Source: Methanosphaerula palustris E1-9c
GTDB lineage: Archaea; Halobacteriota; Methanomicrobia; Methanomicrobiales; Methanospirillaceae
Assembly: GCF_000021965.1 (NCBI RefSeq)
Contig: NC_011832.1
Span: 992,001 to 1,056,000 of the forward strand
Length of the DNA stretch: 64,000 nucleotides
Direction of reading: 5' to 3'
Positions 1 through 64,000 of this stretch are shown piece by piece. The position numbers and the translations under genes are program-made. Within the stretch, counting starts at the first letter, position 1; each line of letters opens with the position of its first letter. The notes beneath the pieces were generated by a model. That model ran no database searches and was not told where the DNA came from. It saw nothing but the letters and a program-made list of their open reading frames with translations.

Positions 1-1
1 C

Positions 2-556
2 TCCCCGCAGACCAACAAGTTCGGTCGTGAGTTCAACCTGCTCGATGTCAACGACCTGACCCCTCGGGCTGTCCTCTCTGCAATCAGGGAGCAGCGGATC
101 CTGATGAATGCGGGGTTCTTTCCTGAGGAGGGGAAGTATAACCGGACGGCCTGTATCGAGTGCCTGCACCAGTACACGCTGGAGGAGGCGATCGCCCACC
201 ACTGGCGGTGTCCTGTTGACGGGGCACGCATCAAGAAGGGGGTTGCCGACCGTGCGCGTGAACTGACTGACGGTCCTTCGTCTCATCGTCCGCCCTACCT
301 GCACCTGATCCCACTATCGGAGATTATCCAGCGGGTGCTCGGGACCGCCTCCCCCTCGGCAAAGAAGGTGCAACGTCTCTATAATGAGTTTATATCCCGG
401 TTCGGGGACGAGATCACCGTGTTGATAGATACTCCAGAAGATGAGATCAGCATAATAAACCCTGCGGTCGGGGCGGCGGTGCAGGCTCTTCGGGCGGGGA
501 AGGTCGAGCTGCACCCCGGTGGCGGCGGTTCGTACGGTTCTTTTTCCTTCCGATAA
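2..556 (+). CDS. Endonuclease Q (TIGR00375 family), C-terminal part
   Basis: The reading frame is open from the left edge of the window, so only about 184 C-terminal codons are present; the first methionine at 104 is internal. The visible part has the family's zinc-binding segment (Cys-Ile-Glu-Cys near the window's codon 50, then a second Cys in an RCP context about 20 residues on) followed by the KKGVADR stretch that ends the PHP-type nuclease domain. Endonuclease Q cuts DNA 5' of deaminated bases (uracil, hypoxanthine) in archaea and some bacteria. The stop codon overlaps the next start as TAATG. The family call rests on recognised motifs; the catalytic PHP half lies outside the window. Confidence 0.8.
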   Translation, partial: SPQTNKFGREFNLLDVNDLTPRAVLSAIREQRILMNAGFFPEEGKYNRTACIECLHQYTLEEAIAHHWRCPVDGARIKKGVADRARELTDGPSSHRPPYLHLIPLSEIIQRVLGTASPSAKKVQRLYNEFISRFGDEITVLIDTPEDEISIINPAVGAAVQALRAGKVELHPGGGGSYGSFSFR

Positions 557-780
557 TGAGTAAAGATTATTGGAGAAGCGCCACCAATATGATACCAATG
601 CTCAAGATTCATCGCGATGTGTGTGGATATTGTGGGGCCTGCGTGTCGGTCTGTCCAGAAGGCGCCCTCGAACTGATCGATGCCTACCTGACGGTGGATG
701 AGTCCTGCCGTACCTGTGGGATCTGCGTTAAGGCCTGCCCGCTCGGAGCCCTGGAGGTTATCAATGAAGACAGAGTATGA
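556..780 (+). CDS. 2[4Fe-4S] ferredoxin
   Basis: A small ferredoxin with two complete cluster motifs: [12 protein letters not shown] near residues 23-34 and [12 protein letters not shown] near residues 51-62. It is a single-electron carrier of the clostridial type. The start is uncertain: ATG 556 overlaps the upstream stop, but a GGAG sequence at 572-575 fits ATG 589, and ATG 598 gives the start usual for the family. The gene overlaps the geranylgeranyl reductase by 17 bases. That neighbour reduces lipid double bonds and needs a reductant, so this ferredoxin is a good candidate for its electron donor. The electron-donor role is inference from the overlap. Confidence 0.9.
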
Positions 781-1963
781 TATCCTGATCATCGGGGCCG
801 GTCCTGGTGGGGCTATGGCTGCGAAGACCGCAGCAGAAGAGGGGCTCTCGGTTCTTATGGTCGAGAAGCGGCCCGCGATCGGTACGCCGGTCAGATGTGC
901 TGAGGGTGTCGGGAAGGAACTGCTCCATGAATTCATCGGGCCTGATCCCGCCTGGATCTCTGCAGATATCGAGCGAGCCACGATTGTCGGCCCGGATGGT
1001 ACCTCGATGTCCCTTGAGGCACAGAGGGCCGGCAACGAGGTCGGGTATATCCTGGACCGGAAGGTCTTCGATCGTGCACTGGTCTGGCAGGCGGCCGAGG
1101 CCGGCGCCGAGGTACAGGTGAAGACCCGGGCGATCGCACCGATCCTTGAGAACGGTTTTGTCAGGGGAGCACGGCTGCAGGGGTATGGCACGACGACCGA
1201 TGTCCGGGCCAAGGTCGTGATCGCGGCGGACGGAGTCGAGTCCAAGTTTGCCCGGTGGTGCGGTGTGGACACCGCGGTTCCAGTGAATGAGATTGAGACC
1301 TGTGCCCAGTACCTGCTGACCGATATCGATATCGATGAGTCGGCGACGGTCTTTTACCTGGGGAACGAGATCGCTCCCGAGGGCTATGCCTGGGTCTTCC
1401 CGAAGGGGAAGCGGACGGCGAATGTCGGGCTCGGAATCAGCGGGAAGAAGAATCTGCCCGGCAACCGACCGATCGACTATCTGAACCGGTTCGTCGAAAA
1501 GAACTTCCCGAACGGGAAGACGATCGAGTGTATCGTCGGCGGTGTTTCGGTCTGCACGCCGCTGGCCTCCACGGTCAGCGACGGTCTGATGATCGTCGGT
1601 GATGCGGCCAGGATCAGCGATCCGCTGACGGGTGGCGGCATCTACAACGCCATGTACTCGGGGAGGCTCGCAGCCCAGGTCGCGATTGAGTGTATCAAAC
1701 GCGGCGACTGCAGCCGGGCAGCACTGGCTGCCTATGACCAGCAGTGGCGTGTGTCGGCGATGGGGAAGGCCCTGGACCGCAACTACAAGATCAAGGAGTA
1801 CTTCATCAGACAGAGCGATGAGAAACTGAACGCACTGGCCCATTCGTTCAAGAAGATCAATATGGAGAAGTTCTCAACGCTCGAATTGATCAAGGAACTG
1901 ATCAAACATAATCCAAAACTCCTCTTTGAACTGAAGACGCTGCGGGACTCACTCAACTCCTGA
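764..1963 (+). CDS. Digeranylgeranylglycerophospholipid reductase (geranylgeranyl reductase family)
   Basis: An FAD-dependent enzyme that saturates the geranylgeranyl chains of archaeal ether lipids. The first 30 residues hold the Rossmann dinucleotide-binding motif ([12 protein letters not shown]) ending in the glutamate-containing VEKR. Further in are the family's PVRCAEGVG segment, GYAWVFPKG near the middle and [14 protein letters not shown], which binds the flavin. Length (399 residues) is normal. The start at 764 is chosen because GGAGGT lies at 752-757 and the Rossmann motif begins six residues later; an upstream in-frame start at 698 would only add ferredoxin-coding sequence read out of frame. 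It is translationally coupled to the ferredoxin upstream. Confidence 0.93.
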
Positions 1964-1994
1964 TGCGTCTGAGGAGCAATATTCTTTTTTTGGT

Positions 1995-2654
1995 ATGCTG
2001 ATGCCGCTGATCTGTGGGGTCGACGAGGCCGGAAAAGGGGCCGTGCTCGGACCGATGGTGGTGGCCGGGGTCGCCAGCAGGGATGTCTCCGCTGTCGCAG
2101 CACTGGGTGTCAGGGACTCCAAGCAGTTGACCCGACTCAAACGGGAGGACCTCTATGATCAGATCAGATCGATCTGCACCACCACCGTCACCGTCCTCTC
2201 TGCTGCAGATATCGATCTGGCCCGTGAATCGGCGACGATGAACATGATCGTGGCCAGGGGGCATGCCGCTGTGATCAGCACTCTGACCCCCACGCTCGCC
2301 TATGTCGACGCCTGTGACGTAAATGCTGATCGGTACCGGGAGACGGTGACGGCCCTCCTCGAGCCGGCTGCTTCCTGTCAGGTGATCGCCGAGCACCGGG
2401 CGGACAGCACCTATCCGATCGTGGCCGCGGCCAGCATCATTGCCAAGGTCACCCGTGACCGCCTCGTCGATGCCCTGGCAGATGAGTGCGGTCAGATCGG
2501 GAGCGGGTATCCATCGGATCGGTACACCATTGCGTATCTATCTGATTATATCAGGCGCCATCATGCGCCACCTGCCTGTGCCAGAAAAAGTTGGAAAACG
2601 ACCATTCATCTGCTCGAAGAGCGTGCGCAGCGTGATATTCGCTCATATTTATGA
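1995..2654 (+). CDS. rnhB: Ribonuclease HII
   Basis: This enzyme removes RNA primers and misincorporated ribonucleotides from DNA. The N-terminus has GVDEAGKG with the catalytic Asp-Glu pair (residues 10-11), and a later Asp sits in AYVDACDVN. The archaeal-type C-terminus includes the GSGYPSD segment and a lysine- and arginine-rich tail. Length 219 residues is typical. Two starts are possible (1995 or 2001, both ATG); there is no clear ribosome-binding site and a T-rich stretch precedes it. It follows the lipid reductase by about 30 bases and may share its transcript. Confidence 0.93.
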   Translation: MLMPLICGVDEAGKGAVLGPMVVAGVASRDVSAVAALGVRDSKQLTRLKREDLYDQIRSICTTTVTVLSAADIDLARESATMNMIVARGHAAVISTLTPTLAYVDACDVNADRYRETVTALLEPAASCQVIAEHRADSTYPIVAAASIIAKVTRDRLVDALADECGQIGSGYPSDRYTIAYLSDYIRRHHAPPACARKSWKTTIHLLEERAQRDIRSYL

Positions 2655-2705
2655 GACTGGTAGCAGCCAATAGTTTATGTAGTCTGCCCTCGAAATGACT
2701 AAAGA

Positions 2706-4085
2706 ATGGAATGGCTTTCAGTCCTGATTCTTCTTGTCCTGCTGTATACGCTGATTTCAGTGTACGTTGTGTTGCATAATCGCGCCTACCAGCGGCAACT
2801 CTTAAAATCTGAAACGACGCAGGATGATCGGGCTGATGAGAAAGAACCTGGAGAAGAGACCGGCGATTGGATCTATGATCATATATCGTTCTTCGGTCCG
2901 ATCATGGCTATCCGGACCCATAAAGTCGGAATATTCGATTTTTTTGCAAAATTCAGTCTCTTTTTTCGGATCTACGGAACGCTCGGCGTCCTGATGGTGA
3001 TCCTGGTCTCGATCTTCTTCACGATCAGCCTCTTCCTCTCGCTCAGGTATACACTGACCTATAAACCGACACCGACTGGAATCTATGAGCCGCAGAACCT
3101 GTTGCTGATCCCGGGGGTGAACCAGTACGTTCCCGGAACGGTGGCTGTCTGGCTCGCTCTGGTGTTGACGCTGGCTATTCATGAGTTCGGGCACGGGATT
3201 CTCGCTCGGGTCGAACATATGAGGGTTCGGAGTGCCGGCCTCCTCCTCGCGGTGATCCCGATCGGTGCCTTCGTCGAACCGGATGAGCAGGACGTCGCAG
3301 CGGCGAAGGGGATGCCGAAGATCAGGATGTTCGGCGCCGGGATCACCAATAATCTGGTCTTTGGGCTGGCCTGTATCTTCCTGATGATCACGCTCTTCGG
3401 GATGGCGGCCCCGACAACCTCCCCGGTGATCTATGGCATCTATCAGGATTACCCTGCTCATCAGGCCGGGGTGCCGCAGGACTCGATCGTGACTGCGATC
3501 AACGGAACGCCGCTGTCGACCCGTGAGCAGGTGGCATTGTTTCTGAACGGGACGAGACCGGGTGATCCGATCACCCTCGAGGTACAGAAGGATGGGATCG
3601 TCTCCACCTATCCGATGACACTCGCGATGAAGCCTGGAACCAACAGCACTGACGGTCCGGGGTTCATGGGTGTCATATATTATGACGCTCCCGGGCTGGT
3701 CACTGCTGTCAAGGGGTCGTTCACCCCGATCGGACTGCTCAAGTACCTGGTGTTGCCCTTCGACCAGTCTGAGGAGGGACAGTTCCTGCGGGTCCTCGGT
3801 TTTGAGACCACGGACACCCAGTATTACTCCGCTCCCTTCCCCGGGTTCTGGGGTCTGATTCACCTCCTCTTCTGGAGTGGCTGGATCAGTATCAACGTTG
3901 GGATCTTCAACGCTCTCCCGATGGTTCCGCTCGATGGGGGCTACATCATGCAGGAGGGGATCCAGCGTATCTCTGCCCGGTTTAAACTTGAGCGTTTTGC
4001 GTCGTCCCTTGCAGCCGGCATCAGTGCCCTGGTGATGACCACGATGGTTGCATTGATCGCCCTCCCGTATCTGCTCCATCTCTAA
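2706..4085 (+). CDS. Site-2 protease family membrane metalloprotease (M50)
   Basis: An intramembrane zinc protease of 459 residues. The zinc motif HEFGH is at residues 159-163, and the second motif NALPMVPLDGG near residues 401-411 supplies the third ligand. A PDZ-like domain (about residues 240-310) lies between the two catalytic membrane segments, as in RseP/SpoIVFB relatives. At least six hydrophobic segments are visible: an N-terminal anchor, one near 95-115, and the catalytic core. Family members clip transmembrane regulators or signal-peptide remnants; the substrate here is unknown. The start at 2706 leads directly into a hydrophobic segment. It stands alone, with a T-rich stretch about 40 bases after the stop. 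Confidence 0.9.
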   Translation: MEWLSVLILLVLLYTLISVYVVLHNRAYQRQLLKSETTQDDRADEKEPGEETGDWIYDHISFFGPIMAIRTHKVGIFDFFAKFSLFFRIYGTLGVLMVILVSIFFTISLFLSLRYTLTYKPTPTGIYEPQNLLLIPGVNQYVPGTVAVWLALVLTLAIHEFGHGILARVEHMRVRSAGLLLAVIPIGAFVEPDEQDVAAAKGMPKIRMFGAGITNNLVFGLACIFLMITLFGMAAPTTSPVIYGIYQDYPAHQAGVPQDSIVTAINGTPLSTREQVALFLNGTRPGDPITLEVQKDGIVSTYPMTLAMKPGTNSTDGPGFMGVIYYDAPGLVTAVKGSFTPIGLLKYLVLPFDQSEEGQFLRVLGFETTDTQYYSAPFPGFWGLIHLLFWSGWISINVGIFNALPMVPLDGGYIMQEGIQRISARFKLERFASSLAAGISALVMTTMVALIALPYLLHL

Positions 4086-4187
4086 CCGATGCCCCCTCTC
4101 ATATGAACCCCTTTTTTTACCAGGGTTGACCGGAGGATTCAACGAGCGAATCGGAAATCCCAAATCCAGAGTCTCCCTATATCATAC

Positions 4188-4472
4188 ATGGATGACCCGG
4201 CAGCGATCATTACGACGCGATATGCTCAGGGAGAGATCACGAAAGAGCAGTATGATGAGATGATCCGTACGGTCGGTTCCGCCCCGAAGGTCGGCACCGC
4301 CCAGAAGAAGAAGACTGATTACTCAAGTCTCTATAAACTGGTGATATTTCTTGTTCTGGTGGCAGTTATCTACTCTGGATTCTCCACAGGAATCCCCCAT
4401 TTCTGGGTCATCGCCGTTGTTCTTGGGTGTCTCCTTGCCTTCGCCCTGAAGACGGGAGGGAAGATAGAATAG
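4188..4472 (+). CDS. Small SHOCT-domain membrane protein
   Basis: A 94-residue protein. Residues 3-28 fit the SHOCT helix-turn-helix-like motif (RYAQGEITKEQYDEM), usually found at the ends of membrane or oligomerising proteins. A lysine-rich linker follows, then two short hydrophobic segments (about residues 48-66 and 70-86). Its function is unknown. The start follows a promoter-like stretch; no neighbour gives a clue. Confidence 0.72.
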   Translation: MDDPAAIITTRYAQGEITKEQYDEMIRTVGSAPKVGTAQKKKTDYSSLYKLVIFLVLVAVIYSGFSTGIPHFWVIAVVLGCLLAFALKTGGKIE

Positions 4473-4786
4473 ATCGGTTGTCTGATCAATAAATTTCAGG
4501 TGAATCTCAGCCATCTCTTCTTTTTTACCCACCAGTTATAGGTCCTGGAGATGTTCTTGAGAATGATTGAGGATCTCAATGTACTGCGTGGTGATGGTCG
4601 GAGCGGAGAATACGAACCTCTTATGATCATTACTCAGGGAACCCACCGTAAGGAACTGTTGTCGGTTCAGTGATCATAAGGAGAGTCTATGAGGCGATCA
4701 GATCCTTTCCCTTTTAGATACTGTCGACGGTTAATTTATCGGAACTTCTGATGCGGGTAATACCAAAAATTCAATAATCATTATGA
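4473..4786. other. Intergenic stretch of about 310 bases
   Basis: No convincing gene. Just after the upstream gene there is a pyrimidine run with six T residues (around 4517-4527), a plausible archaeal T-tract terminator. The right part becomes A+T-rich, as expected for a promoter of the small reading frame at 4787 or of the chemoreceptor at 5065. Confidence 0.5.
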
Positions 4787-5023
4787 ATGAAGTATGTAAG
4801 AAAATATTGTTTCATCATCTCTAATATCGGTCCCATGTTAAAACGGTTTAAATACAAATTGTCAATTGAGGAGGAGAAAGAATCCTCCATAACCATTTTG
4901 AAAGATGAACCATTTTCAGGTTGCCGATTTCAAACCAATGAAGAAGCAATTGAGATACATTCACTTCTTGCTCTTGATTGGAATCGGGTGCCTGTGATGG
5001 TTTGTTCATACTGGATTGAATAA
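4787..5023 (+). CDS. Hypothetical protein, 78 residues
   Basis: I do not recognise this protein. It is A+T-rich compared with its neighbours and has no signal peptide or known motif; the middle is charged (EEEKESS) and two cysteines are present near residues 46 and 74. It lies 41 bases upstream of the first chemoreceptor gene on the same strand. Its compositional difference could mean a recent arrival or simply a chance reading frame in the chemoreceptor leader. Confidence 0.35.
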   Translation: MKYVRKYCFIISNIGPMLKRFKYKLSIEEEKESSITILKDEPFSGCRFQTNEEAIEIHSLLALDWNRVPVMVCSYWIE

Positions 5024-5064
5024 ACATGGGTCAGTTAATTCGATCAACGTAGTGGGTGTAGCAG

Positions 5065-6897
5065 ATGGCAGATCTTACTGATTATCAACAAATTTTTGCA
5101 AAAAGCCCCATGGCTCATGTTCTTCTCGATAAGGAACTGAAGATCGTGGATGGCAATGAGAGTTATTTCCAACTTGTCGGGTACACACGTGAGCGTGTTA
5201 CCGGGATGCCTTTCTCCGATTACCGGACAACAGGAATGCTCAATTATATCAAGGAGACCGGCGGTACGCTCAAAGAGTCGTTTGATAAAAAGATTACCAT
5301 CAGCGGACAGACCAAGATGGGATCTCCTACCGGGGTGTACGATCTCATTCGGACGTATGTTCCGATCCTCGATGAACATGGCGATATAAAATATATCTAT
5401 ATTGCAAATTTTGATATCACCGAAACCGTCAGACTGGGTGAGGAAGCGGTCGACAGGGCTGTTTATTACGAGTCGATTCTGGATGCAATTCAGAATCCTG
5501 TCACGGTGACCGACCTTGAGGGGAAAATGACGTTTGTCAATAAGGCCGTCGAAGATCAGCTCAAAACGCCTCGGAAGGAACTCATTGGTAAGCCCTGTAA
5601 CAAACGGGGAGGGAGTACCTGCACGACCGATCAGTGTGGTATCACCCGGCTGAAGCAGGGGTTCACCACCACCAGCGTCGAGCAGGATGGTGGATTCTTC
5701 ACCTTCGATTGTTCATATATCCAGAACGCAAAGGGTGAGAACGTTGGGCATGTCGAAGTGATCTCGGATGTTACAGCACTCACCGAAACACAGAATTATA
5801 TTGAGACCGAGATCGCAGAACTCTCAACACGGTACGAATTGATGGCTGCGGGCGATCTCACGATCCGCTATGACCTGACAGAACCCGATGATCAGACCAG
5901 AATCATCCATGATCACCTGGAGAAACTCCATAGTGCGGTCCGTTCTACGATCACCAGCCTTCAAAAGAATATCGGTGATGTCAACAAAGAGATGATCGAC
6001 CTGACCACCACGGCAGACAACGCGAACAACAGTATTCTGGATGCGAGTAAAGGGCTCCAGCAGGTGGCTAAAAATGCCGGCAATGTCTGTTCTGATGCAG
6101 AGAAGGCTTCTGATGGCGTTGAACAGATCTCGAAGGCGATGCAGGACATGAGTGCTGCCGTTGAAGAGATCACCTCGAGCATGGAATCGGTCTCAGTTCT
6201 CTCCCAGGAGACGAATGTTCTCTCCCGGAAGGGTGCAGAACTGGCCGGCAAAACAGAGAAGAGCATGGTGGAGATCACGAGTTCATCTGCAAAGGTGTTC
6301 GATATCGTCACTGATGTTGAAAAGCAGATGGGTGAGATCTCCAAGATCGTCGTTCTCATTCGCGACCTCGCCAACCAGACCAACCTGCTCGCACTGAATG
6401 CAGCGATCGAAGCGGCCCGAGCCGGGGATGCCGGTCGCGGATTCGCCGTGGTCGCCACCGAGGTGAAGTCCCTCGCCCAGGAATCCCGGAACTCGGCAGA
6501 GCGCATTGAGGAGATGATCGGTAACCTGAAGAAGAATACCCAGCATGCCTCCACTGCGATGGGGGAGGCGAAGGGTACTGTTGAACAGGGCTCACAGATG
6601 GTCACCGAGACGCTGCAGTCCTTCAATCAGATCGCACTAGAGGTCGGAAAGATCGCTAAGAGTGTGTCAGAAGTGGCAGCTGCGACCGAGGAACAGGCTG
6701 CGACGACGGAGGAGGTCACCGCCAGTATCACGGAAGTCGCCCGTTTGGTGGACCAGACTGCACGGGAGGCCGGTGATGCAGCGGCGGCCACTGAAGAGTC
6801 CACTGCTTCCCTTGATGAAATCACCCGGATGGTTGGTGAAGTGAATAAAGTCGCAGTCAACGCAATGGAAGCAAACAAGAGATTTAAGGTGGACTAG
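5065..6897 (+). CDS. Soluble methyl-accepting chemotaxis protein with two PAS domains (copy 1)
   Basis: A 610-residue cytoplasmic chemoreceptor: there is no membrane segment. PAS domain 1 spans about residues 5-125 and PAS domain 2 about 130-250. The second PAS carries four conserved cysteines (near the GKPC, STC, DQCG and DCSY positions). A HAMP-like linker with [11 protein letters not shown] follows (about 250-300), then the methyl-accepting signalling coiled coil. The hairpin tip that binds CheA and CheW is intact around residues 435-462 ([15 protein letters not shown]). It is followed by its own cheW, and the whole pair is duplicated downstream. It probably senses an intracellular signal, perhaps redox or a ligand of PAS 2; that is inference. 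Confidence 0.92.
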
Positions 6898-6913
6898 GGG
6901 GTGTGCACGTTCT

Positions 6914-7450
6914 ATGACGGGTGATTTAGGGATGGCAGAGCCGGGATCCAGGGGTACGGTCGCTTCTGTTGGGAAGAAACGGGAGAGTATCCAGGTGGTC
7001 GAGTTTGTTCTGGGAAAGGAACACTATGCCATCGATCTGTTCGATGTGAAAGAGGTGGTCGAGTACACCTCGATCACCAGACTTCCCAATGTTCAGGATT
7101 ATATCACTGGAATCATCGATCTTCGAGGGGAGATCACAACCATCATCGATCTCAAACACCGGCTCAACATCAGTGAAACCAGTATGGTCACGACTGAATC
7201 CTCACGGATCATCGTCCTCGATGATCGGATGACGCGATCAAAGGTTGGAATCCTTGTCGACGATGTCTCCTCGGTCTCGACATTCGAGGGAGACCTGGTC
7301 GACTATACCTCGGCATCGGTGAACCGGGAGGATACCACGATCATCGGAATTATTAAGCGTAAGGTGAGGGTCAGAGACAGGGAGACGACAGAACTGATCA
7401 TCTGGATCGATATCAAGGCGTTGCTGCGGGATATCATGTCCATAACCTGA
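6914..7450 (+). CDS. cheW: CheW-like chemotaxis coupling protein (copy 1)
   Basis: Couples receptors to the CheA kinase. The 178-residue protein has an unstructured N-terminus of about 28 residues and then the CheW fold, recognisable by VVEFVLGKEHYAIDLFDVKEVV, the GIIDLRGEI strand and the RSKVGILVDDVSSV segment. It begins 16 bases after the receptor stop codon. It is closely similar to the second copy at 9733, with most differences in the N-terminus and the C-terminal third. No cheA, cheY or other chemotaxis gene lies in the window. Confidence 0.92.
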   Translation: MTGDLGMAEPGSRGTVASVGKKRESIQVVEFVLGKEHYAIDLFDVKEVVEYTSITRLPNVQDYITGIIDLRGEITTIIDLKHRLNISETSMVTTESSRIIVLDDRMTRSKVGILVDDVSSVSTFEGDLVDYTSASVNREDTTIIGIIKRKVRVRDRETTELIIWIDIKALLRDIMSIT

Positions 7451-7893
7451 TGGATACCTGCAACCGCCTCGGATGTCTGATCGTTTATAGAATCAATCGG
7501 GTGGAACTCTAAACCCTCTCTTTTTTCATCTCCCCAAGTGGAGATCTCCCTATACCTGTTCGTTCTCCGATCCTGGTAATCGCGGTCTCGATATTAAAAT
7601 TGCATTTGTGTATATATTTATTATATTTGTTTTCTATTGATTTAATTATAATATTATTGGGTTCAACGATATCCAGTGGACTGCATTGTCATCTATGTTC
7701 ATTGGTGGGGGGAAAAATAGTGAAAGATCTGTCTTTAAAGATGAGGTCCTGACTCAACAAACAACCGTTAATTGAAAATACATTATGTATTGCCGTTTTA
7801 CAATGATTCAATAGTTTTTGTGGAAAATTACTGAACCAGCATTATTGGAAACTGAACCGATTCCGGATTGAAGAAGATGGACGGGTGTAACAG
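7451..7893. other. A+T-rich spacer between the duplicated chemoreceptor pairs
   Basis: About 440 bases without a gene. A run with six T residues near 7515-7525 could end the upstream transcript. The middle (about 7595-7660) is strongly A+T-rich and contains several TATA-like stretches such as TATATATTTA at 7611-7620. This suggests that the second receptor pair has its own promoter rather than being co-transcribed with the first. No repeat or RNA structure was recognised. Confidence 0.5.
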
Positions 7894-9723
7894 ATGGTAG
7901 AATGTACTGATTATCAACAGATATTTGCAAAAAGCCCCATGGCTCATGTCCTTCTCGATAAGGAACAGAGGATTGTCGACGGCAATGAGAGTTATTTCAA
8001 CCTGGTGGGCTACAGCCGGGAGCGTGTCACAGGCATGCCCTTCTCAGATTACCGGACTAAAGGAATGCTCACCTATACCAACGAGACCGGCGGTTCGCTC
8101 AAAGAGTCGATTGAGAAGAAGAAAAAGATCAGCGGACAGACGACGATGGGATCTCCGACCGGGGTGTACCATCTCATACGGACCTATGTTCCAATCCTCG
8201 ATGAACACGATGAAATAAAATATATTTATATTGCAAATTTTGATATCTCTGAAACCGTCAGACTGGGTGAGGAGGCTGTTGATAAGGCTGTATTCTATGA
8301 ATCGATTCTGGATACCATCAAAACCCCGATTATAGTCTCTGACCTCGACAGTAAATGGACGTTTGCCAACAAGGCCGTTGAAGATATAATTAAAAAGCCC
8401 CGTAAGGATCTGATCGGCAGGCAATGTAGCACCTGGGGTGCGTCCATCTGCAATACCGATCAGTGTGGTATCGCCCGTCTGAAGAGAGGGTTCACCTCCA
8501 CCGAATTCGAACAGGCAGGCGGTTTCTTCAGGGCGGATTGTACGTATATCCATAATAAGAACGGAGAGAACATCGGACATGTCGAGCTGGTCACTGATGA
8601 CCGGCTCTCAAGGGCACAGAACTATGTCGAAACCGAGGTTGCAGCACTGGCAAAATGCTATGAGATGATGGCTGCGGGCGATCTGACGGTTCGCTACGAG
8701 ATGGCGGAACCTGATGTTCAGACCAGAGTGATACACGATCATCTGGAAAAACTTCAGTATGCAGTTCGTTCTACGATCACCAGCCTTCGTCAGAATATCA
8801 GTAATGTCAACAAGCAGATGGTCGATCTGACCACCACAGCAGACAACGCGAACAACAGTATTCTGGATGCGAGTAAAGGGCTCCAGCAGGTGGCTAAAAA
8901 TGCCGGCAATGTCTGTTCTGATGCAGAGAAGGCTTCTGATGGCGTTGAACAGATCTCGAAGGCGATGCAGGACATGAGTGCTGCCGTTGAAGAGATCACC
9001 TCGAGCATGGAATCGGTCTCAGTTCTCTCCCAGGAGACGAATGTTCTCTCCCGGAAGGGTGCAGAACTGGCCGGCAAAACAGAGAAGAGCATGGTGGAGA
9101 TCACGAGTTCATCTGCAAAGGTGTTCGATATCGTCACCGATGTTGAAAAGCAGATGGGTGAGATCTCCAAGATCGTCGTTCTCATTCGCGACCTCGCCAA
9201 CCAGACCAACCTGCTCGCACTGAATGCAGCGATCGAAGCGGCCCGAGCCGGGGATGCCGGTCGTGGATTCGCCGTGGTCGCCACCGAGGTGAAGTCGCTC
9301 GCCCAGGAATCCCGGAACTCGGCAGAGCGCATTGAGGAGATGATCAGCAACCTGAAGAAGAATACCCAGCATGCCTCCACTGCGATGGGGGAGGCGAAGG
9401 GTACTGTTGAACAGGGCTCACAGATGGTCACCGAGACGCTGCAGTCCTTCAATCAGATCGCACTAGAGGTCGGAAAGATCGCTAAGAGTGTGTCAGAAGT
9501 GGCAGCTGCGACCGAGGAACAGGCTGCGACGACGGAGGAGGTCACCGCCAGTATCACGGAAGTCGCCCGTCTGGTGGATCTGACTGCACAGGAGGCAGGT
9601 GATGCAGCAGCGGCCACTGAAGAGTCCACTGCTTCCCTTGATGAAATCACCCGGATGGTTGGAGCGGTGAATAACGTCGCCGTCACTGCGATGGAAGCGA
9701 ACAAGAGATTCAAAGTGGCGTAG
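7894..9723 (+). CDS. Soluble methyl-accepting chemotaxis protein with two PAS domains (copy 2)
   Basis: A 609-residue paralogue of the receptor at 5065 with the same order: PAS 1, cysteine-bearing PAS 2 (RQC, SIC, DQCG and DCTY positions), a HAMP-like linker, and the signalling coiled coil with an intact tip. PAS 2 and the linker have clearly diverged between the copies, while the signalling half is almost identical at the DNA level: six mismatches by eye across the roughly 740 bases from 8827, compared with 6001-6743. It therefore probably senses a different ligand but feeds the same kinase array. Confidence 0.92.
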
Positions 9724-9732
9724 AGAGATTGT

Positions 9733-10269
9733 ATGGCGCTCGGGTCAGAGGTGTTTGAGGCTCAATCCAGAAGTACGGTCACATCGAACGGAGAGAAACG
9801 GGAGAGTATCCAGGTTGTCGAGTTTGTCCTGGGAAAGGAACACTATGCTATCGACCTGTTCGATGTGAAAGAGGTGGTCGAATACACCTCGATCACCAGA
9901 CTTCCCAACACGCCTGCTTATATCCAGGGGATCATCGACCTTCGGGGTGAGATCACCACGATCCTCGATCTCAAGCACCGGCTCTCTATCAGTGAAACCG
10001 GAATGATTGCTGACGAAGCATCGCGGATCATCGTGCTCGACGACGGGATGGCCCGATCGAAGGTTGGGATCCTCGTCGATGACGTCACCTCGGTCTCGAC
10101 GTTCGAGGCGAATCAGGTTGATCATGTCTCGACATCGATGAGCCGTGAGGAGACCGCGATCATCGACATTCTTAAACGAACGGTGAAACTCGCGGATAAG
10201 GAGACGACAGAACTGATCATCTGGATCGATATCCGGGCGTTGCTGCGTGACATCATGATCATTACCTGA
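9733..10269 (+). CDS. cheW: CheW-like chemotaxis coupling protein (copy 2)
   Basis: The 178-residue paralogue of the cheW at 6914, nine bases after its receptor. The CheW core is conserved (KEHYAIDLFDVKEVVEYTSI, GIIDLRGEITTI, RSKVGILVDDVTSV). The N-terminal 25 residues differ most. Having one coupling protein per receptor suggests that the unit duplicated was receptor plus cheW. Confidence 0.92.
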   Translation: MALGSEVFEAQSRSTVTSNGEKRESIQVVEFVLGKEHYAIDLFDVKEVVEYTSITRLPNTPAYIQGIIDLRGEITTILDLKHRLSISETGMIADEASRIIVLDDGMARSKVGILVDDVTSVSTFEANQVDHVSTSMSREETAIIDILKRTVKLADKETTELIIWIDIRALLRDIMIIT

Positions 10270-10334
10270 TGCTCTCGTCTGGAACGATCCGGAAACTGAT
10301 CACTGGGATGCTGAAAAAACCGTCCTAATAAAAG

Positions 10335-11405
10335 TTATTCGGTTGGGAGGTCAACCTTCTCTTTTGTCTTCATCTCCCCAGTTTCAGGTGTATCAGGGAT
10401 GTTCTTGACGATATCCTTCAGGATCTCATTCACCTGAACGGTCTGGGGACTCGGTCCGAGGATACTCTCATCGAGGATTCCTCCAAAGGGTGTCTCCTCG
10501 TCGGGAAGATCCTCGGTCGCTCCGAGGAACCGTGCACTCTGCTTGATGAGCGACGAGATCTCGAAGGGGAAGATGATCTTGGTGGCCTGTCCCTGTGCCA
10601 TCTGCTTCAGGGCATCGAGTGAGAGGACGGTGATAGCACGCTTGTCGAGCGGACGGGCTCCAACTGAGACGATCCGAAGCCCCTGTGCCTGTCCCTGTGC
10701 CTCCAGGATCCTGCTCTGTCGCTCCCCCTCGGCACGGAGGATCTTGGACTGCCGTTCACCCTCGGCTTCGAGGATCATCGACTGCCGGAGACCTTCGGCT
10801 TTGAGGATCGCAGACCGCTTTTCACCATCTGCACGGAGTATCGCGGCCCTCCGTTCCCGCTCGGCAGAGGTCTGCTCGGTCATCGCCTGCTTGACGGCAC
10901 CGATCGGGTCCACCTCCTTGATCTCGACCCGCTCGACCTTGACCCCCCACTGGTCGGTCTCCCGGTCCAGCATATCCCGGAGCCGGGCATTGATCACATC
11001 CCGGTTGTAGAGCACCTCGTCGAGTTCCATATCCCCGATCACACCACGAAGGGTGGTCTGAGCCAGGGCCACGGTCGCACCTTTATAATTTCCGACCTGG
11101 AAGAATGCTTTCTCCGGATCGATCACCCGTATGAAGACGATCGCATCCACGTTGGTCGGCGAGTTGTCCTTGGTGATCACCTCCTGCGACGGAACCTCGA
11201 CGACCTGTGTCCGGAGGTCCAGTTTCTCAACTCTGGTGATCAGTGGGACGACCCATTTGAATCCCGGGTTCAGCCTTCCGATATATTTTCCGAGCCTGAT
11301 CTGAAGCCCCTGCTGGAAGGGTTGAATGATCACGACCCCGCGTGCAAAGACGAAGACGATCACCGCGATCAGGATGATCGTGATCACTGTATCAAGTAGT
11401 GCCAT
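10335..11405 (-). CDS. SPFH/band 7 (stomatin-prohibitin) membrane protein
   Basis: A 356-residue stomatin-like protein. Residues 6-26 form the single membrane anchor. The SPFH domain follows (about 27-180), with the KDNSPTNVDAIVFIRVIDPEKAF segment typical of stomatins. A coiled-coil region at about 195-250 is made of five 11-residue repeats of the type ILxAEGERQSx. Stomatins form membrane microdomain oligomers. It overlaps the end of the upstream nfeD-like gene by 14 bases, the classical NfeD-stomatin operon pair. Confidence 0.93.
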   Translation of the reverse strand: MALLDTVITIILIAVIVFVFARGVVIIQPFQQGLQIRLGKYIGRLNPGFKWVVPLITRVEKLDLRTQVVEVPSQEVITKDNSPTNVDAIVFIRVIDPEKAFFQVGNYKGATVALAQTTLRGVIGDMELDEVLYNRDVINARLRDMLDRETDQWGVKVERVEIKEVDPIGAVKQAMTEQTSAERERRAAILRADGEKRSAILKAEGLRQSMILEAEGERQSKILRAEGERQSRILEAQGQAQGLRIVSVGARPLDKRAITVLSLDALKQMAQGQATKIIFPFEISSLIKQSARFLGATEDLPDEETPFGGILDESILGPSPQTVQVNEILKDIVKNIPDTPETGEMKTKEKVDLPTE

Positions 11406-11868
11406 CGTGTGTAATCTCCTTAACTATGATATGGACGCCTTCAGACCTGACGACCCTGACGTGAGTTCCAACAGGAATCGTCCCGGTCTCTGATATCGCC
11501 GACCAGGTGTTCCCCTCGATCTCTACCTTACCATCGAAGTTCGCGGTGTCCACCACCCTGGTGACCACCCCGGTTCTGCCGGCGAACGAGTCCCTGCTCA
11601 GGGCTGTTGTCGGCCGCTCATCTGGGGTGATCCTGCTGTACAGCAGCACGGTCACGATGGCAGCTGCCAGGGCTCCCCCGACACTGGCCACGATCCCCCA
11701 TTCTGAATTGAATATGTCGACCCCAAGCAGGATCAGGGCTCCGAGCAGGATCAGGACGGTCCCCGGAACCGTCAGAAAGAATCCTGGGGTATAGGCCTCT
11801 GCGAGCAGCACCAGCGCACCGATCACGATCAGGATCCAGCCGAGTTCGACTCCTCCGAAGAGTACCAT
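11392..11868 (-). CDS. NfeD-like membrane protein with OB-fold domain
   Basis: A 158-residue short-type NfeD. Hydrophobic segments occupy roughly residues 8-75 (three or four helices). After them comes a soluble beta-rich OB-fold domain (about 95-152) ending in the VRVVRSEGVHIIVKE strand. It lacks the N-terminal ClpP-like protease of long NfeD proteins. It is the usual operon partner of stomatin and is thought to help stomatin assembly; the partner gene overlaps its 3' end. Confidence 0.88.
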   Translation of the reverse strand: MVLFGGVELGWILIVIGALVLLAEAYTPGFFLTVPGTVLILLGALILLGVDIFNSEWGIVASVGGALAAAIVTVLLYSRITPDERPTTALSRDSFAGRTGVVTRVVDTANFDGKVEIEGNTWSAISETGTIPVGTHVRVVRSEGVHIIVKEITHDGTT

Positions 11869-11946
11869 GACACATGATAGGTTTTTCAGAAGATAAAGCC
11901 CGTGGATCAGAAAGGGGTTGAGGGATTCCTCCTTCGCTGTGAAGTC

Positions 11947-13392
11947 CTATATCGCGACCACACTCCCGACGAGCGGGGTCTCCACTGGACCTCTGTCGAG
12001 CAGGTCCTCCAGCGCTGTGATCGCAGTGGTCCCGGTGCCGGCCCTGTCCAGGCCATAGGTATCGCCGATCGTCTGTGACGACACATAGGCGACCGTGTAC
12101 TCCTGCAGGGGGTCGAGCCTGCCTGTGGCGGTGAAGATTCCCTGCACCCGGTACCCGGGTGGATTCTCCAGTTTGCAGTAGACCGTCAGCCCGCTGCACC
12201 GTTTCATATACCCGCCCATCTGTGAGAACGGGTCGGACGAGAAGGTCTTCTCCAGATTCTCCTCGAAGAGAAAGGCGATCTCTGATCCGGTCAGCGACAC
12301 GGTCCTCACCTCCGGATTGGTCGGGATCATGTTCCAGAGATCGTTCCTGGTGACCGGGCCTGCCGGTACCGGGGCCCCGTACCGCCAGCCATGAGAGAGG
12401 GCGATGGTGGCGCCGGCTGCTTTCTGCACGGCAGCGAGGAGCAGGTTGTCCATCGTCGACTCGAGGATCGTCGCCCGGTTGAGCGGGATCCTTGTCGTGC
12501 CGACGACCGTTCCGAGGTACTCCCGGTATGGTTCGACGGCTCTCTCCACCAGTTCCCGAACCAGCGAGTCCTCTTCAATCCCAATGATCGGGATCAATTC
12601 ATGCCTGGCTGATCGTATCTGTTTGTTCTGCACAGTGAGGTCCACCTGGCCGACGAACGAACCGTGGCATCCGGACTGACAGATCAGCGTGTTGTTGATC
12701 CTGATCGGTTCATCGAGCCGGTTGTGGGTATGACCGCTCAGGATCAGATCGATCCCCACGATCGTCTCGGCCAGCCTGATGTCCTGCGGCAGCCCGAGGT
12801 GCGAGAGGAGCACTATCAGGTCCACCCGCTCCTCTGACCGAAGGTCGGAGATATACTGCGGCAGTTCTTTCCTGCCGTCGGTGAAGAAGAGCCCGGCGGA
12901 GAAGGAGGGCGGCATCCCCTTGTCGACGATGGCGGACGCGATCCCGATCACTCCGATCTTCAGGTTCCCGACCTCCTGGACCAGATATGGGGGGAAGATC
13001 AGCCTGCCGCTCGAGCGTTGATAGCAGTTGATGGCCAGTACCGGATAGTTCAGATCAAAGGAGAGGTCTCTGAACCGTTCAGGGCCGTAGGCAAACTCCC
13101 AGTGGGCGGTCATCGCATCGACCCCGAGGGCGTTCATCACCGGCACCAGCGCCTGCCCCTTCGTCTGCACGGCCGGGTAGGTGCCATGGAACGTGTCCCC
13201 CGAGTCGAGCAGCAGTATCCGTCCTTTCTTCTCATCCCGGGTCTGCTGCACCTGGGTTGCGATCGCCGCATATCCCCCTGCGACCCGGTACTCCATTCGT
13301 CCACCAGCAGCGAAGACCTCGACATGAGGTTCAAGATACGCATGGGTATCGTTGATCTGCAGAACAGTCAGATCCCCGGAGTGATTGTCCAT
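11947..13392 (-). CDS. SoxB/UshA-like metallophosphatase (5'-nucleotidase family), cytoplasmic
   Basis: A 481-residue two-domain protein. The N-terminal calcineurin-like domain has the metal motifs NDTHAYLEPH (about residues 14-23), LLDSGDTFHG, VLLSHLG and SGHTHNRLDE. The C-terminal 5'-nucleotidase substrate domain begins near residue 300. The third motif is AHWEFAYG instead of the GNHEFDYG of nucleotidases; a Trp-Glu-Phe version is the SoxB (thiosulfohydrolase) pattern. No signal peptide is visible, unlike UshA and SoxB, which are exported. The substrate may therefore be an intracellular nucleotide or sulfur compound; this is unresolved. It is divergent in orientation from no neighbour and probably monocistronic. 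Confidence 0.85.
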   Translation of the reverse strand: MDNHSGDLTVLQINDTHAYLEPHVEVFAAGGRMEYRVAGGYAAIATQVQQTRDEKKGRILLLDSGDTFHGTYPAVQTKGQALVPVMNALGVDAMTAHWEFAYGPERFRDLSFDLNYPVLAINCYQRSSGRLIFPPYLVQEVGNLKIGVIGIASAIVDKGMPPSFSAGLFFTDGRKELPQYISDLRSEERVDLIVLLSHLGLPQDIRLAETIVGIDLILSGHTHNRLDEPIRINNTLICQSGCHGSFVGQVDLTVQNKQIRSARHELIPIIGIEEDSLVRELVERAVEPYREYLGTVVGTTRIPLNRATILESTMDNLLLAAVQKAAGATIALSHGWRYGAPVPAGPVTRNDLWNMIPTNPEVRTVSLTGSEIAFLFEENLEKTFSSDPFSQMGGYMKRCSGLTVYCKLENPPGYRVQGIFTATGRLDPLQEYTVAYVSSQTIGDTYGLDRAGTGTTAITALEDLLDRGPVETPLVGSVVAI

Positions 13393-13448
13393 ATGGACCC
13401 TCCGTTGCCGTCACACTATTAATACCCTGCCCAAAAAAAGGAGAATGT

Positions 13449-13637
13449 TCAGATCTTCTCGACAGTGACCCGAACCCGGTCGCCGGCTATAAAACCGTGA
13501 CCTTTCGGGACGTCGATGTTGAACCAGAGGACTGAAGGGTCGTTCTGGGTATTGTCCTGCGCCATCAGGCAGTCCTTCATCTCGTTTATGTTTGCAACGA
13601 ACTCTATTGCAGACAGTATCTCTACCTTGTCAGTCAT
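13449..13637 (-). CDS. Hypothetical protein, 62 residues
   Basis: I do not recognise this small acidic protein. Its C-terminal half (FIAGDRVRVTVEKI) looks like the closing strands of a small beta-barrel. It begins 24 bases downstream of the DUF7123-like gene on the same strand, so the two are probably co-transcribed. No cysteines of note and no membrane segment. Confidence 0.6.
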   Translation of the reverse strand: MTDKVEILSAIEFVANINEMKDCLMAQDNTQNDPSVLWFNIDVPKGHGFIAGDRVRVTVEKI

Positions 13638-13660
13638 GGACGCTCCAGGTGTTCTATCGT

Positions 13661-13912
13661 TTAAACCGCTTTCGGGGTGACCATCCAGGTTGTACTGTTA
13701 GAGTACGACCAGCGGGTGATCGTCAGGTCATCGCAGATGTCGGCGAGAATCGCCATATTTGTCCCGACCTCTTTGGAGGAGAGACCGAGGTCCATCGCGA
13801 TGTACTTGGACTTAAAGTAATGCTTCCCCTTTGAGAGACCGGACCGAAGGTACTGGACGATCTGGTCCTGGCTCTCATTGTATCGGTCTCTGATCCGTGT
13901 TGTTGTAGACAT
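13661..13912 (-). CDS. Small winged-helix-like protein (DUF7123-like)
   Basis: An 83-residue protein. The segment GKHYFKSKYIAMDLGLSSKEVGTNM, followed by a RWSYSNSTTW strand, matches an archaeal small-protein family common in haloarchaea (DUF7123) that resembles a winged helix-turn-helix. A role in DNA binding is inferred only from this shape. An A+T-rich promoter-like stretch lies upstream (13920-13960). Confidence 0.72.
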   Translation of the reverse strand: MSTTTRIRDRYNESQDQIVQYLRSGLSKGKHYFKSKYIAMDLGLSSKEVGTNMAILADICDDLTITRWSYSNSTTWMVTPKAV

Positions 13913-13970
13913 AGATCTATCCCATTCAATACACAGTGGATTGTATATAAATGTCTGGTCTGTGCCATAC

Positions 13971-15002
13971 TCATTTGTTATGGTCCTGATGGAGGCAACG
14001 CTCCAGGAAGACCCGCTGGTGGATGATTCGCCAGGCCAGAATCAGTTGGACGACTTCGGTCGCGGTCATATAGTCATGGTCATGAAAGTCGGATATCGGC
14101 CGGACCTGTGTCTGTTCCTCGATCGAGGTTTCAAGTCTCTTCACCATGCGGGTGCTCAGTTCCCCGTCGAGGATCAGTTCCCCGGTCCGTTCATCGTTTC
14201 GCTGTTCATGGCTGAACTCGATCAGAAAGTTCCGATCAGAGAGGGAGAGGAGCGAGAAGAGATCGATCGAGAGGTCTACATCTTCGATCGACTTGGTGAT
14301 CCGATTCTGGGAGAGTGAGACCTGATAGATCTTCTCTCGAATCCCACGCTCTCTGCCGTACTTGGAGAATCTGACCCTGACTACGACATCGGCATACTTC
14401 TGTTGCGGGGCGATGAACCTCTGATAATCCCTCTCGCGGGGTTCAAGTTCAGCCATCACCTGTTCCCTGGTGTACCCCCGGTTGTTGATATCCCTCCTCA
14501 TCTTCCATTCTATCTTGACCTCCGGGTCCGGTTCGACGAAGAGGGTGAAGTCCAGGTGCTCCCGCAGCGCTGGCGTGAAGAAGGTATGGAGCCCTTCGAG
14601 GATCAGAATCTTTCCCGGTGTGAACCTGATCGGAGGGGCAAACCGCCCGTTCGCGTGGTTGTATACCGGTTTATCAATGGTGCGTCCTTCAGTGAGTTCC
14701 ACCAGATCGTGTTCGAGCTGGTCTAGCCTGTTCGCTTCAGGGTTAAGCGGGGTGATATGGCGCACCTTTCGCTCTTCGCGATCATAGAGGTGGTAGTCGT
14801 CAAGTGTGATCGTTGTGACCAGATCTTCCCCGAAGATATCCCTGATCGACTGGGTGAACGTGGTCTTTCCACTGCCACTGTCCCCGGCCACCCCGATCGT
14901 GAAGACACAGGGTGAGGACGCGATCCTGTCCTTGAAATTTAATCCTCCGGTGCCAGGGCACAGGTCCGGTTTTTCTCCAGTTTTTCCCTCAGTCTGCATC
15001 AT
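13971..15002 (-). CDS. prk: Phosphoribulokinase (archaeal, uridine kinase-like P-loop family)
   Basis: A 343-residue kinase. The Walker A motif GDSGSGKT is at residues 40-47, TLDDYHLYDR follows (catalytic Asp), and the middle has DKPVYNHANGRF and ILILEGLHTFF as in phosphoribulokinases. The C-terminal region keeps the QRFIAPQQKYADVVVRV segment. Archaeal phosphoribulokinases of this type make ribulose 1,5-bisphosphate from ribulose 5-phosphate in the reductive hexulose-phosphate pathway described for Methanospirillum hungatei, feeding a form III Rubisco. No Rubisco gene lies in the window. Two adjacent ATGs (15002 and 14999) are possible starts; a distinct N-terminal extension of about 30 residues precedes the P-loop domain. 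Confidence 0.85.
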   Translation of the reverse strand: MMQTEGKTGEKPDLCPGTGGLNFKDRIASSPCVFTIGVAGDSGSGKTTFTQSIRDIFGEDLVTTITLDDYHLYDREERKVRHITPLNPEANRLDQLEHDLVELTEGRTIDKPVYNHANGRFAPPIRFTPGKILILEGLHTFFTPALREHLDFTLFVEPDPEVKIEWKMRRDINNRGYTREQVMAELEPRERDYQRFIAPQQKYADVVVRVRFSKYGRERGIREKIYQVSLSQNRITKSIEDVDLSIDLFSLLSLSDRNFLIEFSHEQRNDERTGELILDGELSTRMVKRLETSIEEQTQVRPISDFHDHDYMTATEVVQLILAWRIIHQRVFLERCLHQDHNK

Positions 15003-15072
15003 TCATACCTTCTCTGCTGTTCGATGGCTCTCTGTATGATCATCTTCATCTCTATTAAGATCATGCCCACTC

Positions 15073-15088
15073 CCGGTCTTTTGACCGG
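15073..15088. repeat. Perfect 6-bp inverted repeat between divergent prk and cofG
   Basis: CCGGTC and GACCGG flank a TTTT loop. It lies in the 200-base divergent intergenic region, about 70 bases upstream of prk and about 115 bases upstream of cofG. It could be a regulator-binding palindrome or a hairpin; only the symmetry is observed. Confidence 0.4.
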
Positions 15089-15204
15089 TGATTCGTTGAT
15101 GCCGGCACGGTGCAGGGTCCATCCGGGCCGGTTCGCATCAACAGTAGTCCTGGCGTCAGGGGTAACGGCGAAGTTTGAATAGATCCCGATACCTATCTGT
15201 ATAT

Positions 15205-16188
15205 ATGCACCAGGGGGTAATCACGTTCTCAAGGAACGTATTTCTACCATTGACTACTGTCTGTCAGAACCATTGCGGGTACTGCAGTTTCTGGACTCCT
15301 ATACAGAAAGGGTGCATAATGGGGAGAGAGCAGGTTATCGAGACACTCCGGCTGGGCGCAGGTGCAGGATGCACGGAAGCGCTCTTCACATTTGGCGAAC
15401 GACCGGAGATGGTCCCGGGTTTCTCAGAACACCTGGCTGCGATCGGGTATTCTTCAATTCTCGACTACTGCTATGACCTCTGCAAAGAGGCACTTCGGTT
15501 CGGGATCCTTCCGCATACCAATGCCGGGGTGCTCAGCACAGGCGAGATGGAACGGCTTCGCGAGGTGAATGCATCGATGGGCTTGATGCTCGAGACAACG
15601 GCTGATGTGCCGGCTCATCAGGGTTCAATCGGGAAATCACCTGCTGAGCGTCTGAGCATGATCGCGCGCGCAGGAAAACTCAGGATCCCGTTCACAACCG
15701 GGATTCTGCTGGGGATCGGTGAGACGACCCGCGACCGTGAAGAGTCTCTGGAAGCGATCGCCGACCTGCAGCGGGAGTACGGCCATATCCAGGAGGTGAT
15801 CGTCCAGAACTTCTGTCCCAAGGAGGGGACACCGATGGCGGATGTCACTCCTATCACCACAGAAACGTTCTGCGAGACGGTTCGAATGGCCAGGGCTATC
15901 CTCCCGGAGGAGGTGGCGGTTCAGGTCGCGCCCAACCTTGCCGATGCAGGTGTGCTCGTCGGGTGCGGTGCGAATGACCTCGGCGGCATCTCCCCGGTTA
16001 CGATCGATTACGTGAACCCGGAACACCCCTGGCCTGCTATCGACCGTCTCACCGAGGTTGCAGGCGATGCAGTGCTCAGAGAGCGGCTCTGTATCTATCC
16101 CCAGTATATCACGCAGGGCTGGTATCCTCCTTCGATGGAACCGCTGATCAGATCATTATCAATAAAAATCCAGGAGAGATCTCTGTGA
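15205..16188 (+). CDS. cofG: FO synthase subunit 1, CofG (7,8-didemethyl-8-hydroxy-5-deazariboflavin synthase)
   Basis: A radical S-adenosylmethionine enzyme that, with CofH, builds the deazaflavin ring of coenzyme F420. The cluster motif CX3CX2C (CQNHCGYC) is at about residues 20-27 after the family's VITFSRNVFLPLT start. EALFTFGERPE and LLEIG-type segments (LLGIGETTRDRE) follow, and the C-terminal NPEHPWP motif is present. ATG 15205 is preferred over an upstream TTG at 15175 because the conserved N-terminus starts there. There is no clear ribosome-binding site, so a leaderless or very short leader mRNA is possible. Its stop overlaps the GTG start of purC. cofH is not in the window. Confidence 0.93.
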   Translation: MHQGVITFSRNVFLPLTTVCQNHCGYCSFWTPIQKGCIMGREQVIETLRLGAGAGCTEALFTFGERPEMVPGFSEHLAAIGYSSILDYCYDLCKEALRFGILPHTNAGVLSTGEMERLREVNASMGLMLETTADVPAHQGSIGKSPAERLSMIARAGKLRIPFTTGILLGIGETTRDREESLEAIADLQREYGHIQEVIVQNFCPKEGTPMADVTPITTETFCETVRMARAILPEEVAVQVAPNLADAGVLVGCGANDLGGISPVTIDYVNPEHPWPAIDRLTEVAGDAVLRERLCIYPQYITQGWYPPSMEPLIRSLSIKIQERSL

Positions 16189-16911
16189 ACGAAGAGAAGT
16201 TACTCTATTCAGGCAAGGCCAAATCGGTGTATCTGTCCGATGTGGACGGTGAACTGATCGTCAGGTTTCGGGATGACATCACTGCATTTGACGGTGGAAA
16301 GAAGGATGTACTGCAAAAAAAAGGGGGAGTACAATGCGAGTGTCTCGGCCTACTTCTTCCCGCTCCTCGAGGAGCACGGGATCCCGACCCATTTCATCAG
16401 GATGACCGATCCCTCCACGATGATCGTCAGGAAGCTGACCATGATCCCGCTCGAGGTGATCGTCAGAAACCGGGCTGCGGGTTCGATTGTGAAGCGGTAC
16501 CCGTTTGAGGAGGGAGCGATCCTCGACCCGCCGGTGATCGTGATCGATTACAAGGATGATTCCCGGCATGACCCGATGCTCAACGACGACCTGATCCTTG
16601 CACTTCACCTGGTTACAAGAAGCGAACTCCGCCGGATCAAGGAGATGGCCATTGCGATCAATGCGCTGCTCGTCCGGTTCTTCGACTCGATCGGGATCAC
16701 ACTCGTGGACTTCAAGATCGAGTTTGGGAAGGCTGGCGAGTCACTCTATCTTGGTGATGAGATCAGTATGGACTCGATGAGGCTCTGGGATATGACCACC
16801 GGTGAGTCACTGGATAAGGATGTCTACCGATTTGACAAGGGGGATGTGATGGAAGCCTATGAACGGGTGGCTAAGCGGATCCAGGCCACGGTGAAGGGTG
16901 GAGGACAGTGA
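16185..16911 (+). pseudogene. purC: purC, SAICAR synthetase, interrupted by a +1 frameshift in an A8 tract
   Basis: Encodes phosphoribosylaminoimidazole-succinocarboxamide synthase of purine synthesis, but in two frames. From GTG 16185 the first frame gives the normal N-terminus (LLYSGKAKSVY, DDITAFDGGKKDVL) and then leaves the family sequence at eight A residues (16315-16322) before five Gs. The rest, from EYNASVSAYFF onward through the IPLEVIVRNRAAGS substrate motif to the end, lies in another frame. Removing one A restores an uninterrupted protein of about 241 residues, the usual length. GGAGAG at 16172-16177 supports the GTG start, which overlaps the cofG stop. It may be a sequencing error, a true mutation, or a slippage site; purC is normally essential for purine synthesis. 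Confidence 0.85.
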
Positions 16912-17153
16912 TGAAGTTCACTGCGACGATCACGATCGCACTGAAGCCCGGGATGCTCGATCCTGAGGCACGGGCGATCCAGCAGGCTCTCGGCTCGATA
17001 GGGCATCCCACCGAATCTCTCTCGACCGCACGGCTCTTTCGTCTGACGATCGAGGCGAAGGACCGTGAGGAGGCTCTCCAGCAGGCCACTGCCAGTTGTG
17101 AGCGACTGCTTGCGAACCCGGTGATCCATACCTATGTGGTTGAGGTAGCCTGA
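16911..17153 (+). CDS. purS: FGAM synthase subunit PurS
   Basis: An 80-residue subunit of formylglycinamidine ribonucleotide synthase, which bridges PurQ and PurL. The family's hallmarks are visible: LKPGMLDPEARAIQQAL near residues 11-27, the mid-protein segment ending in FRLTIEAKDREEA, and the NPVIHTYVVEV C-terminus. ATG 16911 overlaps the purC stop codon by one base and has GGAGG nearby; an in-frame GTG one codon earlier is unlikely. purQ follows with a TGATG overlap. Confidence 0.94.
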   Translation: MKFTATITIALKPGMLDPEARAIQQALGSIGHPTESLSTARLFRLTIEAKDREEALQQATASCERLLANPVIHTYVVEVA

Positions 17154-17845
17154 TGCGGTTTGCTGTGGTCCAGTTCGGCGGTTCCAACTGCGACCTCGAC
17201 ACCTTTCATGTGCTCGATCAGGTGCTCGGTATCGAGACCGATCTGGTCTGGTACCACGATGACCTCCAGAAATCTTATGATGCTGTGGTGATCCCTGGCG
17301 GTTTCTCGTACGGCGACTACCTCCGTGCAGGGGCGATCGCCGCCAGGACCAGGATCATGGATCAGATCAGAGAGCATGCAGCAGCCGGCGGGCTGGTGCT
17401 CGGGATCTGCAATGGTGCCCAGATCCTCGCCGAGAGTGGACTCGTCCCTGGCATCTTCACCAGAAACGAGGACCCCCGGTTCATCTGCAGGGAGGCGCTG
17501 GTCAGGGTCGAGAACGTCGACACACCGTTCACCAGTGCCTTCTCAGTCGGCGAGGTGATCCGGCTTCCTATCGCCCATGGTGAAGGACGCTATGTCGCTG
17601 CTGACGAAGATTATGCGGCCCTGAAACGCGAACGAAGGGTCGCGTTCAGGTTCTGCGAGGAGGACGGGACAGTCGCGCCCTCGGCTAATCTAAACGGATC
17701 GTTCGAGAACATCACCGGTGTGCTCTCAAATGACCGGCAGGTCCTCGCCATGATGCCGCATCCAGAACGGGCGTCGGAGGCGGTGCTCGGTTCGACGGAT
17801 GGTAGGCGGATCTTCGAATCGATGATCGCGTATCTCCATCGATAA
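17153..17845 (+). CDS. purQ: FGAM synthase glutaminase subunit PurQ
   Basis: A 230-residue class I glutamine amidotransferase that supplies ammonia to PurL. The nucleophile elbow GICNGAQIL (Cys about residue 86) and the C-terminal His-Glu pair in MPHPERASE are present, along with GGFSYGDYLRAG and the substrate-facing IAHGEGRY. The length is right for the small archaeal PurQ that works with PurS. The start overlaps the purS stop. purL is not in the window, so the synthase is encoded at more than one locus or further away. Confidence 0.95.
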   Translation: MRFAVVQFGGSNCDLDTFHVLDQVLGIETDLVWYHDDLQKSYDAVVIPGGFSYGDYLRAGAIAARTRIMDQIREHAAAGGLVLGICNGAQILAESGLVPGIFTRNEDPRFICREALVRVENVDTPFTSAFSVGEVIRLPIAHGEGRYVAADEDYAALKRERRVAFRFCEEDGTVAPSANLNGSFENITGVLSNDRQVLAMMPHPERASEAVLGSTDGRRIFESMIAYLHR

Positions 17846-17884
17846 TCTCAATAGAATGTATCACCGATAACGATCTACGATACC

Positions 17885-18172
17885 ATGGCTACAGATGAGA
17901 TAGATACCACAGCACAGGGGGAGTGGGCGTCGGCGTATGCTGATCAGCATGATCTCCGTCTGAACCCGGACCGTGCGCAGTTGAAGAATGTGCTCCGCGG
18001 ACTGGTCCGGAACAAGGAACGGTTTGGCGAGCAGTACTGTCCGTGCAGGATCAGAAGCGGGGATCAGGAGAAGGATCGGGCGATCATCTGTCCATGCATC
18101 TATCACACCCAGGAGATCGAAAAGGATGGTCACTGTCACTGTCATCTCTTCTTTAATAAACAGCAGTCTTGA
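17885..18172 (+). CDS. Ferredoxin:thioredoxin reductase, catalytic subunit-like
   Basis: A 95-residue protein with the exact cysteine layout of the ferredoxin-thioredoxin reductase beta chain: CPC (about 52-54), ICPC (about 69-72) and CHC near 84-86. These bind a [4Fe-4S] cluster next to the active-site disulfide. In methanogens such proteins pass electrons from ferredoxin to thioredoxin-like partners. It begins 39 bases after purQ and might be co-transcribed. A thioredoxin gene lies at 60201, though not adjacent. Confidence 0.9.
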   Translation: MATDEIDTTAQGEWASAYADQHDLRLNPDRAQLKNVLRGLVRNKERFGEQYCPCRIRSGDQEKDRAIICPCIYHTQEIEKDGHCHCHLFFNKQQS

Positions 18173-18231
18173 GGGATTGCTGACCTCCGAAACATTTTTC
18201 CCAAAGAAAGAGAATGACTCTCCGATCTGGT

Positions 18232-19008
18232 ATGGAACGAAGATATCTATTTCTGATCGGTCTTCTCGTGGTTCTGGGAGCCACGGCGATGATCTCGACT
18301 GCAGCGACCACCTCGTCAGGTGTACCCCAGACCGATCAGTCCACCGATCGGCTGATCCACACGCAGGCGACCGGAGAAGTACAGACAGCCCCGGACCGTG
18401 CCGAGATTCTTTTCTCGGTTGAGACTCAGAATGCCGATGTGAAGGTAGCACAGGCCGAGAATGCACAGCAGATGAGTACCTGTATGGAGGCGCTGAAGAA
18501 AGCCGGCATCCCCAATGAGTCGTTGCAGACGACCGGATACTCGATCACCCCGATCTACAGTGACCAGTCCAGTTCATCGTCGATACCGGTCACCACCACC
18601 GCCAACACGACGATCCAGTCGTACCGCGTCACCAACACCCTGAAGGTGGAACTGACCGATGTCACCCGGGCCGGCGAGGTGATCGATCTGACGACTGCTG
18701 CGGGGGCCAACCGTGTCGATTCGCTCAGTTTCAGTCTGAGTGATGCACAGACCGCGATCTATCGAAAGCAGGTTATCACCGAAGCCGTCAACAAGACCCG
18801 CCCTGATGCAGAAGCAGCAGCGGCGGCGCTCGGGGTGAGCGTCGGCCAGGTGCAGGATGTCTCGATCGACGGCCTCAGCACACCGGTCACCTACGCCTCG
18901 CTGACAAAAAGCACCTCCATTGCGCCGGCAGCGACCGTGTCGACCCCGATCACACCAGGGACAGTCAGCGTGACGGCCCAGGTCGCGGTCGTCTATCGTA
19001 TCGGTTGA
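18232..19008 (+). CDS. Secreted SIMPL-domain (DUF541) protein
   Basis: About 258 residues. A hydrophobic signal or anchor segment (LFLIGLLVVLGATAMIST) directly follows the start. The SIMPL domain starts near IHTQATGEVQTAPDRAEILFSVET and runs to VTAQVAVVYRIG at the end. A serine- and threonine-rich insert (SSSSIPVTTTANTT) is inside the domain. The family's biochemical role is poorly known; bacterial members affect oxidative stress or membranes. ATG 18232 is preferred to 18214 because it places the basic residues just before the hydrophobic core. Confidence 0.85.
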   Translation: MERRYLFLIGLLVVLGATAMISTAATTSSGVPQTDQSTDRLIHTQATGEVQTAPDRAEILFSVETQNADVKVAQAENAQQMSTCMEALKKAGIPNESLQTTGYSITPIYSDQSSSSSIPVTTTANTTIQSYRVTNTLKVELTDVTRAGEVIDLTTAAGANRVDSLSFSLSDAQTAIYRKQVITEAVNKTRPDAEAAAAALGVSVGQVQDVSIDGLSTPVTYASLTKSTSIAPAATVSTPITPGTVSVTAQVAVVYRIG

Positions 19009-19014
19009 TCCAAA

Positions 19015-19032
19015 CCTTCCTTCTTTTTTGGA
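19015..19032 (+). terminator. T-rich putative terminator after the SIMPL gene
   Basis: A pyrimidine-rich stretch with six consecutive T residues starts shortly after the stop codon at 19008. Archaeal RNA polymerase ends transcription at such T tracts without needing a hairpin. Only composition and position support the call. Confidence 0.4.
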
Positions 19033-19168
19033 ATCGTCTGGTGCTCTGGTGTTCGCTCATCGTATGAGGCGTAGGTGATCGGTCCTGGGATAAGACCTTA
19101 TCGTGCCTGATAATGACCCTCGGCGGGAGTGCGGAACTTATTTTCAGAATGGAAACAGAGTATGATTG

Positions 19169-19507
19169 ATGGTCTTTCAGTCGCTTCTGTTATTTCTCGT
19201 CGCTGGGGTATGTGAAATTGGGGGAGGGTACCTGATCTGGCTCTGTCTGCGGGAGGGCAGGGGCATTGAATATGCGGTGCTCGGTGCGATCATACTCGTG
19301 CTCTATGGGATCATTCCGACATTGCAGGCCTCAAATTTCGGGAGAATATATGCAGCATATGGAGGAATTTTTATCGCACTTGCACTGCTCTGGGGGTGGC
19401 AGATCGATCACGTCGTACCGGATCGGTTTGACATCATCGGCGCCGCAGTCGCTCTGATCGGTGTCTTCATCATTATGTACTGGCCACGGACTGCAGCCAT
19501 CGTTTGA
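19169..19507 (+). CDS. UPF0060 (YnfA-like) small membrane protein
   Basis: A 112-residue protein with four hydrophobic helices. The family signature CEIGGGYLIW is near residues 16-25, and RIYAAYGGIFI and DRFDIIGAAVALIGV follow. YnfA proteins belong to the drug/metabolite transporter superfamily; function in archaea is not established. ATG 19169 is used rather than the TTG one codon earlier. Nothing around it suggests a substrate. Confidence 0.92.
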   Translation: MVFQSLLLFLVAGVCEIGGGYLIWLCLREGRGIEYAVLGAIILVLYGIIPTLQASNFGRIYAAYGGIFIALALLWGWQIDHVVPDRFDIIGAAVALIGVFIIMYWPRTAAIV

Positions 19508-19640
19508 CCTTTTCTCCCGATTTTTGAAGATGCCAACCCGGGGATGAATCTGCTCATCTTTCATCATCATGGCCTGAATTCAGAGAATAGTGAGGCATAT
19601 CTGGATTGTCCTTCTGAAGAGAGGAAAGGAAAAAAAATTA

Positions 19641-20615
19641 TTAAAAAACGGGTTCCCTGAGTGGGATCAGGGAGAGGTAGAGCGTGATCGAGTGGACTCG
19701 CGGATCAGACCTGACATGCTCGATCGTGCAGGTGATCCCAAGTCCTTCTGCGAGGATGCAGGCGATGAGGCTGCATATCGGGCAGGGGTAGATCTTGCAG
19801 CAGGTTGGGAAATCGTCCTTGATATCTGTGCAGATCGACATCAGCCGGAAATTGTGCAGTTCTATCAGGATGAACCCTTCCTTTCGCACGGCATCCACGG
19901 TGTCCGCGATCTCGATCACATCCTCACAGATCTCTTTGATCGCCACCAGTAACGCCTCCTCTTTGACGGGGAGCCGCAGGTCGTACGACTTTCTGAGCAT
20001 CTGAAGGAGCGGGTACCCGCTCGGGACCATGAACTGTCCCCGGACCTGTTCGCCATTGATGCAGGTCACGACCGCCTTGGACGGAGCCGGCTTCTCCACC
20101 GACTCTGGAACGAACTGCATCACACTGCTCCCCTCCTTTTCAGGGGGAATATAATACGAGACTGCGTCCTCCCGCATTCGCCGACAGTCATGCTCGTCTG
20201 AGACAGCCAGCGCTTTCTGCATCATCTCTGACGAGATCCCCTGCGAGTTGTTCAGCACGATCGCACCAATGAAGACCGATACGACTCCGAGCAACGAGGT
20301 AGCGATGATCAACACCTGCTCCAGCGGGATGTACGATCCGATCAGCGGAATGCTGATCCCGGGAAGGCCTGTGATGAATTGCTCAAAGAAGAGCGCAATG
20401 AAGAGGAATGCTCCGAAGAACCGAACCAACAGCAGTTTTTTTGCATACCTTGGTTTCGAGTAGATCGGAGTGATCAGGATCGCTACCACCATCAGCCCGA
20501 GCAGCCCGAGGACGAAATAGATCTCAGAATTGACATTGCCTGATATGATCATCAGCACAATGACAAGGAGCAACCAGCCAAGGAGCCCGCTGACTGCAAG
20601 GAAACGTTTCTTCAT
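19641..20615 (-). CDS. Four-helix membrane protein with cysteine-rich cytoplasmic C-terminus
   Basis: A 324-residue protein I cannot assign. Four hydrophobic segments occupy about residues 7-50, 63-83 and 100-122. The remaining 200 residues are soluble and end in a cysteine-dense stretch (one Cys, then CC, then CPIC, Cys and Cys within about 35 residues) shortly before the C-terminus. The CPIC segment resembles the cysteine end of V4R-type ligand-binding domains, but the match is only by eye. It could bind a metal or a cluster. A T-rich run follows the stop on the minus strand. It sits downstream of, and in the same direction as, the HTH-PAS gene. Confidence 0.72.
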   Translation of the reverse strand: MKKRFLAVSGLLGWLLLVIVLMIISGNVNSEIYFVLGLLGLMVVAILITPIYSKPRYAKKLLLVRFFGAFLFIALFFEQFITGLPGISIPLIGSYIPLEQVLIIATSLLGVVSVFIGAIVLNNSQGISSEMMQKALAVSDEHDCRRMREDAVSYYIPPEKEGSSVMQFVPESVEKPAPSKAVVTCINGEQVRGQFMVPSGYPLLQMLRKSYDLRLPVKEEALLVAIKEICEDVIEIADTVDAVRKEGFILIELHNFRLMSICTDIKDDFPTCCKIYPCPICSLIACILAEGLGITCTIEHVRSDPRVHSITLYLSLIPLREPVF

Positions 20616-20698
20616 TTTGGGTACTTATAATCCGAGCCCTGGAGGTATAATAATATCGAACCCAAAAAAAGAGAGGATAGAACGGTGGAAACTGCCGA

Positions 20699-22036
20699 CT
20701 AAACCCAGAGAAGTTTACCCTGGATTCCAACGATCGTAGTTCCTGACATCTTCGGTACCAGGTTGATCATCATGGGAATCACAGAACCGTCCTTTTTGAT
20801 CAGATGAAGTTCGATCCCTTCGATCTCCTCGCCGGCATGCATCAGCCTGAAGAATTCGTTCGAGAGCGGGATCTCAGCTTCCTGGATGAGATCGCTGATC
20901 ATTCGTCCCCTGACCTCTTCCAACGAATACGATGTGATTCTTTCGAAAGAGGGGGATACCTGCGTGATCTTTCCCTCAGGGTCGAGCCCGAAGAGCAGGT
21001 CCAGTGACCGCTCTGCGATCTCTCTGGTCCGCTGTACACTGGTAAAGACCACCTCATCGACCCTTTTCTGTTCGGCGAGTGCCTCCTCGACTCTCCTCCG
21101 TTCAGAGATGTCTTCGTAGGTGATGTAATGATTCTGGTCCGAGAGTCTGACCGTCCGGAAGATCACCTCCTTCACCTCGCCGGATCTGGTGGTGACCTGG
21201 AAGAGCCGCGGACTGATCGGCCTCTCCCCTGCCTGTTCGATATCGGTGATCCAGGCATGGATCACCTGCTTCCGATAGGTCTCGTCGGGGTACGCAGCAC
21301 TGAACCAGTCCCTCCCACTGGTGATCTCATCCCTGGTATACCCGAAGACTTCGGTGAACTTGCTGTTGATGAACAGATACGTACCGTGCGGATCGATGAT
21401 CGAGATCGGGTATGGTGAGACCTCGACCATCTCCCGAAACCGCTGTTCACTCTCCTTCAGAGCAATCTCTGCTCGTTTCTGGCTGGTGATCTCTTCGAGG
21501 ATGATGGTGACCCCCGGAGTACCATCATCGAAGACCGTCGATATCAGTTTCACCCGGAAGAAGAGATCTCCATCCTCCTGTGTGTACTGGACCTCCAGCA
21601 TCACCTCCTTCTTCGTGAAGGTCTCCTGGATCTTATCCATGATAATCTGTTCGGAGACGATCGGTATCACCGTCTCTTCGAGCGTCTTTCCCAGGTAATA
21701 GTCCCGGTCCTCCTTGAGAAATACGAGGAACCGGTCGTTGATCTGGATCACCCGGAGTCCGCTGTCCAGCACCAGAATAAATTCAGATGTATGGTTCAGC
21801 ATGGCTCCGAGCGGGACTCTTTGAGAGAGAAAATAGACCTTGGCAGGGCCGAAGGTCCGCATCTCAACCTGTCCGGATATTGAGAGGATGTCCAGGTACT
21901 TGGCGACAGAGTTCCTGTTCATCTTCAACTTGTGTGAGATGTCGGTGACGGACATCCCTTTTGGGTTGTTTTTGAGGATGCTCTTGATCTGGGAAAGGAG
22001 ATCAAACGAGACAATCGTCCCCTCGTCGGATGGCAT
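20699..22036 (-). CDS. HTH-PAS sensor-regulator with three PAS domains and no kinase
   Basis: A 445-residue protein. Residues 10-70 form a winged helix-turn-helix (MSVTDISHKLKMNRNSVAKYLDIL). Three PAS domains follow, at about 75-190, 195-315 and 340-445; the second has the typical GYTRDEI segment. There is no histidine kinase or output domain after them, so this is likely a one-component transcription regulator controlled by PAS ligands. Such HTH-PAS proteins are common in Methanomicrobiales. Its target may be itself or the membrane protein downstream; this is not shown by the sequence. Confidence 0.85.
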   Translation of the reverse strand: MPSDEGTIVSFDLLSQIKSILKNNPKGMSVTDISHKLKMNRNSVAKYLDILSISGQVEMRTFGPAKVYFLSQRVPLGAMLNHTSEFILVLDSGLRVIQINDRFLVFLKEDRDYYLGKTLEETVIPIVSEQIIMDKIQETFTKKEVMLEVQYTQEDGDLFFRVKLISTVFDDGTPGVTIILEEITSQKRAEIALKESEQRFREMVEVSPYPISIIDPHGTYLFINSKFTEVFGYTRDEITSGRDWFSAAYPDETYRKQVIHAWITDIEQAGERPISPRLFQVTTRSGEVKEVIFRTVRLSDQNHYITYEDISERRRVEEALAEQKRVDEVVFTSVQRTREIAERSLDLLFGLDPEGKITQVSPSFERITSYSLEEVRGRMISDLIQEAEIPLSNEFFRLMHAGEEIEGIELHLIKKDGSVIPMMINLVPKMSGTTIVGIQGKLLWV

Positions 22037-22294
22037 TGCTCTTCAAATAAGCGTTCTGGTATTAAATAGTTCTGCTCTGCACTGCACCAAGACTGTGCAG
22101 ATCCGCCATTCAGATGGGTCTTTTCTTTTCATCGGTTCCAAAACCCTCTCTCCGGATGGAATAGAATTCTGATGGTGAGGTATGAAACAGACTGAAATGC
22201 TGGTTTGTCTGGTATGATACCCAGGTAGGAGGGAAATAATCTCTAGTTGATCAACAGTTTTATTACTGGAGAAACCAAATTTTCTGGGTTAAAA

Positions 22295-22368
22295 GGGCCC
22301 GTGGTCTAGTTGGTTATGACGTCGCCCTTACACGGCGAAGATCGCCGGTTCGAATCCGGCCGAGCCCA
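22295..22368 (+). tRNA. tRNA-Val (anticodon TAC)
   Basis: All four arms fold. The D stem is GTC/GAC, the anticodon stem TCGCC/GGCGA with loop CTTACAC (anticodon TAC), and the T stem GCCGG/CCGGC with loop TTCGAAT. The discriminator is A; the 3' CCA is not encoded. The acceptor stem has one C-A mismatch at position 5:68 (22299 with 22363), where a C-G pair is expected. A T/A-rich stretch at 22255-22266 is placed where a TATA box would be. Confidence in the tRNA is high; the mismatch should be verified. Confidence 0.95.
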
Positions 22369-22526
22369 TTCTTTGTTCTTTTCATCAATATGAGTATGTT
22401 GTTCCAATCCTTTCTGTCGTGTGACGTGTTATGTTCGTTATAGGATCGACCCAGCTGGTCTGGTTGATGTCACACGCCTGATATAGTTCCTGCTGGAGAA
22501 GAAGAGATCGTTGTGGGTTTTCCTGA

Positions 22527-22793
22527 TCATCCGATGATGTTCATCATCGATCGGTAGCCCTCACCAGAGTGGTCGTCACACCTGACCGCGGTGACCTGTT
22601 TGAGGTCCACCTCGTTCGTGGCGCGCTCGCGCATGCAGTAGGCCCGCGCCGGCGAGGTGACCCAGGCGTTCTTCAATTGGAATGCCCGTGAGTGGACACA
22701 GAATCGGCATCGGTCCAGGGTCACTTTTTCAGTATCGGTGCACTGGACCTGCTTGTCTTGCACTGGAAGTTCACGCATCGTCTGTTCCGTCAT
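22527..22793 (-). CDS. Hypothetical cysteine-containing protein, 88 residues
   Basis: I do not recognise the family. It has six cysteines or metal-ligand-like residues, including CRFC near residues 29-32 and a C-terminal CDDH, which suggests metal or cluster binding. Its start overlaps the end of the YkgJ-like gene, so the two are translationally coupled. ATG 22793 or the internal ATG 22778 could be the start. Confidence 0.65.
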   Translation of the reverse strand: MTEQTMRELPVQDKQVQCTDTEKVTLDRCRFCVHSRAFQLKNAWVTSPARAYCMRERATNEVDLKQVTAVRCDDHSGEGYRSMMNIIG

Positions 22794-23262
22794 AGATCTT
22801 CACCTGGTATCCTGCTCTTCTGAGTATCGTTCCGGCCTGCTGCCGCCATGTCCCGTCGTCCTGTGATGTGAGGGGTCTGATCTGCTGCTCCCAGCAGGCC
22901 AGAAGCTCCGGGTTGATTGTCGACAGTGAACGTCTGCCACTGACCTTTCCGATCCGTTCTCCCTGCTGGTTGGCGATCTGCATCGCGATGCACTGGTACT
23001 CCCTGCACCACCGTGGACGGGTCGTGTACACGGTACAGAGTGCACCGCCCTCTCCATCCGCAAGGAACGGACAGATCCCGGACTCTATCGGTTCGTCCTC
23101 ATCTGGCAGGGAGAAGCCAGGGTCGAGATGGACCAGCGATCGCTCGCCGGTCAACCGAAACCTGCAGTAGCAGTCCTTTGCTCCCAGTCGCCGCTCGATC
23201 TCGATCTGCGGACCGATCGCCCTGCAACAGTTGCCACACCTCGTGCAGACGAAGACTGCCAT
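22771..23262 (-). CDS. YkgJ-type cysteine-cluster protein
   Basis: A 163-residue member of the YkgJ (Fe-S or zinc cluster) family. The N-terminus has CTRCGNCC at residues 6-13; later conserved cysteines are in GICPFL, CTVYTTRPRWC and EYQC. Proteins with this layout are thought to bind an iron-sulfur or zinc centre and often sit with enzymes or methyltransferases; the substrate is unknown. It overlaps a second small cysteine protein downstream, which may be its partner. The ABC exporter upstream runs the other way. Confidence 0.88.
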   Translation of the reverse strand: MAVFVCTRCGNCCRAIGPQIEIERRLGAKDCYCRFRLTGERSLVHLDPGFSLPDEDEPIESGICPFLADGEGGALCTVYTTRPRWCREYQCIAMQIANQQGERIGKVSGRRSLSTINPELLACWEQQIRPLTSQDDGTWRQQAGTILRRAGYQVKIYDGTDDA

Positions 23263-23382
23263 GAATCATCTGTATATCGCTGCTCTGGTTTCAAGGCTTT
23301 GTCCAGGCCAGAGGCTGTCGGCCGTTTGTCGATCGACACGAAAGAAAGATGTACTCGATCTGCTCATAGAATCTGTAGTCGG

Positions 23383-24300
23383 GTGAAGATCATCGGCGCT
23401 GTTATTGTTGCAGAGGATCTGCTCAAAAAGTTTGGAGAGGCCGTGGCTGTAGACAGGATCTCGTTCACCGTGCAGGAGGGGGAGGTCTTTGGGGTGCTCG
23501 GACCCAACGGGGCCGGCAAGACGACGACGATGCGGATGGTCGAATGCATCTCCCCACGGTCAGGCGGGAACCTCTCGATCTTTGGGATGGATCCGGTGAA
23601 GGATCAGCGGCAGATCCGGGCAATGCTCGGAGTTGTCCCGCAGGAGAACAACCTGGACGGCGAACTATCGGTCTATGACAACCTGCTGATGTACTCCCGG
23701 TTCTTCGATATCCCGAAGAGAAAGGCTGCAGAACGGGTCGAGGAACTGCTCGATTTCATGCAACTGAAGGAGAAACGGGACATGGTGATCGAGACTCTCT
23801 CGGGGGGGATGAAACGGCGGCTGATCCTTGCCCGGGCGCTGGTCAACGAACCGAAACTGATCGTCCTGGACGAACCGACCACCGGTCTCGACCCCCAGGC
23901 CCGGAACCTGATCTGGGAGAAACTCCATACCCTGCAGAGAGAAGGGGTGACGATCCTTCTCTCGACCCATTACCTTGACGAGGCCGCCCGATTCTGTGAT
24001 CGGCTGATCATCATGCACCATGGCGGAATCCTGGTCGAAGGACCGCCTGCCTCGATCGTCAGCGCCTCCATGGGCAGTCATCTGGTCGAGACCAGGGCCC
24101 TGCCGGTTGTGCTCGCCTGTCTCGATCAGCAGGACCTGGTATACGACCAGGTCGGCGAGGCTGTCTTCATCTCCACTGAGAAGCCCGACGAGGTAACCGG
24201 CCTGCTACTGGCTACCTGCGGTCCGCTGGAGATTGCCGTCCGGCGACCGACCCTTGAGGACGTCTTTCTGAAACTGACCGGTAGGGGGCTGGTGGATTGA
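23383..24300 (+). CDS. ABC exporter ATP-binding protein (ABC-2/DrrA-like)
   Basis: A 305-residue ATPase. Walker A is GPNGAGKTT, the Q-loop lies in VVPQENNLDGELS, the signature is TLSGGMKRRL, Walker B is LIVLDEPTTGLD, and the H-loop is in LLSTHYLDEA. A C-terminal extension of about 80 residues typifies DrrA/NodI-type drug or polysaccharide exporters. The GTG start at 23383 leads to the expected N-terminus; the longer open frame from 23128 is the antisense of the YkgJ gene. Its stop codon overlaps the ATG of the permease gene. It pumps an unknown substrate. Confidence 0.92.
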   Translation: MKIIGAVIVAEDLLKKFGEAVAVDRISFTVQEGEVFGVLGPNGAGKTTTMRMVECISPRSGGNLSIFGMDPVKDQRQIRAMLGVVPQENNLDGELSVYDNLLMYSRFFDIPKRKAAERVEELLDFMQLKEKRDMVIETLSGGMKRRLILARALVNEPKLIVLDEPTTGLDPQARNLIWEKLHTLQREGVTILLSTHYLDEAARFCDRLIIMHHGGILVEGPPASIVSASMGSHLVETRALPVVLACLDQQDLVYDQVGEAVFISTEKPDEVTGLLLATCGPLEIAVRRPTLEDVFLKLTGRGLVD

Positions 24301-25082
24301 TGGAACTCCTTTCGCTCCCTTCGGTCTCGCACCGGGTCTGGACGGTTCTGTATAGAAACGTCCTGGTCTTCATGAAGACCTGGAAGGTGAACGTCTTTCC
24401 GCCGCTGATCGAGCCGCTGGTCTTCATGGCCGCCCTCGGTTTCGGGGTCGGCAGTTATATCGGCGGGATCGAAGGAGTTTCATACGCCCGGTTCGTCGCC
24501 CCCGCGATCCTTGCGATCGCGATGATGAACTACTCGTTCTTTGAGTGCACCTACGGCTCGTTTGTCAGGATGTACTATGAGAAGACCTTCGACGCGATCA
24601 CCGCGACCCCAGTCACCCTTGAGGAGGTGATCGTCGGGGAGATCCTCTGGGGGGCGACCAGGTCTATGATCTATGTCGCAGCGATGCTGTTCGTCCTCGC
24701 CATCCTCGGTGTGCTGGCCCTCCCGATCTCCCTGGTGCTGATCCCGTTCGCATTTCTGGCAGGGCTGCTCTTCGGGTCGCTCGGGATGTGCTGCACCGCG
24801 CTCTCGCCGTCGATCGATACGCTGAACTATCCGTCGTTTCTCTTCATCACCCCGATGCTCCTTCTCGGTGGGACCTTCTTTGAGCTCTCGCTTCTCCCCC
24901 TCCCTCTGCAGTACCTGGCGTACGCGCTGCTGCCCCTGACTCACGTGGTGCTGATCAGCCGGGGTATTGCGCTCAACACGGCCGGTCCGGAGTTACTGCT
25001 CAGCCTCGCCTGGATCCTGGTGGTTACGGCCCTATTGCTCGTCGTCGCAGTGAACCTGATGAAGCGGCGGCTGATCGTCTGA
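24300..25082 (+). CDS. ABC-2 type exporter permease
   Basis: A 260-residue protein with six hydrophobic helices. The NodJ/DrrB family segment is recognisable (PLIEPLVFMAALGFGVGSYI and the FARMYYEKTFDAI-like VRMYYEKTFDAI), as is the GTFFELSLLPLPLQYLAYALPL-type region before the last helix. It forms a transporter with the ATPase whose stop codon it overlaps. The substrate is unknown; NodIJ and DrrAB relatives export lipooligosaccharides or drugs. Confidence 0.92.
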   Translation: MELLSLPSVSHRVWTVLYRNVLVFMKTWKVNVFPPLIEPLVFMAALGFGVGSYIGGIEGVSYARFVAPAILAIAMMNYSFFECTYGSFVRMYYEKTFDAITATPVTLEEVIVGEILWGATRSMIYVAAMLFVLAILGVLALPISLVLIPFAFLAGLLFGSLGMCCTALSPSIDTLNYPSFLFITPMLLLGGTFFELSLLPLPLQYLAYALLPLTHVVLISRGIALNTAGPELLLSLAWILVVTALLLVVAVNLMKRRLIV

Positions 25083-25163
25083 ATTGGTGAGGGGGAGGGG
25101 CACCTTTATCTCTGCTCTCTTCAAACCCTCCGGCGGTGAAACGATCAGAATGGAAGCGATACT

Positions 25164-25811
25164 TTGTTTATAGGTCATTTTGCAGTTGCATATCTACTGC
25201 TCGCACTCTTTCCGTCTGTCCCCCCGCTGGTATTGTTGATCGGGGTCTCTCTTCCCGACCTGCTCTGGCCGATCCTGGTCTTCTGTGGCGTCGAGAAGGT
25301 CGAGGTCGACCCGGTCTCTCCCCTCGTGAAGGACGTCTCGTTCCTGCACTACCCGTACTCTCACTCCCTGGCGATCGGGGGGCTGATCGCCTGCCTTCTC
25401 GGTGGAGTCGTGGCTTACCTCTTCACACCACTGGCCGGTGCCCTCTTCATCGCGGCTGCGATCTCACACTGGCTGCTCGATCTGGTCATGCATAAACAGG
25501 ACCTGCCGGTGCTGGGATTCGGGTCAGGGGACAAAAAACTCGGGTACGGACTCTGGAATAATCCACGGGCTGCATTTGCCTTTGAATTCCTCCTCTACGT
25601 GGTGGTCACGGTGATCGTTATGCCGATCGGGCTGATCGTACCGCTGCTGATCCTTGGAACCGTCTTTCATCTGCTCAATGCGAACTCATTCTTTGGGTTC
25701 ACTCCCAGAAGAGCGGGCCACTCGCCAAAGGTCGATGCGGCGATGGCACTGATCGGGTTTATTGCGTTCATCGTTCTCGCAAACACCGTGATCCTGTACG
25801 CCTGGTTCTGA
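25164..25811 (+). CDS. Integral membrane protein, metal-dependent hydrolase-like (DUF457/YdjM-like)
   Basis: A 215-residue membrane protein. The N-terminal FIGHFAVAYLL and the LPDLLWPIL, HYPYSHSL and SHWLLDLVMH segments give the conserved His and Asp residues of the YdjM/DUF457 family. Six hydrophobic segments can be counted. The start is TTG 25164; no ATG fits, and the His of FIGH must be at the beginning. Family function is not established. It converges with the TPR gene, with a strong hairpin between the two. Confidence 0.8.
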   Translation: MFIGHFAVAYLLLALFPSVPPLVLLIGVSLPDLLWPILVFCGVEKVEVDPVSPLVKDVSFLHYPYSHSLAIGGLIACLLGGVVAYLFTPLAGALFIAAAISHWLLDLVMHKQDLPVLGFGSGDKKLGYGLWNNPRAAFAFEFLLYVVVTVIVMPIGLIVPLLILGTVFHLLNANSFFGFTPRRAGHSPKVDAAMALIGFIAFIVLANTVILYAWF

Positions 25812-25828
25812 TCCGGAAAAAAGGGTTT

Positions 25829-25860
25829 CCGGGTGCTCTGCATCAGAGCACGGCACCCGG
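25829..25860. terminator. Bidirectional hairpin terminator between convergent genes
   Basis: The outer arms CCGGG/CCCGG and inner arms TGCTCTG/CAGAGCA close on a CAT loop, with a five-base bulge on the 3' side. A T run follows on the plus strand (25869-25874) and on the minus strand (the A run at 25817-25822). This suits termination for both the gene ending at 25811 and the one ending at 25877. Confidence 0.65.
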
Positions 25861-25876
25861 CACTCATTGTTTTTGT

Positions 25877-26317
25877 CTAGAACTTCCGTCTGAAGATGCC
25901 GAAGAGGCCGAGTGCCCCCAGGACGATCAGCGGCGAGACCGGTGACTTCTTTGTCGGTGTCACGGTTGGTATTCCTGCCGAGGCCTGTGCCATCTGTGTC
26001 TTGGCCGTATCCAGGTTGTGCTGAGCCGCCTTGTTCTGTGGATTGATCGAAAGTGCCGTCGTATAAGCATCGATCGCCTCTTGGTATTTTTTCTGATACA
26101 GGAGGGCGTTTCCTTTGAAGTAATAGATCTGATCGTTCTTCTGGTCCGTGGCAAGTGCCTGGTCATAGGCCTGAATGGCCTGATCATACTTCCCCTGGTC
26201 TGCGAGTTCCTGTCCCTTTAAAAACAGGTCTTCTGTCGTCTCTGCCATCACCGGCTGGATGACCAAGCAGGTCAGGAGTCCAACCAGCACCACTATGCCG
26301 ATAATTCCTTGCCTCAT
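25877..26317 (-). CDS. Secreted TPR protein with C-terminal membrane anchor
   Basis: A 146-residue protein. An N-terminal signal peptide ends near the VMAE site, residues about 27-105 hold two tetratricopeptide repeats (GKYDQAIQAYDQAL and KKYQEAIDAYTTAL), then comes a threonine/proline linker and a C-terminal hydrophobic helix followed by RRKF. That ending is like the archaeosortase/PGF-type tripartite signals, without their exact motif. It is likely attached to the outside of the membrane and to bind other proteins. ATG 26317 is preferred to a GTG one codon earlier. Confidence 0.85.
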   Translation of the reverse strand: MRQGIIGIVVLVGLLTCLVIQPVMAETTEDLFLKGQELADQGKYDQAIQAYDQALATDQKNDQIYYFKGNALLYQKKYQEAIDAYTTALSINPQNKAAQHNLDTAKTQMAQASAGIPTVTPTKKSPVSPLIVLGALGLFGIFRRKF

Positions 26318-26641
26318 CACCTCACTAGCTCCATTTTTCTCTACTTAAGGGTATGGTTTTATCGTACCCTCTCTTTCTATGATCCCCTGCGAGGGATCAT
26401 CCATCTTCCTCTGATGATCACTCAGATCCCGGTTCATCCCTCTTCACCTCTTGAAAAATACGCGATCCTCATGCCGAATGCTTGCCTGTTTTCACTATAC
26501 AAGGAATGCGGTCATTCGAAGAAGCCAATCGATCCATCTCGGTTCGTCTTTCTCTTGGGGGAGATTGATACAAAATGATGGATATTTTTAAACAATGTTT
26601 ACAGAATCACCAAAAAAAAGGATATCTGGTTGCTGAGTAAC
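26318..26641. other. Intergenic stretch with two inverted repeats upstream of the TPR gene
   Basis: No gene is supported. ATGATCCC (26379-26386) and GGGATCAT (26393-26400) form a perfect 8-base inverted repeat with a 6-base spacer. A smaller one, GGGTA (26349-26353) and TACCC (26365-26369), lies nearer the TPR gene start. Both would be in the leader or promoter of the TPR gene, which is read on the minus strand. A T-rich run just after 26642, on the minus strand, may end the SGNH-hydrolase transcript. Confidence 0.5.
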
Positions 26642-29128
26642 TCAGAGCCAGTCCTTATATTTCCGGGATCCATCTTCATTCTTCTCTTCAACATTCTCTT
26701 CTCTCATCCCGTCTCCCTGCTCTGGTGTTGAGGCGGGGGGGGTCTGGAGCCGCTCGACGAGTTCGTTCATCGTCATCACCCGGAGGTAGGACTCCTCCTG
26801 GATGAATGGGGTGTAGAAGAGCACATCCCCGCTCCGGTCGATGGCGATCACCCGGTATCCGATCTCTTCAGCCCAGTGGGCGATCGAGTCGGGCACGGGC
26901 AGACTTGGGACTGAAGAGAGGTTGAGGATCTGGGTCAGCCGGTAGTCCTGGTTTCTGGACTGCATCCACTCGTCCTGCTCGACCTGATGAAGCAGGGCGG
27001 CCAGGGTGTCGACGTTTCCGGTCTGGGGATCAAAGGCTGCGACCTTGTCGAGGGCGATCAGGGTCCGCGGTGAGAGGGAGACACCTTCCCCGATCACGAG
27101 CCCAGATGGCCTGACCTCTCTGGCCACGCCATGCTGTGGTCTGTGGGGCTGCCCCTTAGAATTGGTTTTCCCCCGTGTCTGGTAGATGATCCCGGCCGCT
27201 GCGATCAGAAAAACCACAAGGAGGGGATAGATCAGGTATCCGGTCCATGGGTGCTTCTGGTCTGCATCTGCTGCACTCGCATCGACCGGCTGTTGAGACT
27301 GGACCGGCTGGACGGTGGTGGCGTTGGTGGTGACCGTCGACTTCTTTGTCAGGGACGTGACCAGTAGGGCTGTTGCGACTGCGGTTGGAGCGCTTGTCTG
27401 GATCGCTGCATTTGCATCGACAGTGGTAGCCGGGACCAGCGTTGACCCGTCGAGTGGTGTCAACGTGAACTTCAGTGGTGTGGTGATCGTCTTTCCTATC
27501 GTGTCGATACCCTCCGGACTCCAGTAGGCGTGGTGATGGTAGTCCAGCTCGGTCTCTGCCCAGATCTGGTATTCCCCGGGTTCATACAGGGAGTTGCCGG
27601 TATCCCAGGCCGTCCCGTCGGTCCCGGAGACCAGGAAGGAGTTGGAGGTGATGGTCAGGGGGTCCAGCTGGGTGGCCACCCCCTTTGTATCGATCACAGA
27701 GGTGAAGATGGATCCTGTCGGGCTCTCGATCTTGATCGCAACCTGAGCCCCGGTCTGACGGGTGAGGAACCCTTCCAGGTTGCTTGTCAGGACAAAGGAG
27801 ATGTGCCGTCCTTTCAGCACGGTATCTCCCTGAACCGGACGATTGGCTGTCACATCCATGACCGTCAGCGCCAGGGAGGGGACTGCAACCGTAAAGACCG
27901 GGGTCTTTGGGGTAGAGTTCAGGTTGTACCAGATCCCGGGATAGGCCGATGGGTGGACTGCGAAGTCAGTGACGTCGTTGACGATCATCATCTGCGCCGG
28001 TGCGCCGGTCTGCGGGTCGACCCCAGTATTGAAACAGCCGAGCGTGTAGCCGTTCTGGACCCCTGTGCTGACGATGTTCAGTCCGATCTCCCCAGCATAC
28101 ACTGTCGACCCTGCGGATCGGATCACATTCACTCCTGTTGCCGTGACCCCTGATGTTGCAGCGGTCTGGACTGATGCTGCATTGACCAGCCCTGTATTGA
28201 GTTTTATCGGGGAGGTTGCCACGGGAGCGGAGCTGGGCAATACCTGGGGGGTAGAAACAGATGCGGTGCCTGGCTGATAATTGGTTGTCAGCTGTTTTCC
28301 CTGAACGAAGGTCGGAGATTGATACTGTGTGGTCTGTGTCTGGACCTGGGTAGTTACTGGTGAAGGTGTCGGGGAAGGAGTTGGCGTTGGCGTTGGTGTC
28401 GGCGTCGATAACACCTGAGTCAGTGCTGCATACCACTTGGCCGCGATCTTCTTCTCCCCACTCTCATCCGGGTGAACCCCTGCGGACTGGGTGTCTGCGA
28501 TTCCATCGAACCCGGTGTACATGTCGACGACCGTTATCGGCGACTGAGCGGTGCTTTTCTGGGCTGCAAGCACGGGTATCGCGGCATTCAGGGCGAGCAG
28601 GTTGTCCCGGGAGACGGCTGTTGGTGGTATCTGGGCCAGCAGGATCCGGACGTTCGGGTTCTTCTGCCGAATCGTATCGATGATCCGGCCAAGGCTGTAG
28701 ATGCTGTGCTGTGTCGGGACATCGTTCAGGACATCATTGGTCCCGAGCATCACCAATGCGACGTCTGGCGTGTAATGAGTCAGCCAGTCTGACAGGTGTC
28801 CCTGTGTATCTCCATCAACACCATCCAGGATTCCTGAGGTTGTATACCCGCCATGCCCTTCATTGTCCTGGTCGAAGTCCAGGTTAAAGTTCGGGTCGGT
28901 CCAGCTCCCGACGAAGTCCACGTCATACCCTGCTGACTTCAGTTCGTTCCAGAGCCAGTATCGATATGTCGGATGGCTCGCAGCCTCAGTGGTATCGGTC
29001 AATCCTTTGGTCAGCGAGTCCCCAAGTGGCATGATCTTCACCGTGGCCGTAACTGCCGGCGTGAATGCAAGTCCCAGGCAGAACACCAGTGCGATCATTA
29101 GAAGCAGTGCGAGCGTTTTCTGTTTCAT
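26642..29128 (-). CDS. Cell-surface SGNH/GDSL hydrolase with DUF3821 and cytoplasmic tail
   Basis: An 828-residue surface protein. A signal peptide occupies about residues 1-29. The SGNH esterase domain (about 30-240) has GDSLTKG (catalytic Ser), the GxND motif in LMLGTNDVLND and the C-terminal DxxH in VHPDESG. A Pro-Thr repeat linker follows, near residues 245-265, then a DUF3821-type beta domain of some 250 residues found in methanogen surface proteins. A membrane helix near residues 645-665 and a 155-residue cytoplasmic region complete it. The hydrolase probably acts on an extracellular ester or sugar; the tail may report or anchor. The domain order is read from the sequence; the substrate is not known. 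Confidence 0.85.
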   Translation of the reverse strand: MKQKTLALLLMIALVFCLGLAFTPAVTATVKIMPLGDSLTKGLTDTTEAASHPTYRYWLWNELKSAGYDVDFVGSWTDPNFNLDFDQDNEGHGGYTTSGILDGVDGDTQGHLSDWLTHYTPDVALVMLGTNDVLNDVPTQHSIYSLGRIIDTIRQKNPNVRILLAQIPPTAVSRDNLLALNAAIPVLAAQKSTAQSPITVVDMYTGFDGIADTQSAGVHPDESGEKKIAAKWYAALTQVLSTPTPTPTPTPSPTPSPVTTQVQTQTTQYQSPTFVQGKQLTTNYQPGTASVSTPQVLPSSAPVATSPIKLNTGLVNAASVQTAATSGVTATGVNVIRSAGSTVYAGEIGLNIVSTGVQNGYTLGCFNTGVDPQTGAPAQMMIVNDVTDFAVHPSAYPGIWYNLNSTPKTPVFTVAVPSLALTVMDVTANRPVQGDTVLKGRHISFVLTSNLEGFLTRQTGAQVAIKIESPTGSIFTSVIDTKGVATQLDPLTITSNSFLVSGTDGTAWDTGNSLYEPGEYQIWAETELDYHHHAYWSPEGIDTIGKTITTPLKFTLTPLDGSTLVPATTVDANAAIQTSAPTAVATALLVTSLTKKSTVTTNATTVQPVQSQQPVDASAADADQKHPWTGYLIYPLLVVFLIAAAGIIYQTRGKTNSKGQPHRPQHGVAREVRPSGLVIGEGVSLSPRTLIALDKVAAFDPQTGNVDTLAALLHQVEQDEWMQSRNQDYRLTQILNLSSVPSLPVPDSIAHWAEEIGYRVIAIDRSGDVLFYTPFIQEESYLRVMTMNELVERLQTPPASTPEQGDGMREENVEEKNEDGSRKYKDWL

Positions 29129-29319
29129 ACCTTGCCAGATCCCTTCTCAGTTGATTATTCTGATTTGGGATATGGATGGATTAATCTACGGTTATGATAC
29201 GGTACCTGCGTCTGAAATCGGTTCATCCTGCTCATATTTGCGCAGGCGTCTGTTCTGCCCCCACGCGAAGGTAGTTGTACTTTCTGTTGAAATGTATATT
29301 CTGTATTCAGAGGTCCCTG

Positions 29320-30027
29320 ATGAGTTCACCAGTACAGCAGACCACTATTCGGGCTGCTATCTTCGATATGGACAACACGCTGTTCGATTTTATGTATGCC
29401 CAACGGGCGGGGTGCAGCGCGGTCCTTTCGGTGCTCGGTCATCCGACTGACCCGAGCGTGCTCTTCCGCTACTTTCTTCGCCCTGACCATGGGTTTGAAA
29501 GCACGCAGAATATCCGGGATTATCTTGTGGATCTCGGTCATAACGATCCGAATCTCTTCCGGATCTGTGCGGCCCAGTATGAAGCGCGTAAACTCCAGGC
29601 GATCACTCCGTATGATGATGCACTGTCGACCCTTGAAGCGCTCAGGGATCTTGGAATCCCTCTGGCGCTGGTGACCGACGCCGATACCGACCATGCCCGG
29701 GGTCGGCTCAAGCAGGCTGGTCTGGAGAGGTTCTTTCCGGTGATCGTCACCCCCGACCAGACCGGTTCGCGAAAGCCCTCCCACTGTCAGTTTCTGTCAG
29801 CACTCGATCAGCTCCGGGTAACCCCGGCCGAGGCACTGATGGTTGGGGACAGTCTGCGCCGGGATATCTACCCGTGCACCGAACTCGGGCTGATCACGGC
29901 GTACGCGGCCTATGGCGATCAGAGCCCGTTTCCTTCGCCGGTCTGTACCCCCGATCTGGTTCTCGAAAGACTGGACCAGATCCTCGACCTCTTCCCAGCA
30001 TACTCCGGTGCTGTTCGTCAGGCATGA
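29320..30027 (+). CDS. HAD-superfamily hydrolase (phosphatase)
   Basis: A 235-residue Rossmann-like phosphatase. Motif I is FDMDNTLF (nucleophile Asp), motif II is in ALVTDA, motif III has the lysine of SRKPSHCQF and motif IV is in MVGDSLRRDI. The start at 29320 is preceded by AGAGG; an upstream in-frame ATG at 29275 adds 15 residues without conservation. Its stop is 15 bases before the type IIG-like gene, so it may be part of the same transcript. Substrate unknown. Confidence 0.9.
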   Translation: MSSPVQQTTIRAAIFDMDNTLFDFMYAQRAGCSAVLSVLGHPTDPSVLFRYFLRPDHGFESTQNIRDYLVDLGHNDPNLFRICAAQYEARKLQAITPYDDALSTLEALRDLGIPLALVTDADTDHARGRLKQAGLERFFPVIVTPDQTGSRKPSHCQFLSALDQLRVTPAEALMVGDSLRRDIYPCTELGLITAYAAYGDQSPFPSPVCTPDLVLERLDQILDLFPAYSGAVRQA

Positions 30028-30042
30028 GGATGTGGTTCGGGT

Positions 30043-32523
30043 ATGCCTGATTCACTGGTCAGATCGTTTTATGCAGAGCAGGATCGTGGTTCGGCCCGTC
30101 CGGCTGCTATGATCAGGGAACAGTTCCTGGTACCCTTCTTTTGTGCCCTTGGATGGACGGATAATTTTCCAGCATTCCCGGTGCTGGTCCTCGACGAGGG
30201 GGGACAGGCCCAGCCTGATATGATCCAGAACCTGATGCGGGACGCCTTCTCTGCTGCAATGTCTGTTGCGGTGGTGACCAATTTTGCCTGGATGGAGATC
30301 TATGACCTGAGTCCTCCTCCCCTCCCGGGTTCGGCCCCCCCCATTCCTGTGCACATTACCGCGGGTGAGTACGCGGAACGGTGGCCTGAACTGGTGGCCT
30401 GCCTCTCTCCATTCGGATGGCCGGCCCGGGGCATGCGGCCCGGGTTGATTGCAGTGCTCGGGGACCTGATCGCCGGCTGGCGGCTGGTCCTTGGACGGAG
30501 TCTCTGCCGGGAATATCACTTCCTCTCTGATGAGGATCTGAACCTCTCGGTGCAGCGAACGATCGATCTTCTCCTCCTCCTCTGGATCCTCCACGAGCGG
30601 GGGTATCTCATCCAGTTCAATCCTCTCCAGGACCGGGATGAGACTGATCTTCAGCATCACCTGATCTCCCAGGCGGCAGCATTCATCGATCCCGTCAGGA
30701 TCACCCCGCCGTTCTGGCCGGGAGATGAGGCAGTGTTGGAGGTGATGCGTGTACTCACCAGTCCGGCCTGCCCGGTCTCCTTTGGCCAGGTCAGCCCGGA
30801 ATCGCTGGCGGTGGCCTTTGATGCGGTCCTTCGGATCCTCCTCGTTGCGGACGGTTCAAGGATGACATCACGTCCGAACCGATTGATCACGGCGGTCGAC
30901 GGTGCTGCAGAGGTTCCCGACCGGATGCTTCGGACGGTTGCGGAGGTCGCCCTTCTTCCGCTCCTCAAGGGTCGGTCCCGGGTGGAGCAGACGGCACTTC
31001 GTGTGGTCGACCCCTGCTGTGGAACAGGAAGGCTGCTGATCGTGACCTGCCGGCTTCTCCTCTCCGCCGCTCACACTCCGGCGGAGACGCTGTCCATCGT
31101 CTCCGGGATCGAGCAGGATCCGTGCCAGGCCGAGGTCGCAGCGCTGCTGCTGGTGCTGACTACCCTGGATCATGCTCCCCTCTCTGCAGGATCGGAGGTG
31201 ACCCCGGCGATCTGGCGGGGAAATCCGCTGGTCGGTTCGGACTTTCTTGGAGATCCGCTCGCCTGTCTCCTCTCCGGACGCCGTCTGCGCAGGCTGGCCC
31301 CATTCGACTGGTCCACTTTTCCAGTGCCAGACCGGGGGTTCGATGCGGTGCTGACCTCGGTACCGGTAGCCATGACCCGTCTGTTTCTGGGGGAGGACAC
31401 CTACCTGCCAGGCCATTATTCCACCTTCCAGACCGGAGGGGATCGGTCCATATGCCTGGTCGAGCGGATGATGCCGATGATCGCTGCAGGTGGAGCTCTC
31501 ACAATCCTCTTCTCTGATCGCTGGCTCCACGGGGACCGGTCCGGTCTCTTTCGTGCATGGCTAACCGGTCAGAGGCTGCACCTGGTCGCAGAGATTCCTG
31601 CCCTGCCTCTGGTGGGGACCGACAACCACCTCTGCCTCCTCAAGGTCGGTCCGGGAGAACCAGCACCGACCGTGGCTGCTGCGATCCTCGAAGGTTCGAC
31701 CCTGCCGGATTCGGCAGGTGCCCTCGTCAGAGAGACCCATCTTTTTCCGGTGGCCGACCTCTCCACACAGGGATGGGTGCTCGAGGACCGGCGATATGCA
31801 ACCCTGATCGAGCGCCTGACTGCAGAAGGCCGGCCGCTCGATGACCTGCTCTTCGGGGGGATTGTGGATGGGGAGGCTGTCCCCAACCAGTTCCCGGCCG
31901 GTCAACGCAGGCAGTTGATCCGGTGGGATCGGCGGATCCGCCCGCTCTGCAGGCCGGTGGTCACAGTCGATCGGCCGTATACCCTGCCGGTCAGGGAGGG
32001 ATACTGCATCCCCGATCCGGGTCGAACGCTCCCAGAGCGGGTCGACCGGCAGCTGCGACGGGGGGGTGTGATTATTACCGGGAATGGACAGGATCCCCTC
32101 TTCTGTCAGGGCCAGAAGATCCTCTGTTCAACCCGGACCGGAGTATGCACCTTCGATGAGGATGGCACTGGAATCCTGGGACCGGATACAGTGGCGCTGA
32201 TCACCTCAGATCTCTTCCTGCTCGGGTTGCTGAATTCAACCATTGGGGGCGGTTTGCTCACGGGTCAGCACCCCGGAACAGGGGGTGACCAGATGCTGAA
32301 CGCCGACCTCGTCTCCAGGGTTCGGGTGAGGGTGCCGGATTGTTATGATCCTGTCGAACAGGGGCTGCATGACCAGGTCGTTACGCTGGTCGGCCGACTG
32401 CTCGGTCTGTACTCTCAGTCAGCCCCGGCTGGGCTGGCCGAACCGCTGATCGAGCGGGTCGACTGGTGTATTTGCACCCTTTATGGGGTGTCGGATGAGG
32501 AGATCGCGGTGTTGAAGAGGTAA
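30043..32523 (+). CDS. Type IIG-like DNA methyltransferase homologue lacking catalytic motifs
   Basis: An 826-residue protein with the architecture of a type IIG restriction-modification enzyme. There is an N-terminal segment ending in VVTNFAWMEIYDLS (residues about 75-92), as in nuclease domains of this family, a helical region with LNLSVQRTIDLLLLLWILHERG (about 165-187), a methyltransferase domain with motif I DPCCGTGRLLI (about 322-333), and a TaqI-type C-terminal specificity domain ending in DWCICTLYGVSDEEI. The NPPY motif is replaced by a TSVPV segment (about 438-442), and no PD-(D/E)XK residues are recognisable at the N-terminus. It might be a DNA-binding relic or a repurposed protein. 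It is shorter than most type IIG enzymes. Upstream is a HAD phosphatase gene 15 bases away. Confidence 0.72.
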   Translation: MPDSLVRSFYAEQDRGSARPAAMIREQFLVPFFCALGWTDNFPAFPVLVLDEGGQAQPDMIQNLMRDAFSAAMSVAVVTNFAWMEIYDLSPPPLPGSAPPIPVHITAGEYAERWPELVACLSPFGWPARGMRPGLIAVLGDLIAGWRLVLGRSLCREYHFLSDEDLNLSVQRTIDLLLLLWILHERGYLIQFNPLQDRDETDLQHHLISQAAAFIDPVRITPPFWPGDEAVLEVMRVLTSPACPVSFGQVSPESLAVAFDAVLRILLVADGSRMTSRPNRLITAVDGAAEVPDRMLRTVAEVALLPLLKGRSRVEQTALRVVDPCCGTGRLLIVTCRLLLSAAHTPAETLSIVSGIEQDPCQAEVAALLLVLTTLDHAPLSAGSEVTPAIWRGNPLVGSDFLGDPLACLLSGRRLRRLAPFDWSTFPVPDRGFDAVLTSVPVAMTRLFLGEDTYLPGHYSTFQTGGDRSICLVERMMPMIAAGGALTILFSDRWLHGDRSGLFRAWLTGQRLHLVAEIPALPLVGTDNHLCLLKVGPGEPAPTVAAAILEGSTLPDSAGALVRETHLFPVADLSTQGWVLEDRRYATLIERLTAEGRPLDDLLFGGIVDGEAVPNQFPAGQRRQLIRWDRRIRPLCRPVVTVDRPYTLPVREGYCIPDPGRTLPERVDRQLRRGGVIITGNGQDPLFCQGQKILCSTRTGVCTFDEDGTGILGPDTVALITSDLFLLGLLNSTIGGGLLTGQHPGTGGDQMLNADLVSRVRVRVPDCYDPVEQGLHDQVVTLVGRLLGLYSQSAPAGLAEPLIERVDWCICTLYGVSDEEIAVLKR

Positions 32524-32680
32524 CCGTCTTGCTCATCTCTGGCTACCACTTTTTATATGAACCCTTTCATAATCAGGGACAGATGTTCAGAGCGCAGGAG
32601 AAACCGGCAGAACGTTCTCTTCTCGGGTCCACCAACAGGATCTGCGTCCGAGCCATGCTACCGGTCTGGAGGGCGGTCTG

Positions 32681-34603
32681 ATGGCTCCTGGAATTGAGAT
32701 GTACCTGCTCAGATTATATGTGGCTGGTGAGACTCAGGAATCTGCCCGGGCAATCCAGAACCTTGTGCGTATCTGTGAGACATACCTGGTGGGACGGTAC
32801 GACCTGGAGGTGATCGATATCTCCCGGCATCCGAGTCTCTCACGGGATGAGCAGATCGTTGTGACCCCGACGCTGATCAGGAAGGGGCCGGCTCCTGAGC
32901 GGCGACTGATCGGCGACCTGTCAGACACCCGGGTGGTCCTTCGGGGTCTTGGTTTACCTGAGGGGGGGCTTCAAAACGAACCGAACGATTCAGGATCTTC
33001 TGCAAACCCGCAGGTCATAAAACTCTGTGAACGTTTGCGGGAGACTGGCGTCGATAGGATGGATATCTGGACCGGCCAGGTGGATGGAATCGTCGTCCCG
33101 ACCTCTGATGAAGACAGGCTATTCATAAACCCCGGGGGGGCATCTCCGTACTGGACCTTTGTCGAGACGATGAATGAGGGGGCGGTGGTCATCGATCGGG
33201 CCGGAACGATTCTGTACTGCAACCGACGGTTTGCTGCGATCATCGAGGCGCGTATGGAGATGATCTCAGGTTCATTCTTCGATAGTTGGGTATGTTCTCA
33301 TGATCACCTCCTCTTTGAAGCACTCTCTGTGGCCGGTGCAGATCGGCAATCTTCAGGGGATCTGCAGATGGTCAATACCCGGGGGCGCCTGGTCCCGGTT
33401 CATCTCTCGCTCAGCCCGTTTACGGGCGGAGGGGTCTCTGAAATTTCTATCGTGGTGACCGATCTGACCACGCGGAAACATAACTGTGCGTTGCTTCGAT
33501 CCGAACATCTGGCCCATTCGATCCTCGAACAGGCCGCCGACCCGATCGTCGTGATCAACGCTGAAAAGGTGATCATCAGGGCCAATACCGCGGCAGTGGA
33601 GATGGCCGGGACCAACCCCCTTCTTGCACAGTTTGATTCGGTCTTTCCACTCTTCCAGGTGATTGGGGATGAAGAAATACCCTTCTCACCGTCCAGAATC
33701 TCCAGTGCCGGCAAGCAGTTACAGGGGATGGAGGTTCTCTTTCGAAGAACGGACAGGTCACTCTTTTCCTTGCTGATCAGCGCGGCACCGATAATCGGAG
33801 AATTCGGGGAATCGCCCGGATGCGTGGCTGTGATGACCGATATCACGGCCCAGAAACAGGTCGAAGGGGAACTTCGAAGGACACTCGACGACCTGGCCCA
33901 CTCCAATCAGGACCTGCAGCAGTTTGCGTACATCGCCTCGCATGACCTGCAGGAACCACTCAGGATGGTGGCCAGTTACCTGCAGCTCCTCGAGCGAAAG
34001 TATCGGGACCGGCTCGATTCGGACGCCCAGGAGTTCATCGGGTTTGCGGTCGAGGGTGCGAACCGGATGCAGCAGCAGATCAACGACCTGCTGGCGTACT
34101 CGCGGGTCACGAGCCGGGGCCAGCCTCTCAAGCCGGTGAGCGCCGAAGAGGCATTGGCCTCTGCACTGAGTCACCTGGCCCTGAAGATCGAAGAGACTGG
34201 TGCCACGGTCACCCATGACCCACTTCCGATGGTCAGGGCCGATCTCCCGCAGCTGGTTCAGGTCTTTTCGAACCTTCTCGACAACGCACTCACATTCCTC
34301 CGTCCCCAGGTCGCCCCGGTGATCCATCTCTCGGTGGAAGATCAGGCTGGCTGGGTGGTCTTTTCTCTGCACGACAATGGGATCGGGATCGACCCGGAGT
34401 TCTATCAGCGGATCTTTCAGATGTTCCAACGACTTCACTCTCGCGCGGAGTATCCCGGGACCGGTATCGGGCTTGCGATCTGCCAGCGAATTATCGAGCG
34501 GCACCATGGGCGGATCTGGGTCACTTCGGTTCCCGGCAGTGGATCGACCTTCTCCTTTACGATCCCTGGTGTTAATGGTCACCTTCATGGTCCTGATCGC
34601 TGA
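32681..34603 (+). CDS. KaiB-domain PAS sensor histidine kinase
   Basis: A 640-residue kinase. Residues 8-92 are a KaiB-like domain: LRLYVAGETQESARAIQNL, the DLEVIDISRHP strand and the VTPTLIRKGPAPERRLIGDL segment. Two PAS domains follow (about 160-270 and 275-395). The HisKA domain has the phosphorylated His in IASHDLQEPLRM (residue about 421), and the ATPase domain (about 505-635) has VFSNLLDNA, DNGIGID and PGTGIGLAIC. The KaiB fold at the front is the layout of cyanobacterial SasA, which uses it to bind KaiC. No KaiC gene is in the window. GGAGGG at 32668-32673 supports the start. Confidence 0.85.
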   Translation: MAPGIEMYLLRLYVAGETQESARAIQNLVRICETYLVGRYDLEVIDISRHPSLSRDEQIVVTPTLIRKGPAPERRLIGDLSDTRVVLRGLGLPEGGLQNEPNDSGSSANPQVIKLCERLRETGVDRMDIWTGQVDGIVVPTSDEDRLFINPGGASPYWTFVETMNEGAVVIDRAGTILYCNRRFAAIIEARMEMISGSFFDSWVCSHDHLLFEALSVAGADRQSSGDLQMVNTRGRLVPVHLSLSPFTGGGVSEISIVVTDLTTRKHNCALLRSEHLAHSILEQAADPIVVINAEKVIIRANTAAVEMAGTNPLLAQFDSVFPLFQVIGDEEIPFSPSRISSAGKQLQGMEVLFRRTDRSLFSLLISAAPIIGEFGESPGCVAVMTDITAQKQVEGELRRTLDDLAHSNQDLQQFAYIASHDLQEPLRMVASYLQLLERKYRDRLDSDAQEFIGFAVEGANRMQQQINDLLAYSRVTSRGQPLKPVSAEEALASALSHLALKIEETGATVTHDPLPMVRADLPQLVQVFSNLLDNALTFLRPQVAPVIHLSVEDQAGWVVFSLHDNGIGIDPEFYQRIFQMFQRLHSRAEYPGTGIGLAICQRIIERHHGRIWVTSVPGSGSTFSFTIPGVNGHLHGPDR

Positions 34604-34663
34604 TAGTCGACGTCGATTTTTTTTACCTGATTTATGCAGTATCTTCCAATCTGGAATGAACTG

Positions 34664-35090
34664 ATGAAGATCGTTGGAATCAACAGAAGTCCGCGTGGAG
34701 ATATGAGTAGTACCCGGCGACTCGTCCAGTCAGTCCAGGATGGGGCAACGGGAGGCCAGTGCAGAGACCGAACTGATCGATCTCTGTGCCTCTAATCTGC
34801 AGAACTGTGCCGGAGGTTGGTCCTGTTACGTCAGGGGGAGTGTGTGCTTGCCGATGACTTTGAGGGATCTACCAGAATATTCTCGATGCGGATGGGATCG
34901 TATTCGGTTGCCACTACTGGCGGGGCAGGCCATGATGAGGTGATCGCATATCTTCAGTGGATTCAGAACCGGCTCGGTGCGATCTTTGTTGGGGGGTCGG
35001 GGCCGCCGCGTTTTTGGCGTCACCCTGGTGGAGTTTATCCGGATCTGCAGGTATTACCCGGAGCAGGAAGAGATTCTGGTGGTCCACTGA
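34664..35090 (+). pseudogene. NADPH-dependent FMN reductase/iron-sulfur flavoprotein remnant
   Basis: The start MKIVGINRSPRGDMSSTRRLVQSV is a flavodoxin-like phosphate-binding opening, but its frame stops about 43 codons later. Continuations lie in other frames: one has ETELIDLC (near 34760), another ECVLADDF (near 34840), another IYQNILDADGIVFG (from about 34870), and the end reads FIRICRYYPEQEEILVV just before the stop at 35090. At least three frame changes are needed, so the gene is broken rather than a misread. It would have encoded a flavin-binding oxidoreductase. Confidence 0.75.
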
Positions 35091-35221
35091 CCCCTATATG
35101 CTCGAAGGGCTGACTTATAGTATGAGGTCAGGCTCACCTGCTTGGGTGATGATGATGTGAGAAGAGTTCTAACGTTTGAGGATCGGGTGTAATTGTAGGT
35201 TCTCTTCATCTGGATTCAGGT

Positions 35222-35422
35222 TCAGAAAGATCTGCGCTGGGGCCTTGCAGATTTCCCTGAAGCGTTGATGATCCCGAACTTGGCAAACTCATCGGTGTCG
35301 ACGAGAAAACCGTTTCCGTACCGCTCAGCTCGCAGGATACTGCTGTTCAACAACATCCGCACAGAGGGTTCATCGGTATGCATGACCCGGGCAAGCTGGC
35401 TGATCGAGAAGAACTGCTGCAT
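35222..35422 (-). CDS. Small helix-turn-helix protein, excisionase/MerR-like
   Basis: A 66-residue protein. SISQLARVMHTDEPSVRMLLNSSILRAERYGNGFLVDTDEF reads as a helix-turn-helix followed by the short wing typical of DNA-binding domains that recognise sites through a MerR/Xis fold. No partner gene is next to it, and a decayed flavoprotein gene lies on the other strand. An A+T-rich stretch upstream suits a promoter. The family call is by pattern only. Confidence 0.6.
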   Translation of the reverse strand: MQQFFSISQLARVMHTDEPSVRMLLNSSILRAERYGNGFLVDTDEFAKFGIINASGKSARPQRRSF

Positions 35423-35592
35423 GGTTACCGCTGACTCCTGATCTGCATCTTCATCTTTGTAAACCTATCAGCCTTTGCATCTTCACATTCATACCCAAAA
35501 CCAGTACATACCATTGTGCGCTGTGAATATAAGAGACCGTTATTCTGCGGTGTGAAAATGACTAGGTCCATTTCCGCTGGTGTCTTATTGAG

Positions 35593-36231
35593 ATGATAAC
35601 AGAAACAGAGAACTCATCTGTGATCAGATCTCTTTTGATGGAATGGGTTGTGCACCCGGATCAGTCATCTGATCCCGGGCAGGAGCCGATCGGATATATA
35701 AGGCCCTCGAAGAGACTGCGGATCATAGAGGGTTCCGGTGCAATATTCGCGCTGGTGGTGGTTCCCTCTCTGCTGATACTTCTGCCTGGTGTCCGGTCCG
35801 ATCACCTGCTCGCGCTGATCGGTTCGACGGCGCTGATCGAGTCCGGTGCCCCGGTGGTCGGGGTCGCCCTGGGTTTACCTCCTGCCGTAGTGCTCGTGCT
35901 GGTCTGTTCAGTCGCCCTCGGATTGATCCTGCTGATCTATACCCTGCTGGACACCCTGGATGCCGAATCCCCAAGGGTCAGTCACCTCCTTGTATGGGTC
36001 CGGCAGCGGTATACTCGTTCAAAGACCCTGCAGACCTATGGGATCTACGGGCTTGTTCCGGGGATGGTGATTCTCGGGGTGTGGATCTGCCCGCCCATCG
36101 CCTGGCTGGTGGGCTGGGAGCGGAGACGGGCCGTGCTGCTGATGATGATCGGGTTCACGATCGCTGCTGCAGGAACTCTGGCTGTCGCCACCGGATTAGT
36201 CCGGATCCTGCCGGCTTACCTATCCTGGTGA
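35593..36231 (+). CDS. Small multidrug export family-like membrane protein (COG2426)
   Basis: A 212-residue protein with about five hydrophobic helices. The IESGAPVVGVALGLPPAVVLVLV segment and TYGIYGLVPGMVILGVWICPP match the family named after a putative small multidrug export protein (COG2426). Real substrates are unknown. The N-terminal 45 residues are hydrophilic. It is monocistronic as far as the sequence shows. Confidence 0.75.
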   Translation: MITETENSSVIRSLLMEWVVHPDQSSDPGQEPIGYIRPSKRLRIIEGSGAIFALVVVPSLLILLPGVRSDHLLALIGSTALIESGAPVVGVALGLPPAVVLVLVCSVALGLILLIYTLLDTLDAESPRVSHLLVWVRQRYTRSKTLQTYGIYGLVPGMVILGVWICPPIAWLVGWERRRAVLLMMIGFTIAAAGTLAVATGLVRILPAYLSW

Positions 36232-36262
36232 CCCTGGATCTCCCGGCCACCGTGCCTGTTCC

Positions 36263-36463
36263 TCATCTCCTGTTCTTCTGGTCCCGTCCCGGTGCCGGTG
36301 CCCAGGGTTGCGGAGTCCCCTTCTTCATCTCGTCCGAGTCGTCACGATCCATCACGGTCCCGTCCGGGTTGAGACCGTGAAACTGTTCGTCAGGGTTCTT
36401 TGCAGTCCCTGAGACCTCTTCACTCTGTTTCTTCTCTTCTGTATGCTGGTCATCAACTGTCAT
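36263..36463 (-). CDS. Hypothetical small hydrophilic protein, 66 residues
   Basis: A very hydrophilic, glutamate-, lysine- and proline-rich sequence with no predicted globular core. The start ATG 36463 is chosen because the upstream extension (to 36523) is not acidic like the rest. Low complexity makes a real gene likely but not certain. It lies convergent with the export-like gene, leaving about 30 bases between stops. Confidence 0.5.
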   Translation of the reverse strand: MTVDDQHTEEKKQSEEVSGTAKNPDEQFHGLNPDGTVMDRDDSDEMKKGTPQPWAPAPGRDQKNRR

Positions 36464-36552
36464 AATGCGTCTACCATTCATCTCCCCCCAGATAAGGGTA
36501 TGCTCACCAGAGAAGGAGCGCATCTATACCTGGAAAGGTGCTATATCCTGGT

Positions 36553-36870
36553 ATGACCAGCAACCCGTTCGAACAGTTTATGCAGGAATGCCCGACCATC
36601 GCCGGGGCTTATGGCGCTCTCGTCCAGGCACAGGCCGCAACAGATGCACTCGACCCACTGACCAAACAGTTGATCAATATCGCGATTCAGACCGCTCAGA
36701 AGAACCCGGTCGGAGTCCGGCACCACGCCGCAATGGCCCGGGATGTTGGAGCCGGCAGGGAGGCGGTGATCGCTGCCGTCGTAATGAACCTGCATCTCTC
36801 CGGTCTTGGTCCGGTCCTTCTCTCACTCCCTGCGGCGATCGAGGGCTGGGAAGGGACCGGTCCGTGCTGA
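36553..36870 (+). CDS. Carboxymuconolactone decarboxylase (AhpD-like) family protein
   Basis: A 105-residue all-helical protein. LTKQLINIAIQTAQKNPVGVRHHAAMARDVGAGREAVIAAV matches the carboxymuconolactone decarboxylase core, including the HHAAMA segment. The CxxC redox pair of AhpD is missing, so a peroxidase-partner role is unlikely. The ATG 36553 start is preferred to 36538, which adds five residues without a match. Confidence 0.85.
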   Translation: MTSNPFEQFMQECPTIAGAYGALVQAQAATDALDPLTKQLINIAIQTAQKNPVGVRHHAAMARDVGAGREAVIAAVVMNLHLSGLGPVLLSLPAAIEGWEGTGPC

Positions 36871-36911
36871 ATGATCGGTATTATATAATATAGGAGTTAT
36901 TACGCCTTATC

Positions 36912-37154
36912 ATGCCAGATAAGGACAGTCCTCCCAGGATCCACCGGAGAGTCAACGACAACCAGAGGAGGCGAGAGAAGGTTGCCGAGGGTGCGGAGTC
37001 CGGGACACGGAAGCATGCAACGACCGATGAACCTGGAGGGAGATTGAACCGGGTCTACACAGACGTGAGGACCCTGGCCCATCACACCAATGCCGAGTTG
37101 AAGATGATGCGGGAGCGGAACTTCAGCGTCGATGATCAGCACAGGAAGTTCTGA
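36912..37154 (+). CDS. Hypothetical basic protein, 80 residues
   Basis: A strongly charged, arginine-rich protein with no recognised domain. It is very hydrophilic and may be disordered, so a nucleic-acid contact is conceivable but not shown. An A+T-rich region precedes it (about 36880-36905). It has its own direction, with no obvious operon partner. Confidence 0.5.
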   Translation: MPDKDSPPRIHRRVNDNQRRREKVAEGAESGTRKHATTDEPGGRLNRVYTDVRTLAHHTNAELKMMRERNFSVDDQHRKF

Positions 37155-37271
37155 TCGTATTTCACCACGATCATCTGCTGATGCCTGGCCCTGAACTCAT
37201 CTTCTTTATGATCTGGCCTTCTGGTATTCCAGTACCTCCCGGCAGTTCACTGTTGTCAGGTGAAGATCTTC

Positions 37272-37673
37272 TCACCATTCGATCTCGTCGACGAAGGGCA
37301 TCAGACCTGTCAGAAATGGTGTCTTCTCTCCATCTGAGAGTTGCCCGATCTCTATCACCTGGATCATCAGGGGAAAATCGACCAGTCGCTGAGCAAACGT
37401 CGGATCAGACTCTCTGGCAAAGTTGAGGAATGTGCCCACTTCGATGAACGGCCGTTCATAGACCGGTACATGGGCGTGTTCTGCAAGGTCATGTTCATAC
37501 TGGCCTTTTCTGACCAGGTCCTCCTCGAAGTACAGCACTACCTGGACGCCGTACCGATCATGCAGGATGTTCAGATCCTGAATATCCACTTTGTCTCCAA
37601 CCTTCACCCCGAGGTGTGCCAGCTGCTCGACGGGTGTCGCCCCTTCGACCTGATCCAGATTCTTTCTCTTCAT
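37272..37673 (-). CDS. Hypothetical protein, 133 residues
   Basis: I do not recognise this protein. It is soluble, with no cysteine motif and an even mix of residues, with a DxHDRYGVQVVLYFEEDL-like central part. A plus-strand frame overlapping it (37341-37709) is equally open but gives a far less protein-like sequence. The start at 37673 is the first ATG. It is probably monocistronic, with sixA downstream in the opposite sense of position but the same strand. Confidence 0.6.
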   Translation of the reverse strand: MKRKNLDQVEGATPVEQLAHLGVKVGDKVDIQDLNILHDRYGVQVVLYFEEDLVRKGQYEHDLAEHAHVPVYERPFIEVGTFLNFARESDPTFAQRLVDFPLMIQVIEIGQLSDGEKTPFLTGLMPFVDEIEW

Positions 37674-37731
37674 GGACTTCAGTCTGACATATACATGTTG
37701 TCAGGTTAATAATATCTTGGATATTTAGGGG

Positions 37732-38226
37732 TCATTTGAACGCGATGACCTGCCTGGGTGTGACCAGCCAGTGGAGATCCCCGGCGAGGTCTTCTGAGAC
37801 AGTGAGATGCTTGATCCTGGCCATACCCCCTTTAGCAAGCAGGATTGAAGCCCGATCATCTCCTGCGATCACCTGGCTGATGAAGGTCGAGAGGAGAGGT
37901 TCATGCCCCACGATCAGCAGGGACTCAACCCTTTCATGGCGATAGATCTCCTCGACAAGAGCATTTCTATCACCTTCTGGTGCGAGCGACGGCCAGATCT
38001 CAACCTCCACCCTGTCTCCTGATACAGCGGCGACGATCTCTGCTGTCTCCCTGGCCCGTTTCAGGGGGCTGGTCGCGATCAGGTCGAATGAATAACCGGC
38101 AGACCTGGCCCACGCCGCGACCTGTCGTATCTCCTCCTGACCGCGGCTGGTGAGGGCACGATCGAATTCAACGATACCGGCTGCGCGAGGTTCTGCCTGT
38201 CCATGTCTGAGAATGAAGAGATCCAT
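37732..38226 (-). CDS. sixA: Phosphohistidine phosphatase SixA-like
   Basis: A 164-residue histidine phosphatase. The catalytic RHG is at residues 7-9 (LFILRHGQAEP), the second His is in VGHEPLL, and ATSPLKRARETAEIV carries the conserved Arg. SixA removes phosphate from phosphohistidine on signalling proteins; the target in this organism is unknown, although several histidine kinases lie within 5 kb. ATG 38226 is used rather than 38232 because the family starts with MDLFILRHG. Confidence 0.88.
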   Translation of the reverse strand: MDLFILRHGQAEPRAAGIVEFDRALTSRGQEEIRQVAAWARSAGYSFDLIATSPLKRARETAEIVAAVSGDRVEVEIWPSLAPEGDRNALVEEIYRHERVESLLIVGHEPLLSTFISQVIAGDDRASILLAKGGMARIKHLTVSEDLAGDLHWLVTPRQVIAFK

Positions 38227-38295
38227 GAGCACTCAAACCCTCTCTTCACTATTGATTCTTTCTGGTTCCATTACCAAAGATCGTTCCTCTGGCCG

Positions 38296-38994
38296 TCAGT
38301 ACCCCAGGAAGGACTCGACATAGACCCGGTCTTCTGGAATCCCCTCTGCCTGGAGTACTCTTTCGAGGTCTTCGACGAGAGCAGGGGGGCCGCAGAGATA
38401 GAAGGATGCGTCCTGATAATCGGGAACCTCCTCCCGGATCGTAGTGAGGTCAAGATGCCCGCGTCGTCCCTTCCAGGTCTCTTCTGGACGTGAGAGGCTG
38501 TGGACGATCCGCAGATTTCTATTTTTCTGCATAAAATTGGCCAGTTCCTCTTTAAAGGCGGCACTCTCTTCAGATCGGTTCCCATACAGGAGTGTGATCG
38601 CGGCGGGGATCCTGTTGTCGGTGCAGTAGCCGATCATGCTCATAAACGGGGTGATCCCGATCCCGCCGGCGATCATCACGACCTTTTGGTACTCTCCGGT
38701 GAAGGTGAATTTCCCATGCGGCCCGTTCAGGTAAACCGTTTCCCCGACCTGCAGGTTGTCGAGAGCCTTCGAGAACTCATGCGAGGTGATCCGTTTCGTG
38801 AACTCGATATACTCACTTTCAGTGGGACTGCTCGAGATGGAGAAGTATTTGGTCTTCTTCTCCCCGTTGATACGGATCGTCACCATCAGAAACTGGCCTG
38901 GGAGAAACTGAAATGATGCCGGCCGACGAAACCGGAAACTCTTCACTTCACTGTTTCTTCTGATGATCTCTGCAACCGTTGTCTCAAACTCCAT
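38296..38994 (-). CDS. FAD-dependent oxidoreductase of the ferredoxin-NADP reductase family
   Basis: A 232-residue protein. The FAD-binding domain has KYFSISSSPTES (the RxYS equivalent) and PHGKFTF; the NAD(P)-binding domain has IAGGIGITPFMSMI and the C-terminal YLCGPPALVEDLERVL motif. There is no fused ferredoxin domain, so it takes electrons from or gives them to a separate partner. A direct partner is not adjacent. The ABC gene beyond it runs the other way. Confidence 0.9.
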   Translation of the reverse strand: MEFETTVAEIIRRNSEVKSFRFRRPASFQFLPGQFLMVTIRINGEKKTKYFSISSSPTESEYIEFTKRITSHEFSKALDNLQVGETVYLNGPHGKFTFTGEYQKVVMIAGGIGITPFMSMIGYCTDNRIPAAITLLYGNRSEESAAFKEELANFMQKNRNLRIVHSLSRPEETWKGRRGHLDLTTIREEVPDYQDASFYLCGPPALVEDLERVLQAEGIPEDRVYVESFLGY

Positions 38995-39138
38995 ATCCTT
39001 CCTCCACCAACCCTGGTAATCTCCTATTCGTATCTGCTCTCTGACACTCGGGCAAACACGGGGACTGCATCTATCCCGAAGTTATATATTTCTCTCCAGT
39101 AGTGATCATACCTCCTTACCAGGGCCTTTTCGTCTGAA

Positions 39139-39161
39139 GCCAGACAATCTCTGGCATTTTT
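39139..39161 (+). terminator. Hairpin followed by T run in the leader of the ABC gene
   Basis: GCCAGA and TCTGGC (six pairs, five-base loop) are followed by ATTTTT, the shape of an intrinsic terminator. It lies about 70 bases upstream of the ABC protein start and about 145 upstream of the oxidoreductase start. It might be a true terminator, a leader attenuator or a chance hairpin. Confidence 0.4.
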
Positions 39162-39227
39162 GACCAGCAGGACCATCAGGCAATAGGATCAACCCAGATA
39201 TCAGTACTGATAGAAGGATTTGAACTG

Positions 39228-40043
39228 ATGAACACCGCATCACTCACCAGGCAGCAGACCTCCCCTCCGTTTCTGGAGTTTGAGAACGTCACTGTCTTCA
39301 CTGAAGGGAAGAGGATCCTTGACGCGATCTCAATGACGATACAGACCGGGGAGAATGTTGCGATACTGGGGCCGAACGGCTCCGGGAAATCATCGTTGAT
39401 CAAGACCATCACCAGGGAATATCACCCCGCTTTCCAGAAGGATGGATATACCTGCAGGATCTGGGGGAGGGATCGGTGGAATATCTTCGATCTCCGATCC
39501 CGCCTTGGGATCGTCTCGAGCGACCTGCAGCAGGCCTTCGCTCAGGAGATGTCAGGGCGGGAGGTGATCCTCTCAGGGTTCTTCAGCAGTGTCGGTCTCT
39601 TCAACCGCATTGTGACGCCGGCGATGGAGGAGAGAACAGAGGAGATCGCTGCATTCCTCGATGTTTCCCACCTGCTGGATCGGTCGATGACCGGGATCTC
39701 TACAGGCGAGGCCAGAAGACTGTTGATTGGCAGGGCGCTGGTTCATGACCCTGAGGTGCTGATCCTCGACGAACCGACGAACAGCCTGGACCTGCACGCC
39801 CTCCACACCTTTCGGGGCACCCTTCGCAAGGTCGCCAGGTCCGGTACCGGGATCGTCCTGGTAACGCATACGCTCTCGGATATCATCCCTGAGATCTCGC
39901 GGGTGATCATGATCAGGAATGGACGTGTGTACGGGGCCGGCCCAAAAGCAACAGTTCTCACCGATCAGCAGATCGGGGAACTCTTCTCGGTCCCGGTAAA
40001 GATCCGTGAAGAGGGCGGGTATTACTACGTCACCGGATACTGA
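39228..40043 (+). CDS. ABC transporter ATP-binding protein, ModF/YlmA-like
   Basis: A 271-residue single ATPase. Walker A is GPNGSGKSSL, the signature is ISTGEARRLLIG (a TGEAR variant of SGGQ), and Walker B is VLILDEPTNSLDL, followed by THTLSDI. No membrane partner is adjacent, so it may work alone in the cytoplasm or with a distant permease. Proteins of this kind are annotated near molybdenum or iron systems, but nothing here shows a substrate. Confidence 0.85.
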   Translation: MNTASLTRQQTSPPFLEFENVTVFTEGKRILDAISMTIQTGENVAILGPNGSGKSSLIKTITREYHPAFQKDGYTCRIWGRDRWNIFDLRSRLGIVSSDLQQAFAQEMSGREVILSGFFSSVGLFNRIVTPAMEERTEEIAAFLDVSHLLDRSMTGISTGEARRLLIGRALVHDPEVLILDEPTNSLDLHALHTFRGTLRKVARSGTGIVLVTHTLSDIIPEISRVIMIRNGRVYGAGPKATVLTDQQIGELFSVPVKIREEGGYYYVTGY

Positions 40044-40051
40044 GAGGTCCT

Positions 40052-40650
40052 TTAAAACCGACCGGGTTCTTCGATCTCATTTTTTAACAGATTGAAGAAC
40101 TGGTCCCGCGCCTGCCGCTCCTTTCAGGGGGTATGTCCGCATGCAGGGAGGATGTGGACACTCAGATCGACGCCAGCCCTGGTGAACGGTTCGACCACCC
40201 CCTGGACCGGGTGAGGGTCAGAGGCTCCATGGATCACCACCACCGGGCAGGTGATCGATCTGATCTTATCGATGAAGTATCCCGATGCCCGGAGTGCGGC
40301 CGCCTCCTCCCAGACCTGTCGGTGAACGGTGATCATCGACCTAAGATTAAGATCGGAAGGCTCGTCCGGGAGCGGGTCGACCGAATCAGCTTGGGAGATC
40401 AGTTCCCTGAATCGGGCAAGGAGGAAAGTGTCTGAGAGAACGGATGGATCGTTCAACTCTTTCATCAGAGTGAAGGCCTCGGTTCTCTTCTCATGAGGGA
40501 GTCTATTGAAGCGGGTCTCCAGGATTCTGACTGCAAATGCCGGGTCAAGCGGTCCGGAGTCGATCAACACCAGTTTTTTTCACTGAGGTGGGGTATTGTG
40601 CAGCGAAGAGGAGACTGAGCGTCGCTCTCATGCCAGCAAATTTGAATTAA
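40052..40650 (-). pseudogene. Alpha/beta-hydrolase remnant with frameshift and stop
   Basis: The minus-strand frame gives LSLLFAAQYPTSVKK, LVLIDSGPLDPAFAV, ITCPVVVIHGASDPHPVQGV and a catalytic-His region ending CGHTP. One base too many in a run of A residues (7 T on the plus strand, 40574-40580) separates the first part from the second. A TGA occurs where the frame continues as KERQARDQFFNLL to a final TAA at 40052, so a tryptophan codon seems to have become a stop. The N-terminal third including the nucleophile region is missing. It is a decayed gene, and the damage pattern is incompatible with a single read error. Confidence 0.75.
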
Positions 40651-41395
40651 TTCCGGATAAACACTCTCCTCTTTTCTGTCTGGCTCTCCGGAACATTCCC
40701 CGTGGCATCACGATCTCGAACCGTGCCCCCGCCCCGGGAGTTCCGGTCTCAGTGATGGTGCTGTTGACGAGGGAAAGGATTTCGCGGATCAGGAACGTCC
40801 CAAATCCGGTGTTCTTTCCATAGCCTCGGTGGAAGATCTTCTCTTTCTCCTTAAGAGGAATGCCGACCCCATCGTCCTCCCATACGATCACCTGGTTGTT
40901 GACAGATTCGACAGTGGAGACCCTGACACTGGTCACTCTCTTCCCATGCCTGATGCTGTTGTCGAGCAGGTTGGAGAAGACCTTCTCAAGCAATGGATCG
41001 GTGTACACTTCGATGCCATCAAGGTCTGCCTGAAACAGGATGGTCGATGGAATGGACTGGGTGGGCAGGAGGTCGACGAGATGATGCCAGGTGGGCCAGT
41101 TCTCTTTATGGTGCTGAAAGATGGTGACGAACTCGATCTGGGATTGTATCTCCCTGGTTGCCCCCTCAAGATTTTCGATCAGTGAGGCGATACTCTCTTC
41201 ATCCAACGTTTCGTTCCGGGCAAGATCCAGGTATCCCTGCATCGCCAGGATCTTGTTCCTCATATCATGGTGTGTGACGTTGATCAGGAGGTTGAGCTGC
41301 TGGTTTCTATGGCGGAGGTCCTTCTCAATCCGTTTAAGATCAGCAATCTCCTGGGAGACTTCTCTCTTCGAACCCCGTTCATCATAACCTGGCAT
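40628..41395 (-). CDS. Histidine kinase (soluble, without PAS)
   Basis: A 255-residue kinase. The N-terminal helix (SQEIADLKRIEKDLRHRNQQLNLLINVTHHDMRNK) carries the phosphoacceptor His in a HHDMRNK context, typical of methanogen kinases. The ATPase part has VFSNLLDNSIRHG, DDGVGIPLKEKEKIF and the GFGTFLIREI lid segment. The start ATG 41395 overlaps the upstream regulator's 3' end by 14 bases, so translation is coupled. An in-frame ORF extending to 41578 is the out-of-frame antisense of the regulator's tail and is unlikely to be used. Confidence 0.78.
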   Translation of the reverse strand: MPGYDERGSKREVSQEIADLKRIEKDLRHRNQQLNLLINVTHHDMRNKILAMQGYLDLARNETLDEESIASLIENLEGATREIQSQIEFVTIFQHHKENWPTWHHLVDLLPTQSIPSTILFQADLDGIEVYTDPLLEKVFSNLLDNSIRHGKRVTSVRVSTVESVNNQVIVWEDDGVGIPLKEKEKIFHRGYGKNTGFGTFLIREILSLVNSTITETGTPGAGARFEIVMPRGMFRRARQKRGECLSGINSNLLA

Positions 41396-41954
41396 AATTT
41401 TTCGATCCTCCGCAACTGGCTCTTCTGTCCCTGGTCTGAAGCAGGGGATTTGAGCATGTTTCTTCTCTCGGATCGTCGACTTTGAGGCCGAGGGTGCCAT
41501 CCTTGCTTGCGATGGGAAAGAGATCCTGGACCAGGGAAAAGAACTGTTCCATTTCATCGTTCCCCTGCAGATCCTCATCTTCTGCCCTTCTACGTTTGAT
41601 GATCTGATCGGTCAGTTCAGCGAATCTGGCAACCGGGTTACCCCTCTTCTGCAGGTAATAATCGGCGCCATTGGCGATGGCTTCGGTCGCCACCTCCTTG
41701 CTGCCATGTCCGGTGAAGAGAATGAAAGGGACCGGCCCGGTGATCATTCTCGTCTCTTTGAGGAAGGTGATGCCGTTCATCTCTGGCATCTGGTAATCGG
41801 AGATGACCATATCAAATGTGGACTCCTGCAAGAGAGAGAGCGCTTCTGTGGCTGATGGGCAGGTTCTGACGGTGAACTCACCTGTTCGTTCCAGGAAAAG
41901 TTTCGCGATCTCAAGGAAGTCCGGTTCGTCGTCGACATACAGGATAGAGATCAT
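41382..41954 (-). CDS. Response regulator receiver protein with unusual tail
   Basis: A 190-residue protein. The receiver domain (residues 1-120) has ILYVDDEPD with acidic metal ligands, the phosphorylatable Asp in MVISDYQMPEMNG and the ADYYLQK lysine. After it come a helix with FFSLVQDLFPIASKDGT, which is the usual start of a PAS domain in this family, then 40 residues of cysteine- and arginine-rich sequence that do not fold as PAS. The gene overlaps the downstream kinase. It looks as if a PAS domain was lost and the kinase separated; see the finding. Starts at 41960 or 41963 are also possible. Confidence 0.72.
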   Translation of the reverse strand: MISILYVDDEPDFLEIAKLFLERTGEFTVRTCPSATEALSLLQESTFDMVISDYQMPEMNGITFLKETRMITGPVPFILFTGHGSKEVATEAIANGADYYLQKRGNPVARFAELTDQIIKRRRAEDEDLQGNDEMEQFFSLVQDLFPIASKDGTLGLKVDDPREETCSNPLLQTRDRRASCGGSKNYARL

Positions 41955-41963
41955 GGTCATCAC

Positions 41964-42365
41964 GTATTGTATGTTATATTATACATTTAGCAATTTATAG
42001 ATTTCTAAAATACACCTTAAAATTACTTTTTGTATATATACTCTACTTTATCAGAAGCACTGTTTCATGGTATGGGTTTTTCATCTCATGCCGGAGAGGA
42101 ACAGTCCCGACACGTCTGCCAATGGTATTTCATCACGTACACCAGGTCTCGTTGTTTTGTGTGCAGGAGAGTGTCCTCGTCATGGTGGAACATGTCAGAA
42201 GTGCAGGTCAAACAATGTGTCCCCGATGATTATCACCCTGTTCATGATCAAAAAGGTGGCATCAAATTGGGTTATCACGAGTAGATCGTTTTATCACGAA
42301 TGTATCAATGGGAAATAGACTGAAAGGAGATTCAAAAAGAAGAACTCTTCAAGAGAGTCTCTGGA
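41964..42365. other. A+T-rich stretch between regulator gene and tRNA
   Basis: About 400 bases without a supported gene. The left part (41965-42050) is strongly A+T-rich and fits the promoter of the regulator-kinase pair. Two overlapping plus-strand frames (42030-42284 and 42067-42318) contain several cysteines but give no family-like sequence and are in mutually exclusive frames, so neither is called. Confidence 0.45.
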
Positions 42366-42477
42366 TGCTGCGAGTGGGATCCGAACCCACGACCTCCAGA
42401 TGTCTCAGATTCTGGCGCCTCATATGCTCGTTAAACCCTATGAGTCTGGCGCCCTGACCAAGCTAGGCTACCGCAGC
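42366..42477 (-). tRNA. tRNA with anticodon CAT, probably elongator Met, with a 37-base intron
   Basis: The mature cloverleaf has acceptor GCTGCGG/TCGCAGC (last pair G-T), D arm with AGCTTGGTC loop, anticodon stem CCAGA/TCTGG with loop CTCATAA, and T stem GTGGG/CCCAC. The anticodon CAT is at 42440-42442. The 37-base intron (about 42402-42438) sits after position 37, the usual archaeal place. The intron-exon border allows a bulge-helix-bulge, although exact borders may shift by a base or two. Ile2 tRNA also has CAT (modified to agmatidine); elongator Met is favoured by pattern only. A T-rich TATA-like stretch lies about 40 bases upstream of the 5' end. Confidence 0.9.
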
Positions 42478-42565
42478 TCGCACAATGTGCACAATAAGAA
42501 CGCTACAGAACCAGATAAAGATTCTGTTCGTCGGCACACCTGATTGATAAAAGGAATGCCCTGTC

Positions 42566-44659
42566 TCACAGCCGTGAGAAGAGCGCGGCGACGTCGCCGA
42601 AGTCGATCTGCTGGTTGCCGTTGAAGTCGAAGAGCTGCACCGGTTCATGGTCGGCGATCCAGTCCATCTGGTTGAAGAAGGTGGTCACATCGCCGAAGTC
42701 GAGCTTGCCGTTCCCGTTCAGATCCTCGTAGAGCCTGTCGTGATCGGGATCGGTCGGGTCAAGCTGGTTCGGCGGGATCGGCTGTGGACCAGGGTTCGCA
42801 TAGGCGACGAGGGGGAACTGGTCCATGGTGCCGGCTGCGATCTGGTTTGGGCTGTCAGCGAATCCGTCCCGGTTCTGATCGACTGCAAGGTCGGAGAACC
42901 CGGTCTGTGTGGGGTTCCCCCAGTAGTTGCCGCCCAGGTACGGGCCGCCTGCCAGGTTCTGTCCGGTGGTCTTACTGGTGTTCCAACTTGTCGTATTGAC
43001 CCACCCAGAGATGATTACGTTCTGTCCGTTAACAATCTGGTTGTCTGCGATTAAACTCTGGTTCATTGAGAGGAGGTACAGCCCGGTATTCAGACTTTCG
43101 GTTATCCTGTTGTGCTCGACCCTGATATCGGCTGTGGAACGGGAGAGGAGGCCGCGATAGTTGGAGGTGAGTGTGTTGTCAGCGATTGCGAGGTTGGTAG
43201 TTTCTCCATCCAGGAAGATTCCGGCATACGAGCAGTCGGAGATGGTGGTATCATTCACCGATCCGTTGGTGGCATGATACAGGTAACACCCGTCCTCCCA
43301 GTTTGAGATGGCCAGGTTGGTGATATTCAGTCCATCGACAGGGTCTCCGTTGTTGTACGCGAGGATCCCGACCGATCCCTGCCGGCCGGAGCCCCGAAGG
43401 AGGTGTCCCTTCCCGTCGATCGTCACATTCTGTGCCGTGACCAGGATCCCCGTATCGGCGTCGCTGCTGATCAGATCCTTTGCAAGGTAATATTCACCGG
43501 GAACCGAGCAGGTGTACGGGAGGGAACTGATCTCCTTCGGCGCCGGTGATGGGGTGGCTGCAAAGTTGACGTCCAGCGTCTGCCACACCAGGGCAGCCCA
43601 ATCATCATTGTCTCTGAACTGCATTGTCGCAGAGTAGTCCATGTCCATCGAAACTCGGAAGACGCCGCGTGGATGCCCATCCGAGACTCCCCAGGAGTTG
43701 ACCATGATCCAGTACCTGTTCGTCGGGTCGGTGTCATTGTATCCGACGCAGAGTACTTCATGCCCCCCGCCCTCGTTTTCATTATAGAGTGTGTTCTGCC
43801 AGGGGGTCATGTTCCATGCGGTCTCCTCCGAACTGTTCATGAAGAACTCTATGAAGGATCCCCAGGCCGTAGAATTGGGGAGATTGAACCCAAAACCAAT
43901 GGCACGGTTCTGGTCGAGCACAGCCTTAATGTTGCTGATCGCCTGCTCGTTGCCAATATGTCGTGTCTCGATCCGTTGCGCTTTGATCTGATAGATCTGG
44001 TAGTGGGGTTCTGTGGAGATTGCAAAGGCAGGCTCGTAGGACCGCTGTTCTGTCCCTGACCATGTGGTCCCGTCCTGGTACTCAGCGTTCAGGTTGGACC
44101 AGGGAACTGCTATCCCGGTTGTGGTATAAAAATTAGCGAGATTAAAGAAATCTCCTCCAGTCCCTGCCCATTTATTCCCAGAACCACCATTATAGTTGGC
44201 GTCCAGGTACGAGATCGAGAATCGGTCCTTCACCCCGTTCTGGACGGCATGGGCGATCTCCATCACCCCGGTTCCCGCCCAGACCCAGCAATTCCCGATC
44301 GATCCTTGATTTCGTTCAGCCGGGATGTAATCCAGGTAAGGGAGGAGATCCTTGTATCCGCCCACAGATGTGGTATTATTCTGGAGCTGGCTGGAAGAAC
44401 CGGTAGCCGGCACCGACACCAGGGGTAATGCATTGTACTGAGCATCCCATTCCTTGAGCTGCTCGGATGAGGGGTGCATCACCGTGTAGACTGGTGTCTC
44501 GTCGGTGGCGTGGAGATCTACCCCCCTGTTCTGAATATCCGAGAAGAATGCCGGCATTTTCAATGATTCGTTCACCGTTTCGGCTGCTGCCGGGAAAATG
44601 AGAAGGCTGCAGCAGATGAGAAGGATGAGGAGAGACCTGAGCGAAGGATATGAAGACAT
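42566..44659 (-). CDS. Secreted papain-like cysteine protease with beta-helix and dockerin-like repeats (copy 1)
   Basis: A 697-residue protein. After a signal peptide comes a propeptide-like region, then the papain-type domain, with the active-site Cys in GSIGNCWVWAG, His in GGGHEVLCVGYND and Asn in YWIMVNSWG. The middle part is a right-handed beta-helix of the NosD type (INNLAI-like turns, DGCYLYHATNGSVNDTTIS). The C-terminus has two Asp- and Asn-rich EF-hand-like repeats (DLNGNGKLDFGDV and DFNGNQQIDFGDV) as in type I dockerin. The start ATG 44659 places the signal peptide at the N-terminus. The gene is duplicated downstream at 44849. It likely cleaves external protein or binds to a cohesin-like partner; neither is proven. 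Confidence 0.85.
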   Translation of the reverse strand: MSSYPSLRSLLILLICCSLLIFPAAAETVNESLKMPAFFSDIQNRGVDLHATDETPVYTVMHPSSEQLKEWDAQYNALPLVSVPATGSSSQLQNNTTSVGGYKDLLPYLDYIPAERNQGSIGNCWVWAGTGVMEIAHAVQNGVKDRFSISYLDANYNGGSGNKWAGTGGDFFNLANFYTTTGIAVPWSNLNAEYQDGTTWSGTEQRSYEPAFAISTEPHYQIYQIKAQRIETRHIGNEQAISNIKAVLDQNRAIGFGFNLPNSTAWGSFIEFFMNSSEETAWNMTPWQNTLYNENEGGGHEVLCVGYNDTDPTNRYWIMVNSWGVSDGHPRGVFRVSMDMDYSATMQFRDNDDWAALVWQTLDVNFAATPSPAPKEISSLPYTCSVPGEYYLAKDLISSDADTGILVTAQNVTIDGKGHLLRGSGRQGSVGILAYNNGDPVDGLNITNLAISNWEDGCYLYHATNGSVNDTTISDCSYAGIFLDGETTNLAIADNTLTSNYRGLLSRSTADIRVEHNRITESLNTGLYLLSMNQSLIADNQIVNGQNVIISGWVNTTSWNTSKTTGQNLAGGPYLGGNYWGNPTQTGFSDLAVDQNRDGFADSPNQIAAGTMDQFPLVAYANPGPQPIPPNQLDPTDPDHDRLYEDLNGNGKLDFGDVTTFFNQMDWIADHEPVQLFDFNGNQQIDFGDVAALFSRL

Positions 44660-44848
44660 CTGGATGGTTGATCTGATGCTATAGAATTTGAATGAACTGG
44701 ATGTGATAGTTCGATCCGTCTGCAAAAGTTCTCGCCATAGTTTCAATCTCCTTCTGAAAGAAAACCATGATTCTCACCTCGATATTCGGGTATTCCGATT
44801 GGAAAACTGTTCGCCGGCCCTCATAATAAAATTAGGGAATATTTCTCA

Positions 44849-46945
44849 TCATAATCGTGAGAAGAGCGAGGCGATGTCGCCGAAGTCGATCCGCTGGTTA
44901 CCGTCGAAGTCGAAGAGCTGCACCGGTTCATGGTCGGCGATCCAGTCTATCTGGTTGAAGAAGGTGGTCACATCGCCGAAGTCGAACTTGCCGTTTCCGT
45001 TCAGGTCCTCATAGAGCCGATCGTGATCGGGATCGGTCGGGGCGAGCTGGTTCGGCGGGATCGGCTGTGGACCAGGGTTCGCATAGGCGACGAGGGGGAG
45101 CTGGTCAATGTTGCCGGCTCCGATCTGGTTTGGACTGTCTGCGAATCCGTCCCGGTTCTGATCGGCTGCAAGGTCGGAGAACCCGGTCTGTGTGGGGTTC
45201 CCCCAGTAGTTGCCGCCCAGGTACGGGCCGCCTGCCAGGTTCTGTCCGGTGGTCTTACTGGTATTCCAGGCGATCGTGGTGACTCCAGTGGGGAGAGCCA
45301 GGTTTATTTTATTAATAAACTGGTTGTCTGCGATCAAACTCTGGTTCATTGAGATGAGGTCCAGACCGGCATTCTGGTTCTGGGTGATCCGGTTGTGCTC
45401 GATCCTGATATCGGCTGTGGAACGGGAGAGGAGACCGTAGTAGTTGGCGGTGAGCGTGTTGTCAGCGATCGCGAGGCCGGCAGTGCCTCCGTCCAGGAAG
45501 ATTCCGGCATACGAGCAGTCGGAGATGGTAGTATCATTCACCGATCCGTCGGTGGCATGATACAGGTAACACCCGTCCTCCCAGTTTGAGATGGCCAGGT
45601 TGGTGATATTCAGCCCATCGACTGGATCTCCGTTGTTGTATGCGAGGATTCCGACCGATCCCTGCTGGCCTGAGCCCCGAAGGAGGTGCCCCTTCCCATC
45701 GATCGTCACATTCTGTGCCGTGACCAGGATCCCGGTATCCGCATCGCTGCTGATCAGATCCTTTGAGAGGTAATACTCACCCGGAACCGAACAGGTGTAC
45801 GGGAGGGAACTGATCTCCTTCGGCGACGGTGACGGGGTGGATGCAAAGCTGACGTTCAGTGTCTGCCACAACTGAGCTGCACTATCATCACTGTCTTTGA
45901 ACTGCACCGTCGCCGAGTAGTCCATGTCCATCGAAACCCGGAAGACGCCGCGTGGATGGCCCTTCGAGACCCCCCAGGAGTTGACCATGATCCAGTACCT
46001 GTTGGCCGGGTCGGTGTCATTGTATCCGACACAGACCACCGCATGCCCCCCGCCTTCCGTATTGTTCCAGAAGGTATTCTGCCAGGGGGTCATATTCCAT
46101 ACGGTCTCCTCCGAACTGTTATCCCAGAAGTCGTCGAAGGAATCCCAGGCCGTAGTATTGGGGAGATAAAACATGATGTCGACGGCACGGTTCTGGTCGA
46201 GTACGGCCTTGATATTGTTGATCGCCTGCTCGTCTCCAACATGCCGTGTCTCGATTCGTTCAGTCTTGATCTGATCGATCTGGTAGTATGGTTCGGTGGA
46301 GATTGCAAAGGCGGGCTCGTAGGACCGCTGCTCTGTCGCTGACCATTTGGTCCCGTCCTGGTACTCAGCGTTCTGGTTGGACCAGGGGACTGCTATCCCA
46401 GTTCCAGAATAGAAATCGGCCACAGTGGAGATGTAGCCTCCGTTTCCTGCCCAGGCATTCCCTGAACCACCGTTATAGTTTGCATCCAGGTACGAGATCG
46501 AGAGCCGATCCTTCACCCCGTTCTGGACGGCGTGGGCGATCTCCATCACAGCGGTCCCTGCCCAGACCCAGCAGTTTCCGATCCGTCCCTGGTCTCGTTC
46601 TGCCGGGGTGTAATCAAGATATGGGAGAAGATCTTTGTATCCACTCACAGATGTGGTATTATTCTGGAGCTGGCTGGAAGAACTGGTAGCCGGCACTGAC
46701 ACCAGGGGCAATGCATTGTACTGGGTATTCCATGCCTTGAGCTGCTCGGATGAGGGGTGCATCACCGTGTGGACCGGTGTCTCGTCAGTGGCGGGGAGAT
46801 CTACCCCCCGGTTCTGAATATCCGAGAAGAATGCCGGCATCTTCAACGATTCGTTCGCTGTTTCGGCTGCAACTGGAATAATGAGAAGACCGCAGCAGAT
46901 GATTATCAGAAGGGTAAGATACCTGATCGATGGATATGAAAACAT
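44849..46945 (-). CDS. Secreted papain-like cysteine protease with beta-helix and dockerin-like repeats (copy 2)
   Basis: A 698-residue paralogue of the gene at 42566, with the same signal peptide, propeptide-like region, catalytic Cys, His and Asn segments (GRIGNCWVWAG, GGGHAVVCVGYND, YWIMVNSWG), NosD-type beta-helix and C-terminal EF-hand-like pair (DLNGNGKFDFGDV, DFDGNQRIDFGDI). Most of the sequence is identical to copy 1; differences cluster in the loop around the INTGGI-like region of the protease domain and in parts of the beta-helix. The start ATG 46945 begins the conserved MFSYPSIR signal. Copy 1 follows about 190 bases downstream. Confidence 0.85.
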   Translation of the reverse strand: MFSYPSIRYLTLLIIICCGLLIIPVAAETANESLKMPAFFSDIQNRGVDLPATDETPVHTVMHPSSEQLKAWNTQYNALPLVSVPATSSSSQLQNNTTSVSGYKDLLPYLDYTPAERDQGRIGNCWVWAGTAVMEIAHAVQNGVKDRLSISYLDANYNGGSGNAWAGNGGYISTVADFYSGTGIAVPWSNQNAEYQDGTKWSATEQRSYEPAFAISTEPYYQIDQIKTERIETRHVGDEQAINNIKAVLDQNRAVDIMFYLPNTTAWDSFDDFWDNSSEETVWNMTPWQNTFWNNTEGGGHAVVCVGYNDTDPANRYWIMVNSWGVSKGHPRGVFRVSMDMDYSATVQFKDSDDSAAQLWQTLNVSFASTPSPSPKEISSLPYTCSVPGEYYLSKDLISSDADTGILVTAQNVTIDGKGHLLRGSGQQGSVGILAYNNGDPVDGLNITNLAISNWEDGCYLYHATDGSVNDTTISDCSYAGIFLDGGTAGLAIADNTLTANYYGLLSRSTADIRIEHNRITQNQNAGLDLISMNQSLIADNQFINKINLALPTGVTTIAWNTSKTTGQNLAGGPYLGGNYWGNPTQTGFSDLAADQNRDGFADSPNQIGAGNIDQLPLVAYANPGPQPIPPNQLAPTDPDHDRLYEDLNGNGKFDFGDVTTFFNQIDWIADHEPVQLFDFDGNQRIDFGDIASLFSRL

Positions 46946-47007
46946 CGTAATAATCAATCCGATGTCGAAGAATTAGAATGAGCTGGATCGGATCCTTTGG
47001 ATCCAGT

Positions 47008-48489
47008 TCACTGTTTGGTTGACTGCAGATAAACATTGACTGCCGCTGATACCGCAGCCATCTCCTTCCCCTGCCGGAGAGAGGTGGCCAGCGTCTGCAT
47101 TCTGGTCTCCTCCTCGCGGATGAACCTGGAGAGGTTCCGCTGCACATGCTCCTCCTGCAGGAAGTGGGTGTGCGTGTCCCCTTCGACAAAGTGGGGGTTG
47201 TGCATGATCGCATGGTGGAGGGGAAGTGTTGTCTTGACCCCGAGGATCACATACTCATAGATCGCTCTCCGCATCCGCTCGATCGTCTCCTGCCGTGTTG
47301 CACCGTATGCACAGAGCTTGGAGATCATCGAATCGTAGTTGGTCGGGATCGAATACCCCATATGGATCCCGCTGTCCACGCGGATCCCTGGACCACCTGG
47401 CGATCTGTACCTGACGATCTTACCCGGGTCGGCAGCAAAGTTATGAAGCGGATCCTCAGCGTTGATCCTGCATTCGATCGCATGCCCCCGTATCGAGATA
47501 TCCTGCTGATCAAAGGCCACATCCTCCCCCGAGGCGATTGCCATCTGCTGCCTGACAATATCGATCCCGGTAATCAGTTCGGTGATCGTATGCTCCACCT
47601 GCAGCCGGGTGTTCATCTCCATAAAATAGTAGTTTCCGCCGGAGTACAGAAATTCCACCGTTCCTGCATTCGCGTAATGGCAGGCCTTGGCGACTGCAAT
47701 TGCAGATGCCGACATCCGCTCGCGCAGGTGTGGGGTCATGATCGGACATGGCGCCTCCTCGACCAGTTTCTGGTGCCGCCGCTGGATTGAACATTCCCGA
47801 TCATAGAGGTGGACTACATGCCCCCGCCGATCCGCCAGCACCTGAAACTCGATATGTCGGGGCTTGATCAGGTACTTCTCGATAAAGACGGTCGGATCCC
47901 CAAATGCGGACTCGGCGATCCGCATCCCGGTGGAGAGTGCTGATTCGAGTCCGTCCTCGTCATTGACGATCTGCATTCCGATCCCGCCACCGCCTGCAGA
48001 GGCCTTGACGATCACAGGATACCCGATCTCAGCCGCGACCTTCTTCGCCTCATCGATAGAGGTTACCCCATCAGGGGTCCCTGGGAGGACTGGAACACCG
48101 GCTTTACGCATCATGTGCTTGGCGCCGATCTTCGATCCCATCGCTTCGATCGTCTTCCAGAACGGACCGATGAAGACGATACCCTCTTCAAGGCAGCGCT
48201 TTGCAAAATCTGCATTCTCGGCAAGGAACCCATACCCCGGATGGATCGCCTCGACACCTGACTTCTTTGCGATGTCAATGATCCGTTCGATATTCAGATA
48301 ACTCTTCGAAGGGGGGGCCTCACCAACGAGAAAGGATTCATCTGCGTACTTGACATGGAGTGAATTCTGATCCACGGTCGAGTAGATTGCTACTGATTCG
48401 ATCCCGAGTTCCTTACAGGCCCTCATTACCCTGATTGCAATCTCACCACGGTTGGCGATCAGCACCTTGTCGAAGTACTTCATTCTCAT
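47008..48489 (-). CDS. pycA: Pyruvate carboxylase subunit A (biotin carboxylase)
   Basis: A 493-residue ATP-grasp enzyme that carboxylates the biotin on PycB. The N-terminus has KVLIANRGEIAIRVMRAC, the ATP-binding glycine loop is ASAGGGGIGM, and EMNTRLQVEHTITELITG and the catalytic region RIDSG-like PGIRVDSGI follow. Split pyruvate carboxylase is typical of methanogens, where it makes oxaloacetate for the incomplete citrate cycle. The ATG at 48489 overlaps the pycB stop as ATGA; the internal ATG 48483 is also possible. It is the last gene of the biotin cluster. Confidence 0.95.
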   Translation of the reverse strand: MRMKYFDKVLIANRGEIAIRVMRACKELGIESVAIYSTVDQNSLHVKYADESFLVGEAPPSKSYLNIERIIDIAKKSGVEAIHPGYGFLAENADFAKRCLEEGIVFIGPFWKTIEAMGSKIGAKHMMRKAGVPVLPGTPDGVTSIDEAKKVAAEIGYPVIVKASAGGGGIGMQIVNDEDGLESALSTGMRIAESAFGDPTVFIEKYLIKPRHIEFQVLADRRGHVVHLYDRECSIQRRHQKLVEEAPCPIMTPHLRERMSASAIAVAKACHYANAGTVEFLYSGGNYYFMEMNTRLQVEHTITELITGIDIVRQQMAIASGEDVAFDQQDISIRGHAIECRINAEDPLHNFAADPGKIVRYRSPGGPGIRVDSGIHMGYSIPTNYDSMISKLCAYGATRQETIERMRRAIYEYVILGVKTTLPLHHAIMHNPHFVEGDTHTHFLQEEHVQRNLSRFIREEETRMQTLATSLRQGKEMAAVSAAVNVYLQSTKQ

Positions 48490-50225
48490 TCCATCACCAG
48501 CAGCACATCGCCGTTCTGGACGACGTCACCTGCATCGACGAAGATCTCGGTGACTACCCCATCCCGTGTGCTGTGGATCGGGTTCTCCATCTTCATTGCT
48601 TCAAGCACCAGCAGCGTGTCCCCCTTCTTGACGACAGCCCCCCTGCTCGTCATCACCTCAAGAACCATCCCCTGCATATTGGACTTGACCCCGCCGACGA
48701 TCTCGCCCCGCGGGATCTTCTCAACTGGTCCTTTCTTTCCGACCTGGGATCCCTCGACTGAGATAATCCGAATATTGAAGATCTCGCCGTCCACCTCCAC
48801 CTCCATCTGGGACGGGACTGTGCTGCTTGCTTTGGCCACTGGCTCTGAGGAAGGGATCGCCTCCGCCTTCCGTTCGCCCTTCAAAAACGATGGGGCGATC
48901 GCCGGGTACATGATGTACGTGAGCACATCCTCCTCGGTGGAGGCAAGCCCGGCCAGTTTCGCCTGTTCAAACATTTTATCATAGGTCGGTTCGAGCAGGT
49001 CGGCTGGCCGGCCCGTGATCACCTTCTCCTCCCCGATGATCAATCTTCTGATCTCGTCGCTGATAGGGGCAGGTGAACGGCCATATAAACCTCGCACATA
49101 ATCCTTCACCTCCTTGGTCACGTTCTGGTAGCGTTCGCCACCGAGCAACACGTTCAGGACAGCCTGTGAACCCACAATCTGGCTGGTCGGGGTCACCAGG
49201 GGTGGATATCCAAGGTCGCGCCGGACCTTTGGCACCTCGGCAAAGACATCATCGAGCCGGTCGAGAGCGTCCTGCTCCTGCAACTGCGAGACCAGATTTG
49301 AGATCATCCCGCCAGGGAGTTGATAGATCAGTACATCCGAGTCGACCCGTTCTGAGATCGGGTTGACCAGGGCATTGTACTTCTCTCGGATTTTCAAGCA
49401 GTTGTTCCGGATCTTCCGCAATGTCAGCAGGTCGATTCCGGTCTCCCTCTTTGTTCCCTGCGTCGAAGCGACCACACTCTCGGTCGGGGGCTGTGAGGTG
49501 CCGAGCGAGAACGGGGACATCGCGGTATCAAGGATGTCGACCCCGGCTTCGATCGCCGCCTGATAACTCATCGGTGCAATCCCGCTGGTGGAATGGGAAT
49601 GAAGACAGACCTTGATGTCGACCGTCTTCTTGATCCCGGTGATCAGTTCCCGTGTTGCCTCCGGCATGATCAGTCCGGCCATATCCTTGATGCAGATCGA
49701 GTCACAACCCGCTGCATACAGTTCCTCTGCCATCGCGATGAAGGTCTCAGTGTTATGAACCGGGGAGAGCGTATACGAGATCGCACCCTGCAGATGACCA
49801 CCGACGTTCTTAACCTGATCCATTGACCGCTTCATATTCCGGATATCGTTCAATGCATCGAAGACCCGGAAGATATCGACACCGTTTACGGCCGAACGCT
49901 CAACAAACCGGTCCACGACATCGTCAGAGTAGTGCCGGTACCCGACCAGATTCTGCCCCCGCAGTAGCATCTGAATCGGAGTCTTTGGCAGCGCGGCTTT
50001 TAGTTCCCGAAGACGTTCCCAGGGATTCTCATTTAAAAATCGGATACAGGTGTCAAAGGTCGCACCTCCCCATGCCTCGGCTGAGAAGAAGCCGGCCCCG
50101 TCGATCAGGCGGGCGAGAGGTAACATATCCTCAGTCCGGAGGCGCGTCGCGATGAGTGACTGATGGGCATCCCTCAGCGTGGTATCGGTGATATAAAGTC
50201 TGTTTACAGGATCTGCAGCACTCAT
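48486..50225 (-). CDS. pycB: Pyruvate carboxylase subunit B (carboxyltransferase and biotin carrier)
   Basis: A 579-residue protein. The carboxyltransferase TIM barrel opens with DTTLRDAHQSLIATRLRT and has RGQNLVGYRHYSDD and the metal site in CLHSHSTSG. The C-terminal 80 residues form the biotinyl domain, with the biotin lysine in EAMKMENPI. Biotin is attached by BirA, whose gene lies in the same cluster. It overlaps pycA, and its start follows ecfT by 46 bases, so biotin uptake and the main biotin enzyme may be expressed together. Confidence 0.95.
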   Translation of the reverse strand: MSAADPVNRLYITDTTLRDAHQSLIATRLRTEDMLPLARLIDGAGFFSAEAWGGATFDTCIRFLNENPWERLRELKAALPKTPIQMLLRGQNLVGYRHYSDDVVDRFVERSAVNGVDIFRVFDALNDIRNMKRSMDQVKNVGGHLQGAISYTLSPVHNTETFIAMAEELYAAGCDSICIKDMAGLIMPEATRELITGIKKTVDIKVCLHSHSTSGIAPMSYQAAIEAGVDILDTAMSPFSLGTSQPPTESVVASTQGTKRETGIDLLTLRKIRNNCLKIREKYNALVNPISERVDSDVLIYQLPGGMISNLVSQLQEQDALDRLDDVFAEVPKVRRDLGYPPLVTPTSQIVGSQAVLNVLLGGERYQNVTKEVKDYVRGLYGRSPAPISDEIRRLIIGEEKVITGRPADLLEPTYDKMFEQAKLAGLASTEEDVLTYIMYPAIAPSFLKGERKAEAIPSSEPVAKASSTVPSQMEVEVDGEIFNIRIISVEGSQVGKKGPVEKIPRGEIVGGVKSNMQGMVLEVMTSRGAVVKKGDTLLVLEAMKMENPIHSTRDGVVTEIFVDAGDVVQNGDVLLVME

Positions 50226-50271
50226 TGGATACCTCTTGGCCTCGTTGTAGCGATAAAAGCCTCAGAGTGGT

Positions 50272-50925
50272 TCACTGTAAAAGTATAAAAACATCGCGAA
50301 CAGGCACGATTACAAGCAATCCAATCAGAATCGCAACAGTTGCAGGGAGGAGATCTGATCGGGCTGTCTTAAACTTTGGGCAGAGTGACCCCCCGCCGAC
50401 ATACCCGCGCAGGGCGAGTAGCGAAGCGAGGTCCCTTGACCGTTCCAGCTGGGTGTGGACGAGGAGTGTTCCTATCAACAACAGGGACCGGATCCCGGCC
50501 CCCTTTCCTTTCAGGGTCAGGGCTACCCTGATCCTCCGAAGGTCCTGGTGTGCGATCTCCAGGGACTGGATTGCGATCTCTGCGAGCAGCCCAATATCGA
50601 AGCCAAGGTGCCGGCCAAAGAGCCAGACCGCGAGGTCCAACATCTCCCCATCGACTCGTTCTTCATACGCCCATGATGCGATCAGCAGCACGACGGTGAT
50701 CCTGAGCAGGTAACTTCCGCCATCGCCGCCGGAGAAGTGCGTTATGATCGCTGAGAGGCCGATCATCGTCCCCATCGCGAGGATCACACCTTTCTTTGGG
50801 AGGGCTCGCCACGACCGGGTGAAGAGCAGCCACCAGACCAGGACCAGGGCGGCGGTCAGCATCGATGAATACGCCGCCCATGAGAGGATGAGGGTCGCTC
50901 CAAGTCTTATCCGTTGATCCTGCAT
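50272..50925 (-). CDS. ecfT: ECF transporter transmembrane subunit EcfT
   Basis: A 217-residue CbiQ/BioN-like protein. It has five hydrophobic segments and the family's two alanine-arginine coupling motifs, here seen as SRDLASLLALRGYVG in the last third. It couples the ATPases to the substrate-binding component. ATG 50925 starts the conserved part; a longer frame to 51015 runs into the ATPase gene. It overlaps the ecfA' end by about 19 bases. With BioY upstream, the substrate is almost certainly biotin. Confidence 0.85.
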   Translation of the reverse strand: MQDQRIRLGATLILSWAAYSSMLTAALVLVWWLLFTRSWRALPKKGVILAMGTMIGLSAIITHFSGGDGGSYLLRITVVLLIASWAYEERVDGEMLDLAVWLFGRHLGFDIGLLAEIAIQSLEIAHQDLRRIRVALTLKGKGAGIRSLLLIGTLLVHTQLERSRDLASLLALRGYVGGGSLCPKFKTARSDLLPATVAILIGLLVIVPVRDVFILLQ

Positions 50926-51605
50926 GCCGCCTCCTTCAGGTCCTCTGGGGTCAGATTCTCCGGCACGACACCTGCACGGAGGAGCATCAGTACCGGAGGC
51001 GGAGCGGTCTGCCATGTTTTTATTCCCTCAGGCACCGGGCCACAGCAGACCAGTTGATGATCCCGGATCTCCCAGATCATGTCGACCCTTGGAAAGGTCC
51101 ACTGTTCGTGGGTGAAGAGGATTGTGATCCTGCTCTGTCGTTCACCGAGCCTTCTACAGACCCGTTCCTTCTCCATGCAATCGAGCGAACTGAGTGGTTC
51201 GTCCAGCACCAGCAGGTCATGGTCGCTGGCAAGAATGCAGGTGAGTTGGAGTCGTTTCTGTTCGCCGCGGCTGAGTGTGAGGGGGTCTCGCTGCTCCAGA
51301 CCAGTCAGTCTCGCTTCGGCGAGGATGAGGTCCGGGTCGATCCCCCATGATGTAGCCTCGGCGTGGAGTGTCCGCTGGGTTATCTGGTACTCCGGGAACT
51401 GGAGCGAGAGCATCGTCTTCTTGATTCCATCAAGTCTTACCCTCCCTTCTGCAGGCTGGGCGACCCCGGTCATCACCTCGGCAAGTGAAGACTTGCCTGC
51501 ACCGATCCGCCCGGTGATCAGGTGGACACCTGGGGTGAAGGTGGCATCACACGAGAGGGACCAGTCCTCGTGCCGGATCACGACCTTCTCCAGCGTCAGG
51601 TGCAT
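50907..51605 (-). CDS. ECF transporter ATPase EcfA'
   Basis: A 232-residue ATPase. Walker A is GRIGAGKSSL, the signature is LSRGEQKRLQL, Walker B is LLVLDEPLSSLD, and the H-loop His lies in FTHEQWT. The second Gly of Walker A is replaced (GRIGAGKS), still compatible with ATP binding. The start is ATG 51605, which overlaps the upstream ATPase by 10 bases; the longer frame to 52019 is the antisense of that gene's middle. It works with the neighbouring ATPase and EcfT. Confidence 0.88.
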   Translation of the reverse strand: MHLTLEKVVIRHEDWSLSCDATFTPGVHLITGRIGAGKSSLAEVMTGVAQPAEGRVRLDGIKKTMLSLQFPEYQITQRTLHAEATSWGIDPDLILAEARLTGLEQRDPLTLSRGEQKRLQLTCILASDHDLLVLDEPLSSLDCMEKERVCRRLGERQSRITILFTHEQWTFPRVDMIWEIRDHQLVCCGPVPEGIKTWQTAPPPVLMLLRAGVVPENLTPEDLKEAACRING

Positions 51606-52279
51606 CGGCCCCCCTCCATCCAGAAGAAGAGGGGGGAGAACCCCTCTGTCCTGATCTGGTTGAAGACAGCCCCGGGTCTGCCGGAAGCCAGGACCTGACC
51701 GTCTTTTAAGAAGATCACCTGGTCTGCTGCTGATGCGAGAGCCATGTTCTGGGTGCAGAAGAGCAGGTACCTGACTGAGGAAGGCTGAATCAGCCTGGTG
51801 ATCCCGGCCAGGGTCTGATGATCGAGGTATGCATCGAACTCGTCCAGGATCAGCACGGTCGGTTCCTTCACCAGCGCAGTCGCCAGTGCCACGACCCCTT
51901 TCTCCCCGCCTGAGAGTGTTCTGGTCAACCGGTCGAGGAGGTGGACGATTCCGAGCCGGTCGCAGACCTGTTCGACGGCGGACTCTGTCTCCTGGCACGA
52001 GAGGCCGGCGAACCGGCATGGGGACGCCACTTCGTCCCTGACCGTTGAGAAGAGGATGTTCCGGTCAGGAGATGAGGAAACCCATGCGACCTCCATCTCT
52101 CGTGGCGGTGTTCCATCGATCAACACGGTCCCCTGTGTGGGGGTCGTGAGCCCGGCGCAGACCTCAAGGAGTGTGGTCTTGCCTGACCCGTTCGGGCCGA
52201 TAACGGCGGTTGCTCCCCTATCGATCGAGAGGGTGGGTATCTTTACCACCCGCTGGTTGATCTGTGAGAGTGTGATCAT
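51596..52279 (-). CDS. ECF transporter ATPase EcfA
   Basis: A 227-residue ATPase. Walker A is GPNGSGKTTL, the signature is LSGGEKGVVALA, Walker B is VLILDEFDAYLD (the catalytic Glu present) and the end includes QVIFLKDGQV. The H-loop position reads FCTQN, with a Gln where most ATPases have His, a possible asymmetric site. It overlaps bioY (upstream) by 4 bases and EcfA' (downstream) by 10. Confidence 0.88.
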   Translation of the reverse strand: MITLSQINQRVVKIPTLSIDRGATAVIGPNGSGKTTLLEVCAGLTTPTQGTVLIDGTPPREMEVAWVSSSPDRNILFSTVRDEVASPCRFAGLSCQETESAVEQVCDRLGIVHLLDRLTRTLSGGEKGVVALATALVKEPTVLILDEFDAYLDHQTLAGITRLIQPSSVRYLLFCTQNMALASAADQVIFLKDGQVLASGRPGAVFNQIRTEGFSPLFFWMEGGRCT

Positions 52280-52785
52280 CTGATGCGTCTTTCGATCAGA
52301 TAGGCGCCGAAGGCTTTGAGGATATCTCCTGGAATGAATGGGAGGACACCCAGGGCCAGCGCCCCCGCGACAGTCATCCCCGTAGAACTGACCATCCAGA
52401 GAGTTCCGCAGAGGTAGATGATCAGGGTCCCGGCGGTAAGTCCGCTGATCCGGATCCCGGTGCGTTTCTGTTCATAGGCGAGCCCAACGATGGCCGCCGC
52501 TGGAATGAATCCGACGATGAATCCTCCGGTCGGGCCGAGCAGCACTCCAACACCAGAGAGGCCATTATGAAAGACTGGTATGTTCAGTACTCCAAGCAGA
52601 AGATAAGCAAGCGGCGGCAAGAATCCATACCGTTTCAGCAGTGCACCGGAGAGCAGCACAAAGAGCGTCTGCAGTGTCAGGGGGACTGGTATGAATGGGA
52701 TCGAGATCCACCCCCCGATTGTTATCAGTGCGATACATGTCGCGGTGGTGGTCAGCACCCGCGCCCGATCGATGTTGCCAAACAT
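52276..52785 (-). CDS. bioY: BioY, substrate-binding component of biotin ECF transporter
   Basis: A 169-residue membrane protein with about six hydrophobic helices. The conserved SIPFIPVPLTLQTLFVLLSGALL segment and GPTGGFIVGFIPAA motif are characteristic of BioY. In ECF transporters it captures biotin and the EcfA, EcfA' and EcfT subunits drive uptake; BioY can also work alone. The gene starts two bases after a perfect inverted repeat that looks like a BirA operator. This fits control of biotin uptake by BirA and biotin level. Confidence 0.92.
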   Translation of the reverse strand: MFGNIDRARVLTTTATCIALITIGGWISIPFIPVPLTLQTLFVLLSGALLKRYGFLPPLAYLLLGVLNIPVFHNGLSGVGVLLGPTGGFIVGFIPAAAIVGLAYEQKRTGIRISGLTAGTLIIYLCGTLWMVSSTGMTVAGALALGVLPFIPGDILKAFGAYLIERRIR

Positions 52786-52786
52786 T

Positions 52787-52817
52787 CGTCAACCTCTAAT
52801 TATTATTTTGGTTGACG
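52787..52817. promoter_or_regulatory. Candidate BirA operator upstream of bioY
   Basis: CGTCAACC at 52787-52794 and GGTTGACG at 52810-52817 form a perfect 8-bp inverted repeat with a 15-base A+T-rich spacer. Known biotin operators in bacteria and archaea have this form (a half-site ending AACC, a 14-16 base spacer, and its mirror). The repeat ends two bases from the bioY ATG and lies 12 bases past the birA stop, so a bound repressor would cover the bioY promoter or leader. Confidence 0.8.
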
Positions 52818-52828
52818 GTAAAAAGAGG

Positions 52829-53809
52829 TTATGTATGAAAGCAGTCGCCTGCTATGACCCGCTCTATCTTACCGTTCTCTTTCCTGACGATCAGGGCACC
52901 GTACTCATCGATGTCGATCGCTTCACCTTCGAAGCTGTTCCGCATCGTGTTCACCCGCACATGCTGTTCGAGCGTATACGACATCGACTTCCACTCACGG
53001 AGGATCGCATCGTACTCCCCGCTCTCCAGCACCTGGTAATGCCGTTCGAACTCACGGAGGACCCTGGCCAGAAACGCCGCCCGATCCACCTCGTGTTCCA
53101 GTTCCTCGCTGATGGTGGTGACCCCACTTCGGAGTTCAGGCGAAAGTGTATCGAGTTTGATGTTCACATCGATCCCGATCCCGAGCAGGCAGTAGTGAAT
53201 GGAGTCGGACTCCGCTGCCAGTTCCAGCAACAGCCCGGCGACTTTTTTATCGCCGATATAGACATCGTTCGGCCATTTTATCAGGGCGCCGATGTCGAAC
53301 TCTTTTCGAATGGCCCGAGCGATGGCAACCGCACCGGCCATCGTGATCATAAAGACATGATCGATCGGGATCGTCGGTTTCAGAATCAGCGTGATCCAGA
53401 TCCCGCCCTGCGGTGAGACCCAGGCCCTGCTGAGCCTACCGACCCCACCAGTCTGCTCCTCGGCGATGATCACAGTGCCGTGTAGTGCTGCGACGTCTCC
53501 CTCGGTGGCCAGGGTTCTGGCCACATCGTTCGTCGACGGGGTCGTCTTCAGATACTGCATCTGGCGTCCTATCACCTGAGTCCTGAGGTGCTTCTGGATC
53601 TCGTATGGAAGGAGCATCGTGCTCGCACTGATCAACTGGTACCCTTCCTGCTGAGAGGCGTTGATCTCGTACCCCATCTCCCTGAGATCCTTGATATGTT
53701 TCCAGACCGCCGACCGGGTGATGGCGAGTGATGCACTGAGCGACTCTCCTGATATCGGACCTCCTGCTTCCTCAAGGAGTTTGAGTACTCTAAAGACAGA
53801 TTCTTTCAT
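52829..53809 (-). CDS. birA: Biotin-protein ligase/biotin operon repressor BirA
   Basis: A 326-residue bifunctional protein. Residues 1-62 form a winged helix-turn-helix (SGESLSASLAITRSAVWKHIKDLREMGYEI) that binds the operator. The ligase has GGVGRLSRAW (ligand loop), KWPNDVYIGDKKVAG (biotin and ATP site) and the C-terminal beta-rich cap. It biotinylates PycB and, when loaded with biotinyl-AMP, should repress bioY. It starts seven bases from the DUF2111 gene's end, probably one transcript. The operator just downstream of its own stop controls bioY rather than birA. Confidence 0.95.
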   Translation of the reverse strand: MKESVFRVLKLLEEAGGPISGESLSASLAITRSAVWKHIKDLREMGYEINASQQEGYQLISASTMLLPYEIQKHLRTQVIGRQMQYLKTTPSTNDVARTLATEGDVAALHGTVIIAEEQTGGVGRLSRAWVSPQGGIWITLILKPTIPIDHVFMITMAGAVAIARAIRKEFDIGALIKWPNDVYIGDKKVAGLLLELAAESDSIHYCLLGIGIDVNIKLDTLSPELRSGVTTISEELEHEVDRAAFLARVLREFERHYQVLESGEYDAILREWKSMSYTLEQHVRVNTMRNSFEGEAIDIDEYGALIVRKENGKIERVIAGDCFHT

Positions 53810-53815
53810 GATCGA

Positions 53816-54238
53816 TTACCTTTTTGCGCCGATCTGCTCGCCTGGGAGCGGACACGGATCTTTCCCGCAGACTTGTTTTAATATTTCGGACTGATGCTCC
53901 ATCAGATTTGCAAGGTCAAAGATGCCGGTGATATCCACGACACCGATGGCTGCGATCGCCTCGCCATCCTGGTCCCGCACTGGCGTGACCACCACCGGCA
54001 CCCGAACATAAATTCCTGATGCAGGCGTTCTCTTCACGATCTGGTTCTTCTCCAACACTTCTTCAAGAACCGGGCCTGTGTAAGCAGCGTCCACGACCCT
54101 GCCATCTTCGATCCTGATCCCGTGGTGTTCACGAGAACGTGCCGTAACCGGGAGCCGGTTCAGCAGTTCATGCATCGCCATCATGATCGGGATCAGATCA
54201 TCGGGCCCTGCACTGGCAGAGATCGTGTACTGGTGCAT
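53816..54238 (-). CDS. DUF2111 methanogen protein
   Basis: A 140-residue protein of a methanogen-restricted family. It has a central ligand-sensing shape (DGEAIAAIGVVDITGIFDLANLM) like a small PAS/GAF-like domain and a C-terminal Cys pair (VCGKDPCP). Its function is unknown. It lies directly upstream of birA on the same strand; whether it is part of biotin metabolism is not clear from sequence alone. Confidence 0.75.
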   Translation of the reverse strand: MHQYTISASAGPDDLIPIMMAMHELLNRLPVTARSREHHGIRIEDGRVVDAAYTGPVLEEVLEKNQIVKRTPASGIYVRVPVVVTPVRDQDGEAIAAIGVVDITGIFDLANLMEHQSEILKQVCGKDPCPLPGEQIGAKR

Positions 54239-54447
54239 AAAACCTCGTAAAATTCATTATTATGCAGATAAAATAATGTTTCGGTCTCAGGCAGCCCCGG
54301 GTCGCACAACTCTCTCGAATAGTTTTCCCCTGGCAACGCTCCTGCTGCCCATACGATGACCCGGTTAACATGGGGCGGGAGATTCCTGCCAGGATGCCTG
54401 ATTGGAAGCCCGGGCAGGAGCACGCATGCTTAGGAACCGGTATCCGG

Positions 54448-55023
54448 TTAGAAGATTGTCGCTTCTCCGCTGCAGAAGGTGGCGAGGATATCCCTCGATG
54501 GGTACTCGTGGATAGTGGTCACTAAAACAGTTCCGCGGCTGATCGTCGCCTCCACCATCACTGCATTTCCATGGGCAGAGGCTATGACCATACCCTCGTA
54601 TGTTGGGAACCAGCCATCACATTCGAGGTGGTCGTGATCATAGCCTTCAAAGAGGGTTGACCAGTGTCCGGCGTCGTTGAAGGTCACCGATTGCTCGCCA
54701 TACTGATGATGGTACGTGAGCTGAAACGGCAGCCAGTCATAGGCATCGGGCCGGTCTGCTGCCGCCCCGAAGACGATCAGAGAACCACCGCCCTCAACAA
54801 ACCGGCGGATCCGCCCGCTTGATGCTCTGAGGGCAGGGAGGAGGTGGGAATACTCCCTGTTGCCGAACCCGGTCGGCACCACCAGCGTTGAAAAACTGCC
54901 GCGGAAGAACGGGGTCGCGACCAGCTGGGGGGTCACCAGTTCACAGTTCACTCCACAGTCCTCGATGAACCTGGAGAGTACCTGCGGCTGGTCCCAGAGC
55001 AGCCCTGCCCGGGGAGTGCTCAT
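54448..55023 (-). CDS. Conserved hypothetical protein next to RtcB
   Basis: A 191-residue protein I cannot name. It reads like a small class I amidotransferase-like fold (LVVPTGFGN, FVEGGGSLIVFGAAAD, then DGWFPTYEGMVI and TTIHEYPS), but has no clear catalytic Cys-His pair. Its start overlaps the rtcB stop by four bases, so it is the last gene of the archease-rtcB operon and may help RNA ligation or repair. Confidence 0.7.
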   Translation of the reverse strand: MSTPRAGLLWDQPQVLSRFIEDCGVNCELVTPQLVATPFFRGSFSTLVVPTGFGNREYSHLLPALRASSGRIRRFVEGGGSLIVFGAAADRPDAYDWLPFQLTYHHQYGEQSVTFNDAGHWSTLFEGYDHDHLECDGWFPTYEGMVIASAHGNAVMVEATISRGTVLVTTIHEYPSRDILATFCSGEATIF

Positions 55024-56453
55024 CCTTTGATCACTCCGAGTGGATCCAGCCTGGCTACCCCAGCCGAGAGGCCGGCCTCGATCACCACCCTGATCACCTC
55101 GCCGCTCGGTTTGTACACGCCGGGCGCCTCCTCGGCGATGGCAGCATCGTTCGGGGCCCGAACCAGGATCCCGCTCTCCCCGAGGCGGGCCTTCACCTGC
55201 TGCCCGGTGAAGGTTCTCTTGGCTTCAGACCGGGACATCACCCTCCCTGCCCCGTGGCAGGTCGAGCCGAAGGTCCGCTCCATCGCAGTACTGGTCCCAT
55301 GCAGCAGGTATGAAGAGGTCCCCATCGAGCCGGGGATGATCACCGGCTGTCCGATCGAGGTCAGTTCTGGGGGCAGGTCTGGAGATCCCGGGCCGAACGC
55401 CCGGGTTGCCCCCTTCCGATGGACGCAGACCTCTGTTGCGACCCCGTTGACCTGGTGCGTCTCAAACTTGGCGATGTTATGGGCCACGTCGTAGACCAGC
55501 GGCATCTCTTCAGGGCTGATCCGGAAGGCCCGGGAGAAGACCTGCCTGACCTGGTGCGTGATCATCTGCCGATTGGCCCAGGCATAGTTGGCGGCCGCGG
55601 CCATCGCCCCGAAGTAGGCGGTTCCTTCAGGTGAGTCGAGCGGAGCACAGGCCAGCTGCCGATCAGGAAGGTTGATCCCGTACTTCTTCGTCGCTGCTTC
55701 GAGAGTCTTTAAATGGTCTGTACAGACCTGGTGGCCGAGTCCCCGAGACCCGCAGTGGATCATCACACAGACCTGCCCCTGCTCGACTCCGAACAGGCCG
55801 GCTGCTTTGTGATCGGCGATCTCCCCGACCACCTGCACCTCAAGGAAGTGATTGCCGGCACCGAGGGTCCCCGGCTGTGGGATGCCGCGCTGCCGAGCTT
55901 TCTGGCTGACCGCGTCGGGGTTTGCCTCCTTCATTCGCCCCTGCTCCTCGCACCGGACCAGATCGTGTTCGGTTCCGAACCCCTGCTCGACCGCCCAGCC
56001 GGCTCCATCGGTCAGGATTCCGGTGAGGTCGCTGGACGAGACAGGTCTGGCCGACTTCGCCCCGACCCCCGTCGGAACCGCATGAAAGAGTTCCTCGATC
56101 AACGCCTTCTTTGAAGTCAGGTCCTTCACCTTCAGCGGCGTCGTGATCAGCCTGACCCCGCAGTTGATATCAAAACCGACCCCGCCCGGGGAGATCACAC
56201 CATTTTCACGGGGAAAGGCCGCGACCCCGCCGATTGGAAATCCATATCCCCAGTGTATGTCTGGCATCGCCAGGGAATGGTTGATGATCCCTGGCATCGT
56301 CGCCACATTGGCGAGCTGCCTGATGGCCCCCTCCTCGAGCGTCGCTTCCAGTCCGTTGGAGAGGAAGAACCGGCCCGACACCTTCATCCCCGGGACGTAC
56401 CCGATCGGCACCTCCCACTCCACATCGCTGATCTGTGTAACTCCTTTCAACAT
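55020..56453 (-). CDS. rtcB: RNA-splicing ligase RtcB
   Basis: A 477-residue ligase that joins 2',3'-cyclic phosphate RNA ends, including tRNA exons after intron removal. Conserved features are DINCGVRL (metal-binding Cys), GAGNHFLEVQ, IHCGSRGLGHQ, YDVAHNIAKFE and CHGAGRVMSR, which holds the guanylylated His. No intein interrupts it. The intron-bearing tRNA at 42366 is a natural substrate. Archease lies immediately upstream with nine bases between. Confidence 0.95.
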   Translation of the reverse strand: MLKGVTQISDVEWEVPIGYVPGMKVSGRFFLSNGLEATLEEGAIRQLANVATMPGIINHSLAMPDIHWGYGFPIGGVAAFPRENGVISPGGVGFDINCGVRLITTPLKVKDLTSKKALIEELFHAVPTGVGAKSARPVSSSDLTGILTDGAGWAVEQGFGTEHDLVRCEEQGRMKEANPDAVSQKARQRGIPQPGTLGAGNHFLEVQVVGEIADHKAAGLFGVEQGQVCVMIHCGSRGLGHQVCTDHLKTLEAATKKYGINLPDRQLACAPLDSPEGTAYFGAMAAAANYAWANRQMITHQVRQVFSRAFRISPEEMPLVYDVAHNIAKFETHQVNGVATEVCVHRKGATRAFGPGSPDLPPELTSIGQPVIIPGSMGTSSYLLHGTSTAMERTFGSTCHGAGRVMSRSEAKRTFTGQQVKARLGESGILVRAPNDAAIAEEAPGVYKPSGEVIRVVIEAGLSAGVARLDPLGVIKG

Positions 56454-56462
56454 ATCCCCACC

Positions 56463-56882
56463 TCAGACATCAAACAGTATATCGAGTTGATAAGCATTCT
56501 CCACCGTTTCAATTGAGAGACCATAGAACGAGATCCCTTTCACCTCGCTGCCGGCATGAAGGGCCTGGTCGAAGGGTTCTCCCGTGAGGATCGCGCTCAG
56601 GGTCTGTTCGCCTTCATGCTGGGCAAGACTGACCTTTACATGGCAGAAGACCAGCCCCTTCACCTCGGTGAGGTAGAGCACCTCTGAAAGGAACTCCTGC
56701 ATCAGGGCCACCTGGTCGGCGGCACTGACCGTACATTCGCAGGTATGATCCCCGCCTCCCTGGCATCCGCCATAGATCGTCTGCATCAGCGCCCTGACAG
56801 CCTCAGCATAGAGGAGGGGCAGGGTCGGTGCATTGATCCGGTACAGCACGTCCGCTGTATGTTCAAGTTCGGTGATCGTCAT
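56463..56882 (-). CDS. Archease, RtcB activator
   Basis: A 139-residue protein, the usual partner that activates RtcB and widens its nucleotide use. HTADVLYRINAPTLPLLYAEAVRAL and QEFLSEVLYLTEVKG are conserved segments; the C-terminus ends in ILFDV. Asp residues that bind the metal ion are seen in the HTADV region and at the end. It overlaps the upstream small gene by one base and stands just before rtcB. Confidence 0.93.
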   Translation of the reverse strand: MTITELEHTADVLYRINAPTLPLLYAEAVRALMQTIYGGCQGGGDHTCECTVSAADQVALMQEFLSEVLYLTEVKGLVFCHVKVSLAQHEGEQTLSAILTGEPFDQALHAGSEVKGISFYGLSIETVENAYQLDILFDV

Positions 56883-57166
56883 CAGTACCAGTCAGGATCC
56901 TGTCTGAAGAATGAGGATGGGATCAGCCCGGCATGGATCGTCTGCAGGTCGCGCGCCTGGTAGATGGAGACATAGATCACCTGACCGCCAAGGTGTATCT
57001 GAAGGTCTGAGGGCTTGGGGGGCCTGGCCGTGACCGGCAGCAGCACCGGGCCACCACAAGAGGTACAGATCCGAAAATCGCAGTTCCGCTCTTTAATATA
57101 GGCGATCACATCTTCATTGACGGTGATCTCTGCATCGGATACTGGCTGATCCCTGGGGATAGACAT
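56882..57166 (-). CDS. Conserved hypothetical protein, 94 residues, upstream of archease
   Basis: A small protein with a Cys pair in CTSCGGPVLLP (about residues 35-45) and a beta-rich remainder ending in a short hydrophobic stretch and a WY tail. It appears to be a methanogen-type family with possible metal binding. Its last codon overlaps the archease start, so it begins the archease-rtcB operon. Confidence 0.7.
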   Translation of the reverse strand: MSIPRDQPVSDAEITVNEDVIAYIKERNCDFRICTSCGGPVLLPVTARPPKPSDLQIHLGGQVIYVSIYQARDLQTIHAGLIPSSFFRQDPDWY

Positions 57167-57228
57167 GGTGCTCTATCAGTCATCAGGCAAAGAGAAAAAC
57201 GTAATGGTAAAGGAAAAATAGATACGGG

Positions 57229-57546
57229 CTATACAGCAGACTGCATGACCCGAGTCACTAGATCGAGGTATTTCTCTTTGAGTTCATAGACGCAATTGTT
57301 CCCCTCGATCGGTTTTCTGACATGGAGAATCCCGATACGCGAGGCAATCGTCCCGACCATCGAGGCGATCGAGTGATAAGTGATCGCATAGTGTTGCTGC
57401 ATCTCCTCAAAGATCAGAGGTACTGTCAGTGACTTGATCCTGACAAAGAGGTTCAACAGTTCTCGTCTGATGCCGGTATGATCCCGTGAGAGATAACCCC
57501 TGAGGCGATCTTCGATACTGCGTTTGATATCCCCCGGCGATCTCAT
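57229..57546 (-). CDS. DUF2551 protein
   Basis: A 105-residue member of a methanogen-specific family. IKRSIEDRLRGYLSRDHTGIRRELLNLF and the C-terminal GNNCVYELKEKYLDL segments are typical. The region between resembles a winged helix (SIASMVGTIASRIGILHVRK), so a DNA- or RNA-binding role is plausible. The promoter region upstream (57550-57600) is A+T-rich. Confidence 0.85.
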   Translation of the reverse strand: MRSPGDIKRSIEDRLRGYLSRDHTGIRRELLNLFVRIKSLTVPLIFEEMQQHYAITYHSIASMVGTIASRIGILHVRKPIEGNNCVYELKEKYLDLVTRVMQSAV

Positions 57547-57758
57547 GGGAGCATATTCCGCATGAATTAATAAATATCTTCTTATTTCATCCTGAACCAG
57601 TTGCTCATGTGAAAAGTGAGATAAATTTTAATAGAATATTTTGCATGAGTGGGGCTGACTGCCCATCTAAATAGTCGGTGTCGTCTTATAATTTCGGAGA
57701 AGGTCCAATCCTTCAATGAATCCGAACTCTTTAATCTTTCACGAGCAAAAAAAGGTAC

Positions 57759-58622
57759 ATGGGATTTTTCAGTTACGATATCAACAAATATCCTCCCAAG
57801 GAGATGATGACAATCCCACTCGTCATCCTCGTTATCGCACTGATCATCCTTGGCATCAACATGGCCCATACTGGTATGCCTGTGACGCCGGGGATTGACT
57901 TTGCAGGGGGGACTGCGGTGACCCTCTTCACAGCAGACAGTAAGGATACTATCCAGTCCTACTTTACGGATTACCCAATCCTTGAGGTTGGAGAAGGGGT
58001 TGGCGGTGGGAAATACCTGACCTTCGGGCCGCTCGATGACACCCGTTTCCGCGCGCTCTCTGCACTGATCCTGGAGAAATACCCGGATGCGAAGATCGAT
58101 CAGGTCGGTGAATCGTTCGGGAAGTCTTTGCAAGAACAGGCTGTGCTGGCGCTGATCCTCTCGTTCATCGGGATGTCACTGGTCGTCTTCCTTGCATTCC
58201 GGACCTTTGTTCCGTGTCTGGCTGTGGTCGTCTCTGCGTTCTCTGACATAGCAATCGCCGCAGCTCTGATGAACCTGACTGGCGTCCCGCTGACCCTTGG
58301 AACGGTGGCTGCTCTGCTGATGTTGATAGGATACTCGGTGGACAGCGATATACTGCTGACCAATCGGGTGCTCAAACGGCAGGGGAACCTCCGCGACAAG
58401 ATGGCGGGGGCGTTCACCACCGGGATCATCATGACCTCGACCGCTATCGCCGCGGTCGCAGCGATGTGGATCGTCTCCTATGTCGGGCAGGTTCAGACCA
58501 TCAATGAGATCAGTACCGTGATCCTGTTCGGGCTCTTTGCCGATGTATTCAACACCTGGGTGCTGAATGCGGGTCTGCTCAGATGGTACATGGAAGGTAA
58601 GGAATCCAGGGGGAGAGCATGA
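57759..58622 (+). CDS. secF: Protein translocase subunit SecF
   Basis: A 287-residue RND-type membrane protein. PGIDFAGGTAVTLF opens the external domain after the first helix, and the conserved D-E-x region of the membrane half appears as FSDIAIAAALMNLTGVPLTLGTVAALLMLIGYSVDSDILLTNR. SecF and SecD use the proton gradient to help protein export. Archaeal order is secF then secD. The stop overlaps the secD start. The upstream region has a TATA-like sequence near 57621-57635. Confidence 0.94.
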   Translation: MGFFSYDINKYPPKEMMTIPLVILVIALIILGINMAHTGMPVTPGIDFAGGTAVTLFTADSKDTIQSYFTDYPILEVGEGVGGGKYLTFGPLDDTRFRALSALILEKYPDAKIDQVGESFGKSLQEQAVLALILSFIGMSLVVFLAFRTFVPCLAVVVSAFSDIAIAAALMNLTGVPLTLGTVAALLMLIGYSVDSDILLTNRVLKRQGNLRDKMAGAFTTGIIMTSTAIAAVAAMWIVSYVGQVQTINEISTVILFGLFADVFNTWVLNAGLLRWYMEGKESRGRA

Positions 58623-60142
58623 CCAAGCGAGAGAAGATTAAGAGAAACAGTGAGACCGAAGCGGTTCCTATGACCCGGACGGGGAAGGGGATCGATTGGA
58701 AGGCACTGCTGACCGACTGGCGTGTCGCATTGGTGCTGATACTGGTTGTGCTCTCAGTGATTGCAATCTATCCTCACTTCGACAGCGATGGAAAACTCAC
58801 TACCGACATACAATACGGCCTTGACCTGCAGGAAGGGGCTTGGATACAACTTGAACTGAAGTCAGAGGTCGTCACGTTCGAGACCACCAACAAGACTGCA
58901 GACTTCATCGCAGCCCTCGACAAGCAGCTCGATACCCAGGTGGAGTCGACGGGAGCGAACCAACTTGAGATTAGGAAGGCGTTCACGCAGGATCAATTGA
59001 CCACAGCCTTCCAGGCGGCCGGTGGCAAACTGGATACATATCAACAGGGTGTCACCAAGTCGACAGCTGAGGATGTAAAACGGATCCTTGAGAACAAGAT
59101 CAATAGCCTCGGCACCAAGGACGCCAAGGTGAACACCCTCTCCGGCCTGAACGGTGTCACCCAGTATATTCGGGTTGAACTCGCTGGCGTGGATATGAAC
59201 ACGGCTCAGGAGATCGTCGGAAAGCAGGGTAAGTTTGAGATCAGGATCAACACCACAGATAACCAGTCTGAGCATGTGCTCTATGGTGATTCGATCACCA
59301 GCGTCTCGATGCCCTCACAGAGTCCGGTTGGCTCGGGCAACTGGGGTGTCGGGTTCACGCTCTCTGATGCCGGCGCGGCCGCGTTCAGAAACGGTTCGAT
59401 CCAGTATGGGGCCGTCGATGACCCATCCAACCACAACCTGGTGATGATACTCGACAATCAGTCGGTATACAGTGCCCCGCTCAGCAGCGACCTTGCTGCC
59501 AAACTCCGTGCATCGCCGAGTGTCAAAGAACTCTTTGCCTCGACCGGTTCCGGAACAGATGGGCAGAACTCAGCGCAGAACCTGGAGATCCACCTCCGTG
59601 CCGGGGCCCTCCCGGTCGATGTCTCGGTCGCCGGGTCTGGTTCAGTTTCTGCCTCCCTTGGCGAGCACTTCAAGCTGATGTCCATTCTGGCCGGGCTCTT
59701 CGCCTTGATCACTGTCGGGCTGGTCATCTTCTTCCGGTACCGGGAACCCCTGATTGTGCTCCCGATGATCGGGACCAACATGGCAGAGATCGTTATCCTG
59801 CTCGGGATCGCCCGGTTCACACAGCAGCTGGACCTGGCAACAATTGCAGGGTTGATTGCTGTGCTGGGTACAGGGATCGACCAGTTGATCATCATCACTG
59901 ACGAGGTGCTCCATGAGGGGAGGGTTCCTTCGCCGAACCTGTACCTGAAACGGCTCTCACGTGCGCTTGGGATCATCGTCATATCGGCGCTGACGGTCTT
60001 CATGGCCATGCTCCCACTGGCGGTGATGTCCCTCTCGACATTACGCGGGTTTGCGATCATCACGATCCTCGGTGTGTTGATTGGTGTGATCATCACCCGG
60101 CCGGCATATGGGCGGATTATCATGGCGATTCTGTCACGATAA
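58619..60142 (+). CDS. secD: Protein translocase subunit SecD
   Basis: A 507-residue partner of SecF. After a basic N-terminal tail and the first helix comes the GLDLQEGAWIQLEL motif, a large external domain (about residues 70-340), and five helices with GTGIDQLIIITDEVLHEGR near residue 420 and IGVIITRPAYGRII at the end. It overlaps secF as ATGA. A T-rich stretch and a new promoter follow, so the operon probably ends here. Confidence 0.94.
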   Translation: MTKREKIKRNSETEAVPMTRTGKGIDWKALLTDWRVALVLILVVLSVIAIYPHFDSDGKLTTDIQYGLDLQEGAWIQLELKSEVVTFETTNKTADFIAALDKQLDTQVESTGANQLEIRKAFTQDQLTTAFQAAGGKLDTYQQGVTKSTAEDVKRILENKINSLGTKDAKVNTLSGLNGVTQYIRVELAGVDMNTAQEIVGKQGKFEIRINTTDNQSEHVLYGDSITSVSMPSQSPVGSGNWGVGFTLSDAGAAAFRNGSIQYGAVDDPSNHNLVMILDNQSVYSAPLSSDLAAKLRASPSVKELFASTGSGTDGQNSAQNLEIHLRAGALPVDVSVAGSGSVSASLGEHFKLMSILAGLFALITVGLVIFFRYREPLIVLPMIGTNMAEIVILLGIARFTQQLDLATIAGLIAVLGTGIDQLIIITDEVLHEGRVPSPNLYLKRLSRALGIIVISALTVFMAMLPLAVMSLSTLRGFAIITILGVLIGVIITRPAYGRIIMAILSR

Positions 60143-60200
60143 CCCTACAAAATATTTATCTTCTTTTTGAGCAAGAGATTCCTCACAAGAGGAAGTGCAC

Positions 60201-60476
60201 ATGTCAAAACCAGTACTGATTGACTTTTATGCAGAGTGGTGCGGACCATGCAAGATGCAGTCCCCCCTGATCGACCGTTTGAAGGAGAAGATGGGCGATG
60301 CCATCGAAGTGCGGAAGATGGACGTCGACCAGCATATGAAGGAGGCTGGTGAATATCAGATCAGTGTGGTGCCGACGTTGATCATCGAGATGGATGGCAA
60401 GGTCGTGAAGAGGCTCGAAGGGGTCACCAGTGCAGAGGACCTTGAACAGATGCTCCGCCCCTTGGTGACAGATTGA
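60201..60476 (+). CDS. Thioredoxin
   Basis: A 91-residue thioredoxin with the active-site WCGPC at residues 12-16 and the cis-Pro segment VVPTLII. It is one of the small archaeal thioredoxins that reduce cytoplasmic disulfides. ATG 60201 is used rather than GTG 60195, because GAGGAAG lies 10 bases before it and the family begins MSKPVLIDF. The stop overlaps the TTG start of the F420-NADP reductase gene. Confidence 0.93.
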   Translation: MSKPVLIDFYAEWCGPCKMQSPLIDRLKEKMGDAIEVRKMDVDQHMKEAGEYQISVVPTLIIEMDGKVVKRLEGVTSAEDLEQMLRPLVTD

Positions 60477-61120
60477 GGATCGGGATCATCGGTGGGACCG
60501 GGGAGATTGGTGAAGGGATGGCGATGCGCCTCTCCCAGAAGCATGATGTGATCCTCGGTTCCAGAGACCAGGCCAAGTCTGAAGAGGCGAGCCGCTGCTG
60601 CTATGCCACGCTCGCCGACCTGGGTCTTCCCTGTTCATGTTCAGGGGTCACCAACCAGGAAGCGGCTGATTTTGGTGATGTCGTGATTCTGGCCGTCCCG
60701 TTCAAACACCTAAAAGGAACGCTTGAATCACTTCATGGGCTCGAAGGAAAGATCGTGGTCAGCCCGGTGAACCCGATGGAGAAGACGGATCACTTCATCA
60801 ATAACCCGCCGCCTGAGGGGTCTGCGGCCCTGCTGGTTCAGAAGATGCTTCCCGACTCAAAAATTTGCGCTGCATTCAATGTGATCGCAGCGAACCGATG
60901 GAAGAAGATCGAGGAAGAATTGAATTACGCTGTACCGGTCTGTGGTGATGACCCGGCCGCCAAGTCGCTTGTGATGGATCTGGTAAACGGTGTCTCACAC
61001 CTCAAAGCCTATGATGCGGGACCTCTGACGAGTTCCAGTCTGATCGAGTGTATCACACCGCTTCTTCTTAATATTGCACGATATAATAAGATGAAGGATG
61101 TTGGGATCCAGTTCATCTGA
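60473..61120 (+). CDS. fno: F420H2:NADP oxidoreductase
   Basis: A 215-residue enzyme that moves hydride between coenzyme F420 and NADP. The NADP-binding IGIIGGTGEIGEGMAMRL is at the N-terminus, LGSRDQAKSEEA binds the phosphate, and VVSPVNPM, VPVCGDD and DAGPLTSSSLIE are matches to the known enzyme. TTG 60473 is the start, overlapping the thioredoxin stop (TTGA). Pairing with thioredoxin suggests that F420-derived NADPH supplies reducing power; this is inference. Confidence 0.92.
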   Translation: MRIGIIGGTGEIGEGMAMRLSQKHDVILGSRDQAKSEEASRCCYATLADLGLPCSCSGVTNQEAADFGDVVILAVPFKHLKGTLESLHGLEGKIVVSPVNPMEKTDHFINNPPPEGSAALLVQKMLPDSKICAAFNVIAANRWKKIEEELNYAVPVCGDDPAAKSLVMDLVNGVSHLKAYDAGPLTSSSLIECITPLLLNIARYNKMKDVGIQFI

Positions 61121-61748
61121 TACTGATCGCGAAAAGACCGCTGAATTGGTCAGAAATCTGGGTGCAGTCTATGGACCCCTGGCCTGGTGGAGCGATGATC
61201 CAGAACTGGTGATCATCGGGGCGATGCTGACCCAGCAGACCCGGTGGGAGCATGTCGAGCATGCTCTCGATAAACTGGGTGCGGCGGGACTCCTGTCGCT
61301 GGCCACCCTGGCGAGAGCAGATCGTGTGGTCCTGGAGCAGGCGGTCTACTCCACCGGCTTCTATCGGGTCAAGGCAAGGCGGCTGAAGGCCCTGGCTGGT
61401 CACATGATCGATCGTTACGGCGGGGTAAACGGGATGCGGCGCTGTCCAACAGAGGATCTCCGTGCAGACCTCCTCTCCTGCGAGGGGGTGGGGACCGAGA
61501 CTGCGGACTCGATCCTCTGTTATGGTTTTGGTCGATGCACGTTTGTGATCGATGCTTATACGACCAGAATCTGTTCCTGTGCAGGTGTCCGCCAAAAAGG
61601 CGCCCGTCTGAAGTGCCTCTTTGAAGAAGTGCTGCCGGCGAGTGTGGCGGCGTACCAGGACACCCATGCTCACATGGTTGAGTTTGGAAAGGAGAACTGT
61701 CAGAGACAGAGGTGTGAACAATGCTGGATCAGGAATTTGAACGGATAG
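61098..61748 (+). CDS. Endonuclease III-like HhH-GPD DNA glycosylase
   Basis: A 216-residue base-excision repair enzyme. The helix-hairpin-helix is LLSCEGVGTETADSIL, and the catalytic Asp is in FVIDAYTTRI. Four cysteines in the C-terminal part (C, then CxxC with one more, near residues 187-210) may hold a [4Fe-4S] cluster as in endonuclease III. Whether it prefers oxidised pyrimidines or mismatched T is not clear from sequence. It overlaps the fno end by 23 bases and the following aldolase by 28. Confidence 0.88.
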   Translation: MLGSSSSDTDREKTAELVRNLGAVYGPLAWWSDDPELVIIGAMLTQQTRWEHVEHALDKLGAAGLLSLATLARADRVVLEQAVYSTGFYRVKARRLKALAGHMIDRYGGVNGMRRCPTEDLRADLLSCEGVGTETADSILCYGFGRCTFVIDAYTTRICSCAGVRQKGARLKCLFEEVLPASVAAYQDTHAHMVEFGKENCQRQRCEQCWIRNLNG

Positions 61749-62266
61749 GAAAGCGGCTCTTCTCTGAAGGGCTGGTCGGTGGGAACTTTGGAAACATGTC
61801 GGTCAAGGACGGTGGGTCGTTCCATATCACCCAGACCGGCAGTTATCTCGATGAACCAGGGTCTCCGATCAAGGTGCCGATCATCGGGCAGGTGCCGCCG
61901 AAGGCATCGAGCGAGTACAGGGTTCATCGCGCGATCTATCTGGAGACCCAGCATACCGCCATCGTTCATGCCCATCCAGCCCATGCGGTCGCACTCTCGT
62001 TGTTGATCGACGAGATCGTCCCGGAGGACAGTGAGGGGCAGATGCTCTGCCCGACGATCCGCGTGGTCAGCGCACCACCGGGGTCCAAGGAACTGGCTCA
62101 TGAGGTCGGGTCTGCGCTGCAGCTTCGAAACGTGGTGATCGCCAGGGGGCACGGGACGTTCGCTGCGGCCTCGTCTCTGAATGAGGCATACCTCTTCACT
62201 TCGCTCGCCGAGCATGCCTGCAGGGTGCTATTCCTCAAGGAACAGTACCTCAGGGATCGGGGGTGA
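61721..62266 (+). CDS. Class II aldolase, fuculose-1-phosphate aldolase-like
   Basis: A 181-residue zinc aldolase. NFGNMSVK binds phosphate, the zinc ligands are HAHPAHA and a later His in ARGHGTFAAA, and the Glu of ASSEYRVHR-like context is present. In other methanogens such aldolases cleave 5-deoxyribulose 1-phosphate or methylthioribulose phosphate in nucleoside salvage. It precedes a nucleoside phosphorylase and a deaminase that would supply the sugar phosphate. Its start overlaps the glycosylase gene by 28 bases. Confidence 0.88.
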   Translation: MLDQEFERIGKRLFSEGLVGGNFGNMSVKDGGSFHITQTGSYLDEPGSPIKVPIIGQVPPKASSEYRVHRAIYLETQHTAIVHAHPAHAVALSLLIDEIVPEDSEGQMLCPTIRVVSAPPGSKELAHEVGSALQLRNVVIARGHGTFAAASSLNEAYLFTSLAEHACRVLFLKEQYLRDRG

Positions 62267-62270
62267 GGAG

Positions 62271-62942
62271 ATGCTCGGTATCATCGGGGGGACGAGCCTC
62301 CTCTTCTGCGACCTGCCGCCGCTAAAAAAAGAGATCATTGCGACACCCTATGGTTCTGCTGAGGTGCACACTGGAGAGGTTCCCCTGTTGCTCCGCCACC
62401 AATTCCAGCGGCCGCCGCACCGGATCAATTACCAGGCCAATCTGGCCGCTCTGGCCATCCTCGGGGTCGACCAGGTGGTTCTGGTCGGATCGGCAGGGTC
62501 GTTGAAGCGTTCCATCCCGCCGGACTCGATTGTGGTCCCCGACGACTATCTGAGTGTGGCCCCGGTTCCGACGATCCATGACCATGCGATCGAGCATATC
62601 TGTCCTGGCTTTTCGCGTTCGATGCGACGGGAACTGGTCACCTGTGATGACAGGATGATCGAGGGGGGAACCTATGTGCAGACCTGCGGTCCGCGGATCG
62701 AGACCCGGGCTGAGGTGCAGGGTCTGGCGGCTGTCGGGGATCTGGTCGGGATGACCATCGCCTCGGAGGCGACGATCGCTGCGGAGCTCAAGATCGCCTG
62801 TGCTGCGGTCTGCACCGTCGACAACTATGCGCAGGGGCTCTGTGCCGAGGAGGTCACCTACGAGATGATCCTCGCCTCTGCAGAGGCGAACCGGGTCCGG
62901 ACCCAGGCGCTGATTCAGGCGATTGTAACGACAATGGGATGA
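62271..62942 (+). CDS. Methylthioinosine/5'-deoxyinosine phosphorylase (MTAP-like)
   Basis: A 223-residue purine nucleoside phosphorylase. MLGIIGGTSL starts the phosphate-binding part, HRINYQANLAALAILGV and QTCGPRIETRAEV are the family's core, and the TIASEATIAAE segment follows. The archaeal enzyme in Methanocaldococcus uses methylthioinosine after a deaminase acts. ATG 62271 has GGTGAGGAG just before; the longer frame from 62181 belongs to the aldolase gene in another frame. Confidence 0.9.
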   Translation: MLGIIGGTSLLFCDLPPLKKEIIATPYGSAEVHTGEVPLLLRHQFQRPPHRINYQANLAALAILGVDQVVLVGSAGSLKRSIPPDSIVVPDDYLSVAPVPTIHDHAIEHICPGFSRSMRRELVTCDDRMIEGGTYVQTCGPRIETRAEVQGLAAVGDLVGMTIASEATIAAELKIACAAVCTVDNYAQGLCAEEVTYEMILASAEANRVRTQALIQAIVTTMG

Positions 62943-62946
62943 GTTT

Positions 62947-64000
62947 ATGGTTGATAGAATGGGAAGAGAGAAAGCGTGCCTGATCACAGGCACCTGTATT
63001 GAAGGACGGCCTGTTGAGATTCTGATCGATGAGACCGGGACGATTGCTGCGATCGATGAGAAGATCAGCGGGTCGGAGCGCTCGAATGCCGAGGTGATCA
63101 TCGATGGGTCTGGGACCCTCGCGATGCATACGCTCGCGAACACGCACACCCATGCCGCGATGTCCCTGCTTCGAGGGTACGCCGACGATATGATCCTGCA
63201 GGACTGGCTCGGGCAGAAGATCTGGCCCCTCGAAGCCTGCCTGACCGGGGAGGACGTGTATTGGGGAACCCGACTCGCCTGCATCGAGATGATCCGGAGC
63301 GGGACCACGGCCTTCAATGATATGTACTTCTTCATGGAGGAGGCGGCCCGTGCCGTCGATCATGCCGGGATCAAGGCCCAGCTCTGCTATGGGTTCATCG
63401 ACCTGAACGATCACGACAAGCGGGAGCATGAGATCAGAGCGACCGAGGCGCTGGTCACCTCGATCAAAGGAATGCAGAACCCGCGGATCAAACCGGCCGT
63501 CGGGCCGCATGCTGTCTACACGGTCTCACCGGAAGGACTTGCATGGCTGGCCGCCTACAGTGCGTCGGAACAGATCGGGATCCATGTCCACCTGTCAGAG
63601 ACCGAGCAGGAGGTTCTCGATGCGCAGAAGAACAGTGGAAAGCGGCCGCCGGCGATTCTCGACCAGGCCGGGTGCCTGACCGACCGGACGATCGCAGCCC
63701 ACTGCTGCTGGCTCGACCAGGCGGACTGCCGGCTGCTTGCAGAGCGGGGGACAACGGTCTCGCATAACCCGGCCAGTAATATGAAACTGTCTGTGAACAG
63801 GGCAATGCCCTATCCCTGGCTCGTTGAGGCCGGGGTTCCGGTCACCCTCGGCACCGACGGTTGTGCCTCCAACAACAACCTGGACCTCTTTGAGGAGATG
63901 AAGATCGCGGCCCTGCTTCAGAAGTTCGCCCAGAACAACCCGACCTGCCTGCCGGCAGAAGAGGCGCTCTCCATGGCCACTGTAACTGGAACCCGGGCTC
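62947..64000 (+). CDS. 5'-deoxyadenosine/methylthioadenosine/SAH deaminase, cut by window edge
   Basis: An amidohydrolase, about 351 codons visible, open at the right end. The metal site HTHAAMSLLRG, the Glu in HLSETEQE, the His in AAHCCWLDQ and the Asp in LGTDGCASNNNLDLFEEMK are all there. The DadD enzyme of methanogens removes the amino group from 5'-deoxyadenosine, methylthioadenosine and S-adenosylhomocysteine. The start could be ATG 62947 or ATG 62959. It follows the phosphorylase by four bases, an operon with the aldolase. Confidence 0.9.
   Translation, partial: MVDRMGREKACLITGTCIEGRPVEILIDETGTIAAIDEKISGSERSNAEVIIDGSGTLAMHTLANTHTHAAMSLLRGYADDMILQDWLGQKIWPLEACLTGEDVYWGTRLACIEMIRSGTTAFNDMYFFMEEAARAVDHAGIKAQLCYGFIDLNDHDKREHEIRATEALVTSIKGMQNPRIKPAVGPHAVYTVSPEGLAWLAAYSASEQIGIHVHLSETEQEVLDAQKNSGKRPPAILDQAGCLTDRTIAAHCCWLDQADCRLLAERGTTVSHNPASNMKLSVNRAMPYPWLVEAGVPVTLGTDGCASNNNLDLFEEMKIAALLQKFAQNNPTCLPAEEALSMATVTGTRA

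Follow-up and report, generated by a model that had tools for sequence, protein, structure and literature searches.

Why would a methanogen keep a long, uninterrupted gene that has the layout of a type IIG restriction-modification (R-M) enzyme and the catalytic motifs of neither its nuclease nor its methyltransferase? R-M genes are known as fast-moving, fast-decaying defense genes. The window, by which we mean the whole stretch of 64,000 nucleotides of Methanosphaerula palustris E1-9c that was analyzed, contains on the forward strand, at 30043 to 32523, an open reading frame (ORF) that starts with ATG and runs for 826 codons. For a random sequence with the base composition of the gene, the chance of an open frame this long is estimated at about 1e-10; each of the remaining five frames of the same interval contains 8 to 32 stops. 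The GC content at the three codon positions is 0.69/0.48/0.70, and coding neighbors are alike in this respect. The ORF and the stop statistics rule out a random open frame or a frameshifted pseudogene, and the original prediction was right that the reading frame has no stop or frameshift. The block from 30001 to 32000 has a GC content of 0.625, the highest among the 2-kb blocks of the window. The gene, its parts, and its flanks are as follows.

26642..29128, minus strand: large GDSL lipase/DUF3821 protein on the divergent flank, also conserved in the g5 loci (Pfam, synteny)
29275..30027, plus strand: HAD-type phosphatase, which may in fact start at the ATG at 29320 (Pfam HAD_2, 3.3e-23)
30043..32523, plus strand: eroded type IIG R-M homolog of 826 amino acids, very probably a catalytically dead pseudoenzyme (ORF, full-length alignment, PADLOC, AlphaFold2/Foldseek)
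30043..30402, plus strand: remnant of the N-terminal nuclease domain, amino acids 1 to 120, PD-D...ExK deleted (alignment with L047/L046, column conservation)
30436..30828, plus strand: helical linker, amino acids 132 to 262 (W146, R147, and L150 conserved; model helices H132-157, H163-185, H228-239, and H252-262)
30901..30918, plus strand: former motif X (YYTP in intact enzymes), now G-A-A-E-V-P, amino acids 287 to 292 (alignment, clade tally)
31009..31029, plus strand: motif I, SAM-binding DPCCGTG, amino acids 323 to 329, kept (alignment, clade tally)
31105..31119, plus strand: motif II acidic region GIEQD, amino acids 355 to 359, kept (acid conserved throughout the clade)
31357..31368, plus strand: former catalytic motif IV, NPPY changed to SVPV, amino acids 439 to 442 (alignment, clade tally)
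31774..32202, plus strand: target-recognition region, TaqI/CamA-like, amino acids 578 to 720, approximate (alignment)
32206..32520, plus strand: C-terminal helical part with LLNS and LYG motifs, amino acids 722 to 826 (alignment, model)
32681..34603, plus strand: histidine kinase with N-terminal KaiB (PF07689, 2e-23) and PAS domains, lying 157 bp beyond the end of the eroded gene (Pfam)

The protein aligns end to end with intact, Eco57I-type type IIG enzymes of related methanogens. Together with the AlphaFold2 model and its Foldseek matches, this alignment bears out the predicted order of a nuclease-like front, a helical linker, and an N6-adenine methyltransferase fold, of which the front is a remnant. 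The SAM-binding motif I is unbroken (D323-P-C-C-G-T-G329), as had been predicted, and the acid of motif II is E357. The column that holds NPPY in the intact relatives reads S439-V-P-V442, the SVPV-type replacement read earlier from the sequence. This column is flanked by a conserved GFD and by Y454, which align in all relatives, and the intact proteins have their NPPY there; hence, the alignment is not shifted, and a misaligned motif IV is ruled out. The YYTP of motif X is replaced by AEVP. At the front of the protein, where the original prediction found no PD-(D/E)XK triad, the alignment shows that the PD-D...ExK stretch is deleted at approximately amino acids 40 to 60 and that a strand/helix remnant is present after the deletion (amino acids 58 to 88). 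The target-recognition domain (TRD) aligns with that of the intact relatives and is spanned by the Foldseek matches; with the window protein, Pfam TaqI_C does not reach significance. In TspGWI, a type IIG-like enzyme, a mutation that changes only the N of NPPY leaves almost no cleavage or modification (PMC3968444). Because the N, the first P, and the Y of NPPY are gone in the window protein and the nuclease residues are gone as well, neither activity is expected, and we regard the protein as very probably catalytically dead.

Among general profiles, Pfam gave only a subthreshold N6_Mtase match to the window protein, and the PADLOC profile REase_MTase_IIG matched it at 8.6e-13. As the match to this type IIG profile illustrates, proteins of this kind may be scored as R-M systems in surveys that rely on profiles. 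The AlphaFold2 model has a pLDDT of 80 and a pTM of 0.74; motif IV and parts of the TRD have pLDDT values under 50. Its best Foldseek matches are CamA, M.BseCI, MmeI, the type IIG enzyme BpuSI, BrxX, and TaqI, with low global TM-scores (0.26 to 0.46 on the query), perhaps from a different placement of the domains. With the single window protein as query, a PDB sequence search gave no match and a scan of the contig collection found no relative. A profile scan of the contig collection returned mostly bacterial intact enzymes, and nearly all matches were intact, an outcome that is partly biased and supporting only because the scan pattern, GGFD..[GSE][ANS][PL], favors N-P at motif IV. The plasmid search gave a single weak match, 25% identical to an Eco57I methylase, and no sign of plasmid carriage.

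A class-wide search of 232 genomes found matches in 127, and 80 stretches were classified. The relatives are of two kinds, intact type IIG enzymes of about 1030 to 1080 amino acids and eroded proteins mostly of 700 to 950 amino acids, lengths that come largely from draft genomes with mechanically picked start codons. In the full alignment, the NPPY-type motif IV is present in all 24 intact proteins and in 0 of the 51 eroded ones, the window protein included, with the motif IV column being less sure in the very divergent members (g6, g9, and g28). The split is the same for ExK (0/51 versus 24/24 intact relatives), and the TP of YYTP in motif X is found in 6/51 eroded versus 24/24 intact proteins. 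An aromatic residue or histidine stands at position 4 of motif IV in a single eroded protein of the 51, and the region of motif VIII is changed in the eroded clade. In motif I, the Asp is kept in 45/51 eroded proteins (six clade members have lost it) and GxG in 44/51; all 24 intact proteins have motif I. The acid of motif II is found in 51/51 eroded proteins, and motif II in 24/24 intact ones. The replacements of motif IV differ between branches and include APPPYR, NPPEG, NLPDG, CCPPE, GDPV, SFPA, HPPHF, and SVPV. Thus, the homolog search and the motif alignment confirmed the loss of NPPY for an entire clade. Within the host family (Methanosphaerula, Methanoregula, and relatives), 12 genera have eroded copies, apparently one per genome, and fragments occur in one genus of another family.

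How often were the sites lost? Trees of eroded proteins and intact enzymes were made with FastTree and, after removal of the motif columns, with IQ-TREE under LG+G4, a simple model; the IQ-TREE tree sampled 25 eroded proteins, including the window protein. Both trees put every eroded protein to one side of a branch that lies within the intact enzymes. The IQ-TREE support is 92/99 for all eroded proteins (unstarred), 97/99 for the part without g15 that holds the window protein, and 99/97 for the window protein with g5. A topology joining group B with intact sister enzymes was rejected (p 0.0003), whereas one with the g15 group outside was not (p 0.25); the deep joins are uncertain, given the long branches in several rows and genera and the simple model. 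The window protein itself sits on a branch of 1.28 and has a best identity of 29%. Because support is 97/99 without g15 and the topology with g15 outside has p 0.25, the motifs were probably lost once on the line leading to the window gene, and g15 may represent a second, separate loss. Across the clade, the two sites disappeared in no more than a few events. Most likely, the gene encodes a pseudoenzyme that has been inherited vertically and kept in the chromosome.

The g15 copies L046, L107, L135, L136, and L137 keep an eroded nuclease domain and a partial motif IV (HPPHF, SFPA), an intermediate state.

In g4 and g15, the genes for deoxyhypusine synthase (dys) and TiaS, the tRNA-Ile2 agmatidine synthetase, often flank the eroded copies on either side. 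Three g4 genomes have an intact sister enzyme (L113, L114, and L115) in the same neighborhood as the eroded L092, L098, and L099. Among the matches listed, an eroded copy appears in none of the seven genomes that carry an intact sister enzyme. Intact and dead copies at the same chromosomal place in different species provide a way to study the transition between the two.

Is the eroded gene simply a decaying relic, a functionless R-M gene that drifts slowly and is open only since its decay is recent or slow? The dN/dS ratio is measurable between close relatives only, and the nearest relative of the window gene is 29% identical; the values therefore describe the relatives. Most eroded pairs have a dN/dS of 0.17 to 0.32, compared with 0.11 to 0.24 for intact type IIG pairs; the g10 pairs reach 0.43 to 0.54 by NG86 and up to 0.65 by YN00. 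Genes flanking the same pairs are mostly at 0.05 to 0.3, with a CheW-type gene at 0.42 and a short, partly aligned ORF at 1.09. Hence, the eroded genes of the relatives evolve faster than most of their neighbors, yet are under purifying selection. Their elevated dN/dS, highest in g10, is what a relic would be expected to contribute, as are the very long branches in several genera, the intact sister enzymes at the same place in other species, and the single-contig g4 genome G205, which has only a 250-amino-acid C-terminal match (C1:584382-584816) and perhaps lost its copy. On the strength of the g10 values and the G205 fragment, the gene may be disappearing from some lineages. However, more than 45 genomes from 12 genera have open frames (25 of the 39 g4 genomes carry the gene), many of them only 20 to 50% identical to each other, and neutral drift over such a distance is not expected to spare frames of 700 to 950 codons. 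The residues of motifs I and II are kept where motifs IV and X vanish, and most eroded pairs have the low dN/dS given above. We therefore consider a relic unlikely. The open frames, the clade-wide loss of the same motifs, and dN/dS ratios far below 1 in those relatives for which they could be measured agree with the original prediction that the protein is maintained, and we hold it to be probably maintained for a function.

Which part of the protein is then under constraint? Active R-M enzymes change specificity. In pairs matched for the identity of the methyltransferase part, the TRD and C terminus are 0.69 and 0.72 identical in eroded pairs versus 0.55 and 0.52 in active pairs (methyltransferase identity bin of 0.70 to 0.80) and 0.81 and 0.82 versus 0.61 and 0.66 (bin of 0.80 to 0.95), where the pairs are nonindependent and the upper bin consists of five eroded pairs. 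Linkers are less similar in eroded than in active pairs in the lower bins. As judged from these comparisons, constraint appears to have shifted toward the TRD and C terminus in the eroded clade, which, unlike active R-M enzymes, seems not to be changing its specificity.

What could a protein of this kind do? The retention of motifs I and II alongside the loss of motifs IV and X points either to continued binding of SAM or SAH in the pocket or to a structural need of the fold, and the retained recognition end points to DNA. In enzymes of this type, motif X is also part of the lining of the cofactor pocket, and its disappearance, like the loss of the motif I Asp in six clade members, speaks against SAM binding. 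On balance, a mechanism that involves DNA binding and SAM, as the sequence conservation and the original prediction suggest, is plausible and has in our view an even chance of being correct. According to this mechanism, the protein is an Eco57I-type type IIG descendant in one methanogen family that has lost its nuclease and methyl-transfer sites; its TRD and C-terminal regions would still grip DNA, probably at a particular site, and its methyltransferase fold would still hold SAM or SAH as a structural or SAM-gated clamp. The outcome would be a noncatalytic DNA-binding factor that might act as a regulator, a roadblock, or an accessory. A more specific version, which we consider rather unlikely, is that the protein is a SAM-gated, sequence-specific DNA-binding regulator, in which recognition and cofactor sensing would have been kept, both activities discarded, and the target site frozen.

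A related proposal, which we find improbable, is that the eroded protein is a noncatalytic subunit binding DNA for an active methyltransferase encoded elsewhere, as METTL14 does for METTL3. METTL14 provides a precedent, since the (D/N)PP(W/Y)-type motif of its methyltransferase fold is degenerate (EPPL versus DPPW) and its role in substrate binding is noncatalytic (PMC5023411), and the host genome encodes two strong HsdM-type N6 methylases elsewhere. However, METTL14 belongs to a eukaryotic RNA system in which the catalytic partner is known, and its donor site is degenerate, whereas the eroded clade keeps most SAM-motif residues; type IIG relatives are single-chain enzymes, and no methyltransferase gene was recognized beside the eroded genes among the annotated neighbors, the neighborhoods having been compared mostly by clustering and annotated in part. 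Still less probable, in our judgment, is that the protein remains a methyltransferase with another substrate or a rearranged active site. The SAM-pocket residues are kept and some branches have fixed a motif of their own, such as APPPYR in g4 and g11, but the motif IV column varies widely, its fourth position almost never holds an aromatic residue or histidine, most clade members lack motif X, and the region of motif VIII has changed.

The reading as a noncatalytic, DNA-binding descendant of a type IIG enzyme can be set against known systems. With the Eco57I family (RM.Eco57I; PADLOC PDLC03604; Pfam PF07669), the eroded protein shares the domain order and motif I. It differs in lacking PD-D...ExK, NPPY, and YYTP and in its changed motif VIII region; moreover, the eroded genes are inherited at fixed chromosomal places, and their recognition part no longer seems to diversify fast. 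It descends from a known family and fails that family's defining catalytic features; hence, it should not be classed among the type IIG enzymes. CamA, the orphan adenine methyltransferase of Clostridioides difficile (PDB 7LNI/8VPG), and M.BseCI (7QW5) are the best Foldseek and profile matches, covering the methyltransferase and recognition parts, but these are DNA-methylating enzymes whose catalytic motif is intact, and their identity in the Foldseek alignment is 11 to 13%. PglX/BrxX of BREX has a related methyltransferase fold, to which clade members show weak profile similarity; in contrast to PglX/BrxX, the eroded proteins have lost the catalytic motif, and no BREX core gene was recognized near their genes among the annotated neighbors in a comparison that was mostly by clustering. 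Inactive MmeI-family genes, which reportedly carry disruptive mutations and are readily reactivated (PMC5867850), are likewise inactive R-M genes carried by genomes, whereas the eroded clade has open frames and has lost its motifs across genera. Searches of the open-access literature on inactive or domesticated type IIG genes turned up no description of the eroded family. A clade that has lost both activities and is conserved in a dozen methanogen genera would be a clear case of R-M domestication for a nondefense role.

The neighborhood of the window gene is shared with the g5 loci, in which the order is GDSL lipase, HAD phosphatase, eroded gene, and kinase, with a kinase-family gene also downstream in g5. 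On the same strand, only 15 bp separate the HAD stop (30027) from the ATG of the eroded gene downstream, and the original prediction had suggested that the two perhaps act together. An HAD gene is found upstream in 3 of the 5 g5 loci (adjacent in two) and has a dN/dS of 0.14 in g5, but it is absent beside the gene in the two other g5 loci and in all other genera, where the neighbors differ, so that we consider a two-gene unit very improbable. As a general partner, the HAD phosphatase is ruled out by synteny, its association being local to the window and g5. Thus, of the two features whose conservation was in question, the altered motif is conserved as a clade-wide loss of NPPY, whereas the HAD neighbor is not conserved beyond g5. 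In many g4 and g11 loci, a pair of small genes that includes one for a PIN-domain protein (VapBC-like) follows the eroded gene (L031:6245-6960, L140:2171-2566).
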